Source of the DNA: Fidelibacterota bacterium
GTDB taxonomy: Bacteria; Fidelibacterota; SORT01
DNA length: 64,000 nt
Assembly: GCA_022571215.1 (NCBI GenBank)
Contig: JACZYG010000004.1
Location: 1 to 64,000 of the forward strand
Direction: 5' to 3'
Part shown: positions 1 through 64,000 of the stretch, piece after piece
Layout: the number at the start of each line of letters is the position of its first letter
How positions within the stretch are numbered: the stretch's first letter is position 1
The notes under the pieces: generated by a model
What the model was told of the DNA's origin: nothing
Seen by the model: only the letters and a program-made list of their open reading frames with translations
Database searches by the model: none
Translations under genes and position numbers: made by a program

Positions 1-391
1 CATATGCTTTTAGCCAATTATTTACCGTCGACATAGAAACGCCGTGATTATGGATCCAGTCCTCAAATTTTGTATACCCAAGCTGTTCGTAAGACTTATC
101 ATACTTAATCTTCACAACTAACTCAATCCATTCAAACATTGCTGTATTTGCCTCGAAGATCTTTTCCCCAACCCATTTATCAAGCATGAGGGTTTTTCTT
201 ATTACCTCTTCTCCATATATCTCAGTTCTCCAAACCGCAGATACTTCTTCGTCAGTAATATTTTGTTTCGCCGCTCCTGAGAGACGTATTTCGAATTCTT
301 CTTCTACTAGTTCCTGAGATCTAATCACTCCATGTGGGGCGCTCTCGTTGATCGCATCACTTTCTGAATCACTCAATTTCAAAGCCTCCAT
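1..391 (-). CDS. HTH-containing protein, C-terminus off the left edge
   Basis: The frame is open on the minus strand from an ATG at 391 to the window edge (130 codons seen). The first 40 residues are acidic and probably disordered. The region around residues 100-130 (YEQLGYTKFEDWI, then SMSTVNNWLKAY) looks like a helix-turn-helix in which the second helix reads STVNNWLK. It lies downstream of the terminase gene on the same strand, so it probably belongs to the phage-like module. No strong ribosome-binding site is visible and the C-terminus is missing. The HTH call rests on pattern only; the function is unknown. Confidence 0.6.
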   Translation of the reverse strand, partial: MEALKLSDSESDAINESAPHGVIRSQELVEEEFEIRLSGAAKQNITDEEVSAVWRTEIYGEEVIRKTLMLDKWVGEKIFEANTAMFEWIELVVKIKYDKSYEQLGYTKFEDWIHNHGVSMSTVNNWLKAY

Positions 392-557
392 GTTTTTTAA
401 CTTCTTTAGGTCAGTACTTCATGAATACATCAAACGGTATTTATTCCCGATAAACTACTTTTAGTCTCCCAGGGAGACCTAACATATTTGGTGATAATTC
501 TCACACTCCTTGGGAGTATCGGTAACTTTGCTTAATCAACACTAAATATTGTTTTCG

Positions 558-2162
558 TCATCTGAAACGTTCTTTGTAGAACATCTCCACGAGGATGGCA
601 GAGTAATTAAGCAGGTGCAGAAAATCATCAGGACCTGTCCCGGCGTGTTCGTACTTTACTCGCTTATAATTCGGATCATATTCTATGTACACGTTCAGGA
701 TGTCCTCCGCAAAGGTCTTTATTACTTCCTTTCTCGGAAATTTGTACTTCTTCTTCGCCAACCTCGAAAACACATCATCGAGGGTCTTTGTTCTGCTTAG
801 TGTATACGTCTTGGAACCCCAATCAAAGTGTGCCTCAGTCTTCTGATTGGTGTACATCATCTCAAATACTGGAATCCGTGGCAGCATCGGCCTCAAGCGA
901 AGATTCTCCTTATGACCGACACCGAAATCAGTCCCAACTGCCTTGACACTAAACCTCGCTACTGTAAGTGCTATCTCATCTAAAACAGTCTGAGGATCGT
1001 GATACTTTGGACCTGCGAACCTTTTGGCGTAGATGATCTTTATTCGGTTGAATTCGATCATGCAGACGGAGATAATAGTATATGACTGTCCCCCATGTAT
1101 GTCAGACCATGCCCAGTCAATCGCAAGGAATGTCTCTTTACCAGGAATCCATCGCGGAGGATTTTCAAGCTCGAGTAGATCATAATCATCACAGCAGGCA
1201 TATACCTCCTCAGCGGTAATAGGTACAACCCCCACGTCCCATGGTAGTCCAAGCACTTCATTCATGAATTGAGCCTCTGGATAAACCAAGTATTTATCCA
1301 AAATCCCGTCCTTAGCTGGTGTGAGCCACCTCGCCGTCGGTGTCATCAACCGACATATTCGATAACCCGGTGATGTCGATTCCGGATTCTGGGGGATCCA
1401 ACGGCCGTTTGCTGCAATCATCTTTTTCCCACAGTGCTGACAGAAGAGATAGGGTTTATTTTCATTAATGTGGCTGATGCCTAACGGCTCATTTTCCTTT
1501 TTGCATTTATTGCATGTAATAATCCACTCGTTTTGGTTGCTGCGATAATAAAGTTGACTCAAATAGTTACCCCTAGTAAGCGGAGTTCCAGCGAATATAT
1601 AAGCTGAATCATCCGGATAGGATTGCGTGGATTCCATCACGATCGGGAAGTTATCAGACTGAATGCTTTGTGTTTCGTCAAAGTAGATCTTCCGGGCGGG
1701 TATCCCTCTCGCCGACTCTGGAGAAGTTCCTATCGCTCTTAGGGATATGGTGGATCCATTCGAGAAGAGTTTATCTCGAACGTTATCGATCGTCCCCGGT
1801 CCCAGGAACTCATCTGCTAATGCCTCATTAAAGTTGAACTGTTTATCTATCTTACGTCTGCAAAAATCATCAACGTGCTTCAAAAGAGCCGTCGCATATA
1901 ATAAAGCATCATTGTCATTCAGCATCGCGTTCATAAGTAGATCTTTTGCTATGTAGGTGGACTTCTCAGCCTGCCTCGAAGCTAGGAGCACTAAATATCT
2001 CCTTTTTTCATTGTATATCGGTTTCAGATACTCTCTTCCCCTGAAACTGAAGGGTGCTCCCGAATCGGTGAAGAAAACACGTTCGACAAACTCTGATCTA
2101 AGGAGAGTAGGTACAGATTGAATGTTCGCTCCGCTTGATTTAGCTCTTTGTTGTAATGGCAT
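558..2162 (-). CDS. Phage terminase large subunit (GpA/TerL-like)
   Basis: 534 aa, the DNA-packaging motor with ATPase and nuclease halves. The N-terminal half has a Walker A-like loop ASRQAEKST (61-69), a Walker B strand KIYFDE (158-163) and a coupling-type motif FAGTPL near 190. An inserted zinc ribbon uses Cys217, Cys220, Cys241 and Cys244. The RNase H-like nuclease half shows acidic residues in LAIDW (Asp349), GTDFG (Asp412) and GPDDF (Asp512/513). The ATG is preceded by GAGAAGG. No portal or capsid genes are visible because the module runs off the left edge; it could be a prophage, a remnant or a gene-transfer-agent-like element. Confidence 0.88.
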   Translation of the reverse strand: MPLQQRAKSSGANIQSVPTLLRSEFVERVFFTDSGAPFSFRGREYLKPIYNEKRRYLVLLASRQAEKSTYIAKDLLMNAMLNDNDALLYATALLKHVDDFCRRKIDKQFNFNEALADEFLGPGTIDNVRDKLFSNGSTISLRAIGTSPESARGIPARKIYFDETQSIQSDNFPIVMESTQSYPDDSAYIFAGTPLTRGNYLSQLYYRSNQNEWIITCNKCKKENEPLGISHINENKPYLFCQHCGKKMIAANGRWIPQNPESTSPGYRICRLMTPTARWLTPAKDGILDKYLVYPEAQFMNEVLGLPWDVGVVPITAEEVYACCDDYDLLELENPPRWIPGKETFLAIDWAWSDIHGGQSYTIISVCMIEFNRIKIIYAKRFAGPKYHDPQTVLDEIALTVARFSVKAVGTDFGVGHKENLRLRPMLPRIPVFEMMYTNQKTEAHFDWGSKTYTLSRTKTLDDVFSRLAKKKYKFPRKEVIKTFAEDILNVYIEYDPNYKRVKYEHAGTGPDDFLHLLNYSAILVEMFYKERFR

Positions 2163-2190
2163 GTTAGTGCTTTACCTTCTCATCGACAGT

Positions 2191-3138
2191 TCAGGCTATC
2201 TCCCCGAACTCACGCTTGGCGGAATAATAGGTGGGACGACTGTATCCATTGATCTTACACGCAAGACTCACATTTTTCAATATTTCTGAATCTTTAAGCA
2301 TTTTAAACTTCCTTTGTAGTTTTGTAGGTTCGATCATTTCAAAAAAAGGAGCTAAGTCTTTTGTCTTGTTATAATGATCGATAGATTTTAACAAACACTT
2401 CCGGCAAATATCTTTCACCTTCGTTCGACGTGTGATATTATTAAAGACCTCCCAAGTGTGAGGATGTCTTCTACCTGCTCCACAATGAGCTAACGGCCGC
2501 TGGTTGACATATTTCATTACTATATGAACCTGATAATTTTGCTTCCTCGCGGTTTGCCGGATGAATACCGGTATTCCTTTGGCCGGTAAATCAAGTAATA
2601 GTTCGATTTCTTCTAAGGCATCATTCGTAATTTTTAATACTACTCCATTCCGCAACAAGTAATCTTCATTATTTGGATAATAAAATGGAATCACCTTACT
2701 AGAAACCTTCTTTAAAACATCTCCGCAGTCTGGACATGAAAGCTTATGTGGAACGCCGTAGAAGGCCGCTACGGTATTAAAACTACTATCACATGCCTTG
2801 CAGTGATAATCAATTATAAACGGCTTACGCAATGGGATATCAGCTAGAGACAGTATCCTGTAAATAGTAGACAAAGAACATTTGATACCTGTACACTTCT
2901 GAATTTCTCGCAGAGTAAATTGATTTAACTCCATTGCGATTCCGACGATCATTTGCTTCTCTTCTTCACTCGGATGGTAACCGACGTAGGCGAGCAAAGG
3001 CTTGCCCTTATCATATCTTTTAAGCCATCTTGATATGGTATTCCTGTTGGTTCCGAAATGAAGAACAGTGGATTTAATACCGTTTTCTTTTGCGTATGAA
3101 ATTATTTTAAGTCGTTCATTGAAAGAATACTTCTGCAT
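2191..3138 (-). CDS. HTH / zinc-ribbon / HTH protein next to terminase
   Basis: 315 aa, starting at an ATG with GGGG upstream. Residues 5-42 form a homeodomain-like HTH (NRNTISRWLKRY). Residues 76-106 look like a second DNA-binding unit similar to the N-terminus of IS630-type transposases (SLSTIYRIL followed by IPLRKP). A zinc ribbon uses Cys113, Cys116, Cys135 and Cys138, and a later CRKC may be part of a second metal site. The C-terminus (GYSRPTYYSAKREF) resembles another HTH helix pair. No DDE catalytic domain follows, so it is not an intact transposase. It ends 28 bp before the terminase start. A terminase small subunit or phage regulator is a reasonable guess from position only. Confidence 0.65.
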   Translation of the reverse strand: MQKYSFNERLKIISYAKENGIKSTVLHFGTNRNTISRWLKRYDKGKPLLAYVGYHPSEEEKQMIVGIAMELNQFTLREIQKCTGIKCSLSTIYRILSLADIPLRKPFIIDYHCKACDSSFNTVAAFYGVPHKLSCPDCGDVLKKVSSKVIPFYYPNNEDYLLRNGVVLKITNDALEEIELLLDLPAKGIPVFIRQTARKQNYQVHIVMKYVNQRPLAHCGAGRRHPHTWEVFNNITRRTKVKDICRKCLLKSIDHYNKTKDLAPFFEMIEPTKLQRKFKMLKDSEILKNVSLACKINGYSRPTYYSAKREFGEIA

Positions 3139-3203
3139 GAGATCAGCCCCAGACCTGAAAACAGTTTCTTGAAAACACCTCTTTTTTTACAACGTTCACC
3201 TTG

Positions 3204-4037
3204 TTAATCCTCGCCATCATAAATGACTTTCACACTATCCCGCAAGGCTCTCTTCTTAGGTTTGTGACCAAGATTACGGAGCACTTGTGAATCACGAATC
3301 ATGATTTTTGAATATGTATCCGCATCCTCTAGTCGATTTGAAATCATTGCCTCATTTTTCTTCACAACCGTTAAAGCAAATCCCATATATATTTCATTAT
3401 TGAGTTTACTGGTTACTTTTTCGTTCATGCCAAGTTTGAGAGCGATTTCAAAGGGAGTTTTTTTACCGAGCACAATATCAATATGGCCGGCATAAATTTT
3501 GGAAAGTTGCCCGTCGGAAACCAGGAACTGTATAATTTTAACCGGATCTAGGGTTTCGTGACCTTTCGATGGCAACACGTTCCAGAAATAGTATAAATAT
3601 TTACTCACTATCTGGGCACTTAAAGGTGGCACTGGACTAATATATTCATTCGCATGTTCCGCAATGTCGGTAGCCGTATACTCTCCTGTTAGAGCCATCA
3701 TTTGTACTAGTTTTTGTAGGCCTTGATTCAGCATGATCCGAAAAACTCCATTTGGAATAGAATTATATTTAATTGATGGTTTTTTCGGCCACAACTTTCT
3801 TTCCAAATAATCTTGAGCTAATATTTGTAGTTCACCTATCAGGAACGATTTGATCGTCTCTTTGAAGTAGATCGCTGCACCCTTGGACTTTGGGAATATG
3901 GACTTACTAAACTTATCCTTAATAGAACCGGATAAGTGTAATCTAATTCCAGATGTATACTCAAGTGCTAGAAATTCGAAATACTTTCGAATAGGATGAA
4001 TTTGTAATACTTGCTGATTGTTTATGAGTCGTTTCAT
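3204..4037 (-). CDS. Unknown protein of phage-like module
   Basis: 277 aa, not recognised. It is basic at the N-terminus (MKRLINNQQ), mostly alpha-helical by eye, and has no signal peptide or membrane segment. A segment near residues 115-150 (LTGEYTATDIAEHANEYISP, then VSKYLYYFW) has the spacing of a helix-turn-helix, which would suit a replication or regulatory protein. The C-terminus is rich in Lys/Arg (KPKKRALRD). It lies between two other minus-strand genes with gaps of 65 and 29 bp, consistent with one transcription unit. No clear Shine-Dalgarno precedes the ATG. Confidence 0.55.
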   Translation of the reverse strand: MKRLINNQQVLQIHPIRKYFEFLALEYTSGIRLHLSGSIKDKFSKSIFPKSKGAAIYFKETIKSFLIGELQILAQDYLERKLWPKKPSIKYNSIPNGVFRIMLNQGLQKLVQMMALTGEYTATDIAEHANEYISPVPPLSAQIVSKYLYYFWNVLPSKGHETLDPVKIIQFLVSDGQLSKIYAGHIDIVLGKKTPFEIALKLGMNEKVTSKLNNEIYMGFALTVVKKNEAMISNRLEDADTYSKIMIRDSQVLRNLGHKPKKRALRDSVKVIYDGED

Positions 4038-4066
4038 ACAAGTCGCATCTTGCTATCGGAGCAATC

Positions 4067-4471
4067 TTAAGCCTTTGGTATGTGTACAGAATAGTTATTT
4101 TCAAGAACATTCCGATATCTTGCAATCTCTTCTTTAAAATTCAAGTTTAGAAACGCAATCGGATCATAACTTCCTTCTCGTATACACTGAAATTCCTTGA
4201 AAAACAAGCCAATAGAACCTTCCCATACCAACCGCTCAAATTTTTGATTTCTTAGGTTTGCTTCGACAGCTTCGAAAGCACAGAGACTCATCGCATTTGT
4301 GAATAAGCGCTTCGGATCGTAACAATCAATTGCTAAATCCATTACTTCCAGCACAAAATATTTCACGCTAGCAAAAAATTCTTTCTTCTCTTCAGGAATC
4401 TCGATCTCGATTAATTTTATAATTATTTTGTACTCGCTCGCTTCATCCTTTTTTTCCATTCGATCATTCAT
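4067..4471 (-). CDS. Unknown 134-aa protein, first gene of phage-like module
   Basis: Not recognised. An ATG at 4510 would give 147 aa, but GAGAGGAG lies about ten bases before the ATG at 4471, so the shorter form (MNDRMEKKDEAS) is preferred. The protein is acidic at the N-terminus, helical, and has no signal peptide or membrane span. It is the first minus-strand gene after the tRNA cluster, and the next gene starts 29 bp further on. Confidence 0.5.
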   Translation of the reverse strand: MNDRMEKKDEASEYKIIIKLIEIEIPEEKKEFFASVKYFVLEVMDLAIDCYDPKRLFTNAMSLCAFEAVEANLRNQKFERLVWEGSIGLFFKEFQCIREGSYDPIAFLNLNFKEEIARYRNVLENNYSVHIPKA

Positions 4472-4738
4472 GATGTTAACTCTCCTCTCATTGTTAATCC
4501 CAAGGAACATAATAAGACTTACCTATCATGCACTCCGTGAGACATTCTTTAAATATTTTCCATCGATTCATTATTTATCATTTCCATGTGCAATATTCTC
4601 CGTAGCTGTGGCGTAGCTAAATTTGGTTCACCATGGCGTAGAATCGTTTAAAATAGTGATTAATGGAAATCTGCTGAAAGTGATACCAGATAACCCCAAA
4701 CCGCTTATTACATAAGGTTTTGAGGCTTGTTCAAAGAG

Positions 4739-4823
4739 TGCCGGGGGCGGGACTCGAACCCGCATGGTCTAAACGACCGAGGGATTTTAAGTCCCTTGCG
4801 TCTACCAGTTTCGCCACCCCGGC
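4739..4823 (-). tRNA. tRNA-Leu (anticodon TAA)
   Basis: 85 nt on the minus strand. The acceptor stem GCCGGGG pairs with CCCCGGC, discriminator A. The anticodon loop CTTAAAA gives TAA. A long variable arm (CGGTCGTTTAGACCATG region) and the T-loop GTTCGAGTC are present. No CCA is encoded. The 3' end faces the phage-like genes. Confidence 0.95.
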
Positions 4824-4827
4824 GATG

Positions 4828-4900
4828 AGGCGACGACCGGATTCGAACCGGTGAATGAGGGTTTTGCAAACCCTTCCCTTAGCCATTTGGGTACGTCGCC
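4828..4900 (-). tRNA. tRNA-Cys (anticodon GCA)
   Basis: 73 nt on the minus strand, four bases from the tRNA-Leu. GGCGACG pairs with CGTCGCC, discriminator T as is usual for tRNA-Cys. The anticodon loop TTGCAAA gives GCA, and the T-arm contains GTTCGAATC. Confidence 0.95.
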
Positions 4901-4950
4901 TTAAAAAGAAATCCGCCAAGTCAAGGGCGGATTACCTATCATACTCCCAG

Positions 4951-5023
4951 AGCGAGAGACGAGATTCGAACTCGCGACCACCACGTTGGCAACGTGGAGC
5001 TCTACCAGCTGAGCTACTCTCGC
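4951..5023 (-). tRNA. tRNA-Gly (anticodon GCC)
   Basis: 73 nt on the minus strand. GCGAGAG pairs with CTCTCGC, discriminator T. The anticodon stem CCACG/CGTGG encloses TTGCCAA, anticodon GCC. It is the promoter-proximal member of the three-tRNA cluster. Confidence 0.95.
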
Positions 5024-5073
5024 GTTCACAACTCAAATTTAATACACAGCATCAATCATGCAAGCAAAAATTT

Positions 5074-6219
5074 TTAATCGAAAAGGAGTTCTTCTTCATC
5101 GTCATTTTTTACGGCTATGGGAAAATGCGAGCGAAAATTGTTCACGTAAGATTCTATTTGTTCATCGGAAGAATATCCACCGGTAAGCTTCAGAAGTGAG
5201 AATGAGGCGGTATTTGAGTAACTTCGTATCTCTTCTCTGATTTTTAGTTGCTTGGCTTTCAATTCTTCTAATTTGGCAGCATCTTGTTTGTTTTCTTCAT
5301 AGATTATTTCACGAGTTTTTCCTCTCAAACTCTCCTCTAATCGAGCAAGATTGACCTCAACTCTATTTAAATTTAACAACTTCGTGGTGATTTCATTTAT
5401 TTCCTTTCGGCGATCGGTCAGTTTCAATTCTATGATACCGAGACTCTGTCCCTCGTATCCGGCTTTATAAATTCCATGATTATTTACTAATTTAGGTCTG
5501 ATCATTCTTTTTCCGTCATGACCACCGATAAACAATTCCACTTCTGATAATGAATCGGCTAATGCGGTTTCTACTTTGAGCGGCATGTGAGTTAAAGCGA
5601 TTATCAGGTCCACTCTGTCCTTTATCTTTGAAATAACGTCTATTGCCGAGACATAAGGATCATGGACAACTACGGATTCAGGATAATTCCCGCCTTCCCA
5701 TGCTAAACCGATGATACCCACATTAAATCCATTTTGACTCCAAATAACATATTCATCGAAAATGGGTTTGTTATATTCGGCTGAGTATATATTGGATGAA
5801 ATGAACGGAAATTTTGCTCTATCCCTTAGAGATAAGAGGTAATCGAGTCCTAATATGAAATCGTCATCGCCGATATTCAGAGCGGTAGTATTCATTTCAT
5901 TGAAAGCATCTACAATTAGGCTTGCCTTCGCCGCCATTTCATTTCGTGTAGAGTCTTTAAGATATTCTTTTTGAAAGAAAAGATCACCGCTATCAAGTAT
6001 CAGGATCTGCTTACCTTCCGAGCGAAGTTTGTTTATGTAATCCGCTTTCCTGGCAAGACCGCCGGAGGGATCAGTCTTTCAACCACATGGCTCTACTTCA
6101 CCGTTGACACTCCCGGTGAACACTAATGAAAATTCTACCGGAGAGAATTCGGTTTCTTCCTTACAAGTCCATCCAAAGGCTAACAGAGAAATCAGCGTGA
6201 CACTGAAAATATAATTCAT
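5074..6219 (-). CDS. Candidate selenoprotein: UshA-like metallophosphoesterase lipoprotein (Sec47)
   Basis: An open frame from ATG 6219 to 5074 is interrupted by one TGA at 6081-6079, codon 47. Both sides are the same protein in the same frame. The N-terminus is a lipoprotein-type signal (LLAFGWTC, lipid Cys19). Next comes NGEVEPCG-UGA-KTDPSGGLARK, where relatives carry CGCK followed by a GGLAR-type run, so UGA replaces the second Cys. Phosphoesterase motifs follow: GD (78-79), IGDDDF (116-121), LTHMP (His211) and GGHDG (His234). Residues about 274-337 look coiled-coil. A SECIS-like hairpin follows the UGA. Read as ordinary stop, only residues 95-381 from an internal ATG (5937) would be annotated, without signal peptide or the Cys motif. 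Nonsense mutation is the alternative. Substrate unknown; UshA relatives hydrolyse nucleotides outside the cytoplasm. Confidence 0.82.
6049..6081 (-). promoter_or_regulatory. SECIS-like hairpin directly after in-frame UGA
   Basis: Eighteen bases after the UGA (6081-6079) an apical loop GGTCTT (6060-6055) is closed by GGC/GCC and, after a bulged A, by CC/GG. A lower ATCC/GGAT pair is possible (6071-6068 with 6043-6040). In the E. coli fdhF SECIS the loop is AGGUCU and starts 17 bases after UGA, so both loop sequence and spacing match closely. The fdhF comparison is from memory of the published element. Confidence 0.7.
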
Positions 6220-6364
6220 AAATCGATCTTCTCATTAATATTCATTTGCTATGATTATAAACCGATTTAATGTAAAATGCAATACAGCATCGCATTCTAT
6301 AAACGCTTATCTATATAGTATCGAGACTTCCTTACAACGGAAGTGAATTATTTATGAGAAAGGT

Positions 6365-6553
6365 TTAGTTTTTTAATTTTTTAATGCGGCCGTAAAGAGA
6401 ATCTAATAATTGTTGCATTTTCTCTTTTGTGCGTGGCTTATCTGCCCTACCGAGAGAAACAAGCACTCGCTGCTTTGTATTTTTACCCTCTCTTTTGTTT
6501 TCTACTATTTGAATATATTCGTATTTATCTGTCTTTTTTATCCGAACGAACAT
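6365..6553 (-). CDS. Short transposase N-terminal fragment (IS1634-like) or free-standing relative
   Basis: 62 aa: MFVRIKKTDKYEYIQIV, then REGKNTKQRVLVSLGR. This pattern is the N-terminus of IS1634/IS4-type transposases, which normally exceed 400 aa. After residue 62 the frame stops, and no later part of a DDE transposase follows on the minus strand, so this is probably a remnant. A GGAGGGAGC stretch just upstream of the ATG gives a good ribosome-binding site, so translation of the small protein cannot be excluded. No terminal inverted repeats were found. Confidence 0.5.
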   Translation of the reverse strand: MFVRIKKTDKYEYIQIVENKREGKNTKQRVLVSLGRADKPRTKEKMQQLLDSLYGRIKKLKN

Positions 6554-6859
6554 TTTGAAGCTCCCTCCTTAAATATCAATTTTGCGTTTTAATGAGGATG
6601 GATATGCCAAATAATTTAAATATAATACTCAATTAGTCAACTATTATTTTATATAATTATAATTATATAATTATAAGTATAATATTATGATTTTACTTTA
6701 TTATTGATAGATATAGTTTAAATATATGCTGCTTAAAATATGTTAGTCTATTCTAATCTCTAAATCCAATACTGCTAATTGAGATTTTGTTACATATTGG
6801 CAGCGTAGATTAATAGTAACAAGCAATATTTTTCAGACGGGTCTTGAAAAATCGCTTTT
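6554..6859. other. AT-rich intergenic stretch
   Basis: About 300 bases without a credible gene. Positions roughly 6640-6690 are almost pure A/T with overlapping short palindromes built from TATAATTATA. It may hold promoters for the flanking genes, but no single -35/-10 pair stands out. Confidence 0.5.
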
Positions 6860-7045
6860 CTAAAACTGTCTTTTCACATTCCCACTAAGTCTCTCCATAT
6901 CTGAAATAAGCGTTTTGCCCAATAAATAATAAGCTGGGGTATCTGAGGAAGGAGCTAACTTTTTATCGAAAGTGATTAAACCAGCTATAAATGCTATTAT
7001 CGCGAGAGATAGTATTAAATACTTATTTGATTTAATAAATTTCAT
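6860..7045 (-). CDS. Small single-span membrane protein
   Basis: 61 aa. GGAGA lies eight bases before the ATG. Residues about 8-26 (NKYLILSLAIIAFIAGLI) form one transmembrane helix after a basic start, followed by a short soluble tail. It is not recognised. A hairpin at 7071-7091 separates it from the pilin-like gene upstream, so it may have its own transcript. Confidence 0.5.
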   Translation of the reverse strand: MKFIKSNKYLILSLAIIAFIAGLITFDKKLAPSSDTPAYYLLGKTLISDMERLSGNVKRQF

Positions 7046-7070
7046 TTGTCTCCGGATTAAGCAGGACTAA

Positions 7071-7091
7071 AATTCTCCCGCGTGGAGAATT
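7071..7091 (-). terminator. Possible weak terminator after pilin-like gene
   Basis: AATTCTCC and GGAGAATT form a perfect 8-bp stem with a 5-base loop (CGCGT). Read on the minus strand it is followed only by TTTTAG, so the U-tract is short. It lies between the stop of the pilin-like gene and the start of the next small gene. Confidence 0.4.
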
Positions 7092-7175
7092 CCCATTTGA
7101 CTGGGATTATCTTTGCAATCTTACCCTCTCGTAAATCGGATTTTTACCCGTAATGAAATCTTAAAATAATATAAT

Positions 7176-7562
7176 TTACGGAAGTGTGATTGTCGGGTTA
7201 CCTGAAACTCCTTGTTGGGTAATAGTCGCAACGATTATCACACCTTCGGTTGCGCCCGTAGCCGTTAGCGTGAACTGATTTCCTGTAACATTCGATACCA
7301 CCAGAGTACCGTTAAGGTTGGTCATATCAGCGCCAAAAGCCGTTACATCGGTTATACCCAAAAACGATCTGTTACCGCCACCCATAGAGGCAGGTTTGTG
7401 CCAGTAAGGCGCAGCCAGGTAAGCAACGTGATTGATGTCATTTAAGAGCGCATCCTGTTCGGCGTTCACCGCAGCTTTAGTAAACATGTTGATACCCACA
7501 ATAACCGCAACTCCAACGATGATGGTACCGAGCACGATTAGTAGTAATTGTTGTTGTCCCAT
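7176..7562 (-). CDS. Pilin-like small surface protein
   Basis: 128 aa. A very hydrophobic segment (residues about 6-24) follows MGQQQ directly, and then comes KAAVNAEQDALLNDIN, as in type IV pilin-like proteins where the hydrophobic helix leads into an amphipathic one. There is no classical prepilin peptidase site with Gly before Phe/Met and Glu at +5. The C-terminal half is Gly/Thr/Val-rich beta structure (GNQFTLTATGATEG). Membrane-anchored or assembled as a pseudopilin-like fibre is an inference. No secretion or pilus genes are nearby. Confidence 0.6.
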   Translation of the reverse strand: MGQQQLLLIVLGTIIVGVAVIVGINMFTKAAVNAEQDALLNDINHVAYLAAPYWHKPASMGGGNRSFLGITDVTAFGADMTNLNGTLVVSNVTGNQFTLTATGATEGVIIVATITQQGVSGNPTITLP

Positions 7563-7838
7563 AAATTATTACTCTTTTTAAGCTTGTGGACGCTTACAGT
7601 GCTACCTAAGTATAAGCCAAAAGCAGACGATTTTCAAGTATTAAATTACAAGGCTTAGAAATAAATGTATACCAACTTTATTGATAGAGGTGTGCTTTTG
7701 TATATATGGGTTATGTGGCTTAATCGCAACATACAACTTTGGAATAAATAAGTGTCGAAAAACCTCCTAAAATTTATGTAGTAATTAATCTATTTCAACA
7801 ATTTATGAATCAAACATAAAAAGTATATTCAAAAGGAA

Positions 7839-8291
7839 TTATTGTCGAGTAAACTCAGATACATCAAAAATTGTGTAACCTTCTATGGTCTCACCGCTCG
7901 TTGTAGTGAGCTTATTACCCGATATTGAGTATTCAGATGTCTCATCCGGCTCATCCGGCTCACCCGGCACTTTGATAGTGATTTTATTTCCGCTGACCGA
8001 CCATGTTCCTGAGCTACTTTTTGCATCACCAAGGTAAATGAAATCTATAGTCCATGTGTTATCATCTTTTATAGTAAGGGTAAAACTGAAGTCACTGCCG
8101 AGATCATCCACGTTTGAAGAATCAGGGTCTGTTAGAGACCCATAAAAAGTGGTGCTTTTATCGAGCTTCCAGATACCTACCAATTTGTTAGCTCCCGGAC
8201 CTGTAGGGGCGTCATCTTCGCTAAATGCAGAAAAAAGTAATAATGTCAGTGACAGCATCAAAATGAGTTTTAGAACTGTTGGTATATTCAT
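7839..8291 (-). CDS. Secreted lipocalin-like protein
   Basis: An in-frame ATG at 8339 exists, but the start at 8291 is preferred because it begins a clean signal peptide (MNIPTVLKLILML) and has AGGGA about ten bases upstream. The mature part has the repeating beta pattern of lipocalin-like domains: LVGIWKLDK, GTWSVSGNKITIKV and YSISGNKLTTTSG. A short PGEPDEPDE run contains a near-repeat at DNA level. It is probably exported; no lipobox Cys is present. Ligand unknown. Confidence 0.65.
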   Translation of the reverse strand: MNIPTVLKLILMLSLTLLLFSAFSEDDAPTGPGANKLVGIWKLDKSTTFYGSLTDPDSSNVDDLGSDFSFTLTIKDDNTWTIDFIYLGDAKSSSGTWSVSGNKITIKVPGEPDEPDETSEYSISGNKLTTTSGETIEGYTIFDVSEFTRQ

Positions 8292-8521
8292 TATAAATTC
8301 ATCCCTATATTTAATCCTTCTATACAAGAACATTGACATTTATTATAATTATGAGGTTAATAAACTTAATAAGTTAGATGCTTTTTCCAAGGAGTTTCGT
8401 TATTTATTTAGAATTACGCTCGGACTCAATCAAGAACTAATTTGATAATGTCAAGAAAGGAACATACCTACCAGTTGTTTGCGGTGAACTTCTATATGTG
8501 GAAACGCGTCTTGATAGTTTG

Positions 8522-8595
8522 TAGCGGGGGGCAGACTCGAACTGCCGACCTACGGGTTATGAGTCCGTCGCTCTCGCCAACTGAGCTACCCCGCC
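8522..8595 (-). tRNA. tRNA-Met (anticodon CAT)
   Basis: 74 nt on the minus strand. Acceptor GGCGGGG pairs with CCCCGCT (one G-U), discriminator A. The anticodon loop CTCATAA gives CAT, and the T-loop is GTTCGAGTC. The first pair is G-U rather than an initiator-type mismatch, which suggests elongator Met. A lysidine-modified Ile tRNA cannot be ruled out from sequence alone. Confidence 0.88.
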
Positions 8596-8707
8596 ATACT
8601 TCCGAATCAGCATAACTTAATACCTTTAATATTGTAATCCATAATTATTTTTATCGGAAGAACCGGATTAAAAACATCTTATTCACTTTAAATTATCTAA
8701 CGATAAG

Positions 8708-10357
8708 TTAAATGTTGTTCCCGGATTTGAATATCTTATTCAGAATACCAAAAATCTCATCCACGTTGAAAGGTTTTTGTAAAAAGCCATACGCCTCACT
8801 GATCAGTTTCATATGTTTTTCACCCATTATATAACCGGACATAAATACGAATTTCGTAGCTCCGAGATTACCTCGAACGGCCTTAAATATTTCAAAACCA
8901 TCTGTATCCGGCAGTTTTATATCGCAAATGATAAGTCCATATTTATTCTTCTCAATCAGCGCTAATCCCTCTTTACCGGTAGACGCAGTTTCAACTTCTA
9001 TCTCCTCCCCTTCAACAACTTCAGCTATCATCGTAAGCACAGGTTCGTTGTCATCAATGATCAAAACCTTTCTTTTCACCGGCTTATCCCGACCAACCGA
9101 TTTCTTTATATCGACAATTTCAACACCTCCCGCATAATCCATAGTTTTGACACTTTCGATATCCATCATTTTCTCGACCAATTCAGAAATTTTTGTTATC
9201 TGTTCGGGGATCCTATCCAGAAGATGAATATTCCCCTTCCAATCACCCTTCGCCATATCGGATATTATTGTCAACGCCTGTAAGGGTTGACTAATTTCAT
9301 GCGCAACCGCTGCTGCTATCTTTTGAGTAGATTCGTTCCGTTCCTTTTCCAATAATTTTTCCTGAAGCTCCGTTCTCTCCATGAATCTTCCGATCCTACC
9401 TGAGACTGCGGTGATAAGGTCGATTTCCTCTTTTGTTGCCATGTTGTCATCGCTATAACCCACGTCAATCGAACCTATCGTAACCCCGCCTACTCTAATT
9501 TCACCGGAAATAAATGAAGAGTCGGTTTTATTATTTTCGTTAAGCGTTCGTTCCGTATCCTTTGCCCGAATCCTGACCCAGGCTTTTTCAGGAGTACGCA
9601 GCGCGTTCAGAACAATCTCTTCTATGCTATCCAGAGCGTTCGGCAGGTCTTCACTTTCTTCAATCACCCTGTCAATAGCATAAAGTGATGTTAATTCCTT
9701 TACCCTGTCCCTCAGCGTTTTTGAAAGTCGTATATTTTCTTCTTCAGCTATTTTTCTTTTTGTAATATCTTCGCTTGTTCCAAGAATACCTATGATATCA
9801 CCCCGTTTATCGTAAAGAGGCATTCGATTTGTATCTACCCAGATCTCTTCTCCACTTTTCGTGATCTCTTTTTGGTGAGAATGGATTTCAGGAATTCCGG
9901 TTTCAAGAACACGTTTATCACTTTCCTGAAAAAATTCAACATCTTTTGGGTTCGTAATTATTTCATGTTCGGTTTTGCCAACTACCTGTGAAGGGGTTTT
10001 TAATCCAACCTCCTCTGCAAACGATTGATTACAACCCATGAAAACCAAATCCCTGTTTTTCCAAAAAATAAGTTGCGGCATATGATTGATTATGTTTTGA
10101 AGACTTTCAGATTCGTGAGGATCTACATCAGGACGCCCTATTATACCGGGATTGTTAAAATAACTATAAAAGCCAATAGCAATTAATAGTGCAGCAATCG
10201 GCAACCTTAATAATAGATCGTCCGTTTGAGGGTTAAATATTTCCGATAGCAATGGACCTTCGTTAAATATAATTGCGTCAATTATGGAATCAATAAGCCA
10301 GAATACCATCGCCATTGCACTCCAAAAAACGATATTTTTAATGGATCTAACTTTCAT
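8708..10357 (-). CDS. PAS-GAF-HisKA-receiver hybrid sensor lacking a kinase ATPase domain
   Basis: 549 aa. Two membrane segments (about 7-31 and 50-66) precede a PAS domain (about 84-203), a coiled region, and a GAF-like region (about 230-335). A HisKA-type phosphoacceptor helix carries AHEISQP (His353). The expected ATP-binding domain with N, G1 and G2 boxes is absent: only about 60 residues separate HisKA from a complete receiver (430-545, phospho-Asp479, Lys528). It starts two bases after the stop of the molybdenum-hydroxylase FAD subunit, so it is probably the last gene of that operon. It could accept phosphate from another kinase, or act as a phosphorelay or PAS-controlled output. Function inferred. 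Confidence 0.8.
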   Translation of the reverse strand: MKVRSIKNIVFWSAMAMVFWLIDSIIDAIIFNEGPLLSEIFNPQTDDLLLRLPIAALLIAIGFYSYFNNPGIIGRPDVDPHESESLQNIINHMPQLIFWKNRDLVFMGCNQSFAEEVGLKTPSQVVGKTEHEIITNPKDVEFFQESDKRVLETGIPEIHSHQKEITKSGEEIWVDTNRMPLYDKRGDIIGILGTSEDITKRKIAEEENIRLSKTLRDRVKELTSLYAIDRVIEESEDLPNALDSIEEIVLNALRTPEKAWVRIRAKDTERTLNENNKTDSSFISGEIRVGGVTIGSIDVGYSDDNMATKEEIDLITAVSGRIGRFMERTELQEKLLEKERNESTQKIAAAVAHEISQPLQALTIISDMAKGDWKGNIHLLDRIPEQITKISELVEKMMDIESVKTMDYAGGVEIVDIKKSVGRDKPVKRKVLIIDDNEPVLTMIAEVVEGEEIEVETASTGKEGLALIEKNKYGLIICDIKLPDTDGFEIFKAVRGNLGATKFVFMSGYIMGEKHMKLISEAYGFLQKPFNVDEIFGILNKIFKSGNNI

Positions 10358-10359
10358 AA

Positions 10360-11199
10360 TCAGTTCAATAATTCCGCAAGTAAGCGTTCTACCATCAATC
10401 GCCTGTAGTCAGCGCTGCCGCGAACATCTGTGATAGGCGAACACTCATTTACAGCTATTATGGCAGCTTTTTCGACTAATTCTGACGATCTGATGCTTCC
10501 CTCAAGGAATCTTTCAGTTTTGTAAGCTCTGATCACCGTTGGAGCGACTGCCCCCAATGCTATCCGCAGATCTTTGAATTTATTTTCATTTGAATTAAAA
10601 ATCACTGAAAGTGACACTATCGCAATTGCCATCGATTCTCGTTGTCCGAGTTTATAAAATCTGCTGAATGTTGATGATGGCAGCGCATTAAAGGAGATTT
10701 CGCTTAATATTTCATCCGGTTTTAATACAGTTTTTCCGGGTCCCTTAAAGAATTTATCTATATTCACCCGCCTAATACCTTTAACCGATTCAAGTTTTAG
10801 TTTAGCTCCGAGAGCATACAGCGGTGGAACTAAATCCGCTGCAGGCGATGCGTTACAAATATTTCCGCCTATAGTCGAACGATTACGAATTTGAACCGCC
10901 GCGAAGTTTTTTGCCGCTTGATTGAGATTTGGAGCGTTCTTTGCCAATAATTTAGATTCAAGAAGATCACTCACAGTTGTCAGGCTGCCTATTTTGATGA
11001 CATTATCCTTTTTTACTATCCCTCTAAGAGACTTTATCCCCTTTGCGTCTACGATCATTCCAGTCTTGAATCCGAAATGCTCTATCTTGACCATAAGATC
11101 GCTCCCGCCGGCAAGTATTTGACCGTTATTTTTCTTAAACTGAGGCTGAGCGACTAATTCCAACAATTCTTTCTTCTCGATCGGCATGATATAGATCAT
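10360..11199 (-). CDS. FAD-binding subunit of molybdenum hydroxylase (YgfM/CoxM family)
   Basis: 279 aa from the ATG at 11199, which overlaps the previous stop as ATGA and has GGAGAAG just upstream; an upstream in-frame ATG at 11262 is rejected. The FAD-binding motifs of the CO dehydrogenase/xanthine dehydrogenase medium subunit are present: AGGSDLM (30-36) and TIGGNICNASPAADLVP (109-125). It would pass electrons from the 2Fe-2S subunit to its acceptor. Coupling to the 2Fe-2S and molybdenum subunits in the same operon supports a three-subunit enzyme acting on a purine or related heterocycle. Confidence 0.9.
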   Translation of the reverse strand: MIYIMPIEKKELLELVAQPQFKKNNGQILAGGSDLMVKIEHFGFKTGMIVDAKGIKSLRGIVKKDNVIKIGSLTTVSDLLESKLLAKNAPNLNQAAKNFAAVQIRNRSTIGGNICNASPAADLVPPLYALGAKLKLESVKGIRRVNIDKFFKGPGKTVLKPDEILSEISFNALPSSTFSRFYKLGQRESMAIAIVSLSVIFNSNENKFKDLRIALGAVAPTVIRAYKTERFLEGSIRSSELVEKAAIIAVNECSPITDVRGSADYRRLMVERLLAELLN

Positions 11200-11672
11200 C
11201 GCTTCTTCTCCAACCGAAGAGCTTTCTCTATCGACTTGAAAATTTTCACATAACCGGTGCATCTACACAGGTTTCCCGCCACAACAGAACGAATTTCCGA
11301 ACTTTTCAGATCAGGGTTGGAATTCAGCGCCGCGCGCGCAGTCATAATGAACCCCGGGATGCAAAAACCACATTGCACTCCATGTTCGTCAACGAACCCC
11401 TGCTGGATGCTGTCGAGCTCGCCATTGATCTCAAGACCTTCTATTGTCGTGATCTTCGCGGCGTCAGCCTCCACAGCCAGTATCAAACATGAATTCAGCG
11501 CTTTTCCATCCATGATGATCGCGCATGAGCCGCATTCACCCTCTCCACACGCTTCCTTCGTACCGGTAAGACGCAGATCATCTCTGATAAAATCGAGTAA
11601 CCGTTGACGACTGTCCACTGTTTTATAGTATTTTACTCCATTTACCTCAAGTGATATATTATACTTATGCAT
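11196..11672 (-). CDS. 2Fe-2S subunit of molybdenum hydroxylase
   Basis: 158 aa from the ATG at 11672, which overlaps the previous stop by eight bases and has GGAAGGTG upstream. A plant-type ferredoxin cluster uses Cys42, 47, 50 and 62. The helical cluster domain uses CGFC (101/104) and CRC (136/138) in CRCTGY. This is the standard small subunit of xanthine dehydrogenase/CO dehydrogenase-type enzymes, carrying electrons from the molybdenum centre to FAD. Its length is typical for the family. Confidence 0.94.
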   Translation of the reverse strand: MHKYNISLEVNGVKYYKTVDSRQRLLDFIRDDLRLTGTKEACGEGECGSCAIIMDGKALNSCLILAVEADAAKITTIEGLEINGELDSIQQGFVDEHGVQCGFCIPGFIMTARAALNSNPDLKSSEIRSVVAGNLCRCTGYVKIFKSIEKALRLEKKR

Positions 11673-12894
11673 ATTCACCTTCCAACACCTTCTCAACATT
11701 GGAAATATCGGGTTCTATGATAGTCGCTTTTAAGTCGCCGATTGCCGCTTCAGGCGCTTTTAATCCGTGTCCTGTGAGCAGTAATACTACTCTATCACCT
11801 TTCGATAACACATTGATACCAAGCGACTTTATCAATCCGGCTAATGTTGCGGCTGCGGAAGGTTCAACAAATACGCCGGATGTTTTTGTGAGTGTCCTGA
11901 CAGCTTCAAGAATCTCTTCATCTGAAACGCTGAGAGCATATCCGTTTGTTTCTTTCACCGCGCGCAAGGCTTTCACTCCGTCACGAGGTTTGCTTACCGC
12001 GATACCATCGGCGATTGTCTTCCCGGATGCTGTTCCGATCTCATTTCCGCTCTCAAACGCCTTGACAATAGAGTTTGCGCCATCGGCTTGCACGGCAATG
12101 AGACGAGGCATCTCAGAGATTACCCCAATTTCAATCAAGTCCTTCAAACCTTTATGAACACCGCTGATTATACAGCCGTCACCAACAGGAACGACTATAG
12201 CGTCGGGAGGATTCCACATTAGCTGTTCGCAGATCTCATAAGCGACCGTCTTCTTTCCTTCGGAAAGATACGGGTTGAATCCCGAGCTCCTGTTATACCA
12301 TCCGAACTTTTCCGTCGCCTTAATGCAAAGGTCGAATGCATCATCATAACTCCCCTTTACTTTAAACACATCTGCTCCATACAAAAGCATTTGCGCTACC
12401 TTTGCTTTCGGAGCTGTTTCAGGCACGAATATCTTGACTTTTGCTCCTATAGACGCGCCGAGACCGGATAACGAAGAGGCTGCATTTCCGGTGGAAGCGC
12501 AGGTGATCACATCCGCTTTATTCTCTATGCTTCGCGCCAGTGCAATAGCGGTTGCCCTGTCTTTCAGTGAAGCAGTCGGATTTTGTGTATCGTCTTTTAG
12601 CGATAGGTAAGGCATTCCGAGCAACTCTTTCAGCCTCTCGCTTTCAATCATTGGAGTCCAACCTACATTCAATCCGCCAAACGAAATCGGCTCTACAGGC
12701 AAGAGCGGCGCATATCTCCATATTGACAGCTCATTGCCTTTTTTGACTTCATATCTATGCCACTCTTCACCGGCGGCGGCATAATCATAGATAACTTCCA
12801 AATTACCGCCGCATTTTGCGCACAGGTAATGGATCCCTTCTTTTTCAAAGGTTTCACCGCATTCAATACACTCTAAATTTGTTACGAAAGTCAC
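11665..12894 (-). CDS. Threonine synthase-like PLP enzyme in purine operon
   Basis: 409 aa with a GTG start. An N-terminal zinc ribbon uses Cys9, 12, 25 and 28, as in many threonine-synthase-like proteins. The fold-type II PLP Lys is K111 in NPTASLKDR, and the substrate loop is ASTGNAASS. The body resembles threonine synthase, but no other threonine-pathway genes are present and it is embedded in the selenium/purine operon. In E. coli that locus has ygeX (2,3-diaminopropionate ammonia-lyase), also fold-type II, so a C-N or C-O lyase step on a purine-derived amino acid is plausible. True substrate unknown; a genuine threonine synthase is the alternative. Confidence 0.75.
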   Translation of the reverse strand: MTFVTNLECIECGETFEKEGIHYLCAKCGGNLEVIYDYAAAGEEWHRYEVKKGNELSIWRYAPLLPVEPISFGGLNVGWTPMIESERLKELLGMPYLSLKDDTQNPTASLKDRATAIALARSIENKADVITCASTGNAASSLSGLGASIGAKVKIFVPETAPKAKVAQMLLYGADVFKVKGSYDDAFDLCIKATEKFGWYNRSSGFNPYLSEGKKTVAYEICEQLMWNPPDAIVVPVGDGCIISGVHKGLKDLIEIGVISEMPRLIAVQADGANSIVKAFESGNEIGTASGKTIADGIAVSKPRDGVKALRAVKETNGYALSVSDEEILEAVRTLTKTSGVFVEPSAAATLAGLIKSLGINVLSKGDRVVLLLTGHGLKAPEAAIGDLKATIIEPDISNVEKVLEGEYA

Positions 12895-12901
12895 AAGATG
12901 C

Positions 12902-13876
12902 TCACATCGTCAATGCCATTATAGCTTTGCAACTGTGCAGTCTATTTTCAGCTTCCTGATATACGACCGATTGTTCAGAGTCGATCACCTCGTCAGTGAC
13001 TTCGTTGTTCCTGTCGGCAGGGAGGCAATGCATATATACCGAATCCTCCTTCGCAGCCTTCATCAGGTCAGCGTCGCATATCCAATCCTTATATTTCTTT
13101 GATAATTCAATTGATTCTTCAGGTTTTTCGAATAAATCGATACATCCCCAACTCTTCGGATAGACTACATCCGCATCCTCGAACGCTGCTTCCATCGAAT
13201 CAACCAGTTCAAATTTCGTGCCGTTTTCTTCCGCGAATTTTTCCGCCTTGGCTATCAGCTCCGGCATTAGCTTGAATTCGGGAGGATGAGCAAGCACTAC
13301 ATCCATGCCGAAACGCGGCATTAGAGAAATCAATCCCTGCGGAACAGACATCGGTTTCGCGTATGACGGAGCGTATGCCCAACTAACTGCTATTTTCCTT
13401 CCTTTCAGGTCATTCCCGTATATTTCCCGAATAGTCATCAAATCCGCAAGAGTCTGACAGGGATGATCAATATCGCACTGCATATTTATGACAGGTATTC
13501 CGGCGTGTTCAGCGACTTCACGCAGATACTTGTTACCTTCCCCCGGAATAAGGTCATGACGAATCGCTATGCCGTGTCCGTATCCTGACAGAATAATTCC
13601 CATATCCTTCGGACTCTCTCCGTGCGCTATTTGGGAAGTTTCCGAATCTATGAAATGAGCATGACCGCCTAATTGAGTCATACCCGCTTCAAACGAATTT
13701 CTTGTACGCGTCGATTTATCGAAAAAGAGCATGAAAAGAGTCTTATCCGGTAGCTGCCTGTGCGGTCTGCCGTTCTTAAAATCATCTTTCAATTCACCCG
13801 CAACCCGGAGCAGTTCCTCGAGCTCGTCATTCGACCAATCAGCAGTCTCAATGTAATCTTTACCCTTTAAATCCAA
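12902..13876 (-). CDS. ygeW: YgeW-type carbamoyltransferase
   Basis: 324 aa. It belongs to the aspartate/ornithine carbamoyltransferase superfamily: the carbamoyl-phosphate loop KSTRTRNSF (STRTR at 55-59), HPCQ (138-141) and HCLPADR (283-289). HCLPAD rather than the HCLPAHR of ornithine carbamoyltransferase, together with neighbours YgeY, SsnA and YgfK, points to YgeW. It may run in the phosphorolytic direction to yield carbamoyl phosphate from a ureido-type purine breakdown product. It is shorter than my recollection of E. coli YgeW (about 396 aa). Gap of 26 bp to ygeY upstream. Confidence 0.85.
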   Translation of the reverse strand: MDLKGKDYIETADWSNDELEELLRVAGELKDDFKNGRPHRQLPDKTLFMLFFDKSTRTRNSFEAGMTQLGGHAHFIDSETSQIAHGESPKDMGIILSGYGHGIAIRHDLIPGEGNKYLREVAEHAGIPVINMQCDIDHPCQTLADLMTIREIYGNDLKGRKIAVSWAYAPSYAKPMSVPQGLISLMPRFGMDVVLAHPPEFKLMPELIAKAEKFAEENGTKFELVDSMEAAFEDADVVYPKSWGCIDLFEKPEESIELSKKYKDWICDADLMKAAKEDSVYMHCLPADRNNEVTDEVIDSEQSVVYQEAENRLHSCKAIMALTM

Positions 13877-13902
13877 ATATTCTTCTCCCTTTCTACCGAT
13901 TA

Positions 13903-15087
13903 TTAATTCTCTTTGAAAAACAGCGGATATCCGGCGTAAAACGCGGCCGCTTTAATGAGGTCATCTATGCTCACTTGGTCTTCGACTGAATGAGTTACCT
14001 CCTCGACCGACGGTCCGAGTCCGAATGTGGGAATCCCCTCAATACCCGCTGTGTAGACTCCATTAGTACTGAATGTCCACTTGTCAACTACAGGTTCCTC
14101 ACCGAATATCTCTTTGTACGCCGCTTCGGCGGATTTCAGAGCATGATGATCCGCATCAAGCTGCCATGTCGGATAGTATTTTTCCATCCCGTCTTCTTTA
14201 CCGGTATAGGAGGTCGCCTTATATTCCGACAGTTCTACAATAGCGTCATCACCTGCGATCTCTCTTATCTCGGCTGTTGCCAACTCTTTTGTCTCACCCG
14301 CGGTGAGCCGTCTGTCTATGTATATTACCGCTTTGTCGGGAACCGCATTCAATGATGCCGTGTCTACCTCCATCTTCGTGACCGCAACCGTTCCCTTACC
14401 AAGGAAATCATCGTCCCGCAGATTCCGGTTCAACTCTTCGATCCCTTTTACGATATTAACCATCTTGTATATTGCGTTCTCCCCTCTTTCGGGCGCGCTT
14501 GCGTGGCATGATATTCCCCTTGTCGTGACGGTCAGTTCCATCCTACCGCGCTGACCGCGATAGATTTTCAATCCGGTGCATTCACCGAGAACAACCACAT
14601 CGGGGCGTAAACCGTCCTCGGTTATCACGGTTTTGTAAGCAAGACCGTCTGATGATTCCTCCTGTGCCGAGCCGACAACATATAAAGTAACCCCTTCAAG
14701 AAGACCCATCTTCTTTGACAGAGCCGCGCCGTATACCATTGATGCTAATCCGCCCTTATTGTCGCCCGTTCCCCGTCCGTATATTATGCCGTTCTCTACC
14801 TTACCTTTGTACGGATCATGCGCCCAAGCATCCGGATCGCCAATCCCTACCGTATCCATGTGAGAGTCATAAAGAATCACTTTCTCTCCGTCACCTAATT
14901 TACCTATTACATTTCCGAAGCTGTCTATCCTTACATCATCGTAACCGAGTTTCTCCATCTCGCTCTTCGTGCGTTCCGCGACACCCTTTTCTTCGCAGCT
15001 CGGGCTGGGTATCTCGACTATTTCTCTCAGAAAGGCGACCATATCCTCCTGTAACAGAGCAGCCTCTTCTATATACTTCTTGTTCAT
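13903..15087 (-). CDS. ygeY: YgeY-type M20 hydrolase (selenium-metabolism-linked)
   Basis: 394 aa with GGAG before the ATG. M20 metallohydrolase motifs are SHMDTVG, GRGTGDNKGG and AQEESSDG, plus a late VTHSVEDQVS. The dimerisation domain includes RGISCHASAPE. YgeY belongs to a subfamily long noted for co-occurrence with SelD and selenium-dependent molybdenum hydroxylases, and linked to anaerobic purine breakdown. It probably cleaves an amide or ureido bond in a ring-opened purine product. It lies between the cysteine-synthase-like gene (10 bp) and ygeW (26 bp). Confidence 0.88.
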   Translation of the reverse strand: MNKKYIEEAALLQEDMVAFLREIVEIPSPSCEEKGVAERTKSEMEKLGYDDVRIDSFGNVIGKLGDGEKVILYDSHMDTVGIGDPDAWAHDPYKGKVENGIIYGRGTGDNKGGLASMVYGAALSKKMGLLEGVTLYVVGSAQEESSDGLAYKTVITEDGLRPDVVVLGECTGLKIYRGQRGRMELTVTTRGISCHASAPERGENAIYKMVNIVKGIEELNRNLRDDDFLGKGTVAVTKMEVDTASLNAVPDKAVIYIDRRLTAGETKELATAEIREIAGDDAIVELSEYKATSYTGKEDGMEKYYPTWQLDADHHALKSAEAAYKEIFGEEPVVDKWTFSTNGVYTAGIEGIPTFGLGPSVEEVTHSVEDQVSIDDLIKAAAFYAGYPLFFKEN

Positions 15088-15097
15088 TCAATTCTCC

Positions 15098-16150
15098 TCA
15101 ATCTACTATAGTCCATGCGGATTGATATTTATCTAATTCCTGTTTTGTGTAATCATCCATCGGATGCTCCCTGTCAGGAATCTCCACTACTTTCGGTTCT
15201 CCCATCAATTCGGTGGAAAAATAGCGCTGACCCGTGTCATTCAGCATCGTAACGATACGTTTGGCTTCCGGGAACTTTTTGGCAAGTTTAATCGCCGCGA
15301 CAACATTACAACCGCTGGAAATTCCGCAAAGCAGACCTTCTTCTCTCGCCAACCGCCGAGCCATTTCGAGTGATTCATCAGAAGTCGTGATAACGATACC
15401 GTCCAACAGTTCGAGATGCAAGTTTCTGGGTACGAATCCGTCCCCGATTCCTTCTATCTTATGCTCACCCCATTCTCTTTTTGAAAGTAAAGGACATTCG
15501 GAGGGTTCGACCGCATAGAGTTGAGCGTTTGAGCCTACGCTCTTTAGATATTTTCCTATTCCGGTCAAAGTGCCGCCCGTTCCCTGAGAGGCGACGAATA
15601 TGTCAATATCGCCTCCCATCTGTTCCCATATTTCAGGACCCGTTGTCGCCTCATGAGCGGCGATATTATCGCTGTTCTCGAACTGCGCCGGTACCCAATA
15701 TTTATCAGGGTCAGCGCTTCGAATTTCCTCCAATTTTTCGAGAGCAAGGTCTACATCGCTCTCACCGCCCGGCGTATAGACCATTTCCGAACCGTAGGCG
15801 ATGTCCAATTTTTTACGCTCCTCGCTCATACCTACCGGCATTACGATAATACATTTATATCCCTTTACCGCCGACAGGAACGAGCAGGCTATCCCCGCGT
15901 TTCCCGTGGAGCATTCAAGAACTGTCATTCCGGGTCGCAAATCTCCCCTTTTTTCCGCTTCCTCGAACATCTGTTTGTATATCCTGTCCTTCAAGCTCCC
16001 CGACATGCTGTACCATTCTATTTTGCCATAAATGTCCGCGCCCGCTTCTTCGCTTATTTTATTCAGCTTAACGAGCGGTGTCCGACCAACCATGTCAAGA
16101 ACACTCTCCGTTGCCTTTGATGTTGCATTCCAATTGATATTAACCGTCAT
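15098..16150 (-). CDS. Cysteine synthase/CBS-like PLP enzyme in purine operon
   Basis: 350 aa, AGGAG before the ATG. Fold-type II PLP protein: Schiff-base Lys54 in SGSLKDR, phosphate-binding loop GTGGTLTG near 190, and C-terminal GISSGCN. The substrate loop reads ECSTGNAG instead of the TSGNTG usual in O-acetylserine sulfhydrylases, so ordinary cysteine synthesis is doubtful. It occupies the place expected for ygeX between ssnA and ygeY. Possible roles are ammonia or sulfide/selenide exchange on an amino acid released from purines. No serine acetyltransferase is nearby. Confidence 0.78.
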   Translation of the reverse strand: MTVNINWNATSKATESVLDMVGRTPLVKLNKISEEAGADIYGKIEWYSMSGSLKDRIYKQMFEEAEKRGDLRPGMTVLECSTGNAGIACSFLSAVKGYKCIIVMPVGMSEERKKLDIAYGSEMVYTPGGESDVDLALEKLEEIRSADPDKYWVPAQFENSDNIAAHEATTGPEIWEQMGGDIDIFVASQGTGGTLTGIGKYLKSVGSNAQLYAVEPSECPLLSKREWGEHKIEGIGDGFVPRNLHLELLDGIVITTSDESLEMARRLAREEGLLCGISSGCNVVAAIKLAKKFPEAKRIVTMLNDTGQRYFSTELMGEPKVVEIPDREHPMDDYTKQELDKYQSAWTIVD

Positions 16151-16159
16151 CCACAGCTC

Positions 16160-17476
16160 CTAATTGATTCTTTCCCAGAGCTCTTTTGACGCTCTGCGCG
16201 ATTTCTCTAAAATTTCTTCCTCATTGATACTCACTAAGTTATAATCCTTAACTATAAATTCTCCCTTGATCATCACATTCCTGGGATGCTCCCCTCTTAA
16301 CCCGTAAAACAAATGCGCATAAGCGTTTTCCGAATTCACCGGTGTCGGAGAGTCATAATCATACATCAGAATATCAGCTTCCGCTCCCGCTTTAATTATT
16401 CCTAATTTCACTCCAAGGTAACCTGAAACCGCGCAAGCGTTTTCACTCAATATCATTCTGAGGTCATCTACATTTAACGGTCCGTTATTTTGCTTATCGT
16501 GGTTCAATAGAGCAAAATGCGCTTCCTCCAAAATGTTATTGGTGTAACTGTCAGTCCCGAGCGCAATCCGAACGCCGTTTTTCAGCAGGTCAGGCACTCC
16601 CGCGCGACCCACGCCGTTATTCGCATTCGACTGCGGTTGATGCGTAACAAGCGCTCCCGATTTTTTCAACAATTCGACATCGCCATCAACTAAATAGACG
16701 CAGTGAGCGGCAATTGACTTTTCGCTTAACAGCCCTTTTTCGCTTAATCGCTGAACAACACCGACATTGTACTTTCGGATCGAATCCTCCAAATCAAACC
16801 GATCCTCCCCTACATGAATATGAAAACCGTTTCCGCTGTTAGCCTCAAGGGCGGAGTCCAACGACTTGTCAGAAAGAGTGAACGAGGCATGAAGTCCGAA
16901 CAGACCGGCTAAATCATCCGATTTGCCATTTACGGAACTAATGAAATCTGCATTCTCTTTTATTCCGGCTTCCCTTGAGGTATCACCGTCCCTGTCAGAA
17001 ACCTCATAACACAAAACGCCTCTCATGCCGACTTCCTTCAAAGCGTCGGATATGAGATTCAGGCTTCCGCTAATCGCATTCGGGCTTGAGTGATGATCTA
17101 TCACGGTGGTTACTCCCCATTTAGCGCTCTCCATTAGACCTACCATCGCCGATAAATAAACATCATCAGGAGTCAGCGCTTTGTCGAGTTTCCACCAGAC
17201 CTTCTCAAGAATCTCAACGAAATTTTCAGGAGCCTCTTTTGGATACGGCATCCCTCTCGCAAACGAGCTGTACAGGTGCATATGAGCGTTCACGAGACCG
17301 GGAGTCACAACCGCTCCCTTTGCGTCTAAAACTTCATTCTCTTTATATTTTTCTATCAGTTCTGCCGTTTTTCCAACTTCTTTTATCTTTGCGCCTTCAA
17401 TTACCATTGCCCCGTCCGGAATAAAAGGATTTAGACTGTCACCGGTAATCAGTGCCGCGTTGGTGATCAATATCAA
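16160..17476 (-). CDS. ssnA: SsnA-type aminohydrolase
   Basis: 438 aa, TTG start overlapping the ygfK stop (TTGA) with GAGGAG upstream. Amidohydrolase superfamily: metal-binding HMHLY near residue 66, HIHVGED near 220, AHCVYL near 258, and GTDSY near 307. This matches SsnA/TRZ-ATZ enzymes that deaminate heterocycles. SsnA is a fixed member of the ygeW-ygeY-ygfK locus; guanine or another aminopurine is a likely substrate type, inferred from family and context. Length close to that expected for E. coli SsnA. Confidence 0.88.
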   Translation of the reverse strand: MILITNAALITGDSLNPFIPDGAMVIEGAKIKEVGKTAELIEKYKENEVLDAKGAVVTPGLVNAHMHLYSSFARGMPYPKEAPENFVEILEKVWWKLDKALTPDDVYLSAMVGLMESAKWGVTTVIDHHSSPNAISGSLNLISDALKEVGMRGVLCYEVSDRDGDTSREAGIKENADFISSVNGKSDDLAGLFGLHASFTLSDKSLDSALEANSGNGFHIHVGEDRFDLEDSIRKYNVGVVQRLSEKGLLSEKSIAAHCVYLVDGDVELLKKSGALVTHQPQSNANNGVGRAGVPDLLKNGVRIALGTDSYTNNILEEAHFALLNHDKQNNGPLNVDDLRMILSENACAVSGYLGVKLGIIKAGAEADILMYDYDSPTPVNSENAYAHLFYGLRGEHPRNVMIKGEFIVKDYNLVSINEEEILEKSRRASKELWERIN

Positions 17477-19437
17477 GCGAATGACTCCTCTAAAACAGTT
17501 CGGACAAAATTTGTTCTACCGCTTTTTTTAACAGAATCGAGCAGCAGTTTCATTACATGATAGGTTTTCAGAGAAAGCTCGTGACCTTCGGGACAATCAT
17601 TTTTCGCTTCGGAAGCGATGACAGTTCCATCTTCAACATTCAGCTCAACAGAAATGTAAGCATCGCTAAATTCAGCAACTCCATTTTCCAGAACTATCAG
17701 TTTGAATTCCATTGAAGAGCCGCGCGCTAATATAACACTCTTTCCGTCTTCACCATAAACAACATATCCGTCTTCATCGGAATAAAGTTCAAACGTTTCA
17801 AGCGAACTGAAGAAGCGTGGTTTTTCAATGAAAGGACCTCCGTCTTCGGGACAGAAAACATCGCAGTTTCCGCATTCGTTGCAAAAGTCGGCGTAATTGG
17901 CAATCTGATGCCGCTTTTCGATCACCAAGGTACCGCCCGGAATCTCTTCCACCTTGGAGCCGTCAGATCTCAGCAGTGAATACGCTATTTCACCCGGGTT
18001 CACTTCGATATAAAAGTTGGAAACGTTCGGACAGACCGGTATGCATTTATCGCAATTTATACAATCGAACAGATGAAGTTTTGAGCCTATCTTCTTCGGT
18101 TCCAACCTGTTTTTTTCGCTCCTGTATCGAATATCAGCCGTGACCTTTTCGACTACGGATTCGGTGTTGACAATGACAGCATCTTCCCTGTTCGCAAGAT
18201 TATCGGCTGAAATTGATATAAATTCCTCGATATTTTTGGAGTCTTTTTCATTCATGTCTTCAGAAAGATTCTTGAGATACTTGCTCATTCTCCCGTAACC
18301 GCCGGGCAGCAGCAGATCGGTGCATACAGTCACGGGTACGAGTCCCATAGATACTGCATCGCTGAAATTATGTTGATCGATGCCTGCCGAGAAAGAGATC
18401 GGAAGAGCTCCTCCTATCGTTTCCCTGAACCGTTCAACAAGATTCATCGTGATGACGTGCAAAGGTTTTCCCGACATATACATGACTTCTTCATCCTCAA
18501 AATAGCTTCCGTGATTCAAAACTATAAGCGTGTTGCTGAATTTGACTCCGAAATTTCGTCCTTCTGTTTTAGCGGTATTCTCCAAACGCCCGACCATATC
18601 TATCGCTTGCTCAAACTGCATATCCGAGTCAAAGAATTTCTGCTCGGTTTTTATTTCGTTATATCCCATGACTTCATGCAGCAGTTCATCTACTCTTTCC
18701 TTGCCCAGAAGAGTAGGATTCATCTTCACGACCACGTCTATCGCCATCTCTGTCATAAGAAAAAGTGAAATTGATTCTATTTCATCGGCGGGGCAGCCGT
18801 GAAATGTGCTGAGAGTGACCGAGCTGCTGACTTCATCCGGATAATCCAAATCCTTATATTTTGCGAAAGCATTAGGAATTTCATTTCTAATTTCATCTAC
18901 ATGCTTTTTCGAGTCTTTCATAGAATTTATCCAATCGCGAATTTCAACCGATCGGATACCTTTAAGATCATATCCGACGCTCATATCGAACAGCGTATCG
19001 GCAGAAGCGCCGTCATCTCCAAGAACATCTTCATTCTTGAGGATCTCTATAAGCATCACGGCTGAGACGTATTCTTTCAGCGATTGTTCCAGCCGCAATT
19101 CCTGTGACCATTCGACATTATATCCGACGGTTGTTGCGTCAATACACGGTCTCGGAATTGATAACCGGTCATTTATCTGGACCGTTTTAAGCTCCATTAT
19201 CCTGCCTCCGCCTAACCACGAGAGGACAATATTTTGCGCCATCTGTGTATGCGGTCCCGCTGCCGGACCAAGCGGTGTCGAAGCTTTTTTACCGTTGAAG
19301 ATGACCGAATGATCAATTCCTTTTGTGGCTTTATACCATTTTTCTTTCGGCAGGCTAAATATACTTTGATCTTCTTCGTACTCGGTTAGCGCGGAACGCA
19401 ACAATGCGCCGAACGATGCCGGATGCAGCTCAACCAT
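17473..19437 (-). CDS. ygfK: YgfK-type iron-sulfur oxidoreductase, short form
   Basis: 654 aa. The N-terminal ~450 residues have the dihydropyrimidine/dihydroorotate dehydrogenase-like layout (TPLGPAAGPHTQMAQN, SVTLSTFHGCPADEIE, VVKMNPTLLG, SFSAGID). The C-terminal part carries two 4Fe-4S motifs: CINCDKCIPVCPN and CNECGNCDVFCPE. E. coli YgfK is about 1,030 aa because it also has a GltD-like FAD/NAD(P)H domain; that domain is absent here. An external electron carrier would then be needed. YgfK is genetically linked to anaerobic uric-acid breakdown and was earlier called a putative selenate reductase subunit. ATG overlaps the stop of the upstream gene. Confidence 0.88.
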   Translation of the reverse strand: MVELHPASFGALLRSALTEYEEDQSIFSLPKEKWYKATKGIDHSVIFNGKKASTPLGPAAGPHTQMAQNIVLSWLGGGRIMELKTVQINDRLSIPRPCIDATTVGYNVEWSQELRLEQSLKEYVSAVMLIEILKNEDVLGDDGASADTLFDMSVGYDLKGIRSVEIRDWINSMKDSKKHVDEIRNEIPNAFAKYKDLDYPDEVSSSVTLSTFHGCPADEIESISLFLMTEMAIDVVVKMNPTLLGKERVDELLHEVMGYNEIKTEQKFFDSDMQFEQAIDMVGRLENTAKTEGRNFGVKFSNTLIVLNHGSYFEDEEVMYMSGKPLHVITMNLVERFRETIGGALPISFSAGIDQHNFSDAVSMGLVPVTVCTDLLLPGGYGRMSKYLKNLSEDMNEKDSKNIEEFISISADNLANREDAVIVNTESVVEKVTADIRYRSEKNRLEPKKIGSKLHLFDCINCDKCIPVCPNVSNFYIEVNPGEIAYSLLRSDGSKVEEIPGGTLVIEKRHQIANYADFCNECGNCDVFCPEDGGPFIEKPRFFSSLETFELYSDEDGYVVYGEDGKSVILARGSSMEFKLIVLENGVAEFSDAYISVELNVEDGTVIASEAKNDCPEGHELSLKTYHVMKLLLDSVKKSGRTNFVRTVLEESFA

Positions 19438-21727
19438 TCTTCAACACCCCAATTCCTCTGAGGATTCGCTCAGGGGTCAGCGGCATTTCCAAGAATTGAA
19501 AACCGAGCGCATTTGAAACAGCGCTGACGACAGCGGCTCCTATCGGGATAATAGGAGGTTCACCCATACTCTTCGCGCCGTAGGGACCATCAGGTCCTAT
19601 CTCTTCCACGATGTGAGTTATGATTTTCGGAGTCTCTTCGGGATACGGCAAAATATAGTTGGAAAAATAGGGATTCATCAATATACCATCTTTGAATTGT
19701 AGGTCTTCATAAAGCGCATAGCCTATTCCCTGCACTATTCCCCCCTCCGCTTGCGCTCGAACCCCTTCGGGATTGATAGCTCTTCCTACATCGTGAGCGG
19801 CGACCACTTCCAACACCTCCGCCTTACCAGTAAGAGTGTCTACCCGGACTTTTACGGCATGCGCGGCAAAGGAGTATGCGAAATATGTGCTGCCCATCCC
19901 GGTTTTAATGTCCCATTGCGAATAAGGGGCTACCCACCAACCGGCTGCCGCTAATTTTTCGTTATTCAGGAATGCGTTTTCCGCCACGGCATCGAATGTG
20001 ACGCTTTTCCGTTTACCCGCTGTCGTGTACGCCCTGTCGTCTCTGAATACTACTTTGGACGGAGCGATTTTCAGAAGCCTGCCAGCCGCTTTGGATAACT
20101 GAGGTCTCAGTTGCTCCGCTGCGTTGAGAATTGCGTTACCGCTCATTATTGTGCTTCGCGAGGCTACCGTAGGACCGCTGTCCGGCACGTAACTCGTATC
20201 TACCTCCAATACCCGTATACGTTCCGTTTGAACACCGAACGCATCCGCCGCCATTTGAACGAGAGTAGTTCCCGAACCCTGACCCAATTCCGTTATTCCG
20301 ACTGCTACGGATATTGAGCCGTCCCTGTGGACTTGCACATGAGCGCCCGCGGCATCGAGATACCATCCCATCGCTCCGAGCGTATTTCCGTAGTGGATGC
20401 AGGCGGTTCCGACTCCTTCAACGTATCTGCTCTTCTGTTTCTTTCTTTTCCTGCTTTTCAGTAAACTCGATTCTTTGACAATTTTCAATGTCTCGGGCAG
20501 ACCGACGCTCCGACTCAGAAGTTGATTGGTAACAGTGCGTTTACCTTCCCGGAGAATATTTTTTTCGCGAAGTTCAATCGGGTCCATCCCCAATTCGTCT
20601 GCAAGAAGGTCCATTGTCCGCTCGATACCGAATGCTGATTGCGGAGCGCCGAACCCCCGAAACGCCCCTGATGGCGGGTGGTTCGTATAGCAGGCATAAG
20701 TATCAACCCTGACATTCGGAATCAGGTAAGGACCGGCGGCATGAACAACCGCCCTGAACATGACGACGGGCGACAGCGTAGCATATGCCCCCGCTGCCGC
20801 GTACTGCTCGGCAACCACTCCCACGAGTTTTCCGTTCTTTTTAGCGCCTAACTTATAATGCATTTCAAAAGGATGACGCTTACTCGAATAGATCGCATCC
20901 TCCGCCCTGCCCATTATTAATCTTACAGGCCGTCCCGTGATGACAGCAACTAACGCAACTCGAGAACATATTTCTGAAGGAACATCTTCCTTTCCTCCGA
21001 ACGCCCCGCCGGTCGCCGCTTGAACGATTTTCACCTTGTTATATTTTATCCCCAGCACTTCCGAAACAGAACGTTGAACATAGTACGGACATTGGATACT
21101 ACCGTAAATCGTGACTGAACCGTCCTTGTGCGGAACTACGACGGTTCCTAATGTTTCAAGATAGGCGTGTTCCTGATGTGGAGTTTTCAGATAAGCTTTA
21201 ACAGTCAGATCCGCATCTTTAAAAGGATCGGCATGATTGCCCCTACGAATCTTCAGGTGCGAAAGGACATTACCTCCGGGATGAATAAAATTCCGTTTGG
21301 AATTGAAACTTTTTTCTGCCGAATAAATGCCTCTGATCGGTTTGAGATCGAACCTGATTTTTGTTTCGGCGTTCTTAGCCTCTTCCTCCGTTTCAGCGGC
21401 GATTATCGCTACCGCGTCTCCCGCATATCGCACTTTTTCGTCCGCAAACAGTGGTTGGTCTTTGATTATCAACCCTATTTGATTCTCATGCGGCACATCC
21501 TTCGCCGTCAGCAAACTCACAACTCCGGATGATCTCTTCGCTTTTGACACATCCAGGTTCCTGAGATATGCGTGCGGGTGCGGACTTAAAACCATTTTGG
21601 CGTGAAGGAGATTGGGAAATTGTATGTCTTTTATGAAGTCCGTTCTGCCTGTGACTTTAGAATGGGCATCTATCCGCGGGATCGAATTGCCTACATAATT
21701 ATACTTAAATTTGTCTTTCTTGTTCAA
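19430..21727 (-). CDS. Molybdenum-binding subunit of selenium-linked molybdenum hydroxylase (XdhD-like)
   Basis: 765 aa, TTG start (MNKKDKFKYN) without a good Shine-Dalgarno; the family N-terminal VGNSIPRIDAHSKVTG starts at residue 12, so the start cannot be much later. Xanthine-dehydrogenase-type motifs are GGAFGGKED near 240, AFRGFGAPQSAFG near 360, ELGQGSGTT near 480, and the catalytic-Glu motif YGAKSMGEPP near 720. It hydroxylates a heterocycle using molybdopterin. With YgfK, SsnA, YgeY and YgeW alongside, the selenium-dependent group (purine hydroxylase/xanthine dehydrogenase-like) is likelier than CO dehydrogenase, and there is no AYRxSCR-type CO dehydrogenase motif. First gene of the operon. 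Confidence 0.9.
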   Translation of the reverse strand: MNKKDKFKYNYVGNSIPRIDAHSKVTGRTDFIKDIQFPNLLHAKMVLSPHPHAYLRNLDVSKAKRSSGVVSLLTAKDVPHENQIGLIIKDQPLFADEKVRYAGDAVAIIAAETEEEAKNAETKIRFDLKPIRGIYSAEKSFNSKRNFIHPGGNVLSHLKIRRGNHADPFKDADLTVKAYLKTPHQEHAYLETLGTVVVPHKDGSVTIYGSIQCPYYVQRSVSEVLGIKYNKVKIVQAATGGAFGGKEDVPSEICSRVALVAVITGRPVRLIMGRAEDAIYSSKRHPFEMHYKLGAKKNGKLVGVVAEQYAAAGAYATLSPVVMFRAVVHAAGPYLIPNVRVDTYACYTNHPPSGAFRGFGAPQSAFGIERTMDLLADELGMDPIELREKNILREGKRTVTNQLLSRSVGLPETLKIVKESSLLKSRKRKKQKSRYVEGVGTACIHYGNTLGAMGWYLDAAGAHVQVHRDGSISVAVGITELGQGSGTTLVQMAADAFGVQTERIRVLEVDTSYVPDSGPTVASRSTIMSGNAILNAAEQLRPQLSKAAGRLLKIAPSKVVFRDDRAYTTAGKRKSVTFDAVAENAFLNNEKLAAAGWWVAPYSQWDIKTGMGSTYFAYSFAAHAVKVRVDTLTGKAEVLEVVAAHDVGRAINPEGVRAQAEGGIVQGIGYALYEDLQFKDGILMNPYFSNYILPYPEETPKIITHIVEEIGPDGPYGAKSMGEPPIIPIGAAVVSAVSNALGFQFLEMPLTPERILRGIGVLKNG

Positions 21728-21822
21728 AGCTTAACAATCACTGACAGTAACAATATCCACCGTTTTTATTGATAAAATAATATTCGTCTTTCGGTCGGTT
21801 AATATTAATAAATTAGTATAGA

Positions 21823-21851
21823 ATATTACTCTGAATCGTATTAAAAATCAA
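21823..21851 (-). promoter_or_regulatory. Candidate sigma-70 promoter of the purine operon
   Basis: On the minus strand TTGATT and TAATAT are separated by 17 bases, about 95 bases before the TTG start of the molybdenum subunit. It is the best -35/-10 pair in the AT-rich leader. No obvious operator was found. Confidence 0.4.
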
Positions 21852-22041
21852 GATTATTGTCGTTCTGTTCTGACTTTCTAACTAATAGTGATCAATATTT
21901 TTGCGAGACTTGACTTATCAGGTCGAAGCAATCTCAAATCTCTCCTGTTTTCACCGCATTGAAATTCCTTCGCTCCTCTCGGAAAGAGATAAAAGGTGAA
22001 TGGACACCAATAATACAACCACCCGACGACCTTCAGCGTCT

Positions 22042-22236
22042 CCCCTCCTTTCTAAGGAGGGGTGGATTTTGTCCCGATTGTTCGGGACAAAAGACGGGGT
22101 GGTTCCGGAGCTGAAAATTATCATAACCGAACGATAACACGTCCGCCTGCCGACATCCGTCGGCTGACGGTTTGATGTATTCCATACAACTCACCTTCAT
22201 ATTGTGCGAGTCATCCCGAAGCTTCGGAATGACTCG
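22042..22236. repeat. Palindrome island 1
   Basis: Several palindromes are packed into 200 bp: CCCCTCCTT/AAGGAGGGG (22042-22062), GTCCCGA/TCGGGAC (22071-22088), a GCCGAC/GTCGGC hairpin near 22150-22165, and a 30-bp near-perfect palindrome centred on GAAGCTTC (22207-22236, one mismatch). The first two share words with the island at 27952-28285, which indicates a dispersed intergenic repeat family. No gene is credible here. Confidence 0.7.
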
Positions 22237-22334
22237 GACGTTACAAAGCAATCCGATTCTCTGCTGATAGATTAATTTTATCAGTGAATACGAGCACTTG
22301 ACTTTTTGGGCGGTCAGACTAAATTACTTTTTCC

Positions 22335-22418
22335 GCCGCGGTGGTGAAATTGGTAGACACGCTAGATTCAGAGTCTAGTGGGCGCAAGCCTGTGCGAGTT
22401 CGAGTCTCGCCCGCGGCA
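22335..22418 (+). tRNA. tRNA-Leu (anticodon CAG)
   Basis: 84 nt on the plus strand. Acceptor GCCGCGG pairs with CCGCGGC, discriminator A. The anticodon stem CTAGA/TCTAG encloses TTCAGAG, anticodon CAG. It has a long variable arm and T-loop GTTCGAGTC. Confidence 0.95.
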
Positions 22419-22427
22419 CTGATCAGA

Positions 22428-22838
22428 TCAGAACTTTAAGACCTCGTACTCCGTGAACTGAGTAGATTCCATTATTTCGTTATAAGCTTTGAGAAGCGGC
22501 GCAGTTACCTGCTCTTTAAACTTGGTGATTGAATCTTCATCTTCGTAGTAGGTATCTATCCATAAATCTACTGGCTCAGTGAGATTTACCGTCAAGATAC
22601 CGGGACCAATGGATTCAGGATATTTAATATCATTTTTATTTGCGCTCGTTCCGGCGAACATCTTCCGTGAGGGGATTTCTATATTCACTTTAAGGGGTAA
22701 GGATTCAACAGGGCTTCGCTGATACTCTTTAGATGATTTTAGGGAACCGAGAAAATCTGTTTCCCTATCGTCTAAATGCGATTTTAGAATAATTCGAGAA
22801 CCGCCCCGCACCTTTATGACCCAACTTCTCAATTTCAT
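22428..22838 (-). CDS. Unknown 136-aa protein
   Basis: Not recognised. It starts MKLRSWVIKVRGG and has mixed charge, no signal peptide and no membrane segment. The C-terminal half is acidic (DTYYEDEDSITKF) and predicted helical. It is convergent with the tRNA-Leu, ten bases away. Codon use and length suggest a real gene. Confidence 0.6.
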   Translation of the reverse strand: MKLRSWVIKVRGGSRIILKSHLDDRETDFLGSLKSSKEYQRSPVESLPLKVNIEIPSRKMFAGTSANKNDIKYPESIGPGILTVNLTEPVDLWIDTYYEDEDSITKFKEQVTAPLLKAYNEIMESTQFTEYEVLKF

Positions 22839-23071
22839 TTTAATCCCTCAGCTTTATTCACTCAATCTGAGAAATAATATATCCATTCCTTGATGTTGTG
22901 TCAACTTAAACGTCTGATTATATTTTCGGTGATTTTTCCGAAAGAGCAGCTGTTGAATTGTAATTTTGAATTTCTTTTTATGATGTCGAGGTGAACTAAT
23001 ATCACCTTCAAATATTAGAAACGTATTAAGCGGATAATTTTACTTATTTCTTTTAACCGTCTTATCAACGG

Positions 23072-23554
23072 CTAAATTGCGAGGGGAAATCGTCTGTCGC
23101 CCCCCGTTCTTCTCTCCAATCCGGTACGCCTTTCATTCGTAATTCTTCTGTCGAAATCACGGCGACGATCAGGATAATCTCTTCTATCAAGATCAACAAA
23201 GAGACTAACTATTTCTTCCTCGCCTGTAGCCTTTCGTCTTATATAAGCCCGCCGTTCACTGTTGATTCTTTGTTCGAATTCGATTCGCCTTTCTCTGCCG
23301 CTGCGTCTTTCAAAGGCATCTCTTCTGTCGTGCAGCTTTAGCGGATTTCCTTTAAGTGATTTTCCATTGAGAATTTTATACACTTTAAGAGCTTGAGATT
23401 CATCTACCATATCAACAAAGCCGAAACCGGTAGGTTCATTGCTGGTCTTGGTTCTAACCACCTTTGCCAAAGATACCTCTCCGACGACTTCAAAGTGTTT
23501 TTTCAAGTCCTCATCGGTAACTTCAGCCCGTAGATTTGTAATATAAATTCGCAT
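23072..23554 (-). CDS. RRM RNA-binding protein with Arg-rich ERR-repeat tail
   Basis: 160 aa. Residues 1-78 form one RNA-recognition motif: RNP2 IYITNL (3-8) and RNP1 GFGFVDM (about 43-49). The tail is unusual: residues 78-160 repeat RR-x3-DRR / ERR units (SGRERRIE, NSERRAYIRR, YPDRRRDFDRR, TNERRTGLERR). RRM proteins with basic tails occur in cyanobacteria and FCB bacteria and bind single-stranded RNA, often cold- or stress-related. The repeats could be extra nucleic-acid contacts. Probably monocistronic. Confidence 0.85.
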   Translation of the reverse strand: MRIYITNLRAEVTDEDLKKHFEVVGEVSLAKVVRTKTSNEPTGFGFVDMVDESQALKVYKILNGKSLKGNPLKLHDRRDAFERRSGRERRIEFEQRINSERRAYIRRKATGEEEIVSLFVDLDRRDYPDRRRDFDRRITNERRTGLERRTGGDRRFPLAI

Positions 23555-23936
23555 TCAAATCCCGTTTTACACCTGTGGAATTAGGTATTAGTATTTGTTA
23601 GAGTCATCAATCATCTAATATACTCCTCACTATAAAGTTATTAGGTATCTGTTCTCTTTTACTTTTGTTCTAAAGAGCACACTTTGTGCCATAAACACAA
23701 TCTTTTCACTTTTAAATTCCGCCAGGCCAAAATCGGAAGATTATTCAATAGTTATGCCTCTATTATTACTGCGTTTATAGCTTCTTGTTTTCTTGAGATT
23801 ATCTTAAAAATATCTTTTTGAACTCTGTCATGAAATTTTGAATTACAAAATAATAGGTTTATATAGTCCACAAATGGTCATATAACCCTAATTATATTTT
23901 TATATCTTGATGCTTTTAGGGTTTCAGATTTGGTTT
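23555..23936. other. Gene-free AT-rich stretch upstream of RRM gene
   Basis: About 380 bases with no credible gene on either strand. A near sigma-54 site (TGGCAC-N5-GTGCT, minus strand, 23676-23691) is present but has a mismatch at the -12 element. Otherwise only AT-rich sequence is seen; it presumably holds the RRM gene's leader and promoter. Confidence 0.5.
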
Positions 23937-25769
23937 TTAAAGTGGAATTAACACCAAAGGAGAATTGAAAGTTCCGTTTTTATCTATTTTCAATCGCTCA
24001 TCCGAAAATTGAATCCTGTTGCCCTCGTTGAAATATAATTCCACAGACTCATATGATAATTCAGACGTTCCAGTTGTCCGAATTCTAAAAGCGCCGAAAA
24101 AGAATAATGGCAATTTGAAATAGTATGTATGCAGTTGCTCATCCGTATGTATATACTTTTCGTCATAGTGGTATGCAATGTGCGGAACTATAGCATTTAA
24201 ATTCATCATGATCATTGAATTTTTGTCGGCACGGCATTTCATTCTTACTTTTAAGTGAACAACCGGTTCGGCGCTTGCTAAATCCTCATTGAAGCTTAAA
24301 CCGCTAAAGCTATAATATGTCATCCATTTCAGTGTCATTTTTGCCAATTCGGTAAGCCGGCTGCTGAGTGAGCTGAGATTTCCGCCTAACCCTTCCCGAG
24401 TTTCCTTGCCTTCCATCTCTTCGGGAATGGATAAGAAAGATTTAATCAGATCGTTTACGCCATTCAAGAGCACATTTGCCTCATTAAGATAATTTATCAA
24501 TCTGGGTCTAACACTCTTGAATTTTGAGTAAACTTGAAGACTTAAATAATCGTTCAGAACGGCATCTTCAGGCTCCATATCATCTATTTTCAATTTTACC
24601 GCATCCAGAACGTTCGATATCCGGTTTAGTTCTTTCATATAACCGTCAATTAGACTCGTATTATTTATCAGATTGGTGATCATCTCCGATTTATCTATTT
24701 CTTGTTCCACAAAAGGATTAGGCAGGGCACTGTCCGAAGCGAGTCTACTTTTAAGCACGAAAAGCCTTTTATTTACCTCACGATATTTATTCTCGATTGC
24801 CTTTCCCTCGCTACCGATAATTGAGCCGTTCAGTTCCAATGACGAAGCATACGCCTCTAAATAGAGAAATTGATAAGATTTTTCTGCCAAAGAACTCCAT
24901 TTTGATTTAATCACGTTGAAGGTTGGCTCGTTCATTAGCAAGTTATCCTCAATATTCACCCGTTTTCTTGAGGATCGTTTTTGTTTCAGAAGATTTAGTG
25001 TGTTTTTTAGTATTTCGCAGTGAGGATAGCCTGCGTTTATCATATATTCAGCATCGTCAGAATATTTTTCGTATAATTCTGATTCACTCAGAATATCAGT
25101 TGATTCGCTTATCAATTCACTCGCGAGAATTTCTCGCGCCAGCTCCTTTGATCCTATTTCATGAGCGAGAGTGGACGGGTGGCGGTCCACCTCGTTCACC
25201 GTCAATGATTCCAAATCCATATCTTTAAAGACAGAAGAAAGTTCAACGAACTTCATTTTATTCTCGGCGCATAATTCCGATAGCTGTAAGCACTGTTTTT
25301 TCTCCTCTTCCGAGTTTGTCAGATCGTAGTATGCTATTATAGTTTTAAGATCGGCAGACTTGACCTCTTCAGAAAAATCTGAAAATGCTTTTTTAAAGAA
25401 CGGAAAAATATTACCCTGGGCATCCCAATTTTCTTTTAGATGTTCCGAGTACTCTTTCTCCGCCTGGAATAATTCACTATCGTTGCTGCATAGTATCAGA
25501 ATTAATAGATCGGGATCTTGATATTTCCCTCTAACATCAATAGACATTCTCGCATCAAAAAATGAAAATCCACAGTTCGACTCGTTCAAGACTTCAACGC
25601 GTGTTGCCCACAAGGCATTGTTCAAGTTTTCTTCTAATTTTACCGGCAGCGTTTCATCAAAGTGAACGCCCTGACCGTATGTCAACGAATCTCCGACGCA
25701 AAGAATACGAAATACTCCCGGTATTTTCGGTCTGACCGGTCTGCTGATTCTGTTATTCCTAAAGAACAT
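23937..25769 (-). CDS. SGNH/GDSL-type hydrolase with long C-terminal domain
   Basis: 610 aa. The N-terminal catalytic domain has the GDSL block (VGDSLTYGQG, nucleophile Ser near 33), an Asn-containing block (LILCSNDSE) and the final Asp/His motif (VDRHPSTLAHE). SGNH enzymes of this sort often add or remove acyl groups on carbohydrates. Residues ~270-480 are helical with unknown role, and the last ~130 residues look beta-rich. No signal peptide was seen. It is the last gene of the carbamoyltransferase unit, 34 bp after a 60-aa gene, which suggests glycan or secondary-metabolite modification. Confidence 0.75.
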   Translation of the reverse strand: MFFRNNRISRPVRPKIPGVFRILCVGDSLTYGQGVHFDETLPVKLEENLNNALWATRVEVLNESNCGFSFFDARMSIDVRGKYQDPDLLILILCSNDSELFQAEKEYSEHLKENWDAQGNIFPFFKKAFSDFSEEVKSADLKTIIAYYDLTNSEEEKKQCLQLSELCAENKMKFVELSSVFKDMDLESLTVNEVDRHPSTLAHEIGSKELAREILASELISESTDILSESELYEKYSDDAEYMINAGYPHCEILKNTLNLLKQKRSSRKRVNIEDNLLMNEPTFNVIKSKWSSLAEKSYQFLYLEAYASSLELNGSIIGSEGKAIENKYREVNKRLFVLKSRLASDSALPNPFVEQEIDKSEMITNLINNTSLIDGYMKELNRISNVLDAVKLKIDDMEPEDAVLNDYLSLQVYSKFKSVRPRLINYLNEANVLLNGVNDLIKSFLSIPEEMEGKETREGLGGNLSSLSSRLTELAKMTLKWMTYYSFSGLSFNEDLASAEPVVHLKVRMKCRADKNSMIMMNLNAIVPHIAYHYDEKYIHTDEQLHTYYFKLPLFFFGAFRIRTTGTSELSYESVELYFNEGNRIQFSDERLKIDKNGTFNSPLVLIPL

Positions 25770-25803
25770 CCGAATTAGATGTATATCGTCATTCTAATAA
25801 AGG

Positions 25804-25986
25804 CTAATGAGGATAGATATACTCTACAACGAATCTGTTCTCATCTTCTTCCGGTTGAATCAGCTCCTGGAGTTCAGGAAATACCTCTAATGCTAAACTA
25901 AGCCATTCCGGACTCATTCGGTTCTCTTTCAATTCAGCTGTCATAGTTTGTATATCTTCTTTGCTGAAATAACTTTTTTCTCTCAT
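25804..25986 (-). CDS. Small 60-aa protein between carbamoyltransferase and SGNH hydrolase
   Basis: An ATG at 26055 would overlap the carbamoyltransferase; the ATG at 25986, with GGAGAAGGTGG upstream and lying two bases past the previous stop, is preferred (MREKSYFSKEDIQTM). The protein is acidic and helical with no membrane span, and ends in a VVEYIYPH tail. Not recognised. Tight coupling on both sides suggests an accessory role with its neighbours. Confidence 0.55.
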   Translation of the reverse strand: MREKSYFSKEDIQTMTAELKENRMSPEWLSLALEVFPELQELIQPEEDENRFVVEYIYPH

Positions 25987-25988
25987 AA

Positions 25989-27680
25989 TTATACCACCTT
26001 CTCCACTAAATAATTTCCCATGAATAAAAAATCTATATCCGTTTTCAAAAAACAATTGTATGCATCTTCAGGCGTACAGACAATCGGTTCGCCGCGAATA
26101 TTAAACGATGTATTAATTATCACTGGGACGCCCGATCGCTTCTCAAACTCCTCTATCAATTTGTAGTAACGTGGATTTTCATCCTTGTTAACCGTTTGAA
26201 TTCGCGCGGAATTGTCCGTGTGCGTTACAGAGGGAATTTTTTCACCCATTCCTTCCTTCACCTGAGGGACGAACAGCATATACGGACTCTTGAAGTCAAT
26301 ATCAAAATATTCGTTCGACCGCTCTTCGAGTACCGCGGGAGCGAATGGCCTGAAATCCTCCCTGAATTTAACACGGGCATTCAAGATGTCTTTCATCTCA
26401 GGGTTGGTCGCATTGGCAAGAATGCTCCTATTCCCCAGCGCTCGCGGTCCAAACTCCATCCTGCCTTGAAACCAGCCGATTATCAGGTTTTTATGCAAAT
26501 ACTCGGCTGCGGTCGAGCAAAGTTCATCATCGCTCAGTTTCGTATAAATCGCGTCACGTTCATCAAGTAATTTCTTTATCTCTTCATTTGAAAATGAAGG
26601 CCCCAGCAGCGTGGTGTGCGGTTCACTGTTAATTGAATTATCCGATTTCATATAATAAGCGTAGAGAGCCGCTCCCATGGAACCACCTCCGTCTCCCGCA
26701 GCCGGTTGAATACAAATATTCTTAAATGGCGTTTCTTCTATGAAACGCCAATTTGCGACACTGTTCAGAGCTACCCCACCGGCTAAACAGATATTTTCAA
26801 TTCCTCCACTCTCTTCGTAAAAAGAATTACCCATCTTTATCAGGGTTTCTTCAAGCAGATTTTGAAGCGAAGACGCAATATCCATATGATAGTCTGATAT
26901 TTCATCATCCGTTTTTCTTGGAGGTCCGAAGAGTTCGACGAACTCATCCGAATACATCCTGTTCGGATCATACATAAAACTGAAATAATCGAGATTCAGT
27001 TCGATACTGCCGTCATCATAGACTTTTACGAGTCTGTTGATTTTGTCGATATGCTTAGGTTCTCCGTAAGAAGCTAACCCCATTACTTTATATTCATCAT
27101 TATTAACTTTGAATCCGAGAAATGCCGTAACCGTGCTATATAATAACCCCAGCGAGTGAGGATACCGGATCTCTTTGATTTTTTTCAGCGAACTCCCCTC
27201 ACCGATATATTGAACGGTGGTAGCCCACTCGCCCACACCGTCTATCGTCATTACAGCGGATTTATCATAACCGGAAATATAATATGAAGATGCAGCATGA
27301 GCCATGTGGTGCTCAACGAAAAGCAGTTCACCCTCAAAGCCGATTTTTTCGCTTAGCACCCGCTTGGTAAATAGCCTCTCATGCAACATGTGTGAAAGCT
27401 GCTCGGTCACCATAATTTCTGATTTATCCGGTGAATGAGATGCGGTTTCCAACATCCTTTCAAGTTTTAACAACGGTTTCTCATAGAAACAAATATAATC
27501 CAAATCAGAACTGCTTATTCCCGCCTCTTCAAGGCAGTATTTTATGGATAATTCAGGAAATCTGTTATCGTGTTTGCGGCGCGTAAACCGTTCTTCTTCG
27601 ACAGCGGCTATAATTTTACCATTTGATACCAACGTTGCCGCCGCATCATGGTAATAACATGATATTCCGAGTACGTTCAT
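25989..27680 (-). CDS. Carbamoyltransferase, NodU/CmcH/TobZ family
   Basis: 563 aa. The N-terminal Kae1-like domain starts MNVLGISCYYHDAAA and includes VEEERFTRRKHD, HHMAHAAS and MTIDGVGEWAT. The C-terminal part has GWFQGRMEFGPRALGNRSIL and INTSFN, both typical of the family. These enzymes make carbamoyl-AMP from carbamoyl phosphate and ATP and transfer the carbamoyl group to a hydroxyl on a sugar or secondary metabolite. With an SGNH hydrolase downstream, modification of a cell-surface glycan or a small natural product is likely; no biosynthetic core enzymes are in the window. Confidence 0.92.
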   Translation of the reverse strand: MNVLGISCYYHDAAATLVSNGKIIAAVEEERFTRRKHDNRFPELSIKYCLEEAGISSSDLDYICFYEKPLLKLERMLETASHSPDKSEIMVTEQLSHMLHERLFTKRVLSEKIGFEGELLFVEHHMAHAASSYYISGYDKSAVMTIDGVGEWATTVQYIGEGSSLKKIKEIRYPHSLGLLYSTVTAFLGFKVNNDEYKVMGLASYGEPKHIDKINRLVKVYDDGSIELNLDYFSFMYDPNRMYSDEFVELFGPPRKTDDEISDYHMDIASSLQNLLEETLIKMGNSFYEESGGIENICLAGGVALNSVANWRFIEETPFKNICIQPAAGDGGGSMGAALYAYYMKSDNSINSEPHTTLLGPSFSNEEIKKLLDERDAIYTKLSDDELCSTAAEYLHKNLIIGWFQGRMEFGPRALGNRSILANATNPEMKDILNARVKFREDFRPFAPAVLEERSNEYFDIDFKSPYMLFVPQVKEGMGEKIPSVTHTDNSARIQTVNKDENPRYYKLIEEFEKRSGVPVIINTSFNIRGEPIVCTPEDAYNCFLKTDIDFLFMGNYLVEKVV

Positions 27681-27697
27681 TTAAATCGAAGAATCAA

Positions 27698-27832
27698 TTA
27701 ATATTCACTTTCGAGGTCTTCGACTTTATCATCTATTTGCCAATTCGTGCTCTTGTCGACCTGCGCTTTATCTGATAATTTAATTTCATCGAAAATATTT
27801 CGTAGAATATTTTTGATTTGTTCGGTGTTCAC
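27698..27832 (-). CDS. Possible 44-aa protein upstream of carbamoyltransferase
   Basis: A GTG at 27832 with AAGGG eight bases upstream opens a 44-codon frame (VNTEQIKNILRNIF, ending VEDLESEY). It is amphipathic, acidic at the C-terminus, and ends 18 bases before the carbamoyltransferase start. The spacing, RBS and charge pattern look like a genuine small gene. The role is unknown. Confidence 0.45.
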   Translation of the reverse strand: MNTEQIKNILRNIFDEIKLSDKAQVDKSTNWQIDDKVEDLESEY

Positions 27833-27951
27833 AATTTTCCCTTACATACAGTTCGTCTGTACATAGTATCGGAGGAATAGTGAAAAACTTAAGTAAATTA
27901 TTCAGTCTAATAATTCAGAGCAGATGAAGTTTGATTGAAAACAGCGCGCGA

Positions 27952-28285
27952 GTCAGGATACATCCTGACCGCCACGTTAAGGAAAATTATATTATTCAGG
28001 GCACAACTCTTTACACACCCTCCCGATAAATCGGGATAAACTCAGCCCTCTTTTTAGAGGGGAATTTTTCCTCCCCTCCTTCCAAAGGAGGGGACCGAGG
28101 GGTGGTTGTTTCATGCGTGCGGTCAGGGCAAGCCCTGACCGCACAAATATTTGATTCGACGTCGGAGCCTGCCCGACTAATGTCAGGCGGGGATGCCAAG
28201 GGCGGTGTTATCATCTCCTGTGTTAACAACCCTTTTGGAGTGCATTGACTGTGTCAATGCTGCATCAACACAGTTGATGCACTCC
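27952..28285. repeat. Palindrome island 2
   Basis: The 587-bp gap between genes holds at least seven palindromes: GTCAGGAT/ATCCTGAC (27952-27969), TCCCGA/TCGGGA (28021-28036), CCCTCT/AGAGGG (28046-28061), CCCCTCCTT/AAGGAGGGG (28073-28093), a perfect 13-bp-arm palindrome GTGCGGTCAGGGC (28117-28144), GCATTGAC/GTCAATGC (28242-28260), and TGCATCAAC/GTTGATGCA (28261-28281). The CCCCTCCTT and TCCCGA units also occur in island 1. It appears non-coding and repetitive. Confidence 0.75.
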
Positions 28286-28419
28286 ATATAATGACGTTAA
28301 GAATTCTTATTACAAGCTGCAATTCGATCAGACGATCTACTGATTTAAATAAATCAGAGATCTCGCTAAGTTAGTCCATCTACTTCAACAAATGCACCTA
28401 TCTATAAATACCGAAATCT

Positions 28420-30171
28420 TTATTCGGAGATGCTCTTCCACCCTCTACGGTTCAGATCCCACCTGATAAATAAGAATGCCATAGCGGCAAGAATAAGCAA
28501 CCCGAAGCCAAGCAGCGAATGTCCGAGTATTATCTTACCTACTCCGAACAGGGTAGAATAGATCATAACCAATCCCGCAGCCCAATCCGCAAGGTCCCAT
28601 GATAACCCTTTATCGGTTTTAACCTCGGGAGCTAATTCGCTGATAGGCTTCCACAACATTCCGCCGGGACGAACTTTCTTATAAAACTTCAGTAATACCT
28701 CATTGCTTTCCGGCTTTGTCATAAATGTGACTGTTAGCCATACTACACTGCTCGCGCCGACGGTGATAAGCATTACCTGAGCGAAGACATTGGCGTCGGA
28801 AGTGTCCATGCCAAAAATTGTTTGTAAACTGATCGCCGTAACAAAAGACATTATCATCGCGGAAATCTCTGACCATGCGTTTATCCGCCACCAGAACCAT
28901 CTTAATATATACACCGAACCCGTACCTGCGCCGATAGCAAGGAGGAATTTCCACGCGCCTGCAATTGTATCCATCTGCGATGTTACGAATGCGGATAGAA
29001 TTACTAATACGACTGTGGAGATTCGCGCCACGGTCACGTAATGTGAATCGCTCGCGTCTTTTTTAATAAACCGCTTATAGAAATCATTTACAAGATATGA
29101 GCTCCCCCAATTAAGTTGAGTGCTTATCGTGGACATGAACGCGGCGGCGAACGACGCTAAAAGTAATCCTTTATATCCCGTCGGTAAGTGGTTAAGCATC
29201 ACGAGGATATAACCCGTTTGCTTATCTTCCAAGTCGGGATATAAAACCATACTTACGAGAGCGACAATTATCCACGGCCAGGGACGAAGAGCATAGTGCG
29301 CTATGTTGAACCAGAGCGTTGCAAGGAACGAATGCTTCTCATCTTTGGCGGCAAACATCCGTTGCGCTATGTATCCGCCTCCACCCGGTTCAGCTCCCGG
29401 ATACCATGCAGCCCACCAATTTACCGCGAGATATACAAAAAACGCCGTCATCGGCATCCATACCGAACCAATTTCGGGCATAAAATCGAGCAACCCATGA
29501 TCGGGTCCGTAAATGTTTATCAGTCCCTCTTTCAATCCATCTATACCACCGACCGCATCAAGGGCGAAAACCGAAAGCGCAATCGAACCGGCCATTGCAA
29601 TGACGAACTGAAGCATGTCTGTCATCACGACTCCCCAAAGACCGCTCATGGTACTATAAAGCAGGGTCACAGCTAAAGTTATACCAACAGCGATCCATTT
29701 ATCGACACCGATAGTCAGTTCGATTATCTTCACCATCGCTAATGTTACCCAGCCCATGACTATAAGATTTATTGGTATTGCCAGGTATAACGCTCTGAAT
29801 CCTCTCAAGAAAGCCGCGGGTTTTCCCGAATAACGCAATTCTGTAAACTCTACATCCGTAATTACCTCCGCCCTTCTCCATAGCCGGGAGAATAAAAATA
29901 CGGTTAGTAGACCGCTCATGAGCATATTCCACCAGAGCCAATTGCCCGCTATCCCATGGTTCGCTACGAGCTCCGTAACGGCTAATGGGGTATCGGCGGC
30001 AAATGTGGTTGCTACCATACTTGTTCCCGCTACCCACCAGGGAAGGCTTCGCCCGGATGTAAAATATTCCACTATGCTCCCGGATGCTCTTCGAGAAAAA
30101 TATAGTCCTATACCAAGAGCGAAAACGAAGTATAAAATTACCAATGCCCAATCGAGAGTTGATACGTTCAT
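28420..30171 (-). CDS. Sodium:solute symporter (SSS family), second copy
   Basis: 583 aa, about 13-14 hydrophobic spans. The N-terminus DWALVILYFVFALGIGLYF and the second loop YFTSGRSLPWW followed by TTFAADTPLAV are typical of the SSS family. Its start overlaps the end of the other symporter gene by four bases (ATGA). Last in the peptidoglycan-recycling-type operon. Substrate unknown; amino sugars, sialic-acid-like compounds or peptides would fit the neighbours. Confidence 0.88.
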   Translation of the reverse strand: MNVSTLDWALVILYFVFALGIGLYFSRRASGSIVEYFTSGRSLPWWVAGTSMVATTFAADTPLAVTELVANHGIAGNWLWWNMLMSGLLTVFLFSRLWRRAEVITDVEFTELRYSGKPAAFLRGFRALYLAIPINLIVMGWVTLAMVKIIELTIGVDKWIAVGITLAVTLLYSTMSGLWGVVMTDMLQFVIAMAGSIALSVFALDAVGGIDGLKEGLINIYGPDHGLLDFMPEIGSVWMPMTAFFVYLAVNWWAAWYPGAEPGGGGYIAQRMFAAKDEKHSFLATLWFNIAHYALRPWPWIIVALVSMVLYPDLEDKQTGYILVMLNHLPTGYKGLLLASFAAAFMSTISTQLNWGSSYLVNDFYKRFIKKDASDSHYVTVARISTVVLVILSAFVTSQMDTIAGAWKFLLAIGAGTGSVYILRWFWWRINAWSEISAMIMSFVTAISLQTIFGMDTSDANVFAQVMLITVGASSVVWLTVTFMTKPESNEVLLKFYKKVRPGGMLWKPISELAPEVKTDKGLSWDLADWAAGLVMIYSTLFGVGKIILGHSLLGFGLLILAAMAFLFIRWDLNRRGWKSISE

Positions 30172-31685
30172 TCGGTCGTTCCCCTTGTTATAGATTCATT
30201 GCTGACGCTGAATTTACTCGAAATTATACCCACTATGATAACGGTCGTCGCTCCCACCACTGTATATAAAGGCCATGCGATCTTCAAAGTTGCTATCACG
30301 ACCGTCATCACTATTAGAGCCGTGACAAAGCCTATAATAGCATCTATTTGCTTAGTTTTCTTATCTATCATTCCTATTAAAAACACTCCGAGAAGTCCGC
30401 CGTAAGTATATGAAGCTATGCCGAGAGCTACTTCCACTACGGTGCCTTTCAGACCGATAAAACCGATAGCGGTGGAGATCAGGATCACTCCCCATCCGAG
30501 AGTTACTTTTCGGGAGAGAGCTAATAGTTCAGCTTCTGATTTATTTTTTCCGAACATAGGTTTGTAAATATCTAAAACAGTCGCGCTGGAAAGACTTGAC
30601 AGACTGCTCGAAAGGGTACTCATAGCTGCCGCGAACAACGCCGCAACGATCAAACCGCTTATTCCTACGGGCATCTCTTCGACTATAAATTTAGGGAATA
30701 TCCCGTCAGCGCGGGTCAGTCCTAATTGCTCAGGGGATAGCCCTTCGTAATACGCATAAAGCATTCCGCCGAGAAGTAAGAAGATAAGAAATTGAAAGAA
30801 TACCAGTATGCCGCTTGACGCGATTGCCAGCTGACTTGAACGTTTATCTCTGCACGTCAGGACCCTCTGAATAATAAGCTGGTCTGTACCGTGAGAGGCG
30901 AGAGAAAATATAGCGCCGGCTATCAAAGCCGTGAACAGAGTATACGGCTCTTTAATAAATTCACTGACGGTAAGATCGGTTCCGAAATACAGCCATCGAA
31001 GTTTGTCGCCATCGTTTGCCCAATCAATGACACTGTCAAATCCGCCGGGAAGCCTGTTAAGAATAAGAACAACGGCAAGTAACGCTCCACCGATGTAGAC
31101 TCCCATTTGAACAACGTCCATCCAGATTACCGAGCGAATTCCTCCCACATACGTATAGACCATCGTCAGGATTCCGATAAAAACGATCGAGAGAGCATAA
31201 AACTGAGCTTCGGTCAACCCTTCAAGAAATCCGCTTCCCTTGATTATTATCGTAAGAGGGATTGCCGTTGCGAACAGCCTTACGCCATCCGCCAACAGAC
31301 GGGTACCCATAAATGTTATACTGGCTATGCTTCTCATTTTCTGACCGAATCTGTTGCCGAGAAAATGGTAGGCTGTCTCGATCTTGCCCTCGGAATAAGC
31401 CGGAATCATAATAAGAGCAACCAATAACCGACCAAGCATATAACCGAATACAATTTGGAGGAACGTCATATTTCCCAAATAGGAGACCGCGGGAATACCG
31501 ATGAACGTAAGAACACTCGTTTCTGTCGCAACGATACTGAATGTTACCGCCTGCCAGGGAATATCTCTGCCGCCTAAGAAATAATCTGTGGTATTGGTTT
31601 GTTTCCTGCCTATCCAGCTGCCAATTCCCACTGAAGCAGCCATATACACCACTACAATCAGTATGTCAATTGTGGTAAATCCCAT
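30168..31685 (-). CDS. Sodium:solute symporter (SSS family), first copy
   Basis: 505 aa with about 13 membrane spans. Family features are DYFLGGRDIPW and FSIVATETSVLTFIGIPA near the start, followed by YTYVGGIRSVIW in the middle. It resembles bacterial symporters for sugars, sialic acid or amino acids more closely than proline carriers. Two SSS genes in tandem suggest import of two products released by the upstream NagZ-serine hydrolase, for example a muropeptide sugar and a peptide. That is inference from gene order. Confidence 0.88.
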   Translation of the reverse strand: MGFTTIDILIVVVYMAASVGIGSWIGRKQTNTTDYFLGGRDIPWQAVTFSIVATETSVLTFIGIPAVSYLGNMTFLQIVFGYMLGRLLVALIMIPAYSEGKIETAYHFLGNRFGQKMRSIASITFMGTRLLADGVRLFATAIPLTIIIKGSGFLEGLTEAQFYALSIVFIGILTMVYTYVGGIRSVIWMDVVQMGVYIGGALLAVVLILNRLPGGFDSVIDWANDGDKLRWLYFGTDLTVSEFIKEPYTLFTALIAGAIFSLASHGTDQLIIQRVLTCRDKRSSQLAIASSGILVFFQFLIFLLLGGMLYAYYEGLSPEQLGLTRADGIFPKFIVEEMPVGISGLIVAALFAAAMSTLSSSLSSLSSATVLDIYKPMFGKNKSEAELLALSRKVTLGWGVILISTAIGFIGLKGTVVEVALGIASYTYGGLLGVFLIGMIDKKTKQIDAIIGFVTALIVMTVVIATLKIAWPLYTVVGATTVIIVGIISSKFSVSNESITRGTTE

Positions 31686-31739
31686 TTACTTTCCATTTTA
31701 GAATTTAGCAGGTCTATTTAGTTTGATTTTATTAAAGTA

Positions 31740-34595
31740 TTACTCTTCGGCGCTGTCAGAGACTTCAGGAATCGGCTCTCCCATTTCTTTCAGGAGAGCT
31801 CTCATCACAGAATTATGGAAATCTCTCCTTACCTTATACATCCCGCCCCGCTCTCTTGTTGGATGAACCCTGTTTGTAAGTAAAATCAGCGCTATCTCCC
31901 GATTCGGATCGATCCAGAAAGATGTGCCCGTAAAACCGGTATGACCGTAACTACCCTCCGAGAAATAGTCACCCGCCGACGATTTCGGCGTTGTAGGCGT
32001 ACGCCAACCGATTGCTCTATCGCTTTTCGGAGTAATGAGTTGGCGGGTCGTCCAATATTCTATCGTTTCAGGCTTGAAAAACCGTCTGTGCTTGTATATT
32101 CCTCCGTTTATCAGCATTTGCGCCATTGACGCCAGATCTTCCGCTGTAGAGAACAGCCCCGCGTGAGAGGAGACACCTCCCAAGAAGAATGCGTTTTCAT
32201 CATGCACATCACCGTGTATAAGTCCTCTATCCATGCTCCCTCCAATTTCGGTGGGAGCTATTCTTCCAAGCAGTTCTTTCGGAGGATTGTACATGGTGTT
32301 CTTCATTCCGAGCGGTTTGTAATACAGCCTGTTCGCTAATCTGTCAAGCGACTCCCCGCTGACCGTTTCGATAATATCCATCGTCAGGATCAGCCCTAAA
32401 TCGGAATAGATCATCGAATCACCGGGAGTGAAATCGAGCGGAAGCTCATAAATGTGCTGATATGCCGCTTCTTTATCGGCGGCTTGGTTCCAGAGAGCCG
32501 TCCACCAATGAATGCCGGAAGAATGAGTCAAGAGATGCCGGATAGTTACAAGCTCTTTCTCGCCACCGCTAAAACCCGGAAGATAGCTTTTAAGAGGTAT
32601 ATCGAGTACTATTTTTTTCTTTTCCCAAAGATTCATGGCTACGACTGTGGTCGCAATTATTTTGGTTAGCGACGCAATATCATACATCGTCTCCGAAGTT
32701 ATCTCCGGTGATGAAGGGTCGTATGTCTGTCGTCCAAACGACTTACTCGCGACAATCTCTCCCCTTCTCAGAATCGCTAATTGCGCGCCGGGAAATATCG
32801 AATCGGCTATCGCCGCATTTATGACACCGTAAGCGTCTTCGAACTGATCGTTATTTATGTTCCTGACAAGTTCCATCTTCCGCTGGTTCCGTTCGAGTCC
32901 GTCTCCGATCTCATAAAATCCGGGGATCGATACCGGTAATTTCGCCTTAATGGGAATCTCCCCGAACAGCGCCCTTATGGCGGCTCTTTGCGCTAATGAG
33001 ACCGTTTCATATGCAACAAGATAAGATGGCACCTCCGGAATCTGTCTTAATGTATAAGGGGAACCAAAGGCTATCACCGCCATCGGTTTGTCTATCTTGA
33101 ATACATTTCTTAATAATGCTACCGTTGTATCAGGTAGAGAAATTGTACCTTTTCTGTCACGCCATTTTACGTATACTCCTATCAATATGGCATCCACAGA
33201 ATCAGCTTCTATCAATATTTGGGAGATCTCTTCTTCCGTAGAACGAGGGTCTACAAAGAGAGATTTCATATTCGGTACACGAACCGCTGCTTCCCTATTC
33301 ATGGTATCTCCTCTCCAAGCGGTTCCCACTTCGTCTGTTACCGTAAGCACAAGCAACTTTTCTATCTTCTCGGCATGAAAAGGAATCATATTCTTATCGT
33401 CTCTGAGAAGGGTCATTGAGGCGTTTGCGATTTTCTCCGCTTTCCATGCAAATTTTGAGTCCGACATTATCTTTTCAAGGTTTTCCTCGCTATAGACAGG
33501 CTTTTTGTCAAGTCCAAGATCCGCTTTGGCTCTAAGAATCCGCCGCACTGATTCGTTAAGTCTCTCCATGCTGATTCTACCCTCTTTTACGGCTTGAAGA
33601 ACGAACTTATATGTACTCTCAAAATTGGGAGGAAGCAGAATAATATCTATTCCCGCATTGATCGCCAAGACAGCTGCCTCGCCGGACCAGTAGTTATCGG
33701 TTATACCGCCCATATCCATTGCGTCACTGATAACGAGTCCCTTAAAGCCCATCTGTTTCCGCAGAACTGTTTTGATAAAATATGGATCGAGTGTTGTCGG
33801 TCTCCCTTCCATCTCCTCAATCTGACTAAAAGTAATATGCGCTACGCTTATACATTTTACGCCGGCATCAACAGCCGCTTGAAACGGAGGCAGTTCCAAT
33901 CTATCAATCCGTTCTCTGGATGCGTTGATAGTCGGCAGAGAGATGTGAGAATCTACATCGGTGTCGCCATGTCCCGGAAAATGTTTAGCGGTTGCATATA
34001 CACCCTCTTCCTGTAGTCCACGAATGAATGCGGCTCCCATTCGTGATACGAGCGCCGGATCCTCACCATACGACCGAGTGTTGATAATGATATTATCCGG
34101 ATTGTTATTAACGTCCATAACGGGCGCCAACCCGATATGAACCCCGATAGCCCGAGCTTCTTTACCGGTGATTTTTCCTATCTGATAAGCGTAATCTTCA
34201 TTCCCGGTTGCTCCTGTTGCCATATTCTGAAGAAAGCGGGTGCTTTCGTCCACTCGCATAGGAAGCCCCCACTCCATATCCGCCATGATAAGAAGGGGGG
34301 TTTTCGCCGCTGCCTGTAACCGCTCAATTGATCTTCCCACTGCATACGGCTTACCTCTAAAAAACATCACACCGCCGACATGATACTTTTTCACCAAATT
34401 GAGCAATCTGTTAAATTGCACATTTCCTTCATTGAAGAACCGCGGGGCATATGCCGGTACCATCAGCTGACCGACCTTTTCCTCGACCGTCATCTTTTCC
34501 ATCCGGTCATTGACCCAATTCTCTCCTGTCTTAACTCCTATTGAGGAGCAGCCAAAGATTAGAGTTAAGCCCGCCAGATAAATATATTTTTTCAT
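31740..34595 (-). CDS. NagZ-type GH3 beta-N-acetylhexosaminidase fused to serine hydrolase (lipoprotein)
   Basis: 951 aa. Lipoprotein signal peptide (LTLIFGC, lipid Cys16). The GH3 domain has KHFPGHGDTDVDSH near 205, the NagZ-type general acid/base loop, and the nucleophile motif VISDAMDMGGI near 295. The C-terminal ~380 residues form a beta-lactamase/penicillin-binding-like serine hydrolase: SxxK in SLTK near 655, YSD near 735, HTG near 895. The fusion is common in Bacteroidetes-like bacteria. It would cut GlcNAc from peptidoglycan fragments and act on the peptide part or an ester. With alanine racemase and a NAG-kinase-like gene it points to wall recycling. 54 bp to the next gene. Confidence 0.9.
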   Translation of the reverse strand: MKKYIYLAGLTLIFGCSSIGVKTGENWVNDRMEKMTVEEKVGQLMVPAYAPRFFNEGNVQFNRLLNLVKKYHVGGVMFFRGKPYAVGRSIERLQAAAKTPLLIMADMEWGLPMRVDESTRFLQNMATGATGNEDYAYQIGKITGKEARAIGVHIGLAPVMDVNNNPDNIIINTRSYGEDPALVSRMGAAFIRGLQEEGVYATAKHFPGHGDTDVDSHISLPTINASRERIDRLELPPFQAAVDAGVKCISVAHITFSQIEEMEGRPTTLDPYFIKTVLRKQMGFKGLVISDAMDMGGITDNYWSGEAAVLAINAGIDIILLPPNFESTYKFVLQAVKEGRISMERLNESVRRILRAKADLGLDKKPVYSEENLEKIMSDSKFAWKAEKIANASMTLLRDDKNMIPFHAEKIEKLLVLTVTDEVGTAWRGDTMNREAAVRVPNMKSLFVDPRSTEEEISQILIEADSVDAILIGVYVKWRDRKGTISLPDTTVALLRNVFKIDKPMAVIAFGSPYTLRQIPEVPSYLVAYETVSLAQRAAIRALFGEIPIKAKLPVSIPGFYEIGDGLERNQRKMELVRNINNDQFEDAYGVINAAIADSIFPGAQLAILRRGEIVASKSFGRQTYDPSSPEITSETMYDIASLTKIIATTVVAMNLWEKKKIVLDIPLKSYLPGFSGGEKELVTIRHLLTHSSGIHWWTALWNQAADKEAAYQHIYELPLDFTPGDSMIYSDLGLILTMDIIETVSGESLDRLANRLYYKPLGMKNTMYNPPKELLGRIAPTEIGGSMDRGLIHGDVHDENAFFLGGVSSHAGLFSTAEDLASMAQMLINGGIYKHRRFFKPETIEYWTTRQLITPKSDRAIGWRTPTTPKSSAGDYFSEGSYGHTGFTGTSFWIDPNREIALILLTNRVHPTRERGGMYKVRRDFHNSVMRALLKEMGEPIPEVSDSAEE

Positions 34596-34609
34596 TAAAC
34601 TTATTTTCC

Positions 34610-35731
34610 TTATTTGTTTACGTAAATTCGCGGTACTCTATTTGAAATTGAGCAGGTCAACTCATAAGAAATCGTTTTCAATTTCAGTGCGACGTCTGCT
34701 ATCCTGATAGATTCAGATTCTTGATTTCCGTATATGACCACCTCATCCCCCACTTCCAGTTCAGAATTGCCCACATCCGCCATTATCATGTCCATAGTTA
34801 TATTTCCGACAACAGGATATCTTTTTCCTTTTATCAGCACTTCCATATTGTTTGAGAGTAATCTGTTTATGCCGTCTGCGTATCCGATAGGAATGGTGGC
34901 AATTTTCGTCTTTTCTTTTGCGATCCATGTTTGACCATAACTTACAGAACTGCCTTTTTCAATTTGCCGCAGAAGCGAGACTGTAGATTTTAGGGTCATC
35001 ACCTGCATCAACTCTTCTTCATCTTGCCTGCCCGGGTCAGGATGAAACCCGTAAAGCCCTATACCAGGTCTCGCCATGTCGAAGGCATTGGAAGAAGTTC
35101 CAAGCAACCCTCCTGAATTGTTAATATGAACCAATCCCGGATTTATTCCCCTCTCTTTGATAGTTTCGATAATATCAATGAATTTGTCATTTTGGTCTTT
35201 AGTAAAATTTTGATCCAAACTATCGGACGATGAAAGATGAGAATATATTCCCGTAAATAGAAGTAGCTCCTGCTCCGCTATCATTTCAGCGGTTTCAACG
35301 GCATTTCCAATTGGTACTCCGAGCCGAGCCATCCCCGTATCAATATTCAAATGCACCCGGGGTCTGACAGAGAGTTTTTTTGCTACTTCAGAGATAAGCA
35401 TGACGTCATCGGGGTCTGCAACCGTCACATCAAGTGAATTTTGCAGATGAATTCCTATGCTCTCTTCGTTCGGTCTGGCGAATACGAGAACCGGCGTCTT
35501 AATTCCCGCATCGCGTAGTTCGATTCCTTCGTTCACAAAAGCGACAGCCAGGTATGATACGCCCTCTTCTATGAAAACTTTACTCGCTTCTATCGCCCCA
35601 TGCCCGTAAGCATCAGCTTTCACGACAGCCATCAGTCCCGCGCCCGCCGCTTTTTTCTTGAGCAGCCAATAATTATGACGAAGAGCTCCTACGTCTATTT
35701 CCGCCCAGGTGAGATGTCCTCCTTTACTCAA
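34610..35731 (-). CDS. alr: Alanine racemase
   Basis: 373 aa. PLP-dependent fold-type III racemase making D-alanine for peptidoglycan. The Schiff-base Lys is in VVKADAYGHG (near residue 39), and the catalytic Tyr is in SSVSYGQTW. RPGIGLYG and TMDMIMADVG are family motifs. Start ATG overlaps the preceding gene by four bases. Its place between a NAG-kinase-like gene and NagZ suggests a shared role in wall-sugar and D-alanine turnover. Confidence 0.95.
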   Translation of the reverse strand: MSKGGHLTWAEIDVGALRHNYWLLKKKAAGAGLMAVVKADAYGHGAIEASKVFIEEGVSYLAVAFVNEGIELRDAGIKTPVLVFARPNEESIGIHLQNSLDVTVADPDDVMLISEVAKKLSVRPRVHLNIDTGMARLGVPIGNAVETAEMIAEQELLLFTGIYSHLSSSDSLDQNFTKDQNDKFIDIIETIKERGINPGLVHINNSGGLLGTSSNAFDMARPGIGLYGFHPDPGRQDEEELMQVMTLKSTVSLLRQIEKGSSVSYGQTWIAKEKTKIATIPIGYADGINRLLSNNMEVLIKGKRYPVVGNITMDMIMADVGNSELEVGDEVVIYGNQESESIRIADVALKLKTISYELTCSISNRVPRIYVNK

Positions 35732-36678
35732 ACGATTATTCCTTTAAGAGAGTTTAGAAGCTGTTCGGAAGATTCTTCTCCTGAACCGTTAACGGCATAT
35801 AATACTCCGGCGGCGGCAGGTTCAATCGAGATGTCTATGATCTCAAAGTCAGAGCCGATGTTATCTAATTTTTTGTTGAGTAGATCGAGCACGGGAGAAT
35901 CTTGACTTAAAATGGAGCCCGCGTACGCTATTTTTATTAAATCATCTGCGGCGTATTTTTCAAGCGCTGTTTGGAGAATAGCAAATAGATGAGTCGCAGC
36001 AGCTTCAACAATTGTTTGCGCATCGCTGTCGCCCTGCTTAGCCAACTCGCATACCGTGAACGCTGAAGATGAAATAACTTTCTGAACACTGTCGGAAGAA
36101 TATACCGTACTGATAAGTTCTTCCCGTTTTTCCACGCCATAAAATTTCATTATTTCTTTTGATAATTCGGAAACCGGCAGGTTCTTATCATTTTCTGCCA
36201 AGGCTTTTCTAACGGCATCTCTGCCGATTTGATATCCACCGCCCTCGTCACCCAGGAGATATCCCCATCCCCCTATTTGAGTCAAAACATTATTTTTGCC
36301 GCTGATACATACGGCTCCTGTTCCCGCCTCAAGAAGAATTCCGTCACTCTCTTTGAAAGCAGAATAATGCAGCAGTTCGCCGTCGGTGATCAATTTAAAA
36401 TCGGTGAAACCGATATTCTTAATTTCCTCTTCGACCTTCTCACTAACATCCGTTCGTCCTACCCCTGAAAAACCAAAAGTAGCTGCCTGAATTCTATCTA
36501 AGGAGTCTTTAAGGTCTAATTCTTTTAACAGATCGGTAATCAGCGATTTTACTCCATTTACTCCTATCACGGATATAGCGCCCGGAGGTCCCTTGGCGCT
36601 GCGAATCATTTCTCCTTTTATATCAGCTGCTACAGCGGTTGTTTTCGTACCACCTGCGTCTATCCCTAAGAAGATCAT
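35728..36678 (-). CDS. N-acetylglucosamine kinase-like protein (BadF/BcrA/BcrD ATPase family)
   Basis: 316 aa with the ASKHA fold. The N-terminal phosphate loop is GIDAGGTKTTAVA, an adenosine motif region is LLEAGTGAVCIS, and GWGYLLGDEGGGYQIG is typical of the NAGK-type branch. It would phosphorylate GlcNAc or a related amino sugar released by NagZ. The first gene of the operon, beginning 20 bases after the hup terminator. Glucosamine kinase activity is an alternative. Confidence 0.88.
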   Translation of the reverse strand: MIFLGIDAGGTKTTAVAADIKGEMIRSAKGPPGAISVIGVNGVKSLITDLLKELDLKDSLDRIQAATFGFSGVGRTDVSEKVEEEIKNIGFTDFKLITDGELLHYSAFKESDGILLEAGTGAVCISGKNNVLTQIGGWGYLLGDEGGGYQIGRDAVRKALAENDKNLPVSELSKEIMKFYGVEKREELISTVYSSDSVQKVISSSAFTVCELAKQGDSDAQTIVEAAATHLFAILQTALEKYAADDLIKIAYAGSILSQDSPVLDLLNKKLDNIGSDFEIIDISIEPAAAGVLYAVNGSGEESSEQLLNSLKGIIV

Positions 36679-36697
36679 AAAATTTAAGTATAATAAA

Positions 36698-36728
36698 AAA
36701 ACAGCGGACGAAAATCGCCCGCTGTTTT
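36698..36728 (-). terminator. Rho-independent terminator of hup
   Basis: AAAACAGCGG and CCGCTGTTTT form a 10-bp stem with an 11-base loop. On the minus strand it is followed by TTTTTTT. It lies 20 bases after the hup stop and just before the NAG-kinase-like start. Confidence 0.9.
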
Positions 36729-36748
36729 CATTGAAGAATTGGTTAAAG

Positions 36749-37027
36749 TTATAAGCCTTTGATAGCCGACTTCAATTCTTTTCCAGCTTTGAACTTCGGA
36801 ACTGTTGTTGCAGCGATGTTGATAGTTTCGCCCGTCCGCGGATTGCGCCCCGTCCTTGCGGCGCGGTCTGACGTTGAGAAAGTGCCAAACCCTACGAGGG
36901 TTACTTTGTCTCTCTTCGTCAGCGCGGCAGTGATATTCGAAGTTACGGAATTTAATGCTTTTTCCGCTTCCACTTTTGTTAATCCACTGTCGTTTGCGAT
37001 TGCTGCGATAAGTTCTTGTTTGTTCAT
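36749..37027 (-). CDS. hup: HU family DNA-binding protein
   Basis: 92 aa, normal HU length, with a strong AGGAGG before the ATG. MNKQELIAAIA, VGFGTFS, and the DNA-intercalating arm TGRNPRTGETINI followed by PKFKAGKELK are all present. It bends and compacts DNA. Monocistronic, with its own promoter (37099-37126) and terminator. Confidence 0.97.
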   Translation of the reverse strand: MNKQELIAAIANDSGLTKVEAEKALNSVTSNITAALTKRDKVTLVGFGTFSTSDRAARTGRNPRTGETINIAATTVPKFKAGKELKSAIKGL

Positions 37028-37098
37028 TTGAGATCCTCCTTTTACTTGTTTGATGGGTGAAACTGCTGTAACTATTGGTGCTGTTTGCTATTAGAAGA

Positions 37099-37126
37099 AA
37101 TATAAGCTCAGATAGTGGAATGTCAA
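37099..37126 (-). promoter_or_regulatory. hup promoter
   Basis: Minus-strand TTGACA and TATATT separated by 16 bases, about 70 bases upstream of the hup ATG. The -35 matches the sigma-70 consensus exactly. Confidence 0.65.
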
Positions 37127-37270
37127 GGAAAAAATGCATTTTATTTTATTTGACACATTCTCTATAACGCTTTAATTAAATGAGTTTGCGGGCATTTTAC
37201 ACTAAGTTAACACGAATATATTGATATCGTAACATATTATTTATATAGAATTTAACAAATTATATTTAAT

Positions 37271-37753
37271 TCACTTTTTATATCGAATTTCTAGCTCTAA
37301 AAGCAGCGATTCCACGTCAAAAAAAAACTTTTCCGAACAACCCAAAATCCAAGAACTTATGCGGTTTCTGGGCATTTCACTGAGTAAAAAGACCGGTATT
37401 TTATTATAATACGCTACCGTGATTTCACCGTGAGTACCCCCTCCTTTGGCGGCATATTCATCCCATTTACATATCACATAGTCGGATTTTTCTGTAAGTT
37501 GATTCAAATCCCTCTCTATTATCCTATTCATAAGGGTTTTGAACTTATCTTCATCATCCTCTTTCCATTCTCTAAAGTGAAGCTTTTCCTCTTCGCTAAG
37601 CAGCTGGTTTATTTCTTCGTTCGGATTGAAAACTTCATGCCCAAGCCGCTCTTTCAGGAGCAAAGCGATCTCCTCCCGCCACCCTTTTCCCTGATCGGGA
37701 GCGTACTCCATTGCTCCGGATAAATAAGCCGTCTTTACGTTATTACTCAGAAT
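37271..37753 (-). CDS. Nucleoside 2-deoxyribosyltransferase-like protein, non-ATG start
   Basis: The first in-frame ATG (37711) would begin inside the conserved first strand. Reading upstream in the same frame adds KTAYLSGA before MEYAPDQGKGWR, exactly where relatives have a YLAG/YLSG strand. No ATG, GTG or TTG exists between that strand and the stop at 37759-37757, so translation probably starts at ATT (37753) or CTG (37750), with GGGAG of the ndk end as ribosome site. About 160 aa. A later motif is SDYVICKWDEYAAKGGGTHGE. It may handle nucleosides or NAD-like ribosides. Coupled to ndk, so nucleotide metabolism fits. Confidence 0.68.
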   Translation of the reverse strand: MLSNNVKTAYLSGAMEYAPDQGKGWREEIALLLKERLGHEVFNPNEEINQLLSEEEKLHFREWKEDDEDKFKTLMNRIIERDLNQLTEKSDYVICKWDEYAAKGGGTHGEITVAYYNKIPVFLLSEMPRNRISSWILGCSEKFFFDVESLLLELEIRYKK

Positions 37754-37756
37754 GAA

Positions 37757-38254
37757 TCACTCCCAGTGATGCCGTTGATCCGCTCTGTCGTACGTGACCA
37801 ACTCGTCATCTTTGAACCAAACCCCTACTTCGTACTTAGCCGCTTCCTTATCGGAGGATGCATGGATCACATTTCTGACGGCAGTTCCCGCCTCGTCGGA
37901 GTAAGCGTAACTGTGATGAGAGTAATCCCCCCGTATTGTCCCCGGTAAAGCGGATTTCGGTTCGGTAGCACCGCACATTTTTCTTACAACTTCAATTACC
38001 TCGTCACCTTCAAGCACCGCAGCGACGATCGGTCCTTCAGTCACAAAATTTATCAAAAGATTTCTGATTTTCTCACCCAATCTCGCTCCAATATCTTCTT
38101 CGGTATAGTGTTCTCCGGCGATTTCTTTCCCCGCATGAAGCATCTTTAAACCTATAATTTTAAGCCCCGCTCGCTCGAACCGGGAAAATATTTCTCCCGT
38201 AAGCGCCCTCGATACGCCATCCGGCTTTATGAGCACAAGTGTTTTTTCAATCAT
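37757..38254 (-). CDS. ndk: Nucleoside diphosphate kinase
   Basis: 165 aa, longer than the usual ~140. EKTLVLIKPDGVSR is the N-terminal family pattern, the active-site His is in RNVIHASSD, and GTIRGDYS precedes it. The additional residues sit in the middle (IGARLGEKIRNLL) and at the C-terminus (DRADQRHHWE). It transfers the gamma-phosphate between nucleoside triphosphates. The stop lies immediately upstream of the deoxyribosyltransferase-like gene. Confidence 0.96.
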   Translation of the reverse strand: MIEKTLVLIKPDGVSRALTGEIFSRFERAGLKIIGLKMLHAGKEIAGEHYTEEDIGARLGEKIRNLLINFVTEGPIVAAVLEGDEVIEVVRKMCGATEPKSALPGTIRGDYSHHSYAYSDEAGTAVRNVIHASSDKEAAKYEVGVWFKDDELVTYDRADQRHHWE

Positions 38255-38330
38255 TCTGTTTAATTCCTTTATCTAATTAGCAGTCAATTTTATTGAAATC
38301 AATATTACGCTATAAGCTTATAATATTCAC

Positions 38331-39953
38331 TTAAAAATTTCTGATAATTTCGGTATCCTTCTGTTCCCATGATTTGGATTTATTCGGATAATCACTGTTG
38401 AAGTGCAGACCCCTGCTTTCCTTTCTCTTTTGCGCGCATTTTGTTATCAGAAAAGCGACCGTGGAAAGATTACGAAGCTCAACCAGCTCCTCGGATACTT
38501 TCGTTTTTTTATAATACTTTTCAATCTCTTTGTTAATGTACTGTATTCTGCCTAACGCTCTTTCGAGTCGTAAATTTGTTCTGATGATTCCTACGTAATC
38601 CCACATGAGTTCCTGTATTTCAGTTCTATCGTGGGAAATCAGCACCCACTCCTCCTGATTATATGTTCCGGATTCATCCCATTCAGGTACGTCGGGAATG
38701 TCATTTGATTTGAAATCTTTTGAATCTATTATAGATTTAAACGCCCGGTTAGAGAAAACCACACCTTCAAGAAGACTGTTGCTCGCTAACCGGTTTGCGC
38801 CATGCACACCTGTGCATGCGACTTCGCCTATAGCCCAAAGATGATTTATAGAAGTTGCCCCATTTTCATCGGTCACTACTCCGCCGCACATATAATGAGC
38901 CGCCGGGACGACCGGAACAGGTTCTTTTGTTATGTCGAATTTATATTCCAGGCATTTCCGGTAAATATTCGGGAACCTTTCCTTAACGGAATCACTGTCC
39001 AAATGTGAAATATCAAGATATACATAATCATCGCCTCTCGTCTTCATTTCGTTATCAATAGCTCTTGCGACGATATCCCGCGAAGCTAATTCTTCACGCT
39101 CATCATATTTTTCCATGAACCGTTCACCGGATTTCGTGCGAAGCAGCCCGCCGAATCCCCTTATCGCCTCGGAAAGCAGAAACGGTTCACCCGTAGGATT
39201 ATATAGAGCTGTTGGATGAAATTGCATAAACTCAAGATTTGCCAATTTTGCCCCCGCCCTGTATGACATCGCGATTCCATCTGCCGTGGCTATAGGCGGA
39301 TTTGTGGAGTGCAGATATACCCTGCCTGCCCCGCCGGTACAGAGGAGCGTATTCTTAGCAAGAAATTTTTTCACAACTGAGTTATGTGTGTCAAAAACAT
39401 AAGCCCCGTAACAATTTAAACTTTCTTTGTGGATTTGAAAATCCGGTTTAAAATGGTGTTCGGTAATGAGGTCGAGCGCTAAATGATGCTCGAACACTTC
39501 AATATTCTTATGAGAAGAAATTGCTTCAATCAGCGCCCTTTCAATCTCTCTTCCCGTTATGTCTCCTGAATGAAATACTCTACTTTCGGTGTGTCCGCCT
39601 TCTCTTCCGAGATCATATTCGCCTTTTGAATTCTTCTTCATCGAGAATTCGACCCCCCATTCCTGAAGATTCTTGACGCTTGCCGGTCCCTCCTTTATCA
39701 TCATGGTCACAACATCTTCATGGCAAAGCCCGTCTCCAGCTCTTAAAGTATCAAGAATATGAAGGTCTATCGAGTCTTCCTTGGTAAATACGGAGGCGAT
39801 GCCGCCCTGGGCGTAGTTGGTGGCTGAATCCTTGTTTTCTTTTTTGGTGATTACGTAAACCGTGCCGTGCGCCGCGGCTTTAAGGGCAAAAGATAATCCC
39901 GCAATTCCACTGCCGATAACCAAAAAATCAGACGTAAATTCTTTCAGTCCCAT
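38331..39953 (-). CDS. nadB: L-aspartate oxidase
   Basis: 540 aa from the ATG at 39953, which overlaps the polA stop (TGATG). First step of NAD biosynthesis from aspartate. FAD-binding GSGIAGLSFAL lies near the N-terminus; further family motifs are TNYAQGGIASV, EGGHTESR, QFHPTAL, VVPAAHYMCGG and GANRLASNSLLEG. NadA and NadC are not in the window. Confidence 0.95.
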   Translation of the reverse strand: MGLKEFTSDFLVIGSGIAGLSFALKAAAHGTVYVITKKENKDSATNYAQGGIASVFTKEDSIDLHILDTLRAGDGLCHEDVVTMMIKEGPASVKNLQEWGVEFSMKKNSKGEYDLGREGGHTESRVFHSGDITGREIERALIEAISSHKNIEVFEHHLALDLITEHHFKPDFQIHKESLNCYGAYVFDTHNSVVKKFLAKNTLLCTGGAGRVYLHSTNPPIATADGIAMSYRAGAKLANLEFMQFHPTALYNPTGEPFLLSEAIRGFGGLLRTKSGERFMEKYDEREELASRDIVARAIDNEMKTRGDDYVYLDISHLDSDSVKERFPNIYRKCLEYKFDITKEPVPVVPAAHYMCGGVVTDENGATSINHLWAIGEVACTGVHGANRLASNSLLEGVVFSNRAFKSIIDSKDFKSNDIPDVPEWDESGTYNQEEWVLISHDRTEIQELMWDYVGIIRTNLRLERALGRIQYINKEIEKYYKKTKVSEELVELRNLSTVAFLITKCAQKRKESRGLHFNSDYPNKSKSWEQKDTEIIRNF

Positions 39954-42673
39954 CAGTGCGCCCCAAACCAATCTTTTCCGATACCCACATCAACCTTCAC
40001 AGGAACTTTTAGCTCCATGGCGCCAACCATCTCAGCCGCTACGAGTTCCTGTAAAACTTCAAGTTCTTCTTGCGGAACCTCAAACACCAATTCATCATGA
40101 ACCTGGAGAATCATCATAGCTTTAAGGTTTTCATCTCTGATACGTTTGTCAATCCGTATCATCGCTATCTTTATCATGTCAGCCGCAGAACCTTGAAGTT
40201 GAGTATTTACGGCAATTCGCTCGGCGCCCTGTCTCAAATTAAAATTACTCGAATCTATTTCATTCAAATAACGTTTCCTGCCGAGTATAGTAGTTACGTA
40301 TTTATCCTCTCTTGCTTTCGCTATCGTATTCACTATAAAATCGTTCAAACCGGGGAAGCGGTTGAAATATTCGTCGATAGTTTTAGCGGCGTCCTCCATC
40401 GAGATACCCAATGCGCCGGAAATTCGGAATGCCCTTGCTCCATACATGATCGCAAAATTCACGGTTTTGGCTGCATTTCTCATTTGAGCCGTGACTCCAT
40501 CGAGCTCCACATTATAAAGCCCGCAAGCGGTAATACTATGAATATCCTCATCGTCCATGAACGCTTTTATCATCGTCGTGTCTTCGGACAAATGCGCCAT
40601 TATCCTGAGTTCGATCTGAGAATAATCCGCCGCCATAATTTTCCAGCCTTTTGCCTCCGGGATAAAAGCGTGTCTGATCTTTCTGCCTATTTCAGTTTTT
40701 ATCGGAATATTCTGAAAATTTGGATTACTGCTCGCGAGTCTTCCCGTCGCGGCGACTGTTTGGCTAAATGAGCTGTGGATCCTTCCCGTATTCGGATCGA
40801 CCAATTCGGGTAACGCTTCTAAATAAGTGGATTTCAGTTTTGCGTACATTCGATATTCAAGCACCTTATTGACAATCTCGTGCTCTTCCTTAAGTTGCTC
40901 CATTGCCCGTAGATCGGTGGAATATCCTGTCTTGGTTTTCCTTGACGGCGGAAGACCGAGTTTCTCAAAGAGTATCACTCCTAATTGCTTAGGTGAATTG
41001 ATACTGAATTCCTGGTCAGCAAGTTTAAAAATTTTCTTCTCTATCTTACTAATTTCTTTTGTTATCTCGGAGGACATCTTATTCAGATGCTTTATATCCA
41101 AATAAACCCCGCTCTTTTCCATTCGCAGCAGAACATCAATCAACGGAATCTCTATATCGTGCAGGATTCCGCTCATTCCTTCGGATTCAACTTTCGGCTG
41201 GAGTTTGTTCACCAATTGGAGAGCAACATCGGCATCCTCAACAGCGTAAAACGTGATTTCCTCAAGAGGGACATCCGCCATTGACTTCTGGTCTTTACCC
41301 GTGCCTATCAGGTCGGTGATCGGCTGCATCTGATATTCTAAATGTTCCATAGAGAGATAATCGATCTTATATGAACGAGCATCAGGATTTAACAAAAAGG
41401 CGAGTATGATGCTGTCCGACACAACCCCTGCTACATTGACTCCATGCCGGGATAAAATCAGATTATCAAATTTAATATTTTGCCCGCATTTTGGAATTTC
41501 GGGATCTTCTAATATAGGTCGTAACTTTTCCAACACAGTTTCGAGCTCGTGACCATCCTCTCTGAATAAATTGCCCTCACCTCCGGAATAAACAATCGGC
41601 ACGTACCAACCCTCATCGGGCTTGACGGCGAATGAAAATCCTACTATCTCCGCCTGCATCGGATTGACAGAGGTTGTTTCAAGATCAAACGAGATTAGTT
41701 TCGATTTTCTCATAGTTTCGATTATCTTCTCAAGTGATTTATCATCTAAGATTGCCTCATAATTCTTATCGACCTTCTTATACTCCACACCTTTATCTTC
41801 CTGAATCTCTTCAAGCATCTTCCAAAATTCTAATTCTTTCAGCAGTTCGGTCACTTCATTCATATCAAAATCTTTGCGGATAATATCGTTCATATCCTTA
41901 CCGATTGGCGCATCGGTACGAATTGTCACCAGATCAAGAGAGAGTCGAGCGGCTTCCGCGTCATTTATTAAATTTTCTTGAAGTTTCTTTCCGTTAATTT
42001 CATCTACATGGCTTAGAATTTCTTCTAAAGAGTCATACTCACTCAATAATTTCACGGCGCCCTTAGGACCGACTCCCGTAACTCCCGGAATATTATCGGA
42101 ACTGTCACCCACGAGCGCCAAGTAATCTATGATCTGATTCGGTGTAACTCCCCATTTTTTCTTGACACCCTCGGGGTCAATTAGATTTGATTCGCCCACT
42201 TTTGCTCTCGTATTGTACATGACGACTTTCTCAGTGACGAGTTGAGCAAAATCTTTATCAGCCGTAACCATAAGAACCTCAAATCCCTCTTTTTCGGCTT
42301 TGCCCGCCATTGTTCCTATAATGTCATCCGCCTCATATTCGTCAAGTTCAAGGCGGGGGATATTGAACGCCTTTAACAGTTTGTCTATCATCGGGAGTTG
42401 AGAACGAAGATCATCCGGCATCTTTTCCCGTGTTGCCTTATATTCCTTATACATCTTGTGACGAAAGGTGGGACCCTTTGGATCGAAAACCACCGCTATA
42501 TAATCCGGTTCTTTATTTTTCAATATTGAGTAAAGCGATCGCGCGAATCCGAAGATCGCGCTGATATTTTCGCCCTTTGAATTTGTCAGAGGATTTCTGA
42601 ACATAGCGAAATGGAAGCGATAGATTTCCGCGAATGCATCTATTAGATATACGGTTTTATTTTTCTTTGCCAT
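39953..42673 (-). CDS. polA: DNA polymerase I
   Basis: 906 aa with all three domains. The 5'-3' exonuclease part has EYEADDIIGT and ALVGDSSDNIPGVTGVG. The 3'-5' exonuclease part has SFDLETTSVNP (DxE active residues retained), so proofreading is probably functional, unlike Taq. The polymerase part has motif A ADYSQIELR, the O-helix region RNAAKTVNFAIMYG, and motif C VHDELVFEV. It fills gaps in repair and removes RNA primers. Translationally coupled to nadB. Confidence 0.97.
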   Translation of the reverse strand: MAKKNKTVYLIDAFAEIYRFHFAMFRNPLTNSKGENISAIFGFARSLYSILKNKEPDYIAVVFDPKGPTFRHKMYKEYKATREKMPDDLRSQLPMIDKLLKAFNIPRLELDEYEADDIIGTMAGKAEKEGFEVLMVTADKDFAQLVTEKVVMYNTRAKVGESNLIDPEGVKKKWGVTPNQIIDYLALVGDSSDNIPGVTGVGPKGAVKLLSEYDSLEEILSHVDEINGKKLQENLINDAEAARLSLDLVTIRTDAPIGKDMNDIIRKDFDMNEVTELLKELEFWKMLEEIQEDKGVEYKKVDKNYEAILDDKSLEKIIETMRKSKLISFDLETTSVNPMQAEIVGFSFAVKPDEGWYVPIVYSGGEGNLFREDGHELETVLEKLRPILEDPEIPKCGQNIKFDNLILSRHGVNVAGVVSDSIILAFLLNPDARSYKIDYLSMEHLEYQMQPITDLIGTGKDQKSMADVPLEEITFYAVEDADVALQLVNKLQPKVESEGMSGILHDIEIPLIDVLLRMEKSGVYLDIKHLNKMSSEITKEISKIEKKIFKLADQEFSINSPKQLGVILFEKLGLPPSRKTKTGYSTDLRAMEQLKEEHEIVNKVLEYRMYAKLKSTYLEALPELVDPNTGRIHSSFSQTVAATGRLASSNPNFQNIPIKTEIGRKIRHAFIPEAKGWKIMAADYSQIELRIMAHLSEDTTMIKAFMDDEDIHSITACGLYNVELDGVTAQMRNAAKTVNFAIMYGARAFRISGALGISMEDAAKTIDEYFNRFPGLNDFIVNTIAKAREDKYVTTILGRKRYLNEIDSSNFNLRQGAERIAVNTQLQGSAADMIKIAMIRIDKRIRDENLKAMMILQVHDELVFEVPQEELEVLQELVAAEMVGAMELKVPVKVDVGIGKDWFGAH

Positions 42674-42831
42674 TAAATGTCCGATAGTTATACGAAAGAA
42701 TAAACTTAGTTTAAAGAGTTCGGTTCTTCAAGAAGATTTTGCCTGACAATATTGGAAAATCATTGATGTTGTGTTAGATTTTATGATAATTTAGATTTCA
42801 ACATAAACTGATTAATTTAAGGAGCGATTTT

Positions 42832-43209
42832 ATGAGATTTTTAGCAGTTACATTACTTTCAATGTTGATGCTTGGCGCATGTTCGGAGCAGAAATCGGAT
42901 ACGCTTGCCGAAGCGAAAGAAGTTAATTTTTCTGATCTATCATTTGATGAGCAGCTCGCAAGCATCGTCCATGATACAGAAACCGCGAAGAAGGGCTTGG
43001 CAGCAAAAGGAGAATACAATTGCTGTGTGATGCCTGCCTGCAATTGGTGTCTGATAAATGACAAACATTGCACTTGTTCAATTCATCTGAACAAGGGTGA
43101 ATCTGTTTGTGGCGAATGCGGTCAGGCTTGGGCAGTAGGCAGAGGAATTATTGTCGGAGTCGAAGCAGAGGACGTCAAATGGGGACCGAGTGAGGTTCAC
43201 GCTCACTGA
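42832..43209 (+). CDS. Cys-rich lipoprotein, probable metal-binding
   Basis: 125 aa, AAGGAG before the ATG. Lipoprotein signal (MLMLGAC, lipid Cys17). After a helical linker comes a compact motif of eight Cys: C64 C65, C70, C73, C80, C82, C93 and C96, with HCTC, and CGECGQAW followed by GRG. The spacing suggests metal (zinc or Fe-S) binding or several disulfides. A His-containing C-terminus (EVHAH) could add ligands. Not recognised by name. Surface-anchored by inference. Confidence 0.7.
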   Translation: MRFLAVTLLSMLMLGACSEQKSDTLAEAKEVNFSDLSFDEQLASIVHDTETAKKGLAAKGEYNCCVMPACNWCLINDKHCTCSIHLNKGESVCGECGQAWAVGRGIIVGVEAEDVKWGPSEVHAH

Positions 43210-43219
43210 AACACTGACG

Positions 43220-43787
43220 TTATTTCAGCAGCAGCATCTTTTTAGATAGAACTTGCCCGCCTGATTTAAGACGATAAAAATAGATCCCTGAGGGGGATCC
43301 TGTGGAATTCCACGTCACCGAATGATTACCTTCCTCAATCTGACTATCGAGCAATTTGGCGATTTCCTTACCTTTCGTATCATACCTGCTTACAATCGCT
43401 ATATCGTTTCCTTCTATAAAAGTAAACCACTCCTCCCCTGCTGCGGACGGAAGAATTGATTCCATCAGTGTTTTCAGATCTTCAGAGTTGTGGCTGTAAA
43501 CCTCTTGAAATGTGATGATATCAGGATCAATTGCATTTAGAATCCGACTGGAGATTTACTTCATGGTTTAGTTCGATATATATATACAAAAATTGACCGT
43601 CATTTCTAAGTTTCAACACTCCGAAGTCCACCCCGCCAGATGATACATCCCCTATCGAATCTGAGTATAAATATGATATGCCTTCCCAATCTGAGAATTC
43701 ACCTTCCATTATAGGAAAAATTTGGCTGGATAAATTAGAGGAGCTCAAGACAACAATTGATATTAGGTAAAATTTTAAATTATTCAT
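43220..43787 (-). pseudogene. Decayed secreted endonuclease/exonuclease/phosphatase gene
   Basis: Three pieces of one protein type are joined by deletions. The N-terminus (ATG 43787) has a signal peptide and a beta domain (EGEFSDWEGI, SGGVDFGVL) ending QSDSKCN-stop. In another frame, immediately adjoining, RILNAIDPDIITFQEV is the first catalytic strand of endonuclease/exonuclease/phosphatase enzymes, continuing LKTLMESILPS. Within that frame the nuclease body is missing, and IAIVSRYDTKGKEIAKLLD passes directly into a FlgD/type IX-like C-terminal domain (SVTWNSTGSPSGIYFYRL). An intact protein would be several hundred residues longer. Confidence 0.78.
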
Positions 43788-43981
43788 CGCTTGAACTTAG
43801 TTATTGAAATGATTATTCAAATTAGAATCATAGCCATTTTTATTTTACTGATTGCTCACCTAAAATATTGTTATTTAATTTACTATCTATTAACATAAGC
43901 ACCGGTAGATTTTAATAATTAAGATTAGAGTCTTTACTCGATTTATTTGGAAGAAAATTTATAACTTTAATAAGGATCATG

Positions 43982-45517
43982 ATGTCAAACTTAGTTTCAT
44001 TAGTTGTTATTTATGTTATTTTATCAGTGCCTCTCAAAATATTAGCGCAAGATGCCAACTCCGTGAATTCTGCTCCGCCTGGAATATCTGCGGAAGAGGT
44101 AAGCGCGCAGCTTGAGGTTCTCAGCAATGAATTGAACACTGAGTTTTCCGCCCGCGAAGATTCTTTGAAGCTGCTTCACAAATCAGAAATTGATTCATTA
44201 AGGGATACTATTACCCAAGAGCTAACCGACAAATTCGAAAAAGAAAAAATTGATCTTAAAAACTTCATGAATTCTATGATGTCTTCATCTCGCACTTCTG
44301 ACAGTGAAACAGCCAAAAACTATTATGAATTCATAAAAATGCTCGTAGAATCGAATGAAAAGGAATTGTTTGATGATGCTATCATCGAGATGGACAATTT
44401 CACAAAATTATACTGGTCAGGAAAGCATTCTGAAGATGTTCAGTTGATGATGGTTGAAATGTATAAAAAAAAGAAAATGCAGTTTGAGACGCTTGTTTCC
44501 TATATTAAATTTATACATCTTTATCCATCCTCTTCAAAAGGTGACCAGGCGCGTTCGGATCTTGTCAGCTTCATTTCCGGCAAAGTCGATAAATCTATTT
44601 CCAGAAAACGATCTGATCTGACCAGAATAATCGATATTCCTCAACGGGAAAAAGCATATCAAGATAAATATTTTGCCTATATTCAGACTATTTATAATCT
44701 TGAGATCTCCAAATTAGATAAATGGACTCTAAACGAGATAAAATACTTTAGCAGCATTTTACCTGATGATGAAAGACAACCTCAAATAGCTTTTTGGTAC
44801 GCAAAGATTCACGAACGGCTCGGAAATAGAAAAGAATCTTCATCTTTTGCTTCCAAAGTTATCTTAGGATATCCAAACAGTCCGTTAGTTCCGGATGCCT
44901 ATTATTTAAAAGCCACCATTCAAACGGAAAAATTGGGTAAGCATAAAGCTGCGACGGCTAATTACCTTATCGTCGCTGATAAATATCCTACACACGCCTT
45001 AGCAGCCAGCGCATTGTATAATTCCGCCTCTATTCAAACACAAAAGCTAAAGGATCATTCTGAATCGATAAGGACTTTCAAAAGGATAGTTGATGAGTAT
45101 CCTGACGATACTTTAGCCGTGGTGGATGCCTTGTTAGATGGAGCAAAGGTGCTGACCGACAAAATTAAAGATTACAAAGAAGCCCGCAGATTTTACCACC
45201 TCATCGCCACAAAATATCCGGACGATCCAAGAGGTGGCAAAGCTTTGAAATTGTCGGGTATCGTGGCAGAATCAAAACAGAAAGATCATGATGCGGCAAT
45301 CAAAGATTATATCGCGGTACATGAAAAATACCCCGACGATTCGGAGGCTATCAGATTGCTTCTTAAAGCCTCTAAAATTCAAGAAAAAAGGATTAAGGAT
45401 CTAAAAGGCTCTGTCAACACTCTTCAATTAATACTAAGTAATTATCCTTCCTATAAAGACGTAGGTAAAATTCAGAAAAAGATTGATAAATTGAAAGATA
45501 AGATCAGTAAGGGATAA
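43982..45517 (+). CDS. Exported TPR-repeat protein
   Basis: 511 aa. Two adjacent ATGs exist; 43982 is preferred because AAGGA lies five bases upstream. Signal peptide MSNLVSLVVIYVILS, cleavage near LAQ. Residues about 35-110 are coiled-coil. From ~255 on there are TPR-like repeats of about 36 residues marked by YP (LGYPNSPLVPDAYYLKA, DKYPTHALAASALYNSA, DEYPDDTLAVVDALLDGA, TKYPDDPRGGKALKLSG, EKYPDDSEAIRLLLKAS). The last four are strikingly similar. Periplasmic scaffold like YbgF/BamD is the closest analogy. A terminator follows. Confidence 0.82.
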   Translation: MSNLVSLVVIYVILSVPLKILAQDANSVNSAPPGISAEEVSAQLEVLSNELNTEFSAREDSLKLLHKSEIDSLRDTITQELTDKFEKEKIDLKNFMNSMMSSSRTSDSETAKNYYEFIKMLVESNEKELFDDAIIEMDNFTKLYWSGKHSEDVQLMMVEMYKKKKMQFETLVSYIKFIHLYPSSSKGDQARSDLVSFISGKVDKSISRKRSDLTRIIDIPQREKAYQDKYFAYIQTIYNLEISKLDKWTLNEIKYFSSILPDDERQPQIAFWYAKIHERLGNRKESSSFASKVILGYPNSPLVPDAYYLKATIQTEKLGKHKAATANYLIVADKYPTHALAASALYNSASIQTQKLKDHSESIRTFKRIVDEYPDDTLAVVDALLDGAKVLTDKIKDYKEARRFYHLIATKYPDDPRGGKALKLSGIVAESKQKDHDAAIKDYIAVHEKYPDDSEAIRLLLKASKIQEKRIKDLKGSVNTLQLILSNYPSYKDVGKIQKKIDKLKDKISKG

Positions 45518-45523
45518 AAAAAT

Positions 45524-45542
45524 GCCCCAACATAATCGGGGC
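45524..45542 (+). terminator. Terminator after TPR gene
   Basis: GCCCC/GGGGC stem with a 9-base loop, seven bases past the stop and flanked by A-tract upstream and TATCAATTTT downstream. The A/T flanks would permit weak function on both strands. Confidence 0.6.
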
Positions 45543-45626
45543 TATCAATTTTGACAAGCTTTACTCAGCTTGATAATATTTCAAACTGTTCAGTTTTGAA
45601 CAATCCTCGCCAAAGATCCTGAAAGC

Positions 45627-45836
45627 TTAGACCAGATCTCCTTTTAGACATAGGAGATTCCCGCAACTGCAACTGATATGATCCTCATTCTTCAGCCAAG
45701 GATAATCATTTGCGTCAGGACTCCAGTACGTTCCACAGACGTCACACACAAGATATTCTAAAACTTCAGCCTCGGTCTCATGTAGCTGTCTTGGAGGTGT
45801 CCAACTTTCTTCTCTGTGTCTTAATGCAGTAACCAT
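45627..45836 (-). CDS. Small zinc-ribbon protein behind a sigma-54 promoter
   Basis: 69 aa. AGAGGAAT precedes the ATG. Cys31/Cys34 (CDVC) and Cys56/Cys58 (CSCG), with an additional Cys63, form a probable zinc site. The protein has no signal peptide. It is preceded by an exact sigma-54 promoter at 45929-45944 with no other gene between, so it is probably controlled by an NtrC-type activator. Function unknown. Confidence 0.65.
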   Translation of the reverse strand: MVTALRHREESWTPPRQLHETEAEVLEYLVCDVCGTYWSPDANDYPWLKNEDHISCSCGNLLCLKGDLV

Positions 45837-45928
45837 ATCTTATTCCTCTCTAATCATTTTAACGCACAAAAAAGCAAAAAGTTTAATAATTTCTCCGTAT
45901 TTCCCATTGTTACATCATTTTCAAAGTT

Positions 45929-45944
45929 GCAATTATTGTGCCAT
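45929..45944 (-). promoter_or_regulatory. Sigma-54 (-24/-12) promoter
   Basis: Minus-strand TGGCAC-AATAA-TTGCA fits the consensus TGGCAC-N5-TTGCW at every specified position. Transcription would begin about 80 bases before the zinc-ribbon gene start (45836). Confidence 0.75.
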
Positions 45945-46135
45945 CTGTGCATTTTGTTACGATTATTTTGCTTTATCTTCTTAATTAATAGAGAGATAAG
46001 TCATTTTATGCTTCAAGTTCATGACTTGCTAATTTTTATGGTTATCGGTATCCAGTTACCGATTTGAGACTTTTTCCCGGATTTTTCGTTCGATTTTGTT
46101 AATCATTCGCAAAGGAAAACCTGTTTTGATTAATC

Positions 46136-46164
46136 TTGACAACTGCTTGCCAGTGCCGTATAAT
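46136..46164 (+). promoter_or_regulatory. Consensus sigma-70 promoter of OPT transporter
   Basis: TTGACA and TATAAT are separated by exactly 17 bases, both full matches. The transporter ATG is at 46271 with GGAGG upstream, giving a leader of about 100 bases. The 45837-46270 gap otherwise holds only the sigma-54 site on the other strand. Confidence 0.85.
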
Positions 46165-46270
46165 TAGCCCAATATTTATTCAGTATATTGTATTTTTATG
46201 GCAGGTTTGAATAATTTTATCCCCGTGGGATATGCTAACCGTGTATTAATTATCAATGGTGGAGGATTGA

Positions 46271-48256
46271 ATGAGCGAATCAGTTCAGGGCGTAGCACAT
46301 TCGGAAAAAGTGATACCCTATATATCGGCGGAAACTCAGCTTCCGGAAATAACATTTAAAGCGGTAGTTCTCGGAGTTATTCTTGCTGCCGTATTAGCGG
46401 GGGCAAATGCGTATTTAGGTCTTTTTGCGGGACTTACCGTTTCTGCTTCAATTCCTGCGGCGGTCATCTCAATGGCAGTGCTCAGATTCTTCAAAACTTC
46501 AAATATTCTCGAAAATAATATAGTTCAAACCGCTGCGTCTTCAGGTGAATCGCTTGCTGCCGGTGTCATTTTTACTCTTCCGGCATTGATTTTACTTAAT
46601 TACTGGACTGAATTCAACTATATCCAAACCACATTGATCGCGGGTCTTGGAGGAGCAATAGGAGTTTTATTCACAATTCCTCTTCGTAGAGCGCTTATAG
46701 TCGAAGCGCGTCTGAAATATCCGGAGGGAATAGCTACCGCCGAAATCCTTAAATCAGGAGAAAAAGGCGGTTCGGGGGTAAAGTACATTGTCTTATCGGC
46801 TATTACCGGAGCGAGCTTCAAATTCGCCGAAACCGGGTTACATCTTTGGAGCGCCACCTGGGAATCCGCAAGGTATATGTTCGGTACCATTGCATATTTC
46901 GGAGTCAATCTTTCTCCCGCTCTTGTTTCGGTCGGCTACATAATAGGCTTGAATATCTCCTCACTTGTCTTTTTAGGGGGTGTATTGTCCTGGTTAGTCG
47001 CTATACCAATTTATGTTTGGGTCAATGGTATGCCCGCAGGAGAGGCGGTTCATGAAGCAGGGAGAATTTGGAGTACTCAAATAAGGTATTTAGGTGTCGG
47101 CGCAATGGTTGTTGGAGGATTATGGGCATTAGTAAATCTTCGCAAACCCCTTATAGACGGCATTAAAAGCAGTTTAGAAGCGTATCGCGCCAAGAATGAA
47201 GGTGGCGGTCCTACTATATTACGAACCGAAAATGATGTGTCCATGAAGTGGGTTATGATTATGCTTTTGGCATCCATCATTCCGCTGTTCATTCTTTATT
47301 CTGTTCTCGTCGGCGATATGGTAATCGCCGGAATTATGGCAGTATTAATGATTATTGCCGGGTTTCTTTTTTCCGCTGTTGCGGCTTATATGGCAGGATT
47401 GGTCGGCAGCTCGAACAATCCTATTTCCGGAGTCACGATTGCCACAATCCTTACAAGCGCTATACTGCTTGTTATGTTAATGGGGTCTGACAGCAGTGTC
47501 GGTCCCGCTGCTGCCATACTTATCGGCGCGGTTGTCTGTTGCGCTGCCGCAATCGGCGGAGATGTATTGCAAGATCTGAAAGCAGGACAAATTCTTGGAG
47601 CAACCCCATGGAAACAGCAAGTGATGGAGGGAGTCGGAGTAGTTGCCGCCGCGCTCGTAATGGCGCCCATTCTTACTCTTTTGCTCAAAGCATACGGAAT
47701 AGGCGTTGCTACAGCCGCTCACCCTGATCCGCTTGCCGCTCCTCAGGCAACTCTGATGGCAAGCGTCGCGCTCGGGGTTTTCAGGGGCGGATTACCAATG
47801 AACTTGATTTATATAGGCGGAGTTGTAGCAATACTGATCATAATTGCAGATAAATATTTGGAAAGAAAAGGCTCGGAATTTAGAATGCCGGTTCTTGCCG
47901 TTGCCGTGGGAATTTACCTCCCGTTGGAACTCTCTTCGTCAATATTTATTGGTGGACTCATTGCGCACTACGCCTCCAAGTATTTTAAAGATAAGATATC
48001 CGAGGCGCCTGAAGCTGAAAAAGAATCCTTAAGAAAGAAGGAGGAAAGCAGCGCCGGCAACGGTCTTTTATTCGCTTCAGGATTAATCACGGGTGAAGCT
48101 TTGGTTGGAATTCTGATGGCAATACCGATAGTTGTCTTCCAGGACAGAAACGTGTTCTCCCTGGTTTCTGATCCGATGGCGCTTCCCGGTATAATCGGGC
48201 TCTGTGGCGTTTGTTACTGGCTTTATAAAGTTGCAAGCTCCCCGGATGAATCATAA
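46271..48256 (+). CDS. OPT family oligopeptide transporter
   Basis: 661 aa with about 15 hydrophobic spans. The N-terminal TFKAVVLGVILAAV, AGANAYLGLFAGLTVSASIP and ENNIVQTAASSGESLAAG stretches are the signature of bacterial OPT proteins, which use the proton gradient to import small peptides or metal chelates. NPISGVTIATIL and GDVLQDLKAG follow in the second half. Monocistronic, consensus promoter and strong terminator (48302-48336). Confidence 0.93.
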   Translation: MSESVQGVAHSEKVIPYISAETQLPEITFKAVVLGVILAAVLAGANAYLGLFAGLTVSASIPAAVISMAVLRFFKTSNILENNIVQTAASSGESLAAGVIFTLPALILLNYWTEFNYIQTTLIAGLGGAIGVLFTIPLRRALIVEARLKYPEGIATAEILKSGEKGGSGVKYIVLSAITGASFKFAETGLHLWSATWESARYMFGTIAYFGVNLSPALVSVGYIIGLNISSLVFLGGVLSWLVAIPIYVWVNGMPAGEAVHEAGRIWSTQIRYLGVGAMVVGGLWALVNLRKPLIDGIKSSLEAYRAKNEGGGPTILRTENDVSMKWVMIMLLASIIPLFILYSVLVGDMVIAGIMAVLMIIAGFLFSAVAAYMAGLVGSSNNPISGVTIATILTSAILLVMLMGSDSSVGPAAAILIGAVVCCAAAIGGDVLQDLKAGQILGATPWKQQVMEGVGVVAAALVMAPILTLLLKAYGIGVATAAHPDPLAAPQATLMASVALGVFRGGLPMNLIYIGGVVAILIIIADKYLERKGSEFRMPVLAVAVGIYLPLELSSSIFIGGLIAHYASKYFKDKISEAPEAEKESLRKKEESSAGNGLLFASGLITGEALVGILMAIPIVVFQDRNVFSLVSDPMALPGIIGLCGVCYWLYKVASSPDES

Positions 48257-48301
48257 TTTGCCGTTATTATGATATAAAGTTTTAGACTTAATTTAAGTCA
48301 G

Positions 48302-48336
48302 AACGCCCGGGTTTCGCTCAGAAGATTCCGGGCGTT
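48302..48336 (+). terminator. Terminator after OPT transporter
   Basis: AACGCCCGG and CCGGGCGTT form a perfect 9-bp stem with a 17-base loop, 46 bases past the stop. The tail (GCTATAATTT) is only moderately T-rich. Confidence 0.75.
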
Positions 48337-48359
48337 GCTATAATTTAAACGATTTAGAG

Positions 48360-48716
48360 ATGAACATGATTAGAGACAAGAATAAGGGTAATAAAGAAAC
48401 GAACCTGCTCGAGCTCGTACCGATGAGAGTTTCAGAGTGGAAGGATAATGATGATGGACTCATTACGCTGATTCTCCCTAAATTCAAAAGTAAAATAGGC
48501 AGAGTATTCGCCTCGCAATTAAAGAATCCCATGTACGAAGTGAAATTGGATGCGATTGGCGCATTTCTATGGAGGGAATGCGACGGGGAAAAAAACATAT
48601 ATGACATTTCACAAGATATGCTGAAAGAGTTTGGTGATGATATTGAACCTGTCTATGAAAGAATAAAGATTTTTATTAATATGTTAAAAAACTTAAATGC
48701 GATAAAACTCAATTGA
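48360..48716 (+). CDS. PqqD-like protein (RiPP recognition element fold)
   Basis: 118 aa. The C-terminal ~75 residues have the PqqD pattern: LDAIGAFLWRECDGEKNIYD, DISQDMLKEF, and IKIFINMLKNLNAI. In PqqD this winged-helix binds precursor peptides for a radical SAM enzyme. Here no radical SAM or peptide gene is nearby; the gene starts an operon with an ITPase-like and an adenosine deaminase gene. The N-terminal 40 residues (VPMRVSEWKDNDDGLI) also match stand-alone PqqD-like proteins. The start may be the second Met (48366). Confidence 0.8.
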   Translation: MNMIRDKNKGNKETNLLELVPMRVSEWKDNDDGLITLILPKFKSKIGRVFASQLKNPMYEVKLDAIGAFLWRECDGEKNIYDISQDMLKEFGDDIEPVYERIKIFINMLKNLNAIKLN

Positions 48717-49327
48717 TAGTTGCGGTTGCTACAAAACGTAAGCCAAAATTAGACGCTCTATCGGCGGCAATGGAGCATATCTCCAGGCAATTCAGCGGTT
48801 CCGACTGGTCAATTGTTGCAAGGAAAACAGATTCCGGTGTGAGCGAAACTCCGGTTACAATGAAGGAAACTGCCGACGGCGCGTATAATAGGATAAATTC
48901 ACTTAAAGCTCTGTTAGACCGGCATAATGAAGAAGCGGATTATTACGTCGGCATGGAAGGCGGATTTCACCAAATGAAATTGAACGGTAGAACTATCACA
49001 TTCATACAGGGCTGGGTTGCCGTCTCCGACGGCAAAATTACCGAATTCGGCTCCTCACCCAATTTGAGCGTACCGGACAAATTGGCTCAGGCGGTTTATG
49101 GCGATAATGAAAGTTTGGCGGTCGCAATCGACAGATACTCCGGCTTAACCGACGTCAGAAACAATCAAGGCGTATTCGGTGTCTTAACCAATGACCTGCT
49201 TACAAGAGAGTTAAGCTTTATATCGGCTTTAATTACGGCGTTTGCGCCATTTTATAATAGGATGACTTATGAAAAAAAAAAATACAAAGATCACCGAAGA
49301 GCTCGTAAGGGCATTACCAAAGACTGA
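48713..49327 (+). CDS. Inosine/xanthosine triphosphatase (DUF84/YjjX-like)
   Basis: 204 aa, TTG start overlapping the PqqD-like stop. The family pattern is VAVATKRKPKLDALSAA, TDSGVSETPVTMKETADGAYNR, YYVGMEGGF and GWVAVSDG. It removes deaminated purine triphosphates such as ITP or XTP. The last ~18 residues (KKKYKDHRRARKGITKD) are encoded in a 59-base overlap with the adenosine deaminase gene in a different frame and look unlike the family, so they may be a read-on extension. Purine salvage link with the next gene. Confidence 0.9.
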   Translation: MIVAVATKRKPKLDALSAAMEHISRQFSGSDWSIVARKTDSGVSETPVTMKETADGAYNRINSLKALLDRHNEEADYYVGMEGGFHQMKLNGRTITFIQGWVAVSDGKITEFGSSPNLSVPDKLAQAVYGDNESLAVAIDRYSGLTDVRNNQGVFGVLTNDLLTRELSFISALITAFAPFYNRMTYEKKKYKDHRRARKGITKD

Positions 49328-50315
49328 CCTACACTGTCATTTGGACGGCTCATTAAGAGTAGAAACATTGCTTGAACTTGCCCATGAACAGGGTATAGAA
49401 CTTCCAGCCGATAATGTGGATGATTTAAAAGATATCATACATTCCGGAAGTGAAAGACACAAAAGTCTTGCGGAATATCTGAAAGTTTTCGATTATACCT
49501 TAAGCGTACTTCAGGAAGCGCCGGCACTGGAAAGAGTAGCATTCGAGCTTGCGGAGGATCAGTGGAATGACGGTGTGCGGCTTTTAGAAGTTCGCTTTTC
49601 TCCTGTGTTGAATATTGAGAAAGGTCTCACCTTAGCCGAAACTATCGAAGCCGCTAAAGCGGGATTAAAAAGAGCGGAAATAAAATATGGTATCAAAACC
49701 GGAATAATAGTCTGCGGTATACGAAGTATAGGCGCTCAAACCTCGCTTACACTTGCTGAACTCGCGGTCGCCTTTAAAAATAGAGGTGTGGTCGGTTACG
49801 ATTTGGCGGGGCAAGAGGAGAACTTTCCCGCGAAAGACCATATGGAGGCGTTTTATCTGACTTTAAACAATAATCTGAACTTGACAATCCACGCGGGTGA
49901 AGCGTTCGGTCCTGAGAGCATTCATCAGGCGATACATTACTGTGGAGCACATCGGATCGGACATGGCACGCGGACAAGGGAAGACGGTGATCTGCTGAAC
50001 TATATAAACGACCATCGAATTCCCCTTGAAATGTGTATTACATCGAATGTTCAAACGGGAAGCGTTAGTAGTTTTGAAACCCATCCCATCAGGAATTACT
50101 ACGATCTCGGATTAAGGGTGACGATAAATACCGATAATCTCCTCGTCTCCGATACTACGATAACGAAAGAATTTCTTACTGCGCATAAATATTATGATTT
50201 CGATTTGGATGATTTTAAAGAGATGATAATTTACGGCTTCAAAAGCGCCTTTCTACCCTATAAGGAGAAGCGGAAATTAGTGAGAGAAGTTGTTGAGGAG
50301 TTGGCTAAGTTCTAA
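49269..50315 (+). CDS. add: Adenosine deaminase
   Basis: 348 aa. Metal and catalytic motifs are TDLHCHLDGS, IHAGEAFGP, HRIGHGT and TINTDN (the Asp is retained; Asn replaces the usual second Asp). It converts adenosine to inosine with release of ammonia. An adenine or futalosine deaminase is a less likely alternative. The start lies inside the previous gene, which suggests translational coupling, and the stop is three bases from the convergent propeller gene. Confidence 0.92.
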   Translation: MKKKNTKITEELVRALPKTDLHCHLDGSLRVETLLELAHEQGIELPADNVDDLKDIIHSGSERHKSLAEYLKVFDYTLSVLQEAPALERVAFELAEDQWNDGVRLLEVRFSPVLNIEKGLTLAETIEAAKAGLKRAEIKYGIKTGIIVCGIRSIGAQTSLTLAELAVAFKNRGVVGYDLAGQEENFPAKDHMEAFYLTLNNNLNLTIHAGEAFGPESIHQAIHYCGAHRIGHGTRTREDGDLLNYINDHRIPLEMCITSNVQTGSVSSFETHPIRNYYDLGLRVTINTDNLLVSDTTITKEFLTAHKYYDFDLDDFKEMIIYGFKSAFLPYKEKRKLVREVVEELAKF

Positions 50316-50318
50316 TTT

Positions 50319-52679
50319 CTATTGCCGTATGACAGCAATTTTCGCGGTAGCTTTAAGCTCTGAACTTGTGAAAATAAACGCAATGTAAATACCGCTCGGG
50401 ACAATTCTCCCATTTTCATCTTTTCCATCCCATAGACCCTGACTGCCCCTTATCTCATTACTTTCATTAAGATTTCGCACAAGATCACCGTTTATATCGA
50501 GTATTTTAACCTCGGCATTGTCGGCAAGTCCTTCGATGATAAGAGCGCTGTTAGAGGGAATAATGAAAGGACTTGGATAAGTTCTTACTTTTTCCAAAGT
50601 CAATAAAGGCTCTGCGTACTCCGTTCTTAAGATTGATATTCCCTTCAGGGTTGCGATAAACGCATCACCGTTCTTCGGATTGAAGGCAATAGACTCAATG
50701 CTATTTGACAGTAACGGACTGTTATCTACGGTAAATCCTTCGTTCCCGTTCAGCCATGTATTATCATTCAGAAGCACCTTAACACCGCCTGTTTCAGTAG
50801 CAAACCACTTATTATTTCTTGTATCCACCTCTATTTTTTCCACATTATGATCCGACACTATAGGAATTATGCTGGAAAGATTTGCTCTCAAACTTTCTCT
50901 GGTCAATTCCTGCGGTATTACAAGCCGATGTACGCCACCGATTACGGCTATCCATAGAACATCATCATTGTCTACCGCTATATCCTTCACAAAATTACTT
51001 TCTAATCCATCAACCTTGGTCAACCTTGCCCATACGTCATCGGATTTATCAGAAAGGGTGCCCGAATAATCGAGAACCTGCACTCCACCCTCAGGCAATA
51101 GAATCTCAGAATCCGATTGCATACCCAACCAGACGTTTCCTCTGCTGTCATGGGTTATAGCTCCTAATATTCCGTTCATCAAGCCGTTGCTGTTTTTTTT
51201 GAAATAATGCCATTGATTTAGAGTGTCAATAACGGCAAGATGCCTGTTATTCTGCGCAAACGCATTGGCAATCCAGATATTTCCGTTATTGTCCTCGATA
51301 ATATCCCTTATCACGACAAAATGAGAAGCCCCTCCATGCCCTTCCGAGCCTGATAAAAAACCATCTGTTGTGTCATATAAAATAAAATCCGCAGGGGAAT
51401 CGGGATCAAACTCAAGCATTCCGCTTCCACCATAACCGAAATATACCAAACCACTGGACGCGGCCAGCACGGTCGTGACAGTTGATCTCGGAATAGTGAG
51501 TGTATCGGCTGCATACCGATCCAATCCAATCTCAGAGTCATTTAATCTCGTCTCGCCGTCAGTCGAATGTAGATAACTTCTCCATCCATTCTGTGAGAAT
51601 TTACTAAAACCCTTATTGCTTCCTACCCACATTGTGGATTCGACCACCTCTGATATCGCGGTTAAAATATTGTTGAATGGAGAATTCAACGCGCGTGAAA
51701 CAAACCGGGAATTTTCCTCGACATATTCCGCAGGACCGTTCTCCCTGAATCCCGCCCATAACACACCCGCTTTATTCTCAGTCAAATCAGCTGTATCAAT
51801 TCTTCTGTTGAAAAAGAGATTCCAGCCACCGCCTGCTATGCGTTTATAAATACCTACATTCGTCGCCATAAGCGTAGCTTCATCACTGTTGTAAAAAGCT
51901 CTGACAACCAAAGAGAGAGGAAAGTAAGTTCCATCCTGAACCCATGATGTTTCATCACGCTTGGAAACTCCGCGTGAGAAAGCTACAATTAATTGTCCCT
52001 CAGATAGTCCGATCGCGTTTACAAATTCCGCTTCCCCCGTGTTTAATTTAAGGCGCACCCAACTTGCGGGATCTTTTAAATTATCTCCTAATATAGAAGC
52101 CGATAACAGACCTCTGTCAGTTCCCAAATATATTGAATCCTGGATAACTGATATGGCTGTGACTTCAGAAAAGGAAAATCCTTGCGGAAAATTCAGAAAT
52201 GAATCTCTGAACTGATAACGTTCGCTTTCACTATCATATGTAATCAACAAGACTCCGATTTGGTCTTGTGCTATAAATCCGGCAAATATCGAATCACCGA
52301 CGACAGCGATAGCTGTAATTTTTGTCAAATTTTCATCAATGGAGTATATAGAGCCGTCAGAGGCAGAATAAAAATCTATATTACCGGTGGGAGAATTCAT
52401 CCCGAGAATCACTATTCCCCTTTTATCAATAGCCATGCTTAATATATCCAATGAAGATAGACCGTCCAATACCGTTATCGTCTTCGACCCGGTTGGAGAG
52501 TAAATAACGAGCCCACCGCTTGTGCCGGCGTAAACTTCATCTCCAAACGAATTCATGGCGCGAACTATCAATTTGCTCGATTCCACACGCCATTCACCCA
52601 CTTTATAGTTTATCTGAGCGGTAGATTCAGAATTACTTAAAAAGAGAGAAATGAATACGATAGAAAGGAATTTAGACAA
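50319..52679 (-). CDS. Secreted beta-propeller protein with type IX-like C-terminal domain (PorZ-like)
   Basis: 786 aa. A signal peptide (ISLFLSNSESTAQ) precedes repeating propeller strands (VYAGTSGGLVIYSP, MWVGSNKGFSKFS, VWLGMQSDSE, LWIAVIGGVHRLV, FIATLKGISIL), as in two-component-regulator-type or PorZ-type propellers. The last ~85 residues (VRTYPSPFII, AEVKILDINGDLVRNL, GRIVPSGIYIAFI) form a FlgD/type IX-like sorting domain. It is likely surface-exposed or attached. No kinase domain follows. Confidence 0.85.
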   Translation of the reverse strand: MSKFLSIVFISLFLSNSESTAQINYKVGEWRVESSKLIVRAMNSFGDEVYAGTSGGLVIYSPTGSKTITVLDGLSSLDILSMAIDKRGIVILGMNSPTGNIDFYSASDGSIYSIDENLTKITAIAVVGDSIFAGFIAQDQIGVLLITYDSESERYQFRDSFLNFPQGFSFSEVTAISVIQDSIYLGTDRGLLSASILGDNLKDPASWVRLKLNTGEAEFVNAIGLSEGQLIVAFSRGVSKRDETSWVQDGTYFPLSLVVRAFYNSDEATLMATNVGIYKRIAGGGWNLFFNRRIDTADLTENKAGVLWAGFRENGPAEYVEENSRFVSRALNSPFNNILTAISEVVESTMWVGSNKGFSKFSQNGWRSYLHSTDGETRLNDSEIGLDRYAADTLTIPRSTVTTVLAASSGLVYFGYGGSGMLEFDPDSPADFILYDTTDGFLSGSEGHGGASHFVVIRDIIEDNNGNIWIANAFAQNNRHLAVIDTLNQWHYFKKNSNGLMNGILGAITHDSRGNVWLGMQSDSEILLPEGGVQVLDYSGTLSDKSDDVWARLTKVDGLESNFVKDIAVDNDDVLWIAVIGGVHRLVIPQELTRESLRANLSSIIPIVSDHNVEKIEVDTRNNKWFATETGGVKVLLNDNTWLNGNEGFTVDNSPLLSNSIESIAFNPKNGDAFIATLKGISILRTEYAEPLLTLEKVRTYPSPFIIPSNSALIIEGLADNAEVKILDINGDLVRNLNESNEIRGSQGLWDGKDENGRIVPSGIYIAFIFTSSELKATAKIAVIRQ

Positions 52680-52689
52680 TTGGAAGCGC

Positions 52690-53157
52690 TTAGCTGACCC
52701 TTTTAAAGAGATTATGCATTTCTATAGCTGCTAACGCCGAGTCCCAACCTTTGTTCCCCATTTTTGTCCCCGCCCTTTCAATCGCCTGTTCGACGGTGTT
52801 GGTAGTTAATATCCCGAAAATTACCGGAATTTTGGAAGTGTAGGCGAGCTCCGAGATCCCCTTTGAAGCTTCTTGCGCTACAAAATCAAAATGTGATGTT
52901 GCTCCTTTTATAACTGCTCCAAGGCATATAACACCGTCATATTTACCCGTATCAACTAATTTTCGGGCGAGCGTCGGTATCTCGCGAGCTCCGGGCACCC
53001 AATAGATGTCCTGCTTCTCTTCAGAGGCTTCGTGCCGCCTTAGGCAATCAATAGCGCCTTCGATCAGCTGCTTTGTGATCATTTCGTTAAATCTTCCAGC
53101 TATAATTGCGAATTTCAAACCTCTTGCGACCAAATTCCCTTCTATAACATTTGCCAT
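52690..53157 (-). CDS. ribH: 6,7-dimethyl-8-ribityllumazine synthase
   Basis: 155 aa. AGRFNEMIT, GAREIPTLARKL, and LGAVIKGATSHFDFVAQEAS are the family motifs. It condenses the ribityl-aminouracil with dihydroxybutanone phosphate. It forms icosahedral shells in many bacteria. Last gene of the riboflavin operon; the gap to ribBA is 12 bp. Confidence 0.97.
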   Translation of the reverse strand: MANVIEGNLVARGLKFAIIAGRFNEMITKQLIEGAIDCLRRHEASEEKQDIYWVPGAREIPTLARKLVDTGKYDGVICLGAVIKGATSHFDFVAQEASKGISELAYTSKIPVIFGILTTNTVEQAIERAGTKMGNKGWDSALAAIEMHNLFKRVS

Positions 53158-53169
53158 TTCTCTTTTCTC

Positions 53170-54375
53170 CTAACCCTTTAAAATCATATGTCCGAGTTTG
53201 TCTCTTTTTGTTTCGAGGTACTTTTTATTATTCTCGTGTGGTTCGATTTCAATGGGAACGCGTTCACTGATTTCTATGCCGTACGCATCTAATCCTACGA
53301 CCTTTTTCGGATTGTTCGTCATAAGCCTCATTTTTTTAACACCAAGATCAACTAAGATTTGCGCGCCGATTCCATAGTCACGCAAATCCGGCTTGAATCC
53401 CAAAAGTTCATTCGCCTCGACAGTATCTTTTCCCAGGTCCTGGTAATGGTAGGCAAGAATTTTATTCTTTAAACCTATTCCTCTCCCTTCCTGCCGCATA
53501 TACAGAATTATTCCGGTTCCCTCTTTTTCTATCCTCTCCATCGCAGCATTCAATTGATCGCCGCAATCGCACCTTAAAGAACCGAGAGCATCTCCCGTGA
53601 GGCACTCTGAATGCACTCTCACAAGAACCGGAACATCAGGAGATATTTTTCCTTTTACGAGGGCAACATGTGTCTCCCCGCTTAGAATGTTTTCATATAG
53701 GTGTAGTATGAAATCTCCATTATTTGTCGGCATTTTTACTTTCTCCACCAGTCTGACCAACTTTTCGTTACGACGACGATACTCAATAATATCGCGAACG
53801 CTGATAATTTTTAAATTAAACCTTTCAGAGAGCTCCATCAGTTTAGGAAGCTTTGCCATGCTGCCGTCCTCATCTATGATCTCGCAGAGTACGCCTGATG
53901 GGTCTAATCCGGCAAGTTTTGCCATATCAATTGATGCTTCTGTGTGCCCTGCCCGACGCAATACGCCGCCCTCAGCTGCCAATATCGGGAAAATATGGCC
54001 CGGTCTGGCTAAATCGGAAGGTTTCGAATCAGGATCGATAAGCACCTGAACCGTCTTTGCCCTGTCAGTCGAGGAAATACCTGTGGTCGTACCATCTATC
54101 GCATCCACCGATATTGTAAATCGCGTTTGATGCAATGCGGTATTATCCCGAACCATCAGTTCTATATCAAGAAGATTGGCTCGCTCCTCGGATAACGCCA
54201 CACAAATTAAGCCTCTACCCTCTTTCGACATAAGATTGATCGAATCGGCTCTGCAATGTTCTGCCGCCATTATCAGGTCGCCTTCATTCTCCCTGTCCTC
54301 ATCATCAACGACAATTATGATTTCACCGGTTTTATATGCTTCAATCGCGTCTTCTATCTTATTAAATTCTTCCAA
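53170..54375 (-). CDS. ribBA: Bifunctional DHBP synthase / GTP cyclohydrolase II
   Basis: 401 aa, two fused domains. The N-terminal RibB part (about 1-200) has DDEDRENEGDLIMAAE and GHTEASIDMAKLAG; the C-terminal RibA part has RVHSECLTGDALGSLRCDCG (zinc Cys) and RQEGRGIGLKNK. It supplies both dihydroxybutanone phosphate and the pyrimidine precursor. Fusion and order (D-E-BA-H) are as in Bacillus-like operons. Confidence 0.97.
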   Translation of the reverse strand: MEEFNKIEDAIEAYKTGEIIIVVDDEDRENEGDLIMAAEHCRADSINLMSKEGRGLICVALSEERANLLDIELMVRDNTALHQTRFTISVDAIDGTTTGISSTDRAKTVQVLIDPDSKPSDLARPGHIFPILAAEGGVLRRAGHTEASIDMAKLAGLDPSGVLCEIIDEDGSMAKLPKLMELSERFNLKIISVRDIIEYRRRNEKLVRLVEKVKMPTNNGDFILHLYENILSGETHVALVKGKISPDVPVLVRVHSECLTGDALGSLRCDCGDQLNAAMERIEKEGTGIILYMRQEGRGIGLKNKILAYHYQDLGKDTVEANELLGFKPDLRDYGIGAQILVDLGVKKMRLMTNNPKKVVGLDAYGIEISERVPIEIEPHENNKKYLETKRDKLGHMILKG

Positions 54376-54400
54376 TTTATACCTTATCCGTTAAATTTTT

Positions 54401-55039
54401 CTAATAACCCATATCATCGAGTTTTTCCAGAGTAAGTTTGCCTGAATCTGTGTATCCCTTCATCATATTTTCCACATATTTGGCAAGCACGTCAACCTCC
54501 ACATTCAATAAGTCGCCCGGCTCTGTCCAGCCCATGGTTGTAATTTCTAATGTATGCGGTATCAATGCAACAGTGAGCTCGGTACCATTCACCGATGCAA
54601 CGGTAAGGCTTATGCCGTCCAAGGTAATAGAACCCTTTTCGACAACATATTTCCTCAACTCTTGTGGAATATCGATGGTTAGTAGAGAACCATTATCTCC
54701 CCTTGCATGAGATTTCACTCTGGCTACTCCGTCTACATGTCCCTGTACGATATGCCCTCCAAGTCTATCAGACAACATTAAGGCGCCTTCAAGGTTTACT
54801 TTATCTCCTTCTGAGTATTGCCCTATATTTGAGCGTTTTATGGTTTCTGAAACTACATCAAATTCAAAGTAATCTTTACCGATTCCAACAACCGTCAGGC
54901 ATATACCGCCTACGGAGATACTCTCCTTAACTTTAATATCATCAAGCAATTTCTTACAGCTTATTCTGATTTTTTTTCCGTCTCCACTATCCTGTATAGC
55001 GGAGACAGTGCCTATTTCTTCCACCAAGCCCGTAAACAT
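54401..55039 (-). CDS. ribE: Riboflavin synthase, alpha chain
   Basis: 212 aa. Two homologous barrels: MFTGLVEEIGTV and VGGICLTVVGI in the first, GGHIVQGHVDGVA and LDGISLTVASV in the second. It dismutates two lumazines into riboflavin. Two bases separate its start from the ribD stop. Confidence 0.97.
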   Translation of the reverse strand: MFTGLVEEIGTVSAIQDSGDGKKIRISCKKLLDDIKVKESISVGGICLTVVGIGKDYFEFDVVSETIKRSNIGQYSEGDKVNLEGALMLSDRLGGHIVQGHVDGVARVKSHARGDNGSLLTIDIPQELRKYVVEKGSITLDGISLTVASVNGTELTVALIPHTLEITTMGWTEPGDLLNVEVDVLAKYVENMMKGYTDSGKLTLEKLDDMGY

Positions 55040-55041
55040 GA

Positions 55042-56133
55042 TTATTTTCCCCTCGAGGGGATGCCTTGTATCATGATGTCTTCCCCGACAATTTCAATCG
55101 ATTGTTCTTTTAACTGTAACCGCTCCGTTACCTGAAATCCCTCTGATTCAAAAGCAGCTAATCCATTACCCATCAAACTGGGATTTACAAAAAATATATA
55201 GCGGTCTACGCTGTCCGAGCTTAAAAACGAAGAGAATATTTTTGAACCCCCCTCTACTAACAGTGAAGATATACCGAGCGAACCCAATTTCCGTAACATC
55301 CAACCTATATCCAAGCCGTCTGATTTCTCATAAGTTATCACTTTGACACCATTATCACTGTAAATATCTATTTTTTCCTGGCTATTCTTCGTTGATGTAA
55401 ACAATATCGTTGCCACATCGGTCTTTACCTGATAAATCTTTGAGTTCAGCTCGGTGTCTAAGTCTTCATCGATAATCACTATCAGCGGATTTTTCCCCTC
55501 GACATGGCGTACAGTCAATTCGGGATCATCCTTTAAAACCGTTCCCGCGCCCACAAGTACAGCATCATGCAATGCCCTTAGAGTATGAACCGCCTTACGG
55601 GAAGATTCCCCGGTAATCCATTTTGATTCTCCGTTCAGATCGGCAATTCTGCCGTCAAGGGTTTGGGCAGCTTTTAACGTCACCCACGGAACAGATGTAG
55701 ATGCGTATTTAATATATTTTTCGTTCAATCTTCCAGCTTTTTCCTCTAATAAACCGACCTCTACTTCGATTGCGGCTTCTTCCAACAGCCGTATTCCTTT
55801 GCCATTTACCAGAGGATTAGGATCTTTCATCGCTATCACCACGCGCTTAATTCCGGAGGCGAGAATGGCATCGGTACAAGGAGGAGTTTTACCATGAATC
55901 GAGCAAGGTTCAAGCGTTACATAAAGAGAGGCTCCCTCCATATTATTACCCAAACCTTTTAAGGCGTTGACCTCGGCGTGCTCATTTCCATATTTTTCAT
56001 GAAAACCTTCGCCGATAATTTCATTGTTCGAGGTAATAACAGCGCCTACCATCGGATTAGGAGAAGTCCAGAGCTTCCCCTTCTCCGCTAATAAAAGCGC
56101 ATGAGCCATAAATTCGTTATCTTTATCTGTCAT
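55042..56133 (-). CDS. ribD: Bifunctional deaminase/reductase RibD
   Basis: 363 aa. The deaminase part has GNEHAEVNAL and PCSIHGKTPPCTDAI (zinc ligands); the reductase part has VTLKAAQTLDGRIAD and SLLVEGGSKIFSSFL. First gene of the operon. The ATG lies ten bases after a terminator hairpin, and no ordinary Shine-Dalgarno is seen between them, which ties its expression to the FMN riboswitch. Confidence 0.96.
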   Translation of the reverse strand: MTDKDNEFMAHALLLAEKGKLWTSPNPMVGAVITSNNEIIGEGFHEKYGNEHAEVNALKGLGNNMEGASLYVTLEPCSIHGKTPPCTDAILASGIKRVVIAMKDPNPLVNGKGIRLLEEAAIEVEVGLLEEKAGRLNEKYIKYASTSVPWVTLKAAQTLDGRIADLNGESKWITGESSRKAVHTLRALHDAVLVGAGTVLKDDPELTVRHVEGKNPLIVIIDEDLDTELNSKIYQVKTDVATILFTSTKNSQEKIDIYSDNGVKVITYEKSDGLDIGWMLRKLGSLGISSLLVEGGSKIFSSFLSSDSVDRYIFFVNPSLMGNGLAAFESEGFQVTERLQLKEQSIEIVGEDIMIQGIPSRGK

Positions 56134-56142
56134 AACAAAAAA

Positions 56143-56160
56143 CCCGGCAAAATAGCCGGG
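56143..56160 (-). terminator. Riboswitch-controlled terminator before ribD
   Basis: CCCGGC and GCCGGG form a 6-bp stem with a 6-base loop (TATTTT on the minus strand), followed by TTTTTTG and then the ribD ATG. It lies just downstream of the FMN aptamer and is probably its expression platform. Confidence 0.85.
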
Positions 56161-56191
56161 GCGTTCAAATCGTACCGATTCGATGATTCAA

Positions 56192-56325
56192 CTTCCTCCT
56201 ATCCGGACTCTGACCGTCGGCGTAAGAGTTTCACTTACTCAGTCCCTCTAAAACCTTAGAGGGAGTCGCGGGCTTTTCCTATTTGGAAATCACCGCCGGT
56301 GAGGAATTCCGCCTCGCCCCGGAAG
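56192..56325 (-). promoter_or_regulatory. FMN riboswitch (RFN element)
   Basis: On the minus strand the conserved parts are in order: GGGGCGAGGCGGAATTCC, CACCGGCGGTGA, AGCCCGCGA, a variable CCCTCTAAGGTTTTAGAGGG hairpin, ACGCCGACGGTCAGAGTCC and GGATAGGAGGAAG. It senses flavin mononucleotide and lowers rib operon expression. Followed by a terminator before ribD. Confidence 0.96.
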
Positions 56326-56332
56326 CCGAATA

Positions 56333-56361
56333 AAAATATGGCTAACCGTTAGCATTGTCAA
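56333..56361 (-). promoter_or_regulatory. Promoter of riboflavin operon
   Basis: Minus-strand TTGACA and TATTTT with a 17-base spacer, directly upstream of the FMN aptamer so that the aptamer lies at the transcript's 5' end. Confidence 0.7.
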
Positions 56362-56511
56362 CCGTTATTCGTAGTATCAGTAAATCCTTGATTATTATAA
56401 GATTATAATTAATCTTTAAGTAGCTTAGCATCATTTAATTATAATATATCGCTCAAAAAGGAGACCAGGCACTTCTCAAGATATACAAGCTGAATAAATG
56501 CGGAATTCGAT

Positions 56512-57912
56512 ATGGTAAAATCCGAAAAGCATATTTCAATTTTAATCATTGAAGATGAGGAATCTGAGAGAAGATCACTTAAGAATATCCTCTCCCAGAA
56601 ATACGATGTGAGTGAAGCGCCTGACGGCGAACAGGGTCTTGAGATTGCCGTAAAAATTAAACCTGATATTGTAATCACGGACATGATGATGCCTGGTATG
56701 AATGGATTGGAAGTTCTACAACGTCTAAACAAACTCGATTTTAATCCGGTCACAATATTTATCACCGCTTTCGGAAATGAGAAAATTGCCGTTGATGCAA
56801 TGAAATCAGGCGCATTCGACTATATTTCAAAACCCTTTGATATTGATGAACTGCGAATCGTAGTACGTAACGCCTGTGAAAAGGTCAATCTGTTAACTGA
56901 GAACAAAACTCTCCGAACGCAAATTCAAAAAATGAAAACTGAGAGCAATTTTATCGGTGAAAGCGATGCCATCAGGAATATACTCGAGTTAACAAAAAAA
57001 GCCAGTGAGGTTGACATAAGTGTCCTTATTGCAGGAGAAAGCGGTACAGGTAAGGAATTGATCGCTCAATCCATTCACCAACAGAGCGCTCGCTCCGCTA
57101 ATAGCTTCATTACCTTCAATTGCGCCGCCCTCCCCGCCGAGCTGATAGAGAGCGAGCTCTTCGGTCATGAAAAAGGAGCATTTACCGGCGCCGTTGACTC
57201 AAGAATCGGCAAATTTGAAGCGGCAGATAAAGGCACTCTATTTCTTGACGAAATCGGAGATATGGCAATAGAGACACAAGCGAAGGTACTTCGAATACTG
57301 CAAGAAGGGACTTTTGAACGGCTCGGTTCCACTATTACCCAAAAAGCGGATGTTCGCATTGTGAGCGCAACAAATAAAAACCTTGAAGAGGGAATAGAAA
57401 AAGGCTGGTTCCGAGAAGACCTATATTACCGTATAAACGTAGTACAGATAAATCTTCCCCCACTGAGTGATAGACGTGATGATATTCCGCTTCTCATTGA
57501 GTATTTCATAGGTAGATTTAATGAAAAGCACTCAAAAAATATTGAAAGTTTTTCTCCTGACGCCATGTCAATGTTGATAAATTCAGATTGGCCGGGCAAC
57601 GTCCGTGAACTGATGAATGTAATAGAAAAAGCCGTTGCCCTTTCCGATTCAAAGACATTGACTCTATCAGATTTTGAGTCCAAGAAAGCCATAAAAGCCA
57701 ACTCCGATTATTCTTCTACCGATCTATCATCTTTCAGGGAACGGAAGAAATCATTGATTGACGACTTTGAAAAAGAATTTTTTATCTCCGCATTATTGAA
57801 ACAAAATGGCAATATCAGCCGAGCCGCGGAGCAAATCGGCTTGAGACGACAGTATTTACAGGATAAACTAAAGAGACTTGGGATTAATGCTCAGGAATTT
57901 AAAGAACAATAA
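56512..57912 (+). CDS. NtrC-family sigma-54 response regulator
   Basis: 466 aa. Receiver (about 9-125; phospho-Asp in DIVITDMMMPG), central AAA+ domain with Walker A GESGTGKE, the sigma-54-contacting loop GAFTGA, Walker B GTLFLDEIGD and arginine-finger region, and a C-terminal Fis-type HTH (NISRAAEQIGLRRQYLQDKL). No partner kinase gene is adjacent. The next features downstream are an exact sigma-54 promoter and a three-gene envelope operon, its most likely target. It may also act at 45929-45944. Confidence 0.95.
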   Translation: MVKSEKHISILIIEDEESERRSLKNILSQKYDVSEAPDGEQGLEIAVKIKPDIVITDMMMPGMNGLEVLQRLNKLDFNPVTIFITAFGNEKIAVDAMKSGAFDYISKPFDIDELRIVVRNACEKVNLLTENKTLRTQIQKMKTESNFIGESDAIRNILELTKKASEVDISVLIAGESGTGKELIAQSIHQQSARSANSFITFNCAALPAELIESELFGHEKGAFTGAVDSRIGKFEAADKGTLFLDEIGDMAIETQAKVLRILQEGTFERLGSTITQKADVRIVSATNKNLEEGIEKGWFREDLYYRINVVQINLPPLSDRRDDIPLLIEYFIGRFNEKHSKNIESFSPDAMSMLINSDWPGNVRELMNVIEKAVALSDSKTLTLSDFESKKAIKANSDYSSTDLSSFRERKKSLIDDFEKEFFISALLKQNGNISRAAEQIGLRRQYLQDKLKRLGINAQEFKEQ

Positions 57913-58060
57913 TTCATTCAGTGCATGTTTTATCATTCAGCTTTTGCCTTCAAAAGGGGACACTTTTCATTACAAAGGCGAAATTGATTTAAATGATGAT
58001 TCCTATTTAAACCTTTATTCACAAGGGTTAACCGACATATTTTCACTCTTTTCAATTTAT

Positions 58061-58076
58061 TGGCACATCTGTTGCT
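58061..58076 (+). promoter_or_regulatory. Sigma-54 (-24/-12) promoter of envelope operon
   Basis: TGGCAC-ATCTG-TTGCT matches TGGCAC-N5-TTGCW exactly. The expected start site is near 58087, about 57 bases before the first ATG. Between the regulator stop (57912) and this site are 148 bases, enough for activator sites; a small inverted repeat AAAAG/CTTTT around 57950-57968 is a candidate. Confidence 0.85.
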
Positions 58077-58143
58077 TTTACAACAACGAAGGCATCCTTG
58101 AACGATGACCCTAAAAGACTAATAAAAAAGCGAGGGCGATGAA

Positions 58144-58695
58144 ATGGATAGTAAATTTAAAATGATACCGATATTGGCAGTGATGCTTCTAATCGGATTT
58201 ATCGTTGCGGGAACGGGAGACTTATATGCCCAATCGAAAAAAATAATCTGTCCGCAATGTGGAAAAGAAAACGATGCAGGAGCAAAGTTCTGTTGGAATG
58301 ATGGGTTTAATCTCTCCAATATTCAAAGACAGCAGGAAACGATAAAACCGGTTCCGCCTAAAATTTCCATCCCGCTCATTGAAAGTAAACCCAAACCGCC
58401 AACAGAAACAGAGCTTTCGTTTGGAAGTATGAGCAGTGCGGAGACGGAGCTTTTTTTGTTACAGTTGACAGCAAGATTAGAGGCTGCCAGAGAAAATAGA
58501 GGAAGAAATTCGAATTATATCGGTGATCTGACACGGGATGAATTCAGAATATTGTTGGAAAATACATTACGAGACCAAAATATCGTGAGAACAAAAACTA
58601 TCACCAAACCAGAGAGCGGATTCGGAAATTTCCTAAAAGCTATTGGGGCAGGTACGCTTGTAATATTTTCTCTTGCCTTATTGGCATCAGGTTAA
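58144..58695 (+). CDS. Exported zinc-ribbon protein with C-terminal membrane span
   Basis: 183 aa, GCGAGGGCG before the ATG. Signal peptide or N-terminal anchor (MIPILAVMLLIGFIVAG, cleavage near YAQ30). The zinc-ribbon motif CPQCGKENDAGAKFCWNDG (Cys36, 39, 50; Asp53 in the fourth position) follows directly, so it lies outside the cytoplasm. A Pro-rich linker leads to a helical part and a hydrophobic segment near the C-terminus (GTLVIFSLALLASG). Not recognised. First gene after the sigma-54 promoter. Confidence 0.75.
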   Translation: MDSKFKMIPILAVMLLIGFIVAGTGDLYAQSKKIICPQCGKENDAGAKFCWNDGFNLSNIQRQQETIKPVPPKISIPLIESKPKPPTETELSFGSMSSAETELFLLQLTARLEAARENRGRNSNYIGDLTRDEFRILLENTLRDQNIVRTKTITKPESGFGNFLKAIGAGTLVIFSLALLASG

Positions 58696-58728
58696 ATTTA
58701 ATAACGCCTTTCATAAGGAGCGATCAAA

Positions 58729-60126
58729 ATGAAAATAAATAATAATATAATAATCACTTTACTTGCGTTCGTATTATTGAGTTCTATATTTGCCGTTGAC
58801 GCATACGGTCAACAGATAAAGCACCCTGACACGGTTGTATGTCCGACTGACGGCTATGTCAACGAGTGGTCGAGCAATTTCTGCATTAAAGACGGCACTT
58901 CGTTGGCTGCCACAAAGAATAAAATCCTTGAGGAACTGCTTGCTGCGACGACCAAGCCCGTAAGGAAATCAAAACCCGCGTTACTTGAAGTAGGAATGTC
59001 CCGAATCTTTCACCTGAGGGATGAAAACATAATAAATGGAACCATCATTGAAATGGAAGGTGATTCCATTGCTATCATAGAAACCGCCGAAGGAATATTA
59101 CGTGTCCCCGCAGTTGAAATATTGGAAGAGATGGCGGACCTTGTGAAATTAGATGGAACGCATTTCCTCGGACCTATTCTTTCGGAGGATGCTTTCTCTA
59201 TTACGATCAAAACCCCATACGGGGTAGCTGTTGTTCTCAAGGAAGATATTCGTAGTATGGATAGATACTACGGTGATAAGAAAGTTTCTTGGACGGAAGA
59301 AAAAAGAAGATTTCTATCGGGAGATAACGTTATTGACATATTCTTAGATCCTACAGCGTTTCCTTTAAAACCTAATGTAGTATATCTTAGCGGATTTTCG
59401 ATCGGATATGGATTCACAGAGAGCTTCATGCTCAGAACAGAGTTCGGAAGAGATATTATAGGAGACTTAAACCTTCATCCTCTCTTTAGATTGTATCACA
59501 GATCAACCGGAAAATCAGAAACGGCGCTTTCACTGGGATTTAGACTATTCAGCAGGCATGAAGACAAGGTCGAATCACAACGGTACAGCCACTGGATCGT
59601 AAATAAAGACGATAATGATAAACGCTTAGATGATGAAAGTTCGGACGATTTGGATAACATCCTTATAGATTCGGATAAAAGGTCATTTTTCGCGACCACT
59701 TATTTGGTATTAAGCAAGAAACAATCTCTTAAATCGGGTCGCGGTAAGTGGGGCTGGCATTTAGGGTTTAAAACGGATTCCTACATATTCAGCAAACCTA
59801 AATTGGCGAGTGAGTATGAATGGGATTCAGCCTTCAAATTGCCGTACAGAATCTGGGGAGGAATGGACTACGATCTCACAAAGAAATTAAAGTTCCTGAT
59901 TGAAGTTTATGCCGATAATGGTCATAAATTTATAGACTTGGAAGAATCCATCGACTCTTACTTTGATTTTGGAGGTACTCCATTTACCGTCGATACTCAA
60001 CGTGGAGAGTACAGACCTGTTGACCTTGATTTCGGATTTACATATGCGGTCAATGACGCTCTCCGGCTTGGAGCGCACTTCCAGGCTCCATATCTGACCA
60101 TTTACTGGAAATTCTACCAGTTTTAG
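58729..60126 (+). CDS. Probable outer-membrane protein with degenerate zinc-ribbon motif
   Basis: 465 aa, AAGGAGCGATC before the ATG. Signal peptide (LLSSIFAVDAYGQ). Then CPTDGYVNEWSSNFCIKDGTSL-type spacing, in which both CxxC pairs are reduced to C-x2-D. Two small SH3-like beta units follow (GTIIEMEGDSIAIIETAEG; GPILSEDAFSITIKTPYG). From ~200 on, alternating aromatic strands suggest a beta-barrel, and the protein ends WKFYQF with a terminal Phe as in outer-membrane barrels. Not recognised; role inferred from topology. Confidence 0.72.
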   Translation: MKINNNIIITLLAFVLLSSIFAVDAYGQQIKHPDTVVCPTDGYVNEWSSNFCIKDGTSLAATKNKILEELLAATTKPVRKSKPALLEVGMSRIFHLRDENIINGTIIEMEGDSIAIIETAEGILRVPAVEILEEMADLVKLDGTHFLGPILSEDAFSITIKTPYGVAVVLKEDIRSMDRYYGDKKVSWTEEKRRFLSGDNVIDIFLDPTAFPLKPNVVYLSGFSIGYGFTESFMLRTEFGRDIIGDLNLHPLFRLYHRSTGKSETALSLGFRLFSRHEDKVESQRYSHWIVNKDDNDKRLDDESSDDLDNILIDSDKRSFFATTYLVLSKKQSLKSGRGKWGWHLGFKTDSYIFSKPKLASEYEWDSAFKLPYRIWGGMDYDLTKKLKFLIEVYADNGHKFIDLEESIDSYFDFGGTPFTVDTQRGEYRPVDLDFGFTYAVNDALRLGAHFQAPYLTIYWKFYQF

Positions 60127-60131
60127 AAAGG

Positions 60132-60626
60132 ATGACCGCCATGAGAAAGATAAATATCATCCTATTGCTGCTCGCGTTCAGTATGCTGTATGATGTCGAA
60201 ACGACTTCAGGACAAGACAGCTCGAACCTATCTGAATACAATCTGCGGGCAAGATCAGTAAAAGTGAAACGGATGTCGAAAAATTGGTCAAACAGGCGAC
60301 TGGAAGTGAATGGAGATACAGGGCTGTTATCAAGCGGCAACTTCATTGGTATTCATAAGGAATACATTAGATTAGAGTCATCAGGGAGGCAAATTGATAT
60401 TCCCATCAAGAATATTCAATCCATAGTGCTTAAACGAAAACCGACTGATTTAATCCTTGTTGGATTGATCTCGGTGGGAGCGGGAGCATTTTTTGCCGGC
60501 CTTGCTTCACTCGGGTTCGAATCAGAAGGCGCCGGCTTAATAGGAATCGCGGCTGCCGGCTCAGCAATCGGGTTTACGCTCGGCTGGAAAAGTTTTTATA
60601 TAGACACCTTGATTCCTATTCAATGA
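60132..60626 (+). CDS. Exported small beta-domain protein with hydrophobic tail
   Basis: 164 aa, GAAAGGATG before the start. Signal peptide (INIILLLLAFSMLYD). Residues about 60-100 (LLSSGNFIGIHKEYIRLESS, then IDIPIKNIQSIVL) share the pattern of the SH3-like units in the previous protein. The C-terminal 65 residues contain two hydrophobic segments rich in Gly/Ala. Last gene of the sigma-54 operon. Not recognised. Confidence 0.7.
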   Translation: MTAMRKINIILLLLAFSMLYDVETTSGQDSSNLSEYNLRARSVKVKRMSKNWSNRRLEVNGDTGLLSSGNFIGIHKEYIRLESSGRQIDIPIKNIQSIVLKRKPTDLILVGLISVGAGAFFAGLASLGFESEGAGLIGIAAAGSAIGFTLGWKSFYIDTLIPIQ

Positions 60627-60653
60627 TCTGAAAGGATGTTTCGCCCAGGGTAA

Positions 60654-60722
60654 GGCAGCCCTTATCTAAAAAGGCTGCCATGCTCACAAAGAGAGAATAC
60701 CGGTCCCCCCGTGTATTCTCTC
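60654..60722. terminator. Double terminator region between convergent operons
   Basis: Two hairpins: GGCAGCC/GGCTGCC (60654-60679, 12-base loop) and GAGAGAATAC/GTATTCTCTC (60691-60722, 10-bp stem). T-rich sequence follows on the plus strand (TTGCTTTGTTTT). It separates the sigma-54 operon from the convergent M50 protease gene and could serve both. Confidence 0.75.
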
Positions 60723-60735
60723 TTGCTTTGTTTTG

Positions 60736-61794
60736 CTAAGAAAATGGCACGGGAATAAATGTGAGAATAAAAATTGCCATGGAAATGTATCCAAGCCATT
60801 TATGGAACGGAGTTAACGGAGCAGTTTCATCGACTACCGGAGGATGCTTCAACTTTATGAACACGAGAATCAAAATCGCCCAAAGAATCCAATTTATGGA
60901 GAAATATCCGAGAGGAATCATCGGAAGAAACGCCCATTTAGCGATGCTGTCATGTTTTTTGCCGAACAAAGCGTAGGCAATATGTCCTCCGTCAAGTTGT
61001 CCGATAGGAATTAAGTTCAGAGAGGTAACGAGCAGTCCTATCCACCCGGCAAAGGCTATTGAATTAAGGTATATATCATATCCGTCAGCGACATTCGGAT
61101 GGATTATAGAGGTGAGGATCATCATGATGATCGAGTCCCCAAGATGTATTCCCTCGCCTCCCACAGATTCGAGAACCTCACTTGTTGATAAGCCGTAATA
61201 CAGCGCCGGAACTGCCACAATGAATCCCGCAATAGGACCTGCCGCGCCGATCTCGAGAAGGCTTTTTTTGTTTATTATCGGAGATTTCATTTTTATGAAT
61301 GCGCCGAAAGTTCCTATAAATGTTGGCGCAGGAAGAAAATAAGGAAGCGTTGCGGTGACGTTATTTCTCCTTGAGGCAAAGTAATGACCAAACTCATGAA
61401 ATAATAGAATCGAAAGCAAGGTCAGAGAGAACGGCAAACCGGAAATGATTCCTTGGAGTGAAAATGGTTGGGTTATTCCTTCCATTATGGCGCCTGCTAA
61501 CGTGGTAGTGACGATCGTGGCGAAAAAGAGCAGAAGATTAACTAAGGGGATACCCGCTATTTCATTGCTCTCGAGTTTTAGTTTTATTTCAACATCGGTT
61601 CCCCGAATAGTAATCGATCCTTTAACGCCGTGACTTGTTAAATCTCTTGAAATATCTTCAAGAGTTGTTGAATCAAACATATCCCCGCTTATTGTGATAT
61701 TGGAACCCACGCTGCTTATACTATTTATCAACAGATGATCTGTCAGCAAATTTGCGATTTTTCTGCCGTATTCTTCTTTCTCTTGTTCATCCAT
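60736..61794 (-). CDS. Site-2-protease family membrane metalloprotease (M50)
   Basis: 352 aa with about eight membrane spans. HEFGH in the LFHEFGHYFASRR segment provides the zinc site and LNLIPIGQLDGGH the third ligand. The first ~75 residues are a soluble domain (SNITISGDMFDST). It cuts membrane-embedded substrates, often anti-sigma factors or signal remnants; no sigma/anti-sigma pair is nearby. Last gene of the LemA/TPM group. Confidence 0.9.
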   Translation of the reverse strand: MDEQEKEEYGRKIANLLTDHLLINSISSVGSNITISGDMFDSTTLEDISRDLTSHGVKGSITIRGTDVEIKLKLESNEIAGIPLVNLLLFFATIVTTTLAGAIMEGITQPFSLQGIISGLPFSLTLLSILLFHEFGHYFASRRNNVTATLPYFLPAPTFIGTFGAFIKMKSPIINKKSLLEIGAAGPIAGFIVAVPALYYGLSTSEVLESVGGEGIHLGDSIIMMILTSIIHPNVADGYDIYLNSIAFAGWIGLLVTSLNLIPIGQLDGGHIAYALFGKKHDSIAKWAFLPMIPLGYFSINWILWAILILVFIKLKHPPVVDETAPLTPFHKWLGYISMAIFILTFIPVPFS

Positions 61795-61843
61795 TCTATA
61801 ATGACCAGCTACAATCCGTTATTTGCTAAATAAATTCAACTTC

Positions 61844-62404
61844 TTAAAATTCTACTTTCGGAACAATATCCGCGCCTGCCGCTGCCTCAAATGGAGTAGC
61901 GGAATCAAATCCAAAAAGTCCCGCATAGAGTCTATTCGGAAAAGAACGAATCATCGTATTGTAGGATAACACGACATTGTTATATCTCCTTCTTTCAACG
62001 GCTATCCTGTTCTCCGTACCGGCTAATTCATCCTGTAGGCGAATAAAACCTTGATCCGCTTTAAGGTTGGGGTAATTCTCCACTACTACCAGGAGACGTG
62101 AGAGGGCGCCGCTCAGCATGTTATTGGCTTCTATTGCCTCCGATGGCGCTCCGGCTCCTCCTACCCTCGCTCTCGCATTCGTTACCGCGGTCAACACTTC
62201 CTCTTCGTGAGAGGCATAACCTTTAACCGTCGCAATCAAATTCGGTATCAGATCAAATCTCCTCTGGAATACATTCTCAACTTGCGCCCAAGCGTTTTTG
62301 ACGCTCTCGTCACCCGCCACCATGCTATTGAAAGTACCCTTTATTGAGGAATAAATTGTTATAAGCAGTATTAATACTACGCCTATAATTATCCATTTTT
62401 TCAT
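61844..62404 (-). CDS. LemA family protein
   Basis: 186 aa from the ATG at 62404, six bases after GGAG; earlier TTG/ATG starts are too close to the ribosome site. N-terminal membrane anchor (IIIGVVLILLITIY), then helical LemA pattern: VKNAWAQVENVFQRRFDLIPNL, NYPNLKADQGFIRLQ and RRYNNVVLSYN. LemA proteins are frequent partners of TPM-domain proteins, which is the arrangement here. Confidence 0.94.
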   Translation of the reverse strand: MKKWIIIGVVLILLITIYSSIKGTFNSMVAGDESVKNAWAQVENVFQRRFDLIPNLIATVKGYASHEEEVLTAVTNARARVGGAGAPSEAIEANNMLSGALSRLLVVVENYPNLKADQGFIRLQDELAGTENRIAVERRRYNNVVLSYNTMIRSFPNRLYAGLFGFDSATPFEAAAGADIVPKVEF

Positions 62405-62453
62405 CATTCTCTCCAACTGTTATTTATGACTCGTCTCATATCTTTGTCCAAGC

Positions 62454-63182
62454 CTACATTTTATCCACATTTCTAAAAATTGAACGAATTGCGGTCATAT
62501 ACTCTTCCATCAACTCTATCAATTCTGAAGTTGTCCATTTACCGATACCTAATTTGATGTTTTGCAGATCCTGAAATAAGCCTTTCCGCAGTTCAAATGT
62601 CTCTTCTACTATGTTGTACAACTTAGATGAATCCGTCCCCTCGTTTTCTATTTTTTTAAGATATAGCGTACCGTTGAATATAGCTGAAAAGGTCGGGAGA
62701 GATTGAGATATCAGATCAATAAGCTCATTTCGATTGCCTTTAGTTTTCATGAATCCTTGACGAAGACTCAGCAATTTTGCCTTTAGTTCATGTTCAACCT
62801 GCACCCGCAACTCATTATCGTTTATAACTAAATCTCCGAGGAGGTTTTTTCCGAAGACCAAAACGTTTGCCTCTTTCATATTGTGAAATTCAAGCGGGAA
62901 TGTATCAAGCGAAGAGTTCAGATAAGATTCCGTTAGAATCAGCGGAGCTGATATTCCTCGTTTTTCCCAATTGTCTAAATAATCCCAGACTCCTGACAGG
63001 AATTTTAAACCTTCAGATTTTATTACAACCAGGAAATTAATATCTGACTTTCCCTGTACATACTCTCCTCTTGCGCCACTTCCATAAAGATAGATTGACA
63101 GCAGGTTGGAACCAAATATGGACTTTGTACCTGATGAAAATTCTTCATAAACTTCTTCTGGATTTACAGGTTTCTTGAACAT
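62454..63182 (-). CDS. Nucleotidyltransferase-domain protein
   Basis: 242 aa, GGAG upstream of the ATG. The NTase motif LYGSGARGEYVQGKSDINFLVV has the GS loop but DxN where catalytic members have DxD, so the second acidic metal ligand is altered. The C-terminal ~110 residues are helical (LRQGFMKTKGNRNELIDL), HEPN-like. Could be an aminoglycoside-type nucleotidyltransferase or a catalytically weakened homologue. Sits between TPM and LemA genes. Confidence 0.75.
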   Translation of the reverse strand: MFKKPVNPEEVYEEFSSGTKSIFGSNLLSIYLYGSGARGEYVQGKSDINFLVVIKSEGLKFLSGVWDYLDNWEKRGISAPLILTESYLNSSLDTFPLEFHNMKEANVLVFGKNLLGDLVINDNELRVQVEHELKAKLLSLRQGFMKTKGNRNELIDLISQSLPTFSAIFNGTLYLKKIENEGTDSSKLYNIVEETFELRKGLFQDLQNIKLGIGKWTTSELIELMEEYMTAIRSIFRNVDKM

Positions 63183-63205
63183 AATTATATTACTCCGTAA
63201 TTCAT

Positions 63206-64000
63206 TTAATAGCCTCCACCGGCGCCACCGCCACCGCCCATACCTCCCCCGAAACCGCCAAATCCTCCTCCCCCGAAACCGCCGCCAAATCCTCCGGAAT
63301 GAAACCCTCTATGCCCTCCGCCGAGCATACTCATCAATAAGAGACCACCAAGCAGACCGCCTCTTCCTCTCCTCTCCCTCTACCCTTTCGTCCACGACCC
63401 AAAAGACTGGAAATGATGAAAAACAGCATCATTATCTTAAATATGCCTATCCCTCCCCCTCTTTTACGTCCTCTTTGATTTCTATTCTGTGTCAGCGCTG
63501 AATAGTTTCCCGTCAACTTTACTTTGGCATCTGCGGCAATTATTGAAGCTATCGCCGCCAATCCGAGTGAAAGTCCGGAATCATGATCATTTTGCCTCAA
63601 CGAAGGAATAAGATATTTATCTCTGATCTCTCCAACCAATCCATCGGGTAATATCCCCTCAAGACCATACCCGACCTCAATCCGTATCTTCCGAGCGTCT
63701 ACCGCATTGAGTATCAATATACCGTTGTCTTTTCCCTTCTCCCCAATTCGCCATTTTTCGAAAAGTCTTACGGCATAATCCGTATAATCCATGCCATTTA
63801 AACTTTTTACGGTTACCACAACCACCTCAGCGCCCGTCTTCTGTTTCAATTCTCGAGACAGACTTTCCATTGCGTTCTTCACGGTTGGGGAGAGTACATT
63901 TGCAAAATCATTCACAAATCCGGTCGGATTGGGAAATTCGATCTGAGAATATAGACTAAATGGCGTCAGCGCTGATAATAGTATTAATAAGTAAAAATTA
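63206..64000 (-). CDS. TPM-domain protein (YgcG-like), partial and frameshifted
   Basis: The gene begins beyond the right edge. Visible from 64000: a signal peptide (LLILLSALTPFSLYSQ), then EFPNPTGFVNDFANVLSP and the TPM domain (TGAEVVVVTVKSL, DNGILILNAVDARKIRIEVGYG). A membrane span (IFKIMMLFFIISSLL) should be followed by a glycine-rich tail. In the span's frame the protein ends after RGEEEAVCLVVSY (63334); a shifted frame carries LLGGLLLMSMLGGG and the Gly/Phe tail ending GGGY (stop 63208-63206). The shift falls in a purine run near 63365-63390. TPM proteins are membrane-associated partners of LemA. Confidence 0.8.

Follow-up and report, generated by a model that had tools for sequence, protein, structure and literature searches.

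The window, the 64,000-nucleotide stretch of DNA from a marine bacterium analysed here, carries on its minus strand at positions 5074–6219 a gene for a predicted UshA-like selenoprotein of 381 codons followed by TAA, when TGA is translated as selenocysteine (Sec). The translation contains exactly one TGA, at codon 47 (6079–6081) in the context EPCG-U-KTDPSGGLARK, which bears out the initial annotation of a 381-codon frame broken only by this UGA. The codon for Cys45, the partner residue within the Cys-Gly-Sec motif, lies at 6085–6087. Cys45 is conserved in aligned homologues: it is Cys in 117 of 117 aligned family members, most of which were picked by the motif itself, and in nearly all homologues from a motif-independent protein search. 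The GGLARK element (codons 53–58, 6046–6063) is conserved together with CGU and overlaps the apex of a candidate SECIS hairpin. The amino terminus (6163–6219) has the sequence of a signal peptide with Cys19 as a possible lipidation site; this region has low pLDDT in the AlphaFold2 model, and clearer lipoboxes, such as AVGC and VIAC, are found in relatives. A standard gene caller reports only the 287-residue ORF that starts at codon 95 (M95; 5074–5937), and the first 94 residues are lost from automated annotation as had been anticipated.

A minus-strand tRNA-Gly/Cys/Leu cluster (4738–5023) lies directly downstream of the selenoprotein gene. Its order is identical in the four of four family genomes examined, indicating that the locus is vertically inherited. 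The tRNA cluster adjoins a minus-strand phage remnant (558–4510) whose short genes include one for a terminase large subunit (phrog_675, 2.3e-53). The minus strand at 10360–21727, about 4 kb away from the selenoprotein gene, resembles the selenium-linked purine-catabolism cluster of E. coli. It encodes YgeY (TIGR03526, 507.7 bits, over the cut-off), a YgeW-like carbamoyltransferase that scores below the cut-off, and xanthine-dehydrogenase-type FAD, 2Fe-2S and large subunits; an SsnA-like amidohydrolase and YgfK-like proteins were recognized by eye only. An FMN riboswitch (104 bits) is located on the minus strand at 56187–56330.

A protein search of 100 related genomes returned matches in 98, and for most of these the top match was inspected at the nucleotide level. 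Among homologues from the phylum (Neomarinimicrobiota) recovered by motif-independent search, codon 47 is TGA in 63 and a Cys codon (C-x-C) in 17, the Cys or Sec expected from the initial annotation. Two homologues have neither motif, with CPTC in L210 and no motif in the paralogue L221, and no other residue occurs at the Sec codon of an otherwise intact motif among the phylum homologues read. The genome that encodes L221 (G023), the paralogue without CGU, also holds an intact Sec copy, and a Sec form in another genome (L220, G088) has GGLAGR replacing GGLARK. Among close relatives, TGA occupies codon 47 in a same-genus genome (L004; ~80% protein identity) and in L005 and L006 (same family, two other genera). 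The codon is TGC in L003, also of the same genus. A maximum-likelihood tree of 80 proteins requires a minimum of four U/C switches, one of them between sister species of the window's genus. In L003 the SECIS apex codons GGC GGT CTT GCC AGG persist beside TGC and the lower stem is altered, a pattern that fits a recent Sec-to-Cys change. SelA and SelB co-occur with 61 of 63 Sec forms versus 3 of 17 Cys forms (Fisher p 5e-11); this association is phylogenetically non-independent, with only two informative contrasts on the tree, and is therefore given little weight.

The family extends beyond the phylum. A DNA-pattern scan of GTDB contigs gave at least 119 matches, and among the matches listed 103 have TGA and 16 have Cys. 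The taxa among the matches listed include Myxococcota, Acidobacteria, Desulfobulbaceae, Krumholzibacteria and Planctomycetes, and this spread indicates that the family is widespread. The invariance of CGU and GGLxR among the pattern matches (L051–L169) reflects how these were selected and carries no weight as evidence. Six of the 119 matches listed (L072, L086, L088, L125, L148 and L149) are short chance frames and were rejected. No locus in GTDB or viral contigs was recovered by a related-locus search with the single protein.

A bacterial SECIS hairpin is predicted at 6038–6073 on the minus strand, spanning nucleotides 9–44 counted from the U of UGA, with a minimum free energy (MFE) of −12.8 kcal/mol. 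Its apical loop, GGUCUU (6055–6060), starts 18 nt after the UGA and caps an upper stem of 7 bp in which one A is bulged; G22 and U27 of the loop may pair, and the UGA-to-loop spacing is 18–19 nt. The bacterial SECIS model has a loop of 3–9 nt with G in the first two loop positions, an upper stem of 4–16 bp, a spacing of 16–37 nt and an MFE of at most −7.5 (PMC13188914), and the window hairpin agrees with the published model on every point. It is unlike the hairpin of E. coli fdhF. The hairpin energy is unexceptional (z −1.0), and the SECIS was assessed from per-sequence base-pair probabilities compared with synonymous shuffles. The window hairpin forms its apical helix with a probability of 0.995, versus a mean of 0.10 for the shuffles, only 0.95% of which reach that value. 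Averaged over genes, the same probability is 0.55 in the Sec group, 0.09 in shuffles and 0.02 in the Cys group. Codon usage at the apex follows the same division: codon 53 is GGC in 139 of 150 Sec genes (35% elsewhere in those genes) and codon 54 is GGT in 125 of 150 (25% elsewhere). The GGC-GGT pair is present in 80% of the 150 Sec genes, where the glycine codon usage of each gene would predict 7.3%, and in 10% of 20 Cys genes with the same spacing. These codon and helix figures are descriptive, as the sequences are related to one another. RNAalifold did not find a consensus fold for the 150 aligned SECIS regions, probably because the lower stem is unconserved and a Ser or Pro codon at position 56 alters the closing pair. 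The conclusion that the predicted SECIS hairpin exists and is maintained by synonymous selection rests on codon bias and base-pair probabilities and not on energy.

The selenocysteine apparatus is complete in this genome, where selA, selB, selC and selD, the genes to which the initial annotation had looked for a check, are all found. SelA is encoded at C33:99209-100570 (565.7 bits), and SelB (338 bits) adjoins it on the same contig. SelD (C12:64146-65069, locus L040; 353 bits) begins 146 bp past the window end. SelD, too, is a selenoprotein; its frame contains a TGA within SSGGUACK, in the stretch MKRININEKIQITKFSSSGGUACK. The genome also has a tRNA-SeC with anticodon tca that scores 66 bits (gathering score 47). 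UGA-47 would be decoded by SelB with Sec-tRNA(UCA), brought in by the in-frame SECIS hairpin 18 nt downstream, and the ribosome would then read the codon as selenocysteine.

Two other explanations of the interrupted frame were weighed. The first holds that the gene is a pseudogene, contains a sequencing error, or ends at a genuine stop, with a shorter protein made from codon 95; a standard 287-residue ORF is indeed available for this purpose. Coding is nevertheless conserved on both flanks of the TGA, with the protein conserved both before and after codon 47 and a dN/dS of ~0.12–0.14 for codons 48–381 versus same-genus genes. The SECIS codons are under selection, and TGA is kept across the family and phylum and exchanged only for Cys codons, which leaves this explanation highly improbable. 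The conservation of TGA from a same-genus genome to dozens across the phylum rules out a pseudogene, a fresh nonsense mutation or a sequencing error at 6079–6081, the last with no recourse to reads. Only one other overlap-free read-through frame exists in the whole window, in a nucleoside diphosphate kinase gene (37274–38254, minus strand) where TGA is followed by 162 open codons in frame and looks like a normal stop. Because the sole other frame of this kind is an ordinary kinase stop, the open frame past codon 47 is not due to chance. Wholesale reassignment of UGA as a sense codon, for which the one in-frame TGA could be cited, is more improbable still and is refuted by the full Sec apparatus and by the use of TGA as an ordinary stop that ends 18 of the 49 large ORFs in the window. 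The Sec machinery, the Cys/Sec homologues and the hairpin under synonymous selection support the reading of UGA as selenocysteine first suggested by the initial annotation. From these comparative sequence data, we consider it very likely that UGA-47 is decoded as Sec and that the protein belongs to the UshA-like CxU family.

The best NCBIfam match of the protein is NF041198 (UshA_like_PCGU), with 238.2 bits (E 1.6e-70) over 353 residues and a curated cut-off of 275. The window protein has the same PCG-U-K...GGLARK motif, UshA-like domain and Sec/Cys exchange as the UshA-like CxU selenoprotein (COG0737) that this model describes. It differs in scoring below the cut-off and in lacking the C-terminal multiheme cytochrome of the model; the match stops at position 354 of 519, and there is no CxxCH in the protein. 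All eight of the short Marinimicrobia proteins tested score 202–250 bits, under the cut-off, and a long homologue with hemes scores 287 bits. The heme region of L113 matches model positions 362–519, the multiheme cytochrome part. NF049981 (UshA-like selenoprotein family 2) is a weak match to the N-terminal domain at 43 bits, below its cut-off of 140, and its motif is CxxU, whereas the window protein has CxU. The second-best NCBIfam match is the SoxB thiosulfohydrolase (TIGR04486; 74.7 bits, 4.7e-21), far from the 550-bit cut-off and with the metal ligands of the superfamily not kept in the window protein. The UshA profile matches at 58.9 bits, and Pfam gives no match above cut-off (Metallophos E 0.17).

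The UshA-like CxU selenoprotein was listed in the 2008 GOS survey of the ocean with 76 sequences and was among the commoner selenoproteins there (PMC2398784). The major families said in that survey to lack a Cys-based redox motif are UshA-like, SelD and FdhA (PMC2398784). UshA-like CxU selenoproteins are also listed in reviews from 2022 and 2026, and the reviews found give no function for them. A literature search that covered few subscription journals found no discussion of metal-ligand loss, heme fusion or a rhodanese/MauE operon for the family. The family is thus already known, and the window gene is a short, heme-less branch missed by the current annotation model.

The AlphaFold2 model of the protein has a mean pLDDT of 92.9. 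The closest solved folds are the UshA and CD73 5′-nucleotidases, with 3ivd the best match (Foldseek E 1.4e-22, TM 0.66 by query). The metallophosphoesterase-domain fold is common to these enzymes and the window protein, but sequence identity is 16–20% and the C-terminal substrate-binding domain of UshA, which binds the nucleotide, is absent; residues 278–365 are mostly long helices with no Pfam match. The first β-strand comprises residues 28–35, which places the former D-x-H (S37, N39) and Cys45-Gly46-Sec47 together on the loop after the strand. Phosphoesterase motifs, as reported in the initial annotation, are partly present. Alignment with 2z1a and with the canonical UshA encoded in the same genome, which has all ligands, shows that D-x-H has become S-x-N, GNHE has become GDDD and the terminal GHxH has become GHDG. 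We take the di-metal ligands of E. coli UshA to be D41, H43, D84, N116, H217, H252 and Q254, and the aligned positions in the window protein are S37, N39, D79, D118, H211, H234 and G236. Of 117 family members, 41 retain Asp at the position of UshA D41; His is found at H43 in 30, at H217 in 30 and at H252 in 36, and Asn is not among the common residues at N116. No ligand position is retained in more than 61% of members, and most are kept by about a third or fewer. D79, D118, H211 and H234 are retained in part or whole in the window's own family and could, judged by alignment, still hold one metal. The site-2 ligands are also lost in other Marinimicrobia that keep CGU, for example in L007 with VLANVDD and RSKSG.

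In relatives, the gene has candidate redox partners. In many Marinimicrobia it abuts or overlaps, often by 4 nt, the gene for a membrane-anchored rhodanese (PF00581), and the rhodanese gene adjoins a MauE/DoxX gene that also encodes a CGC motif; L132 and L053 are examples of loci with the operon. At L132:4991-6071 (coordinates with the selenoprotein gene placed on the plus strand), rhodanese and MauE/DoxX are fused in one protein, and the MauE part of this fusion and its sister proteins has a CGCF motif. Outside Marinimicrobia, about one-third of the complete pattern matches listed have a fused C-terminal cytochrome of the c554 type with four CxxCH (PF13435). The window's genome encodes a second UshA-like protein (C54:1291-2802, locus L170) that has Cys in place of Sec (ENCGCPEHPLGALEKR) and carries tetraheme c554 and LysM domains. 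The motif of this protein reads CGC, not CGU, and its stop codon overlaps a thioredoxin/AhpC-TSA-like gene. Homologues of the rhodanese and MauE proteins were not found in the window's family (five genomes), although they were recovered from positive-control genomes.

The initial annotation placed a redox or metal site in an exported enzyme. The canonical metal ligands are not conserved, which tips the balance from metal hydrolysis toward redox or sulfur chemistry as the inferred catalytic role. The ligands are unconserved, CG(U/C)...GGLxR is kept, and relatives have a cytochrome fusion or a rhodanese-MauE/DoxX operon, and for these reasons an exported thiol/selenol redox or sulfur-handling protein is favored over a phosphoesterase, at about an even chance of being correct. 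The product would be exported and probably membrane-anchored, with the fold of the N-terminal half of the UshA 5′-nucleotidase and Cys45-Gly46-Sec47 just past the lost D-x-H ligands. A reversible selenylsulfide between Cys45 and Sec47 would trade electrons or sulfane sulfur with thiol partners of the cell envelope. Candidates for this role in relatives are the tetraheme cytochrome where it is fused and the rhodanese and MauE/DoxX where they share the operon; the former phosphoesterase fold would provide the scaffold and the binding pocket. Disulfide potentials of about −130 to −200 mV have been measured for CGC and other CxC motifs (PMC3173608). Counting against a redox role, the window protein has no cytochrome domain and keeps D79, D118, H211 and H234, and its own family has no rhodanese/MauE homologue.

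An alternative is that the selenoprotein is still a metal-dependent hydrolase in which Sec47, Cys45 or both replace D-x-H at site 1 and D79, D118, H211 and H234 hold metal 2. The closest characterized matches, SoxB and UshA, are metal hydrolases, the site-2 positions are kept in the window's family (with D118 in place of Asn), and CGU follows closely after the lost D-x-H in the sequence. Most other members have nonetheless lost the site-2 ligands and kept CGU, the UshA substrate domain is missing, and the fused hemes and the rhodanese/MauE neighbors point elsewhere, which makes a surviving hydrolase unlikely. A SoxB-like sulfur protein, in which the degenerate site and the selenol would act on an S-thiosulfonate or persulfide carried by rhodanese or another periplasmic partner, draws on SoxB being the best NCBIfam match after the family's own model and on the rhodanese (PF00581) and DoxX/MauE genes in the operon of relatives. 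The low SoxB score, the superfamily ligands that are not kept and the lack of rhodanese/MauE homologues in the window's own family place its probability on the same low level. A further reading is that a metallophosphoesterase fold, its di-metal site having decayed, gave rise to an exported protein for selenol/thiol transfer of electrons or sulfur, with Cys-Gly-Sec as its reaction center and with partners that differ by lineage; we propose this tentatively, as slightly less than an even prospect. The recruitment of partners lineage by lineage, be it a fused tetraheme cytochrome, rhodanese with MauE/DoxX, or none, is offered as a possibility that also falls just short of even. We know of no redox members of the metallophosphoesterase fold.

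Genes of the short Marinimicrobia branch, which scores under the model cut-off, are probably truncated in database entries as a result. Within one genus, the pair of sister species with Sec and Cys is a convenient natural experiment, and the lost metal ligands, the kept CGU and the redox gene partners together give a concrete, testable functional hypothesis. If true, these proteins would constitute a redox selenoprotein class on the metallophosphoesterase fold.
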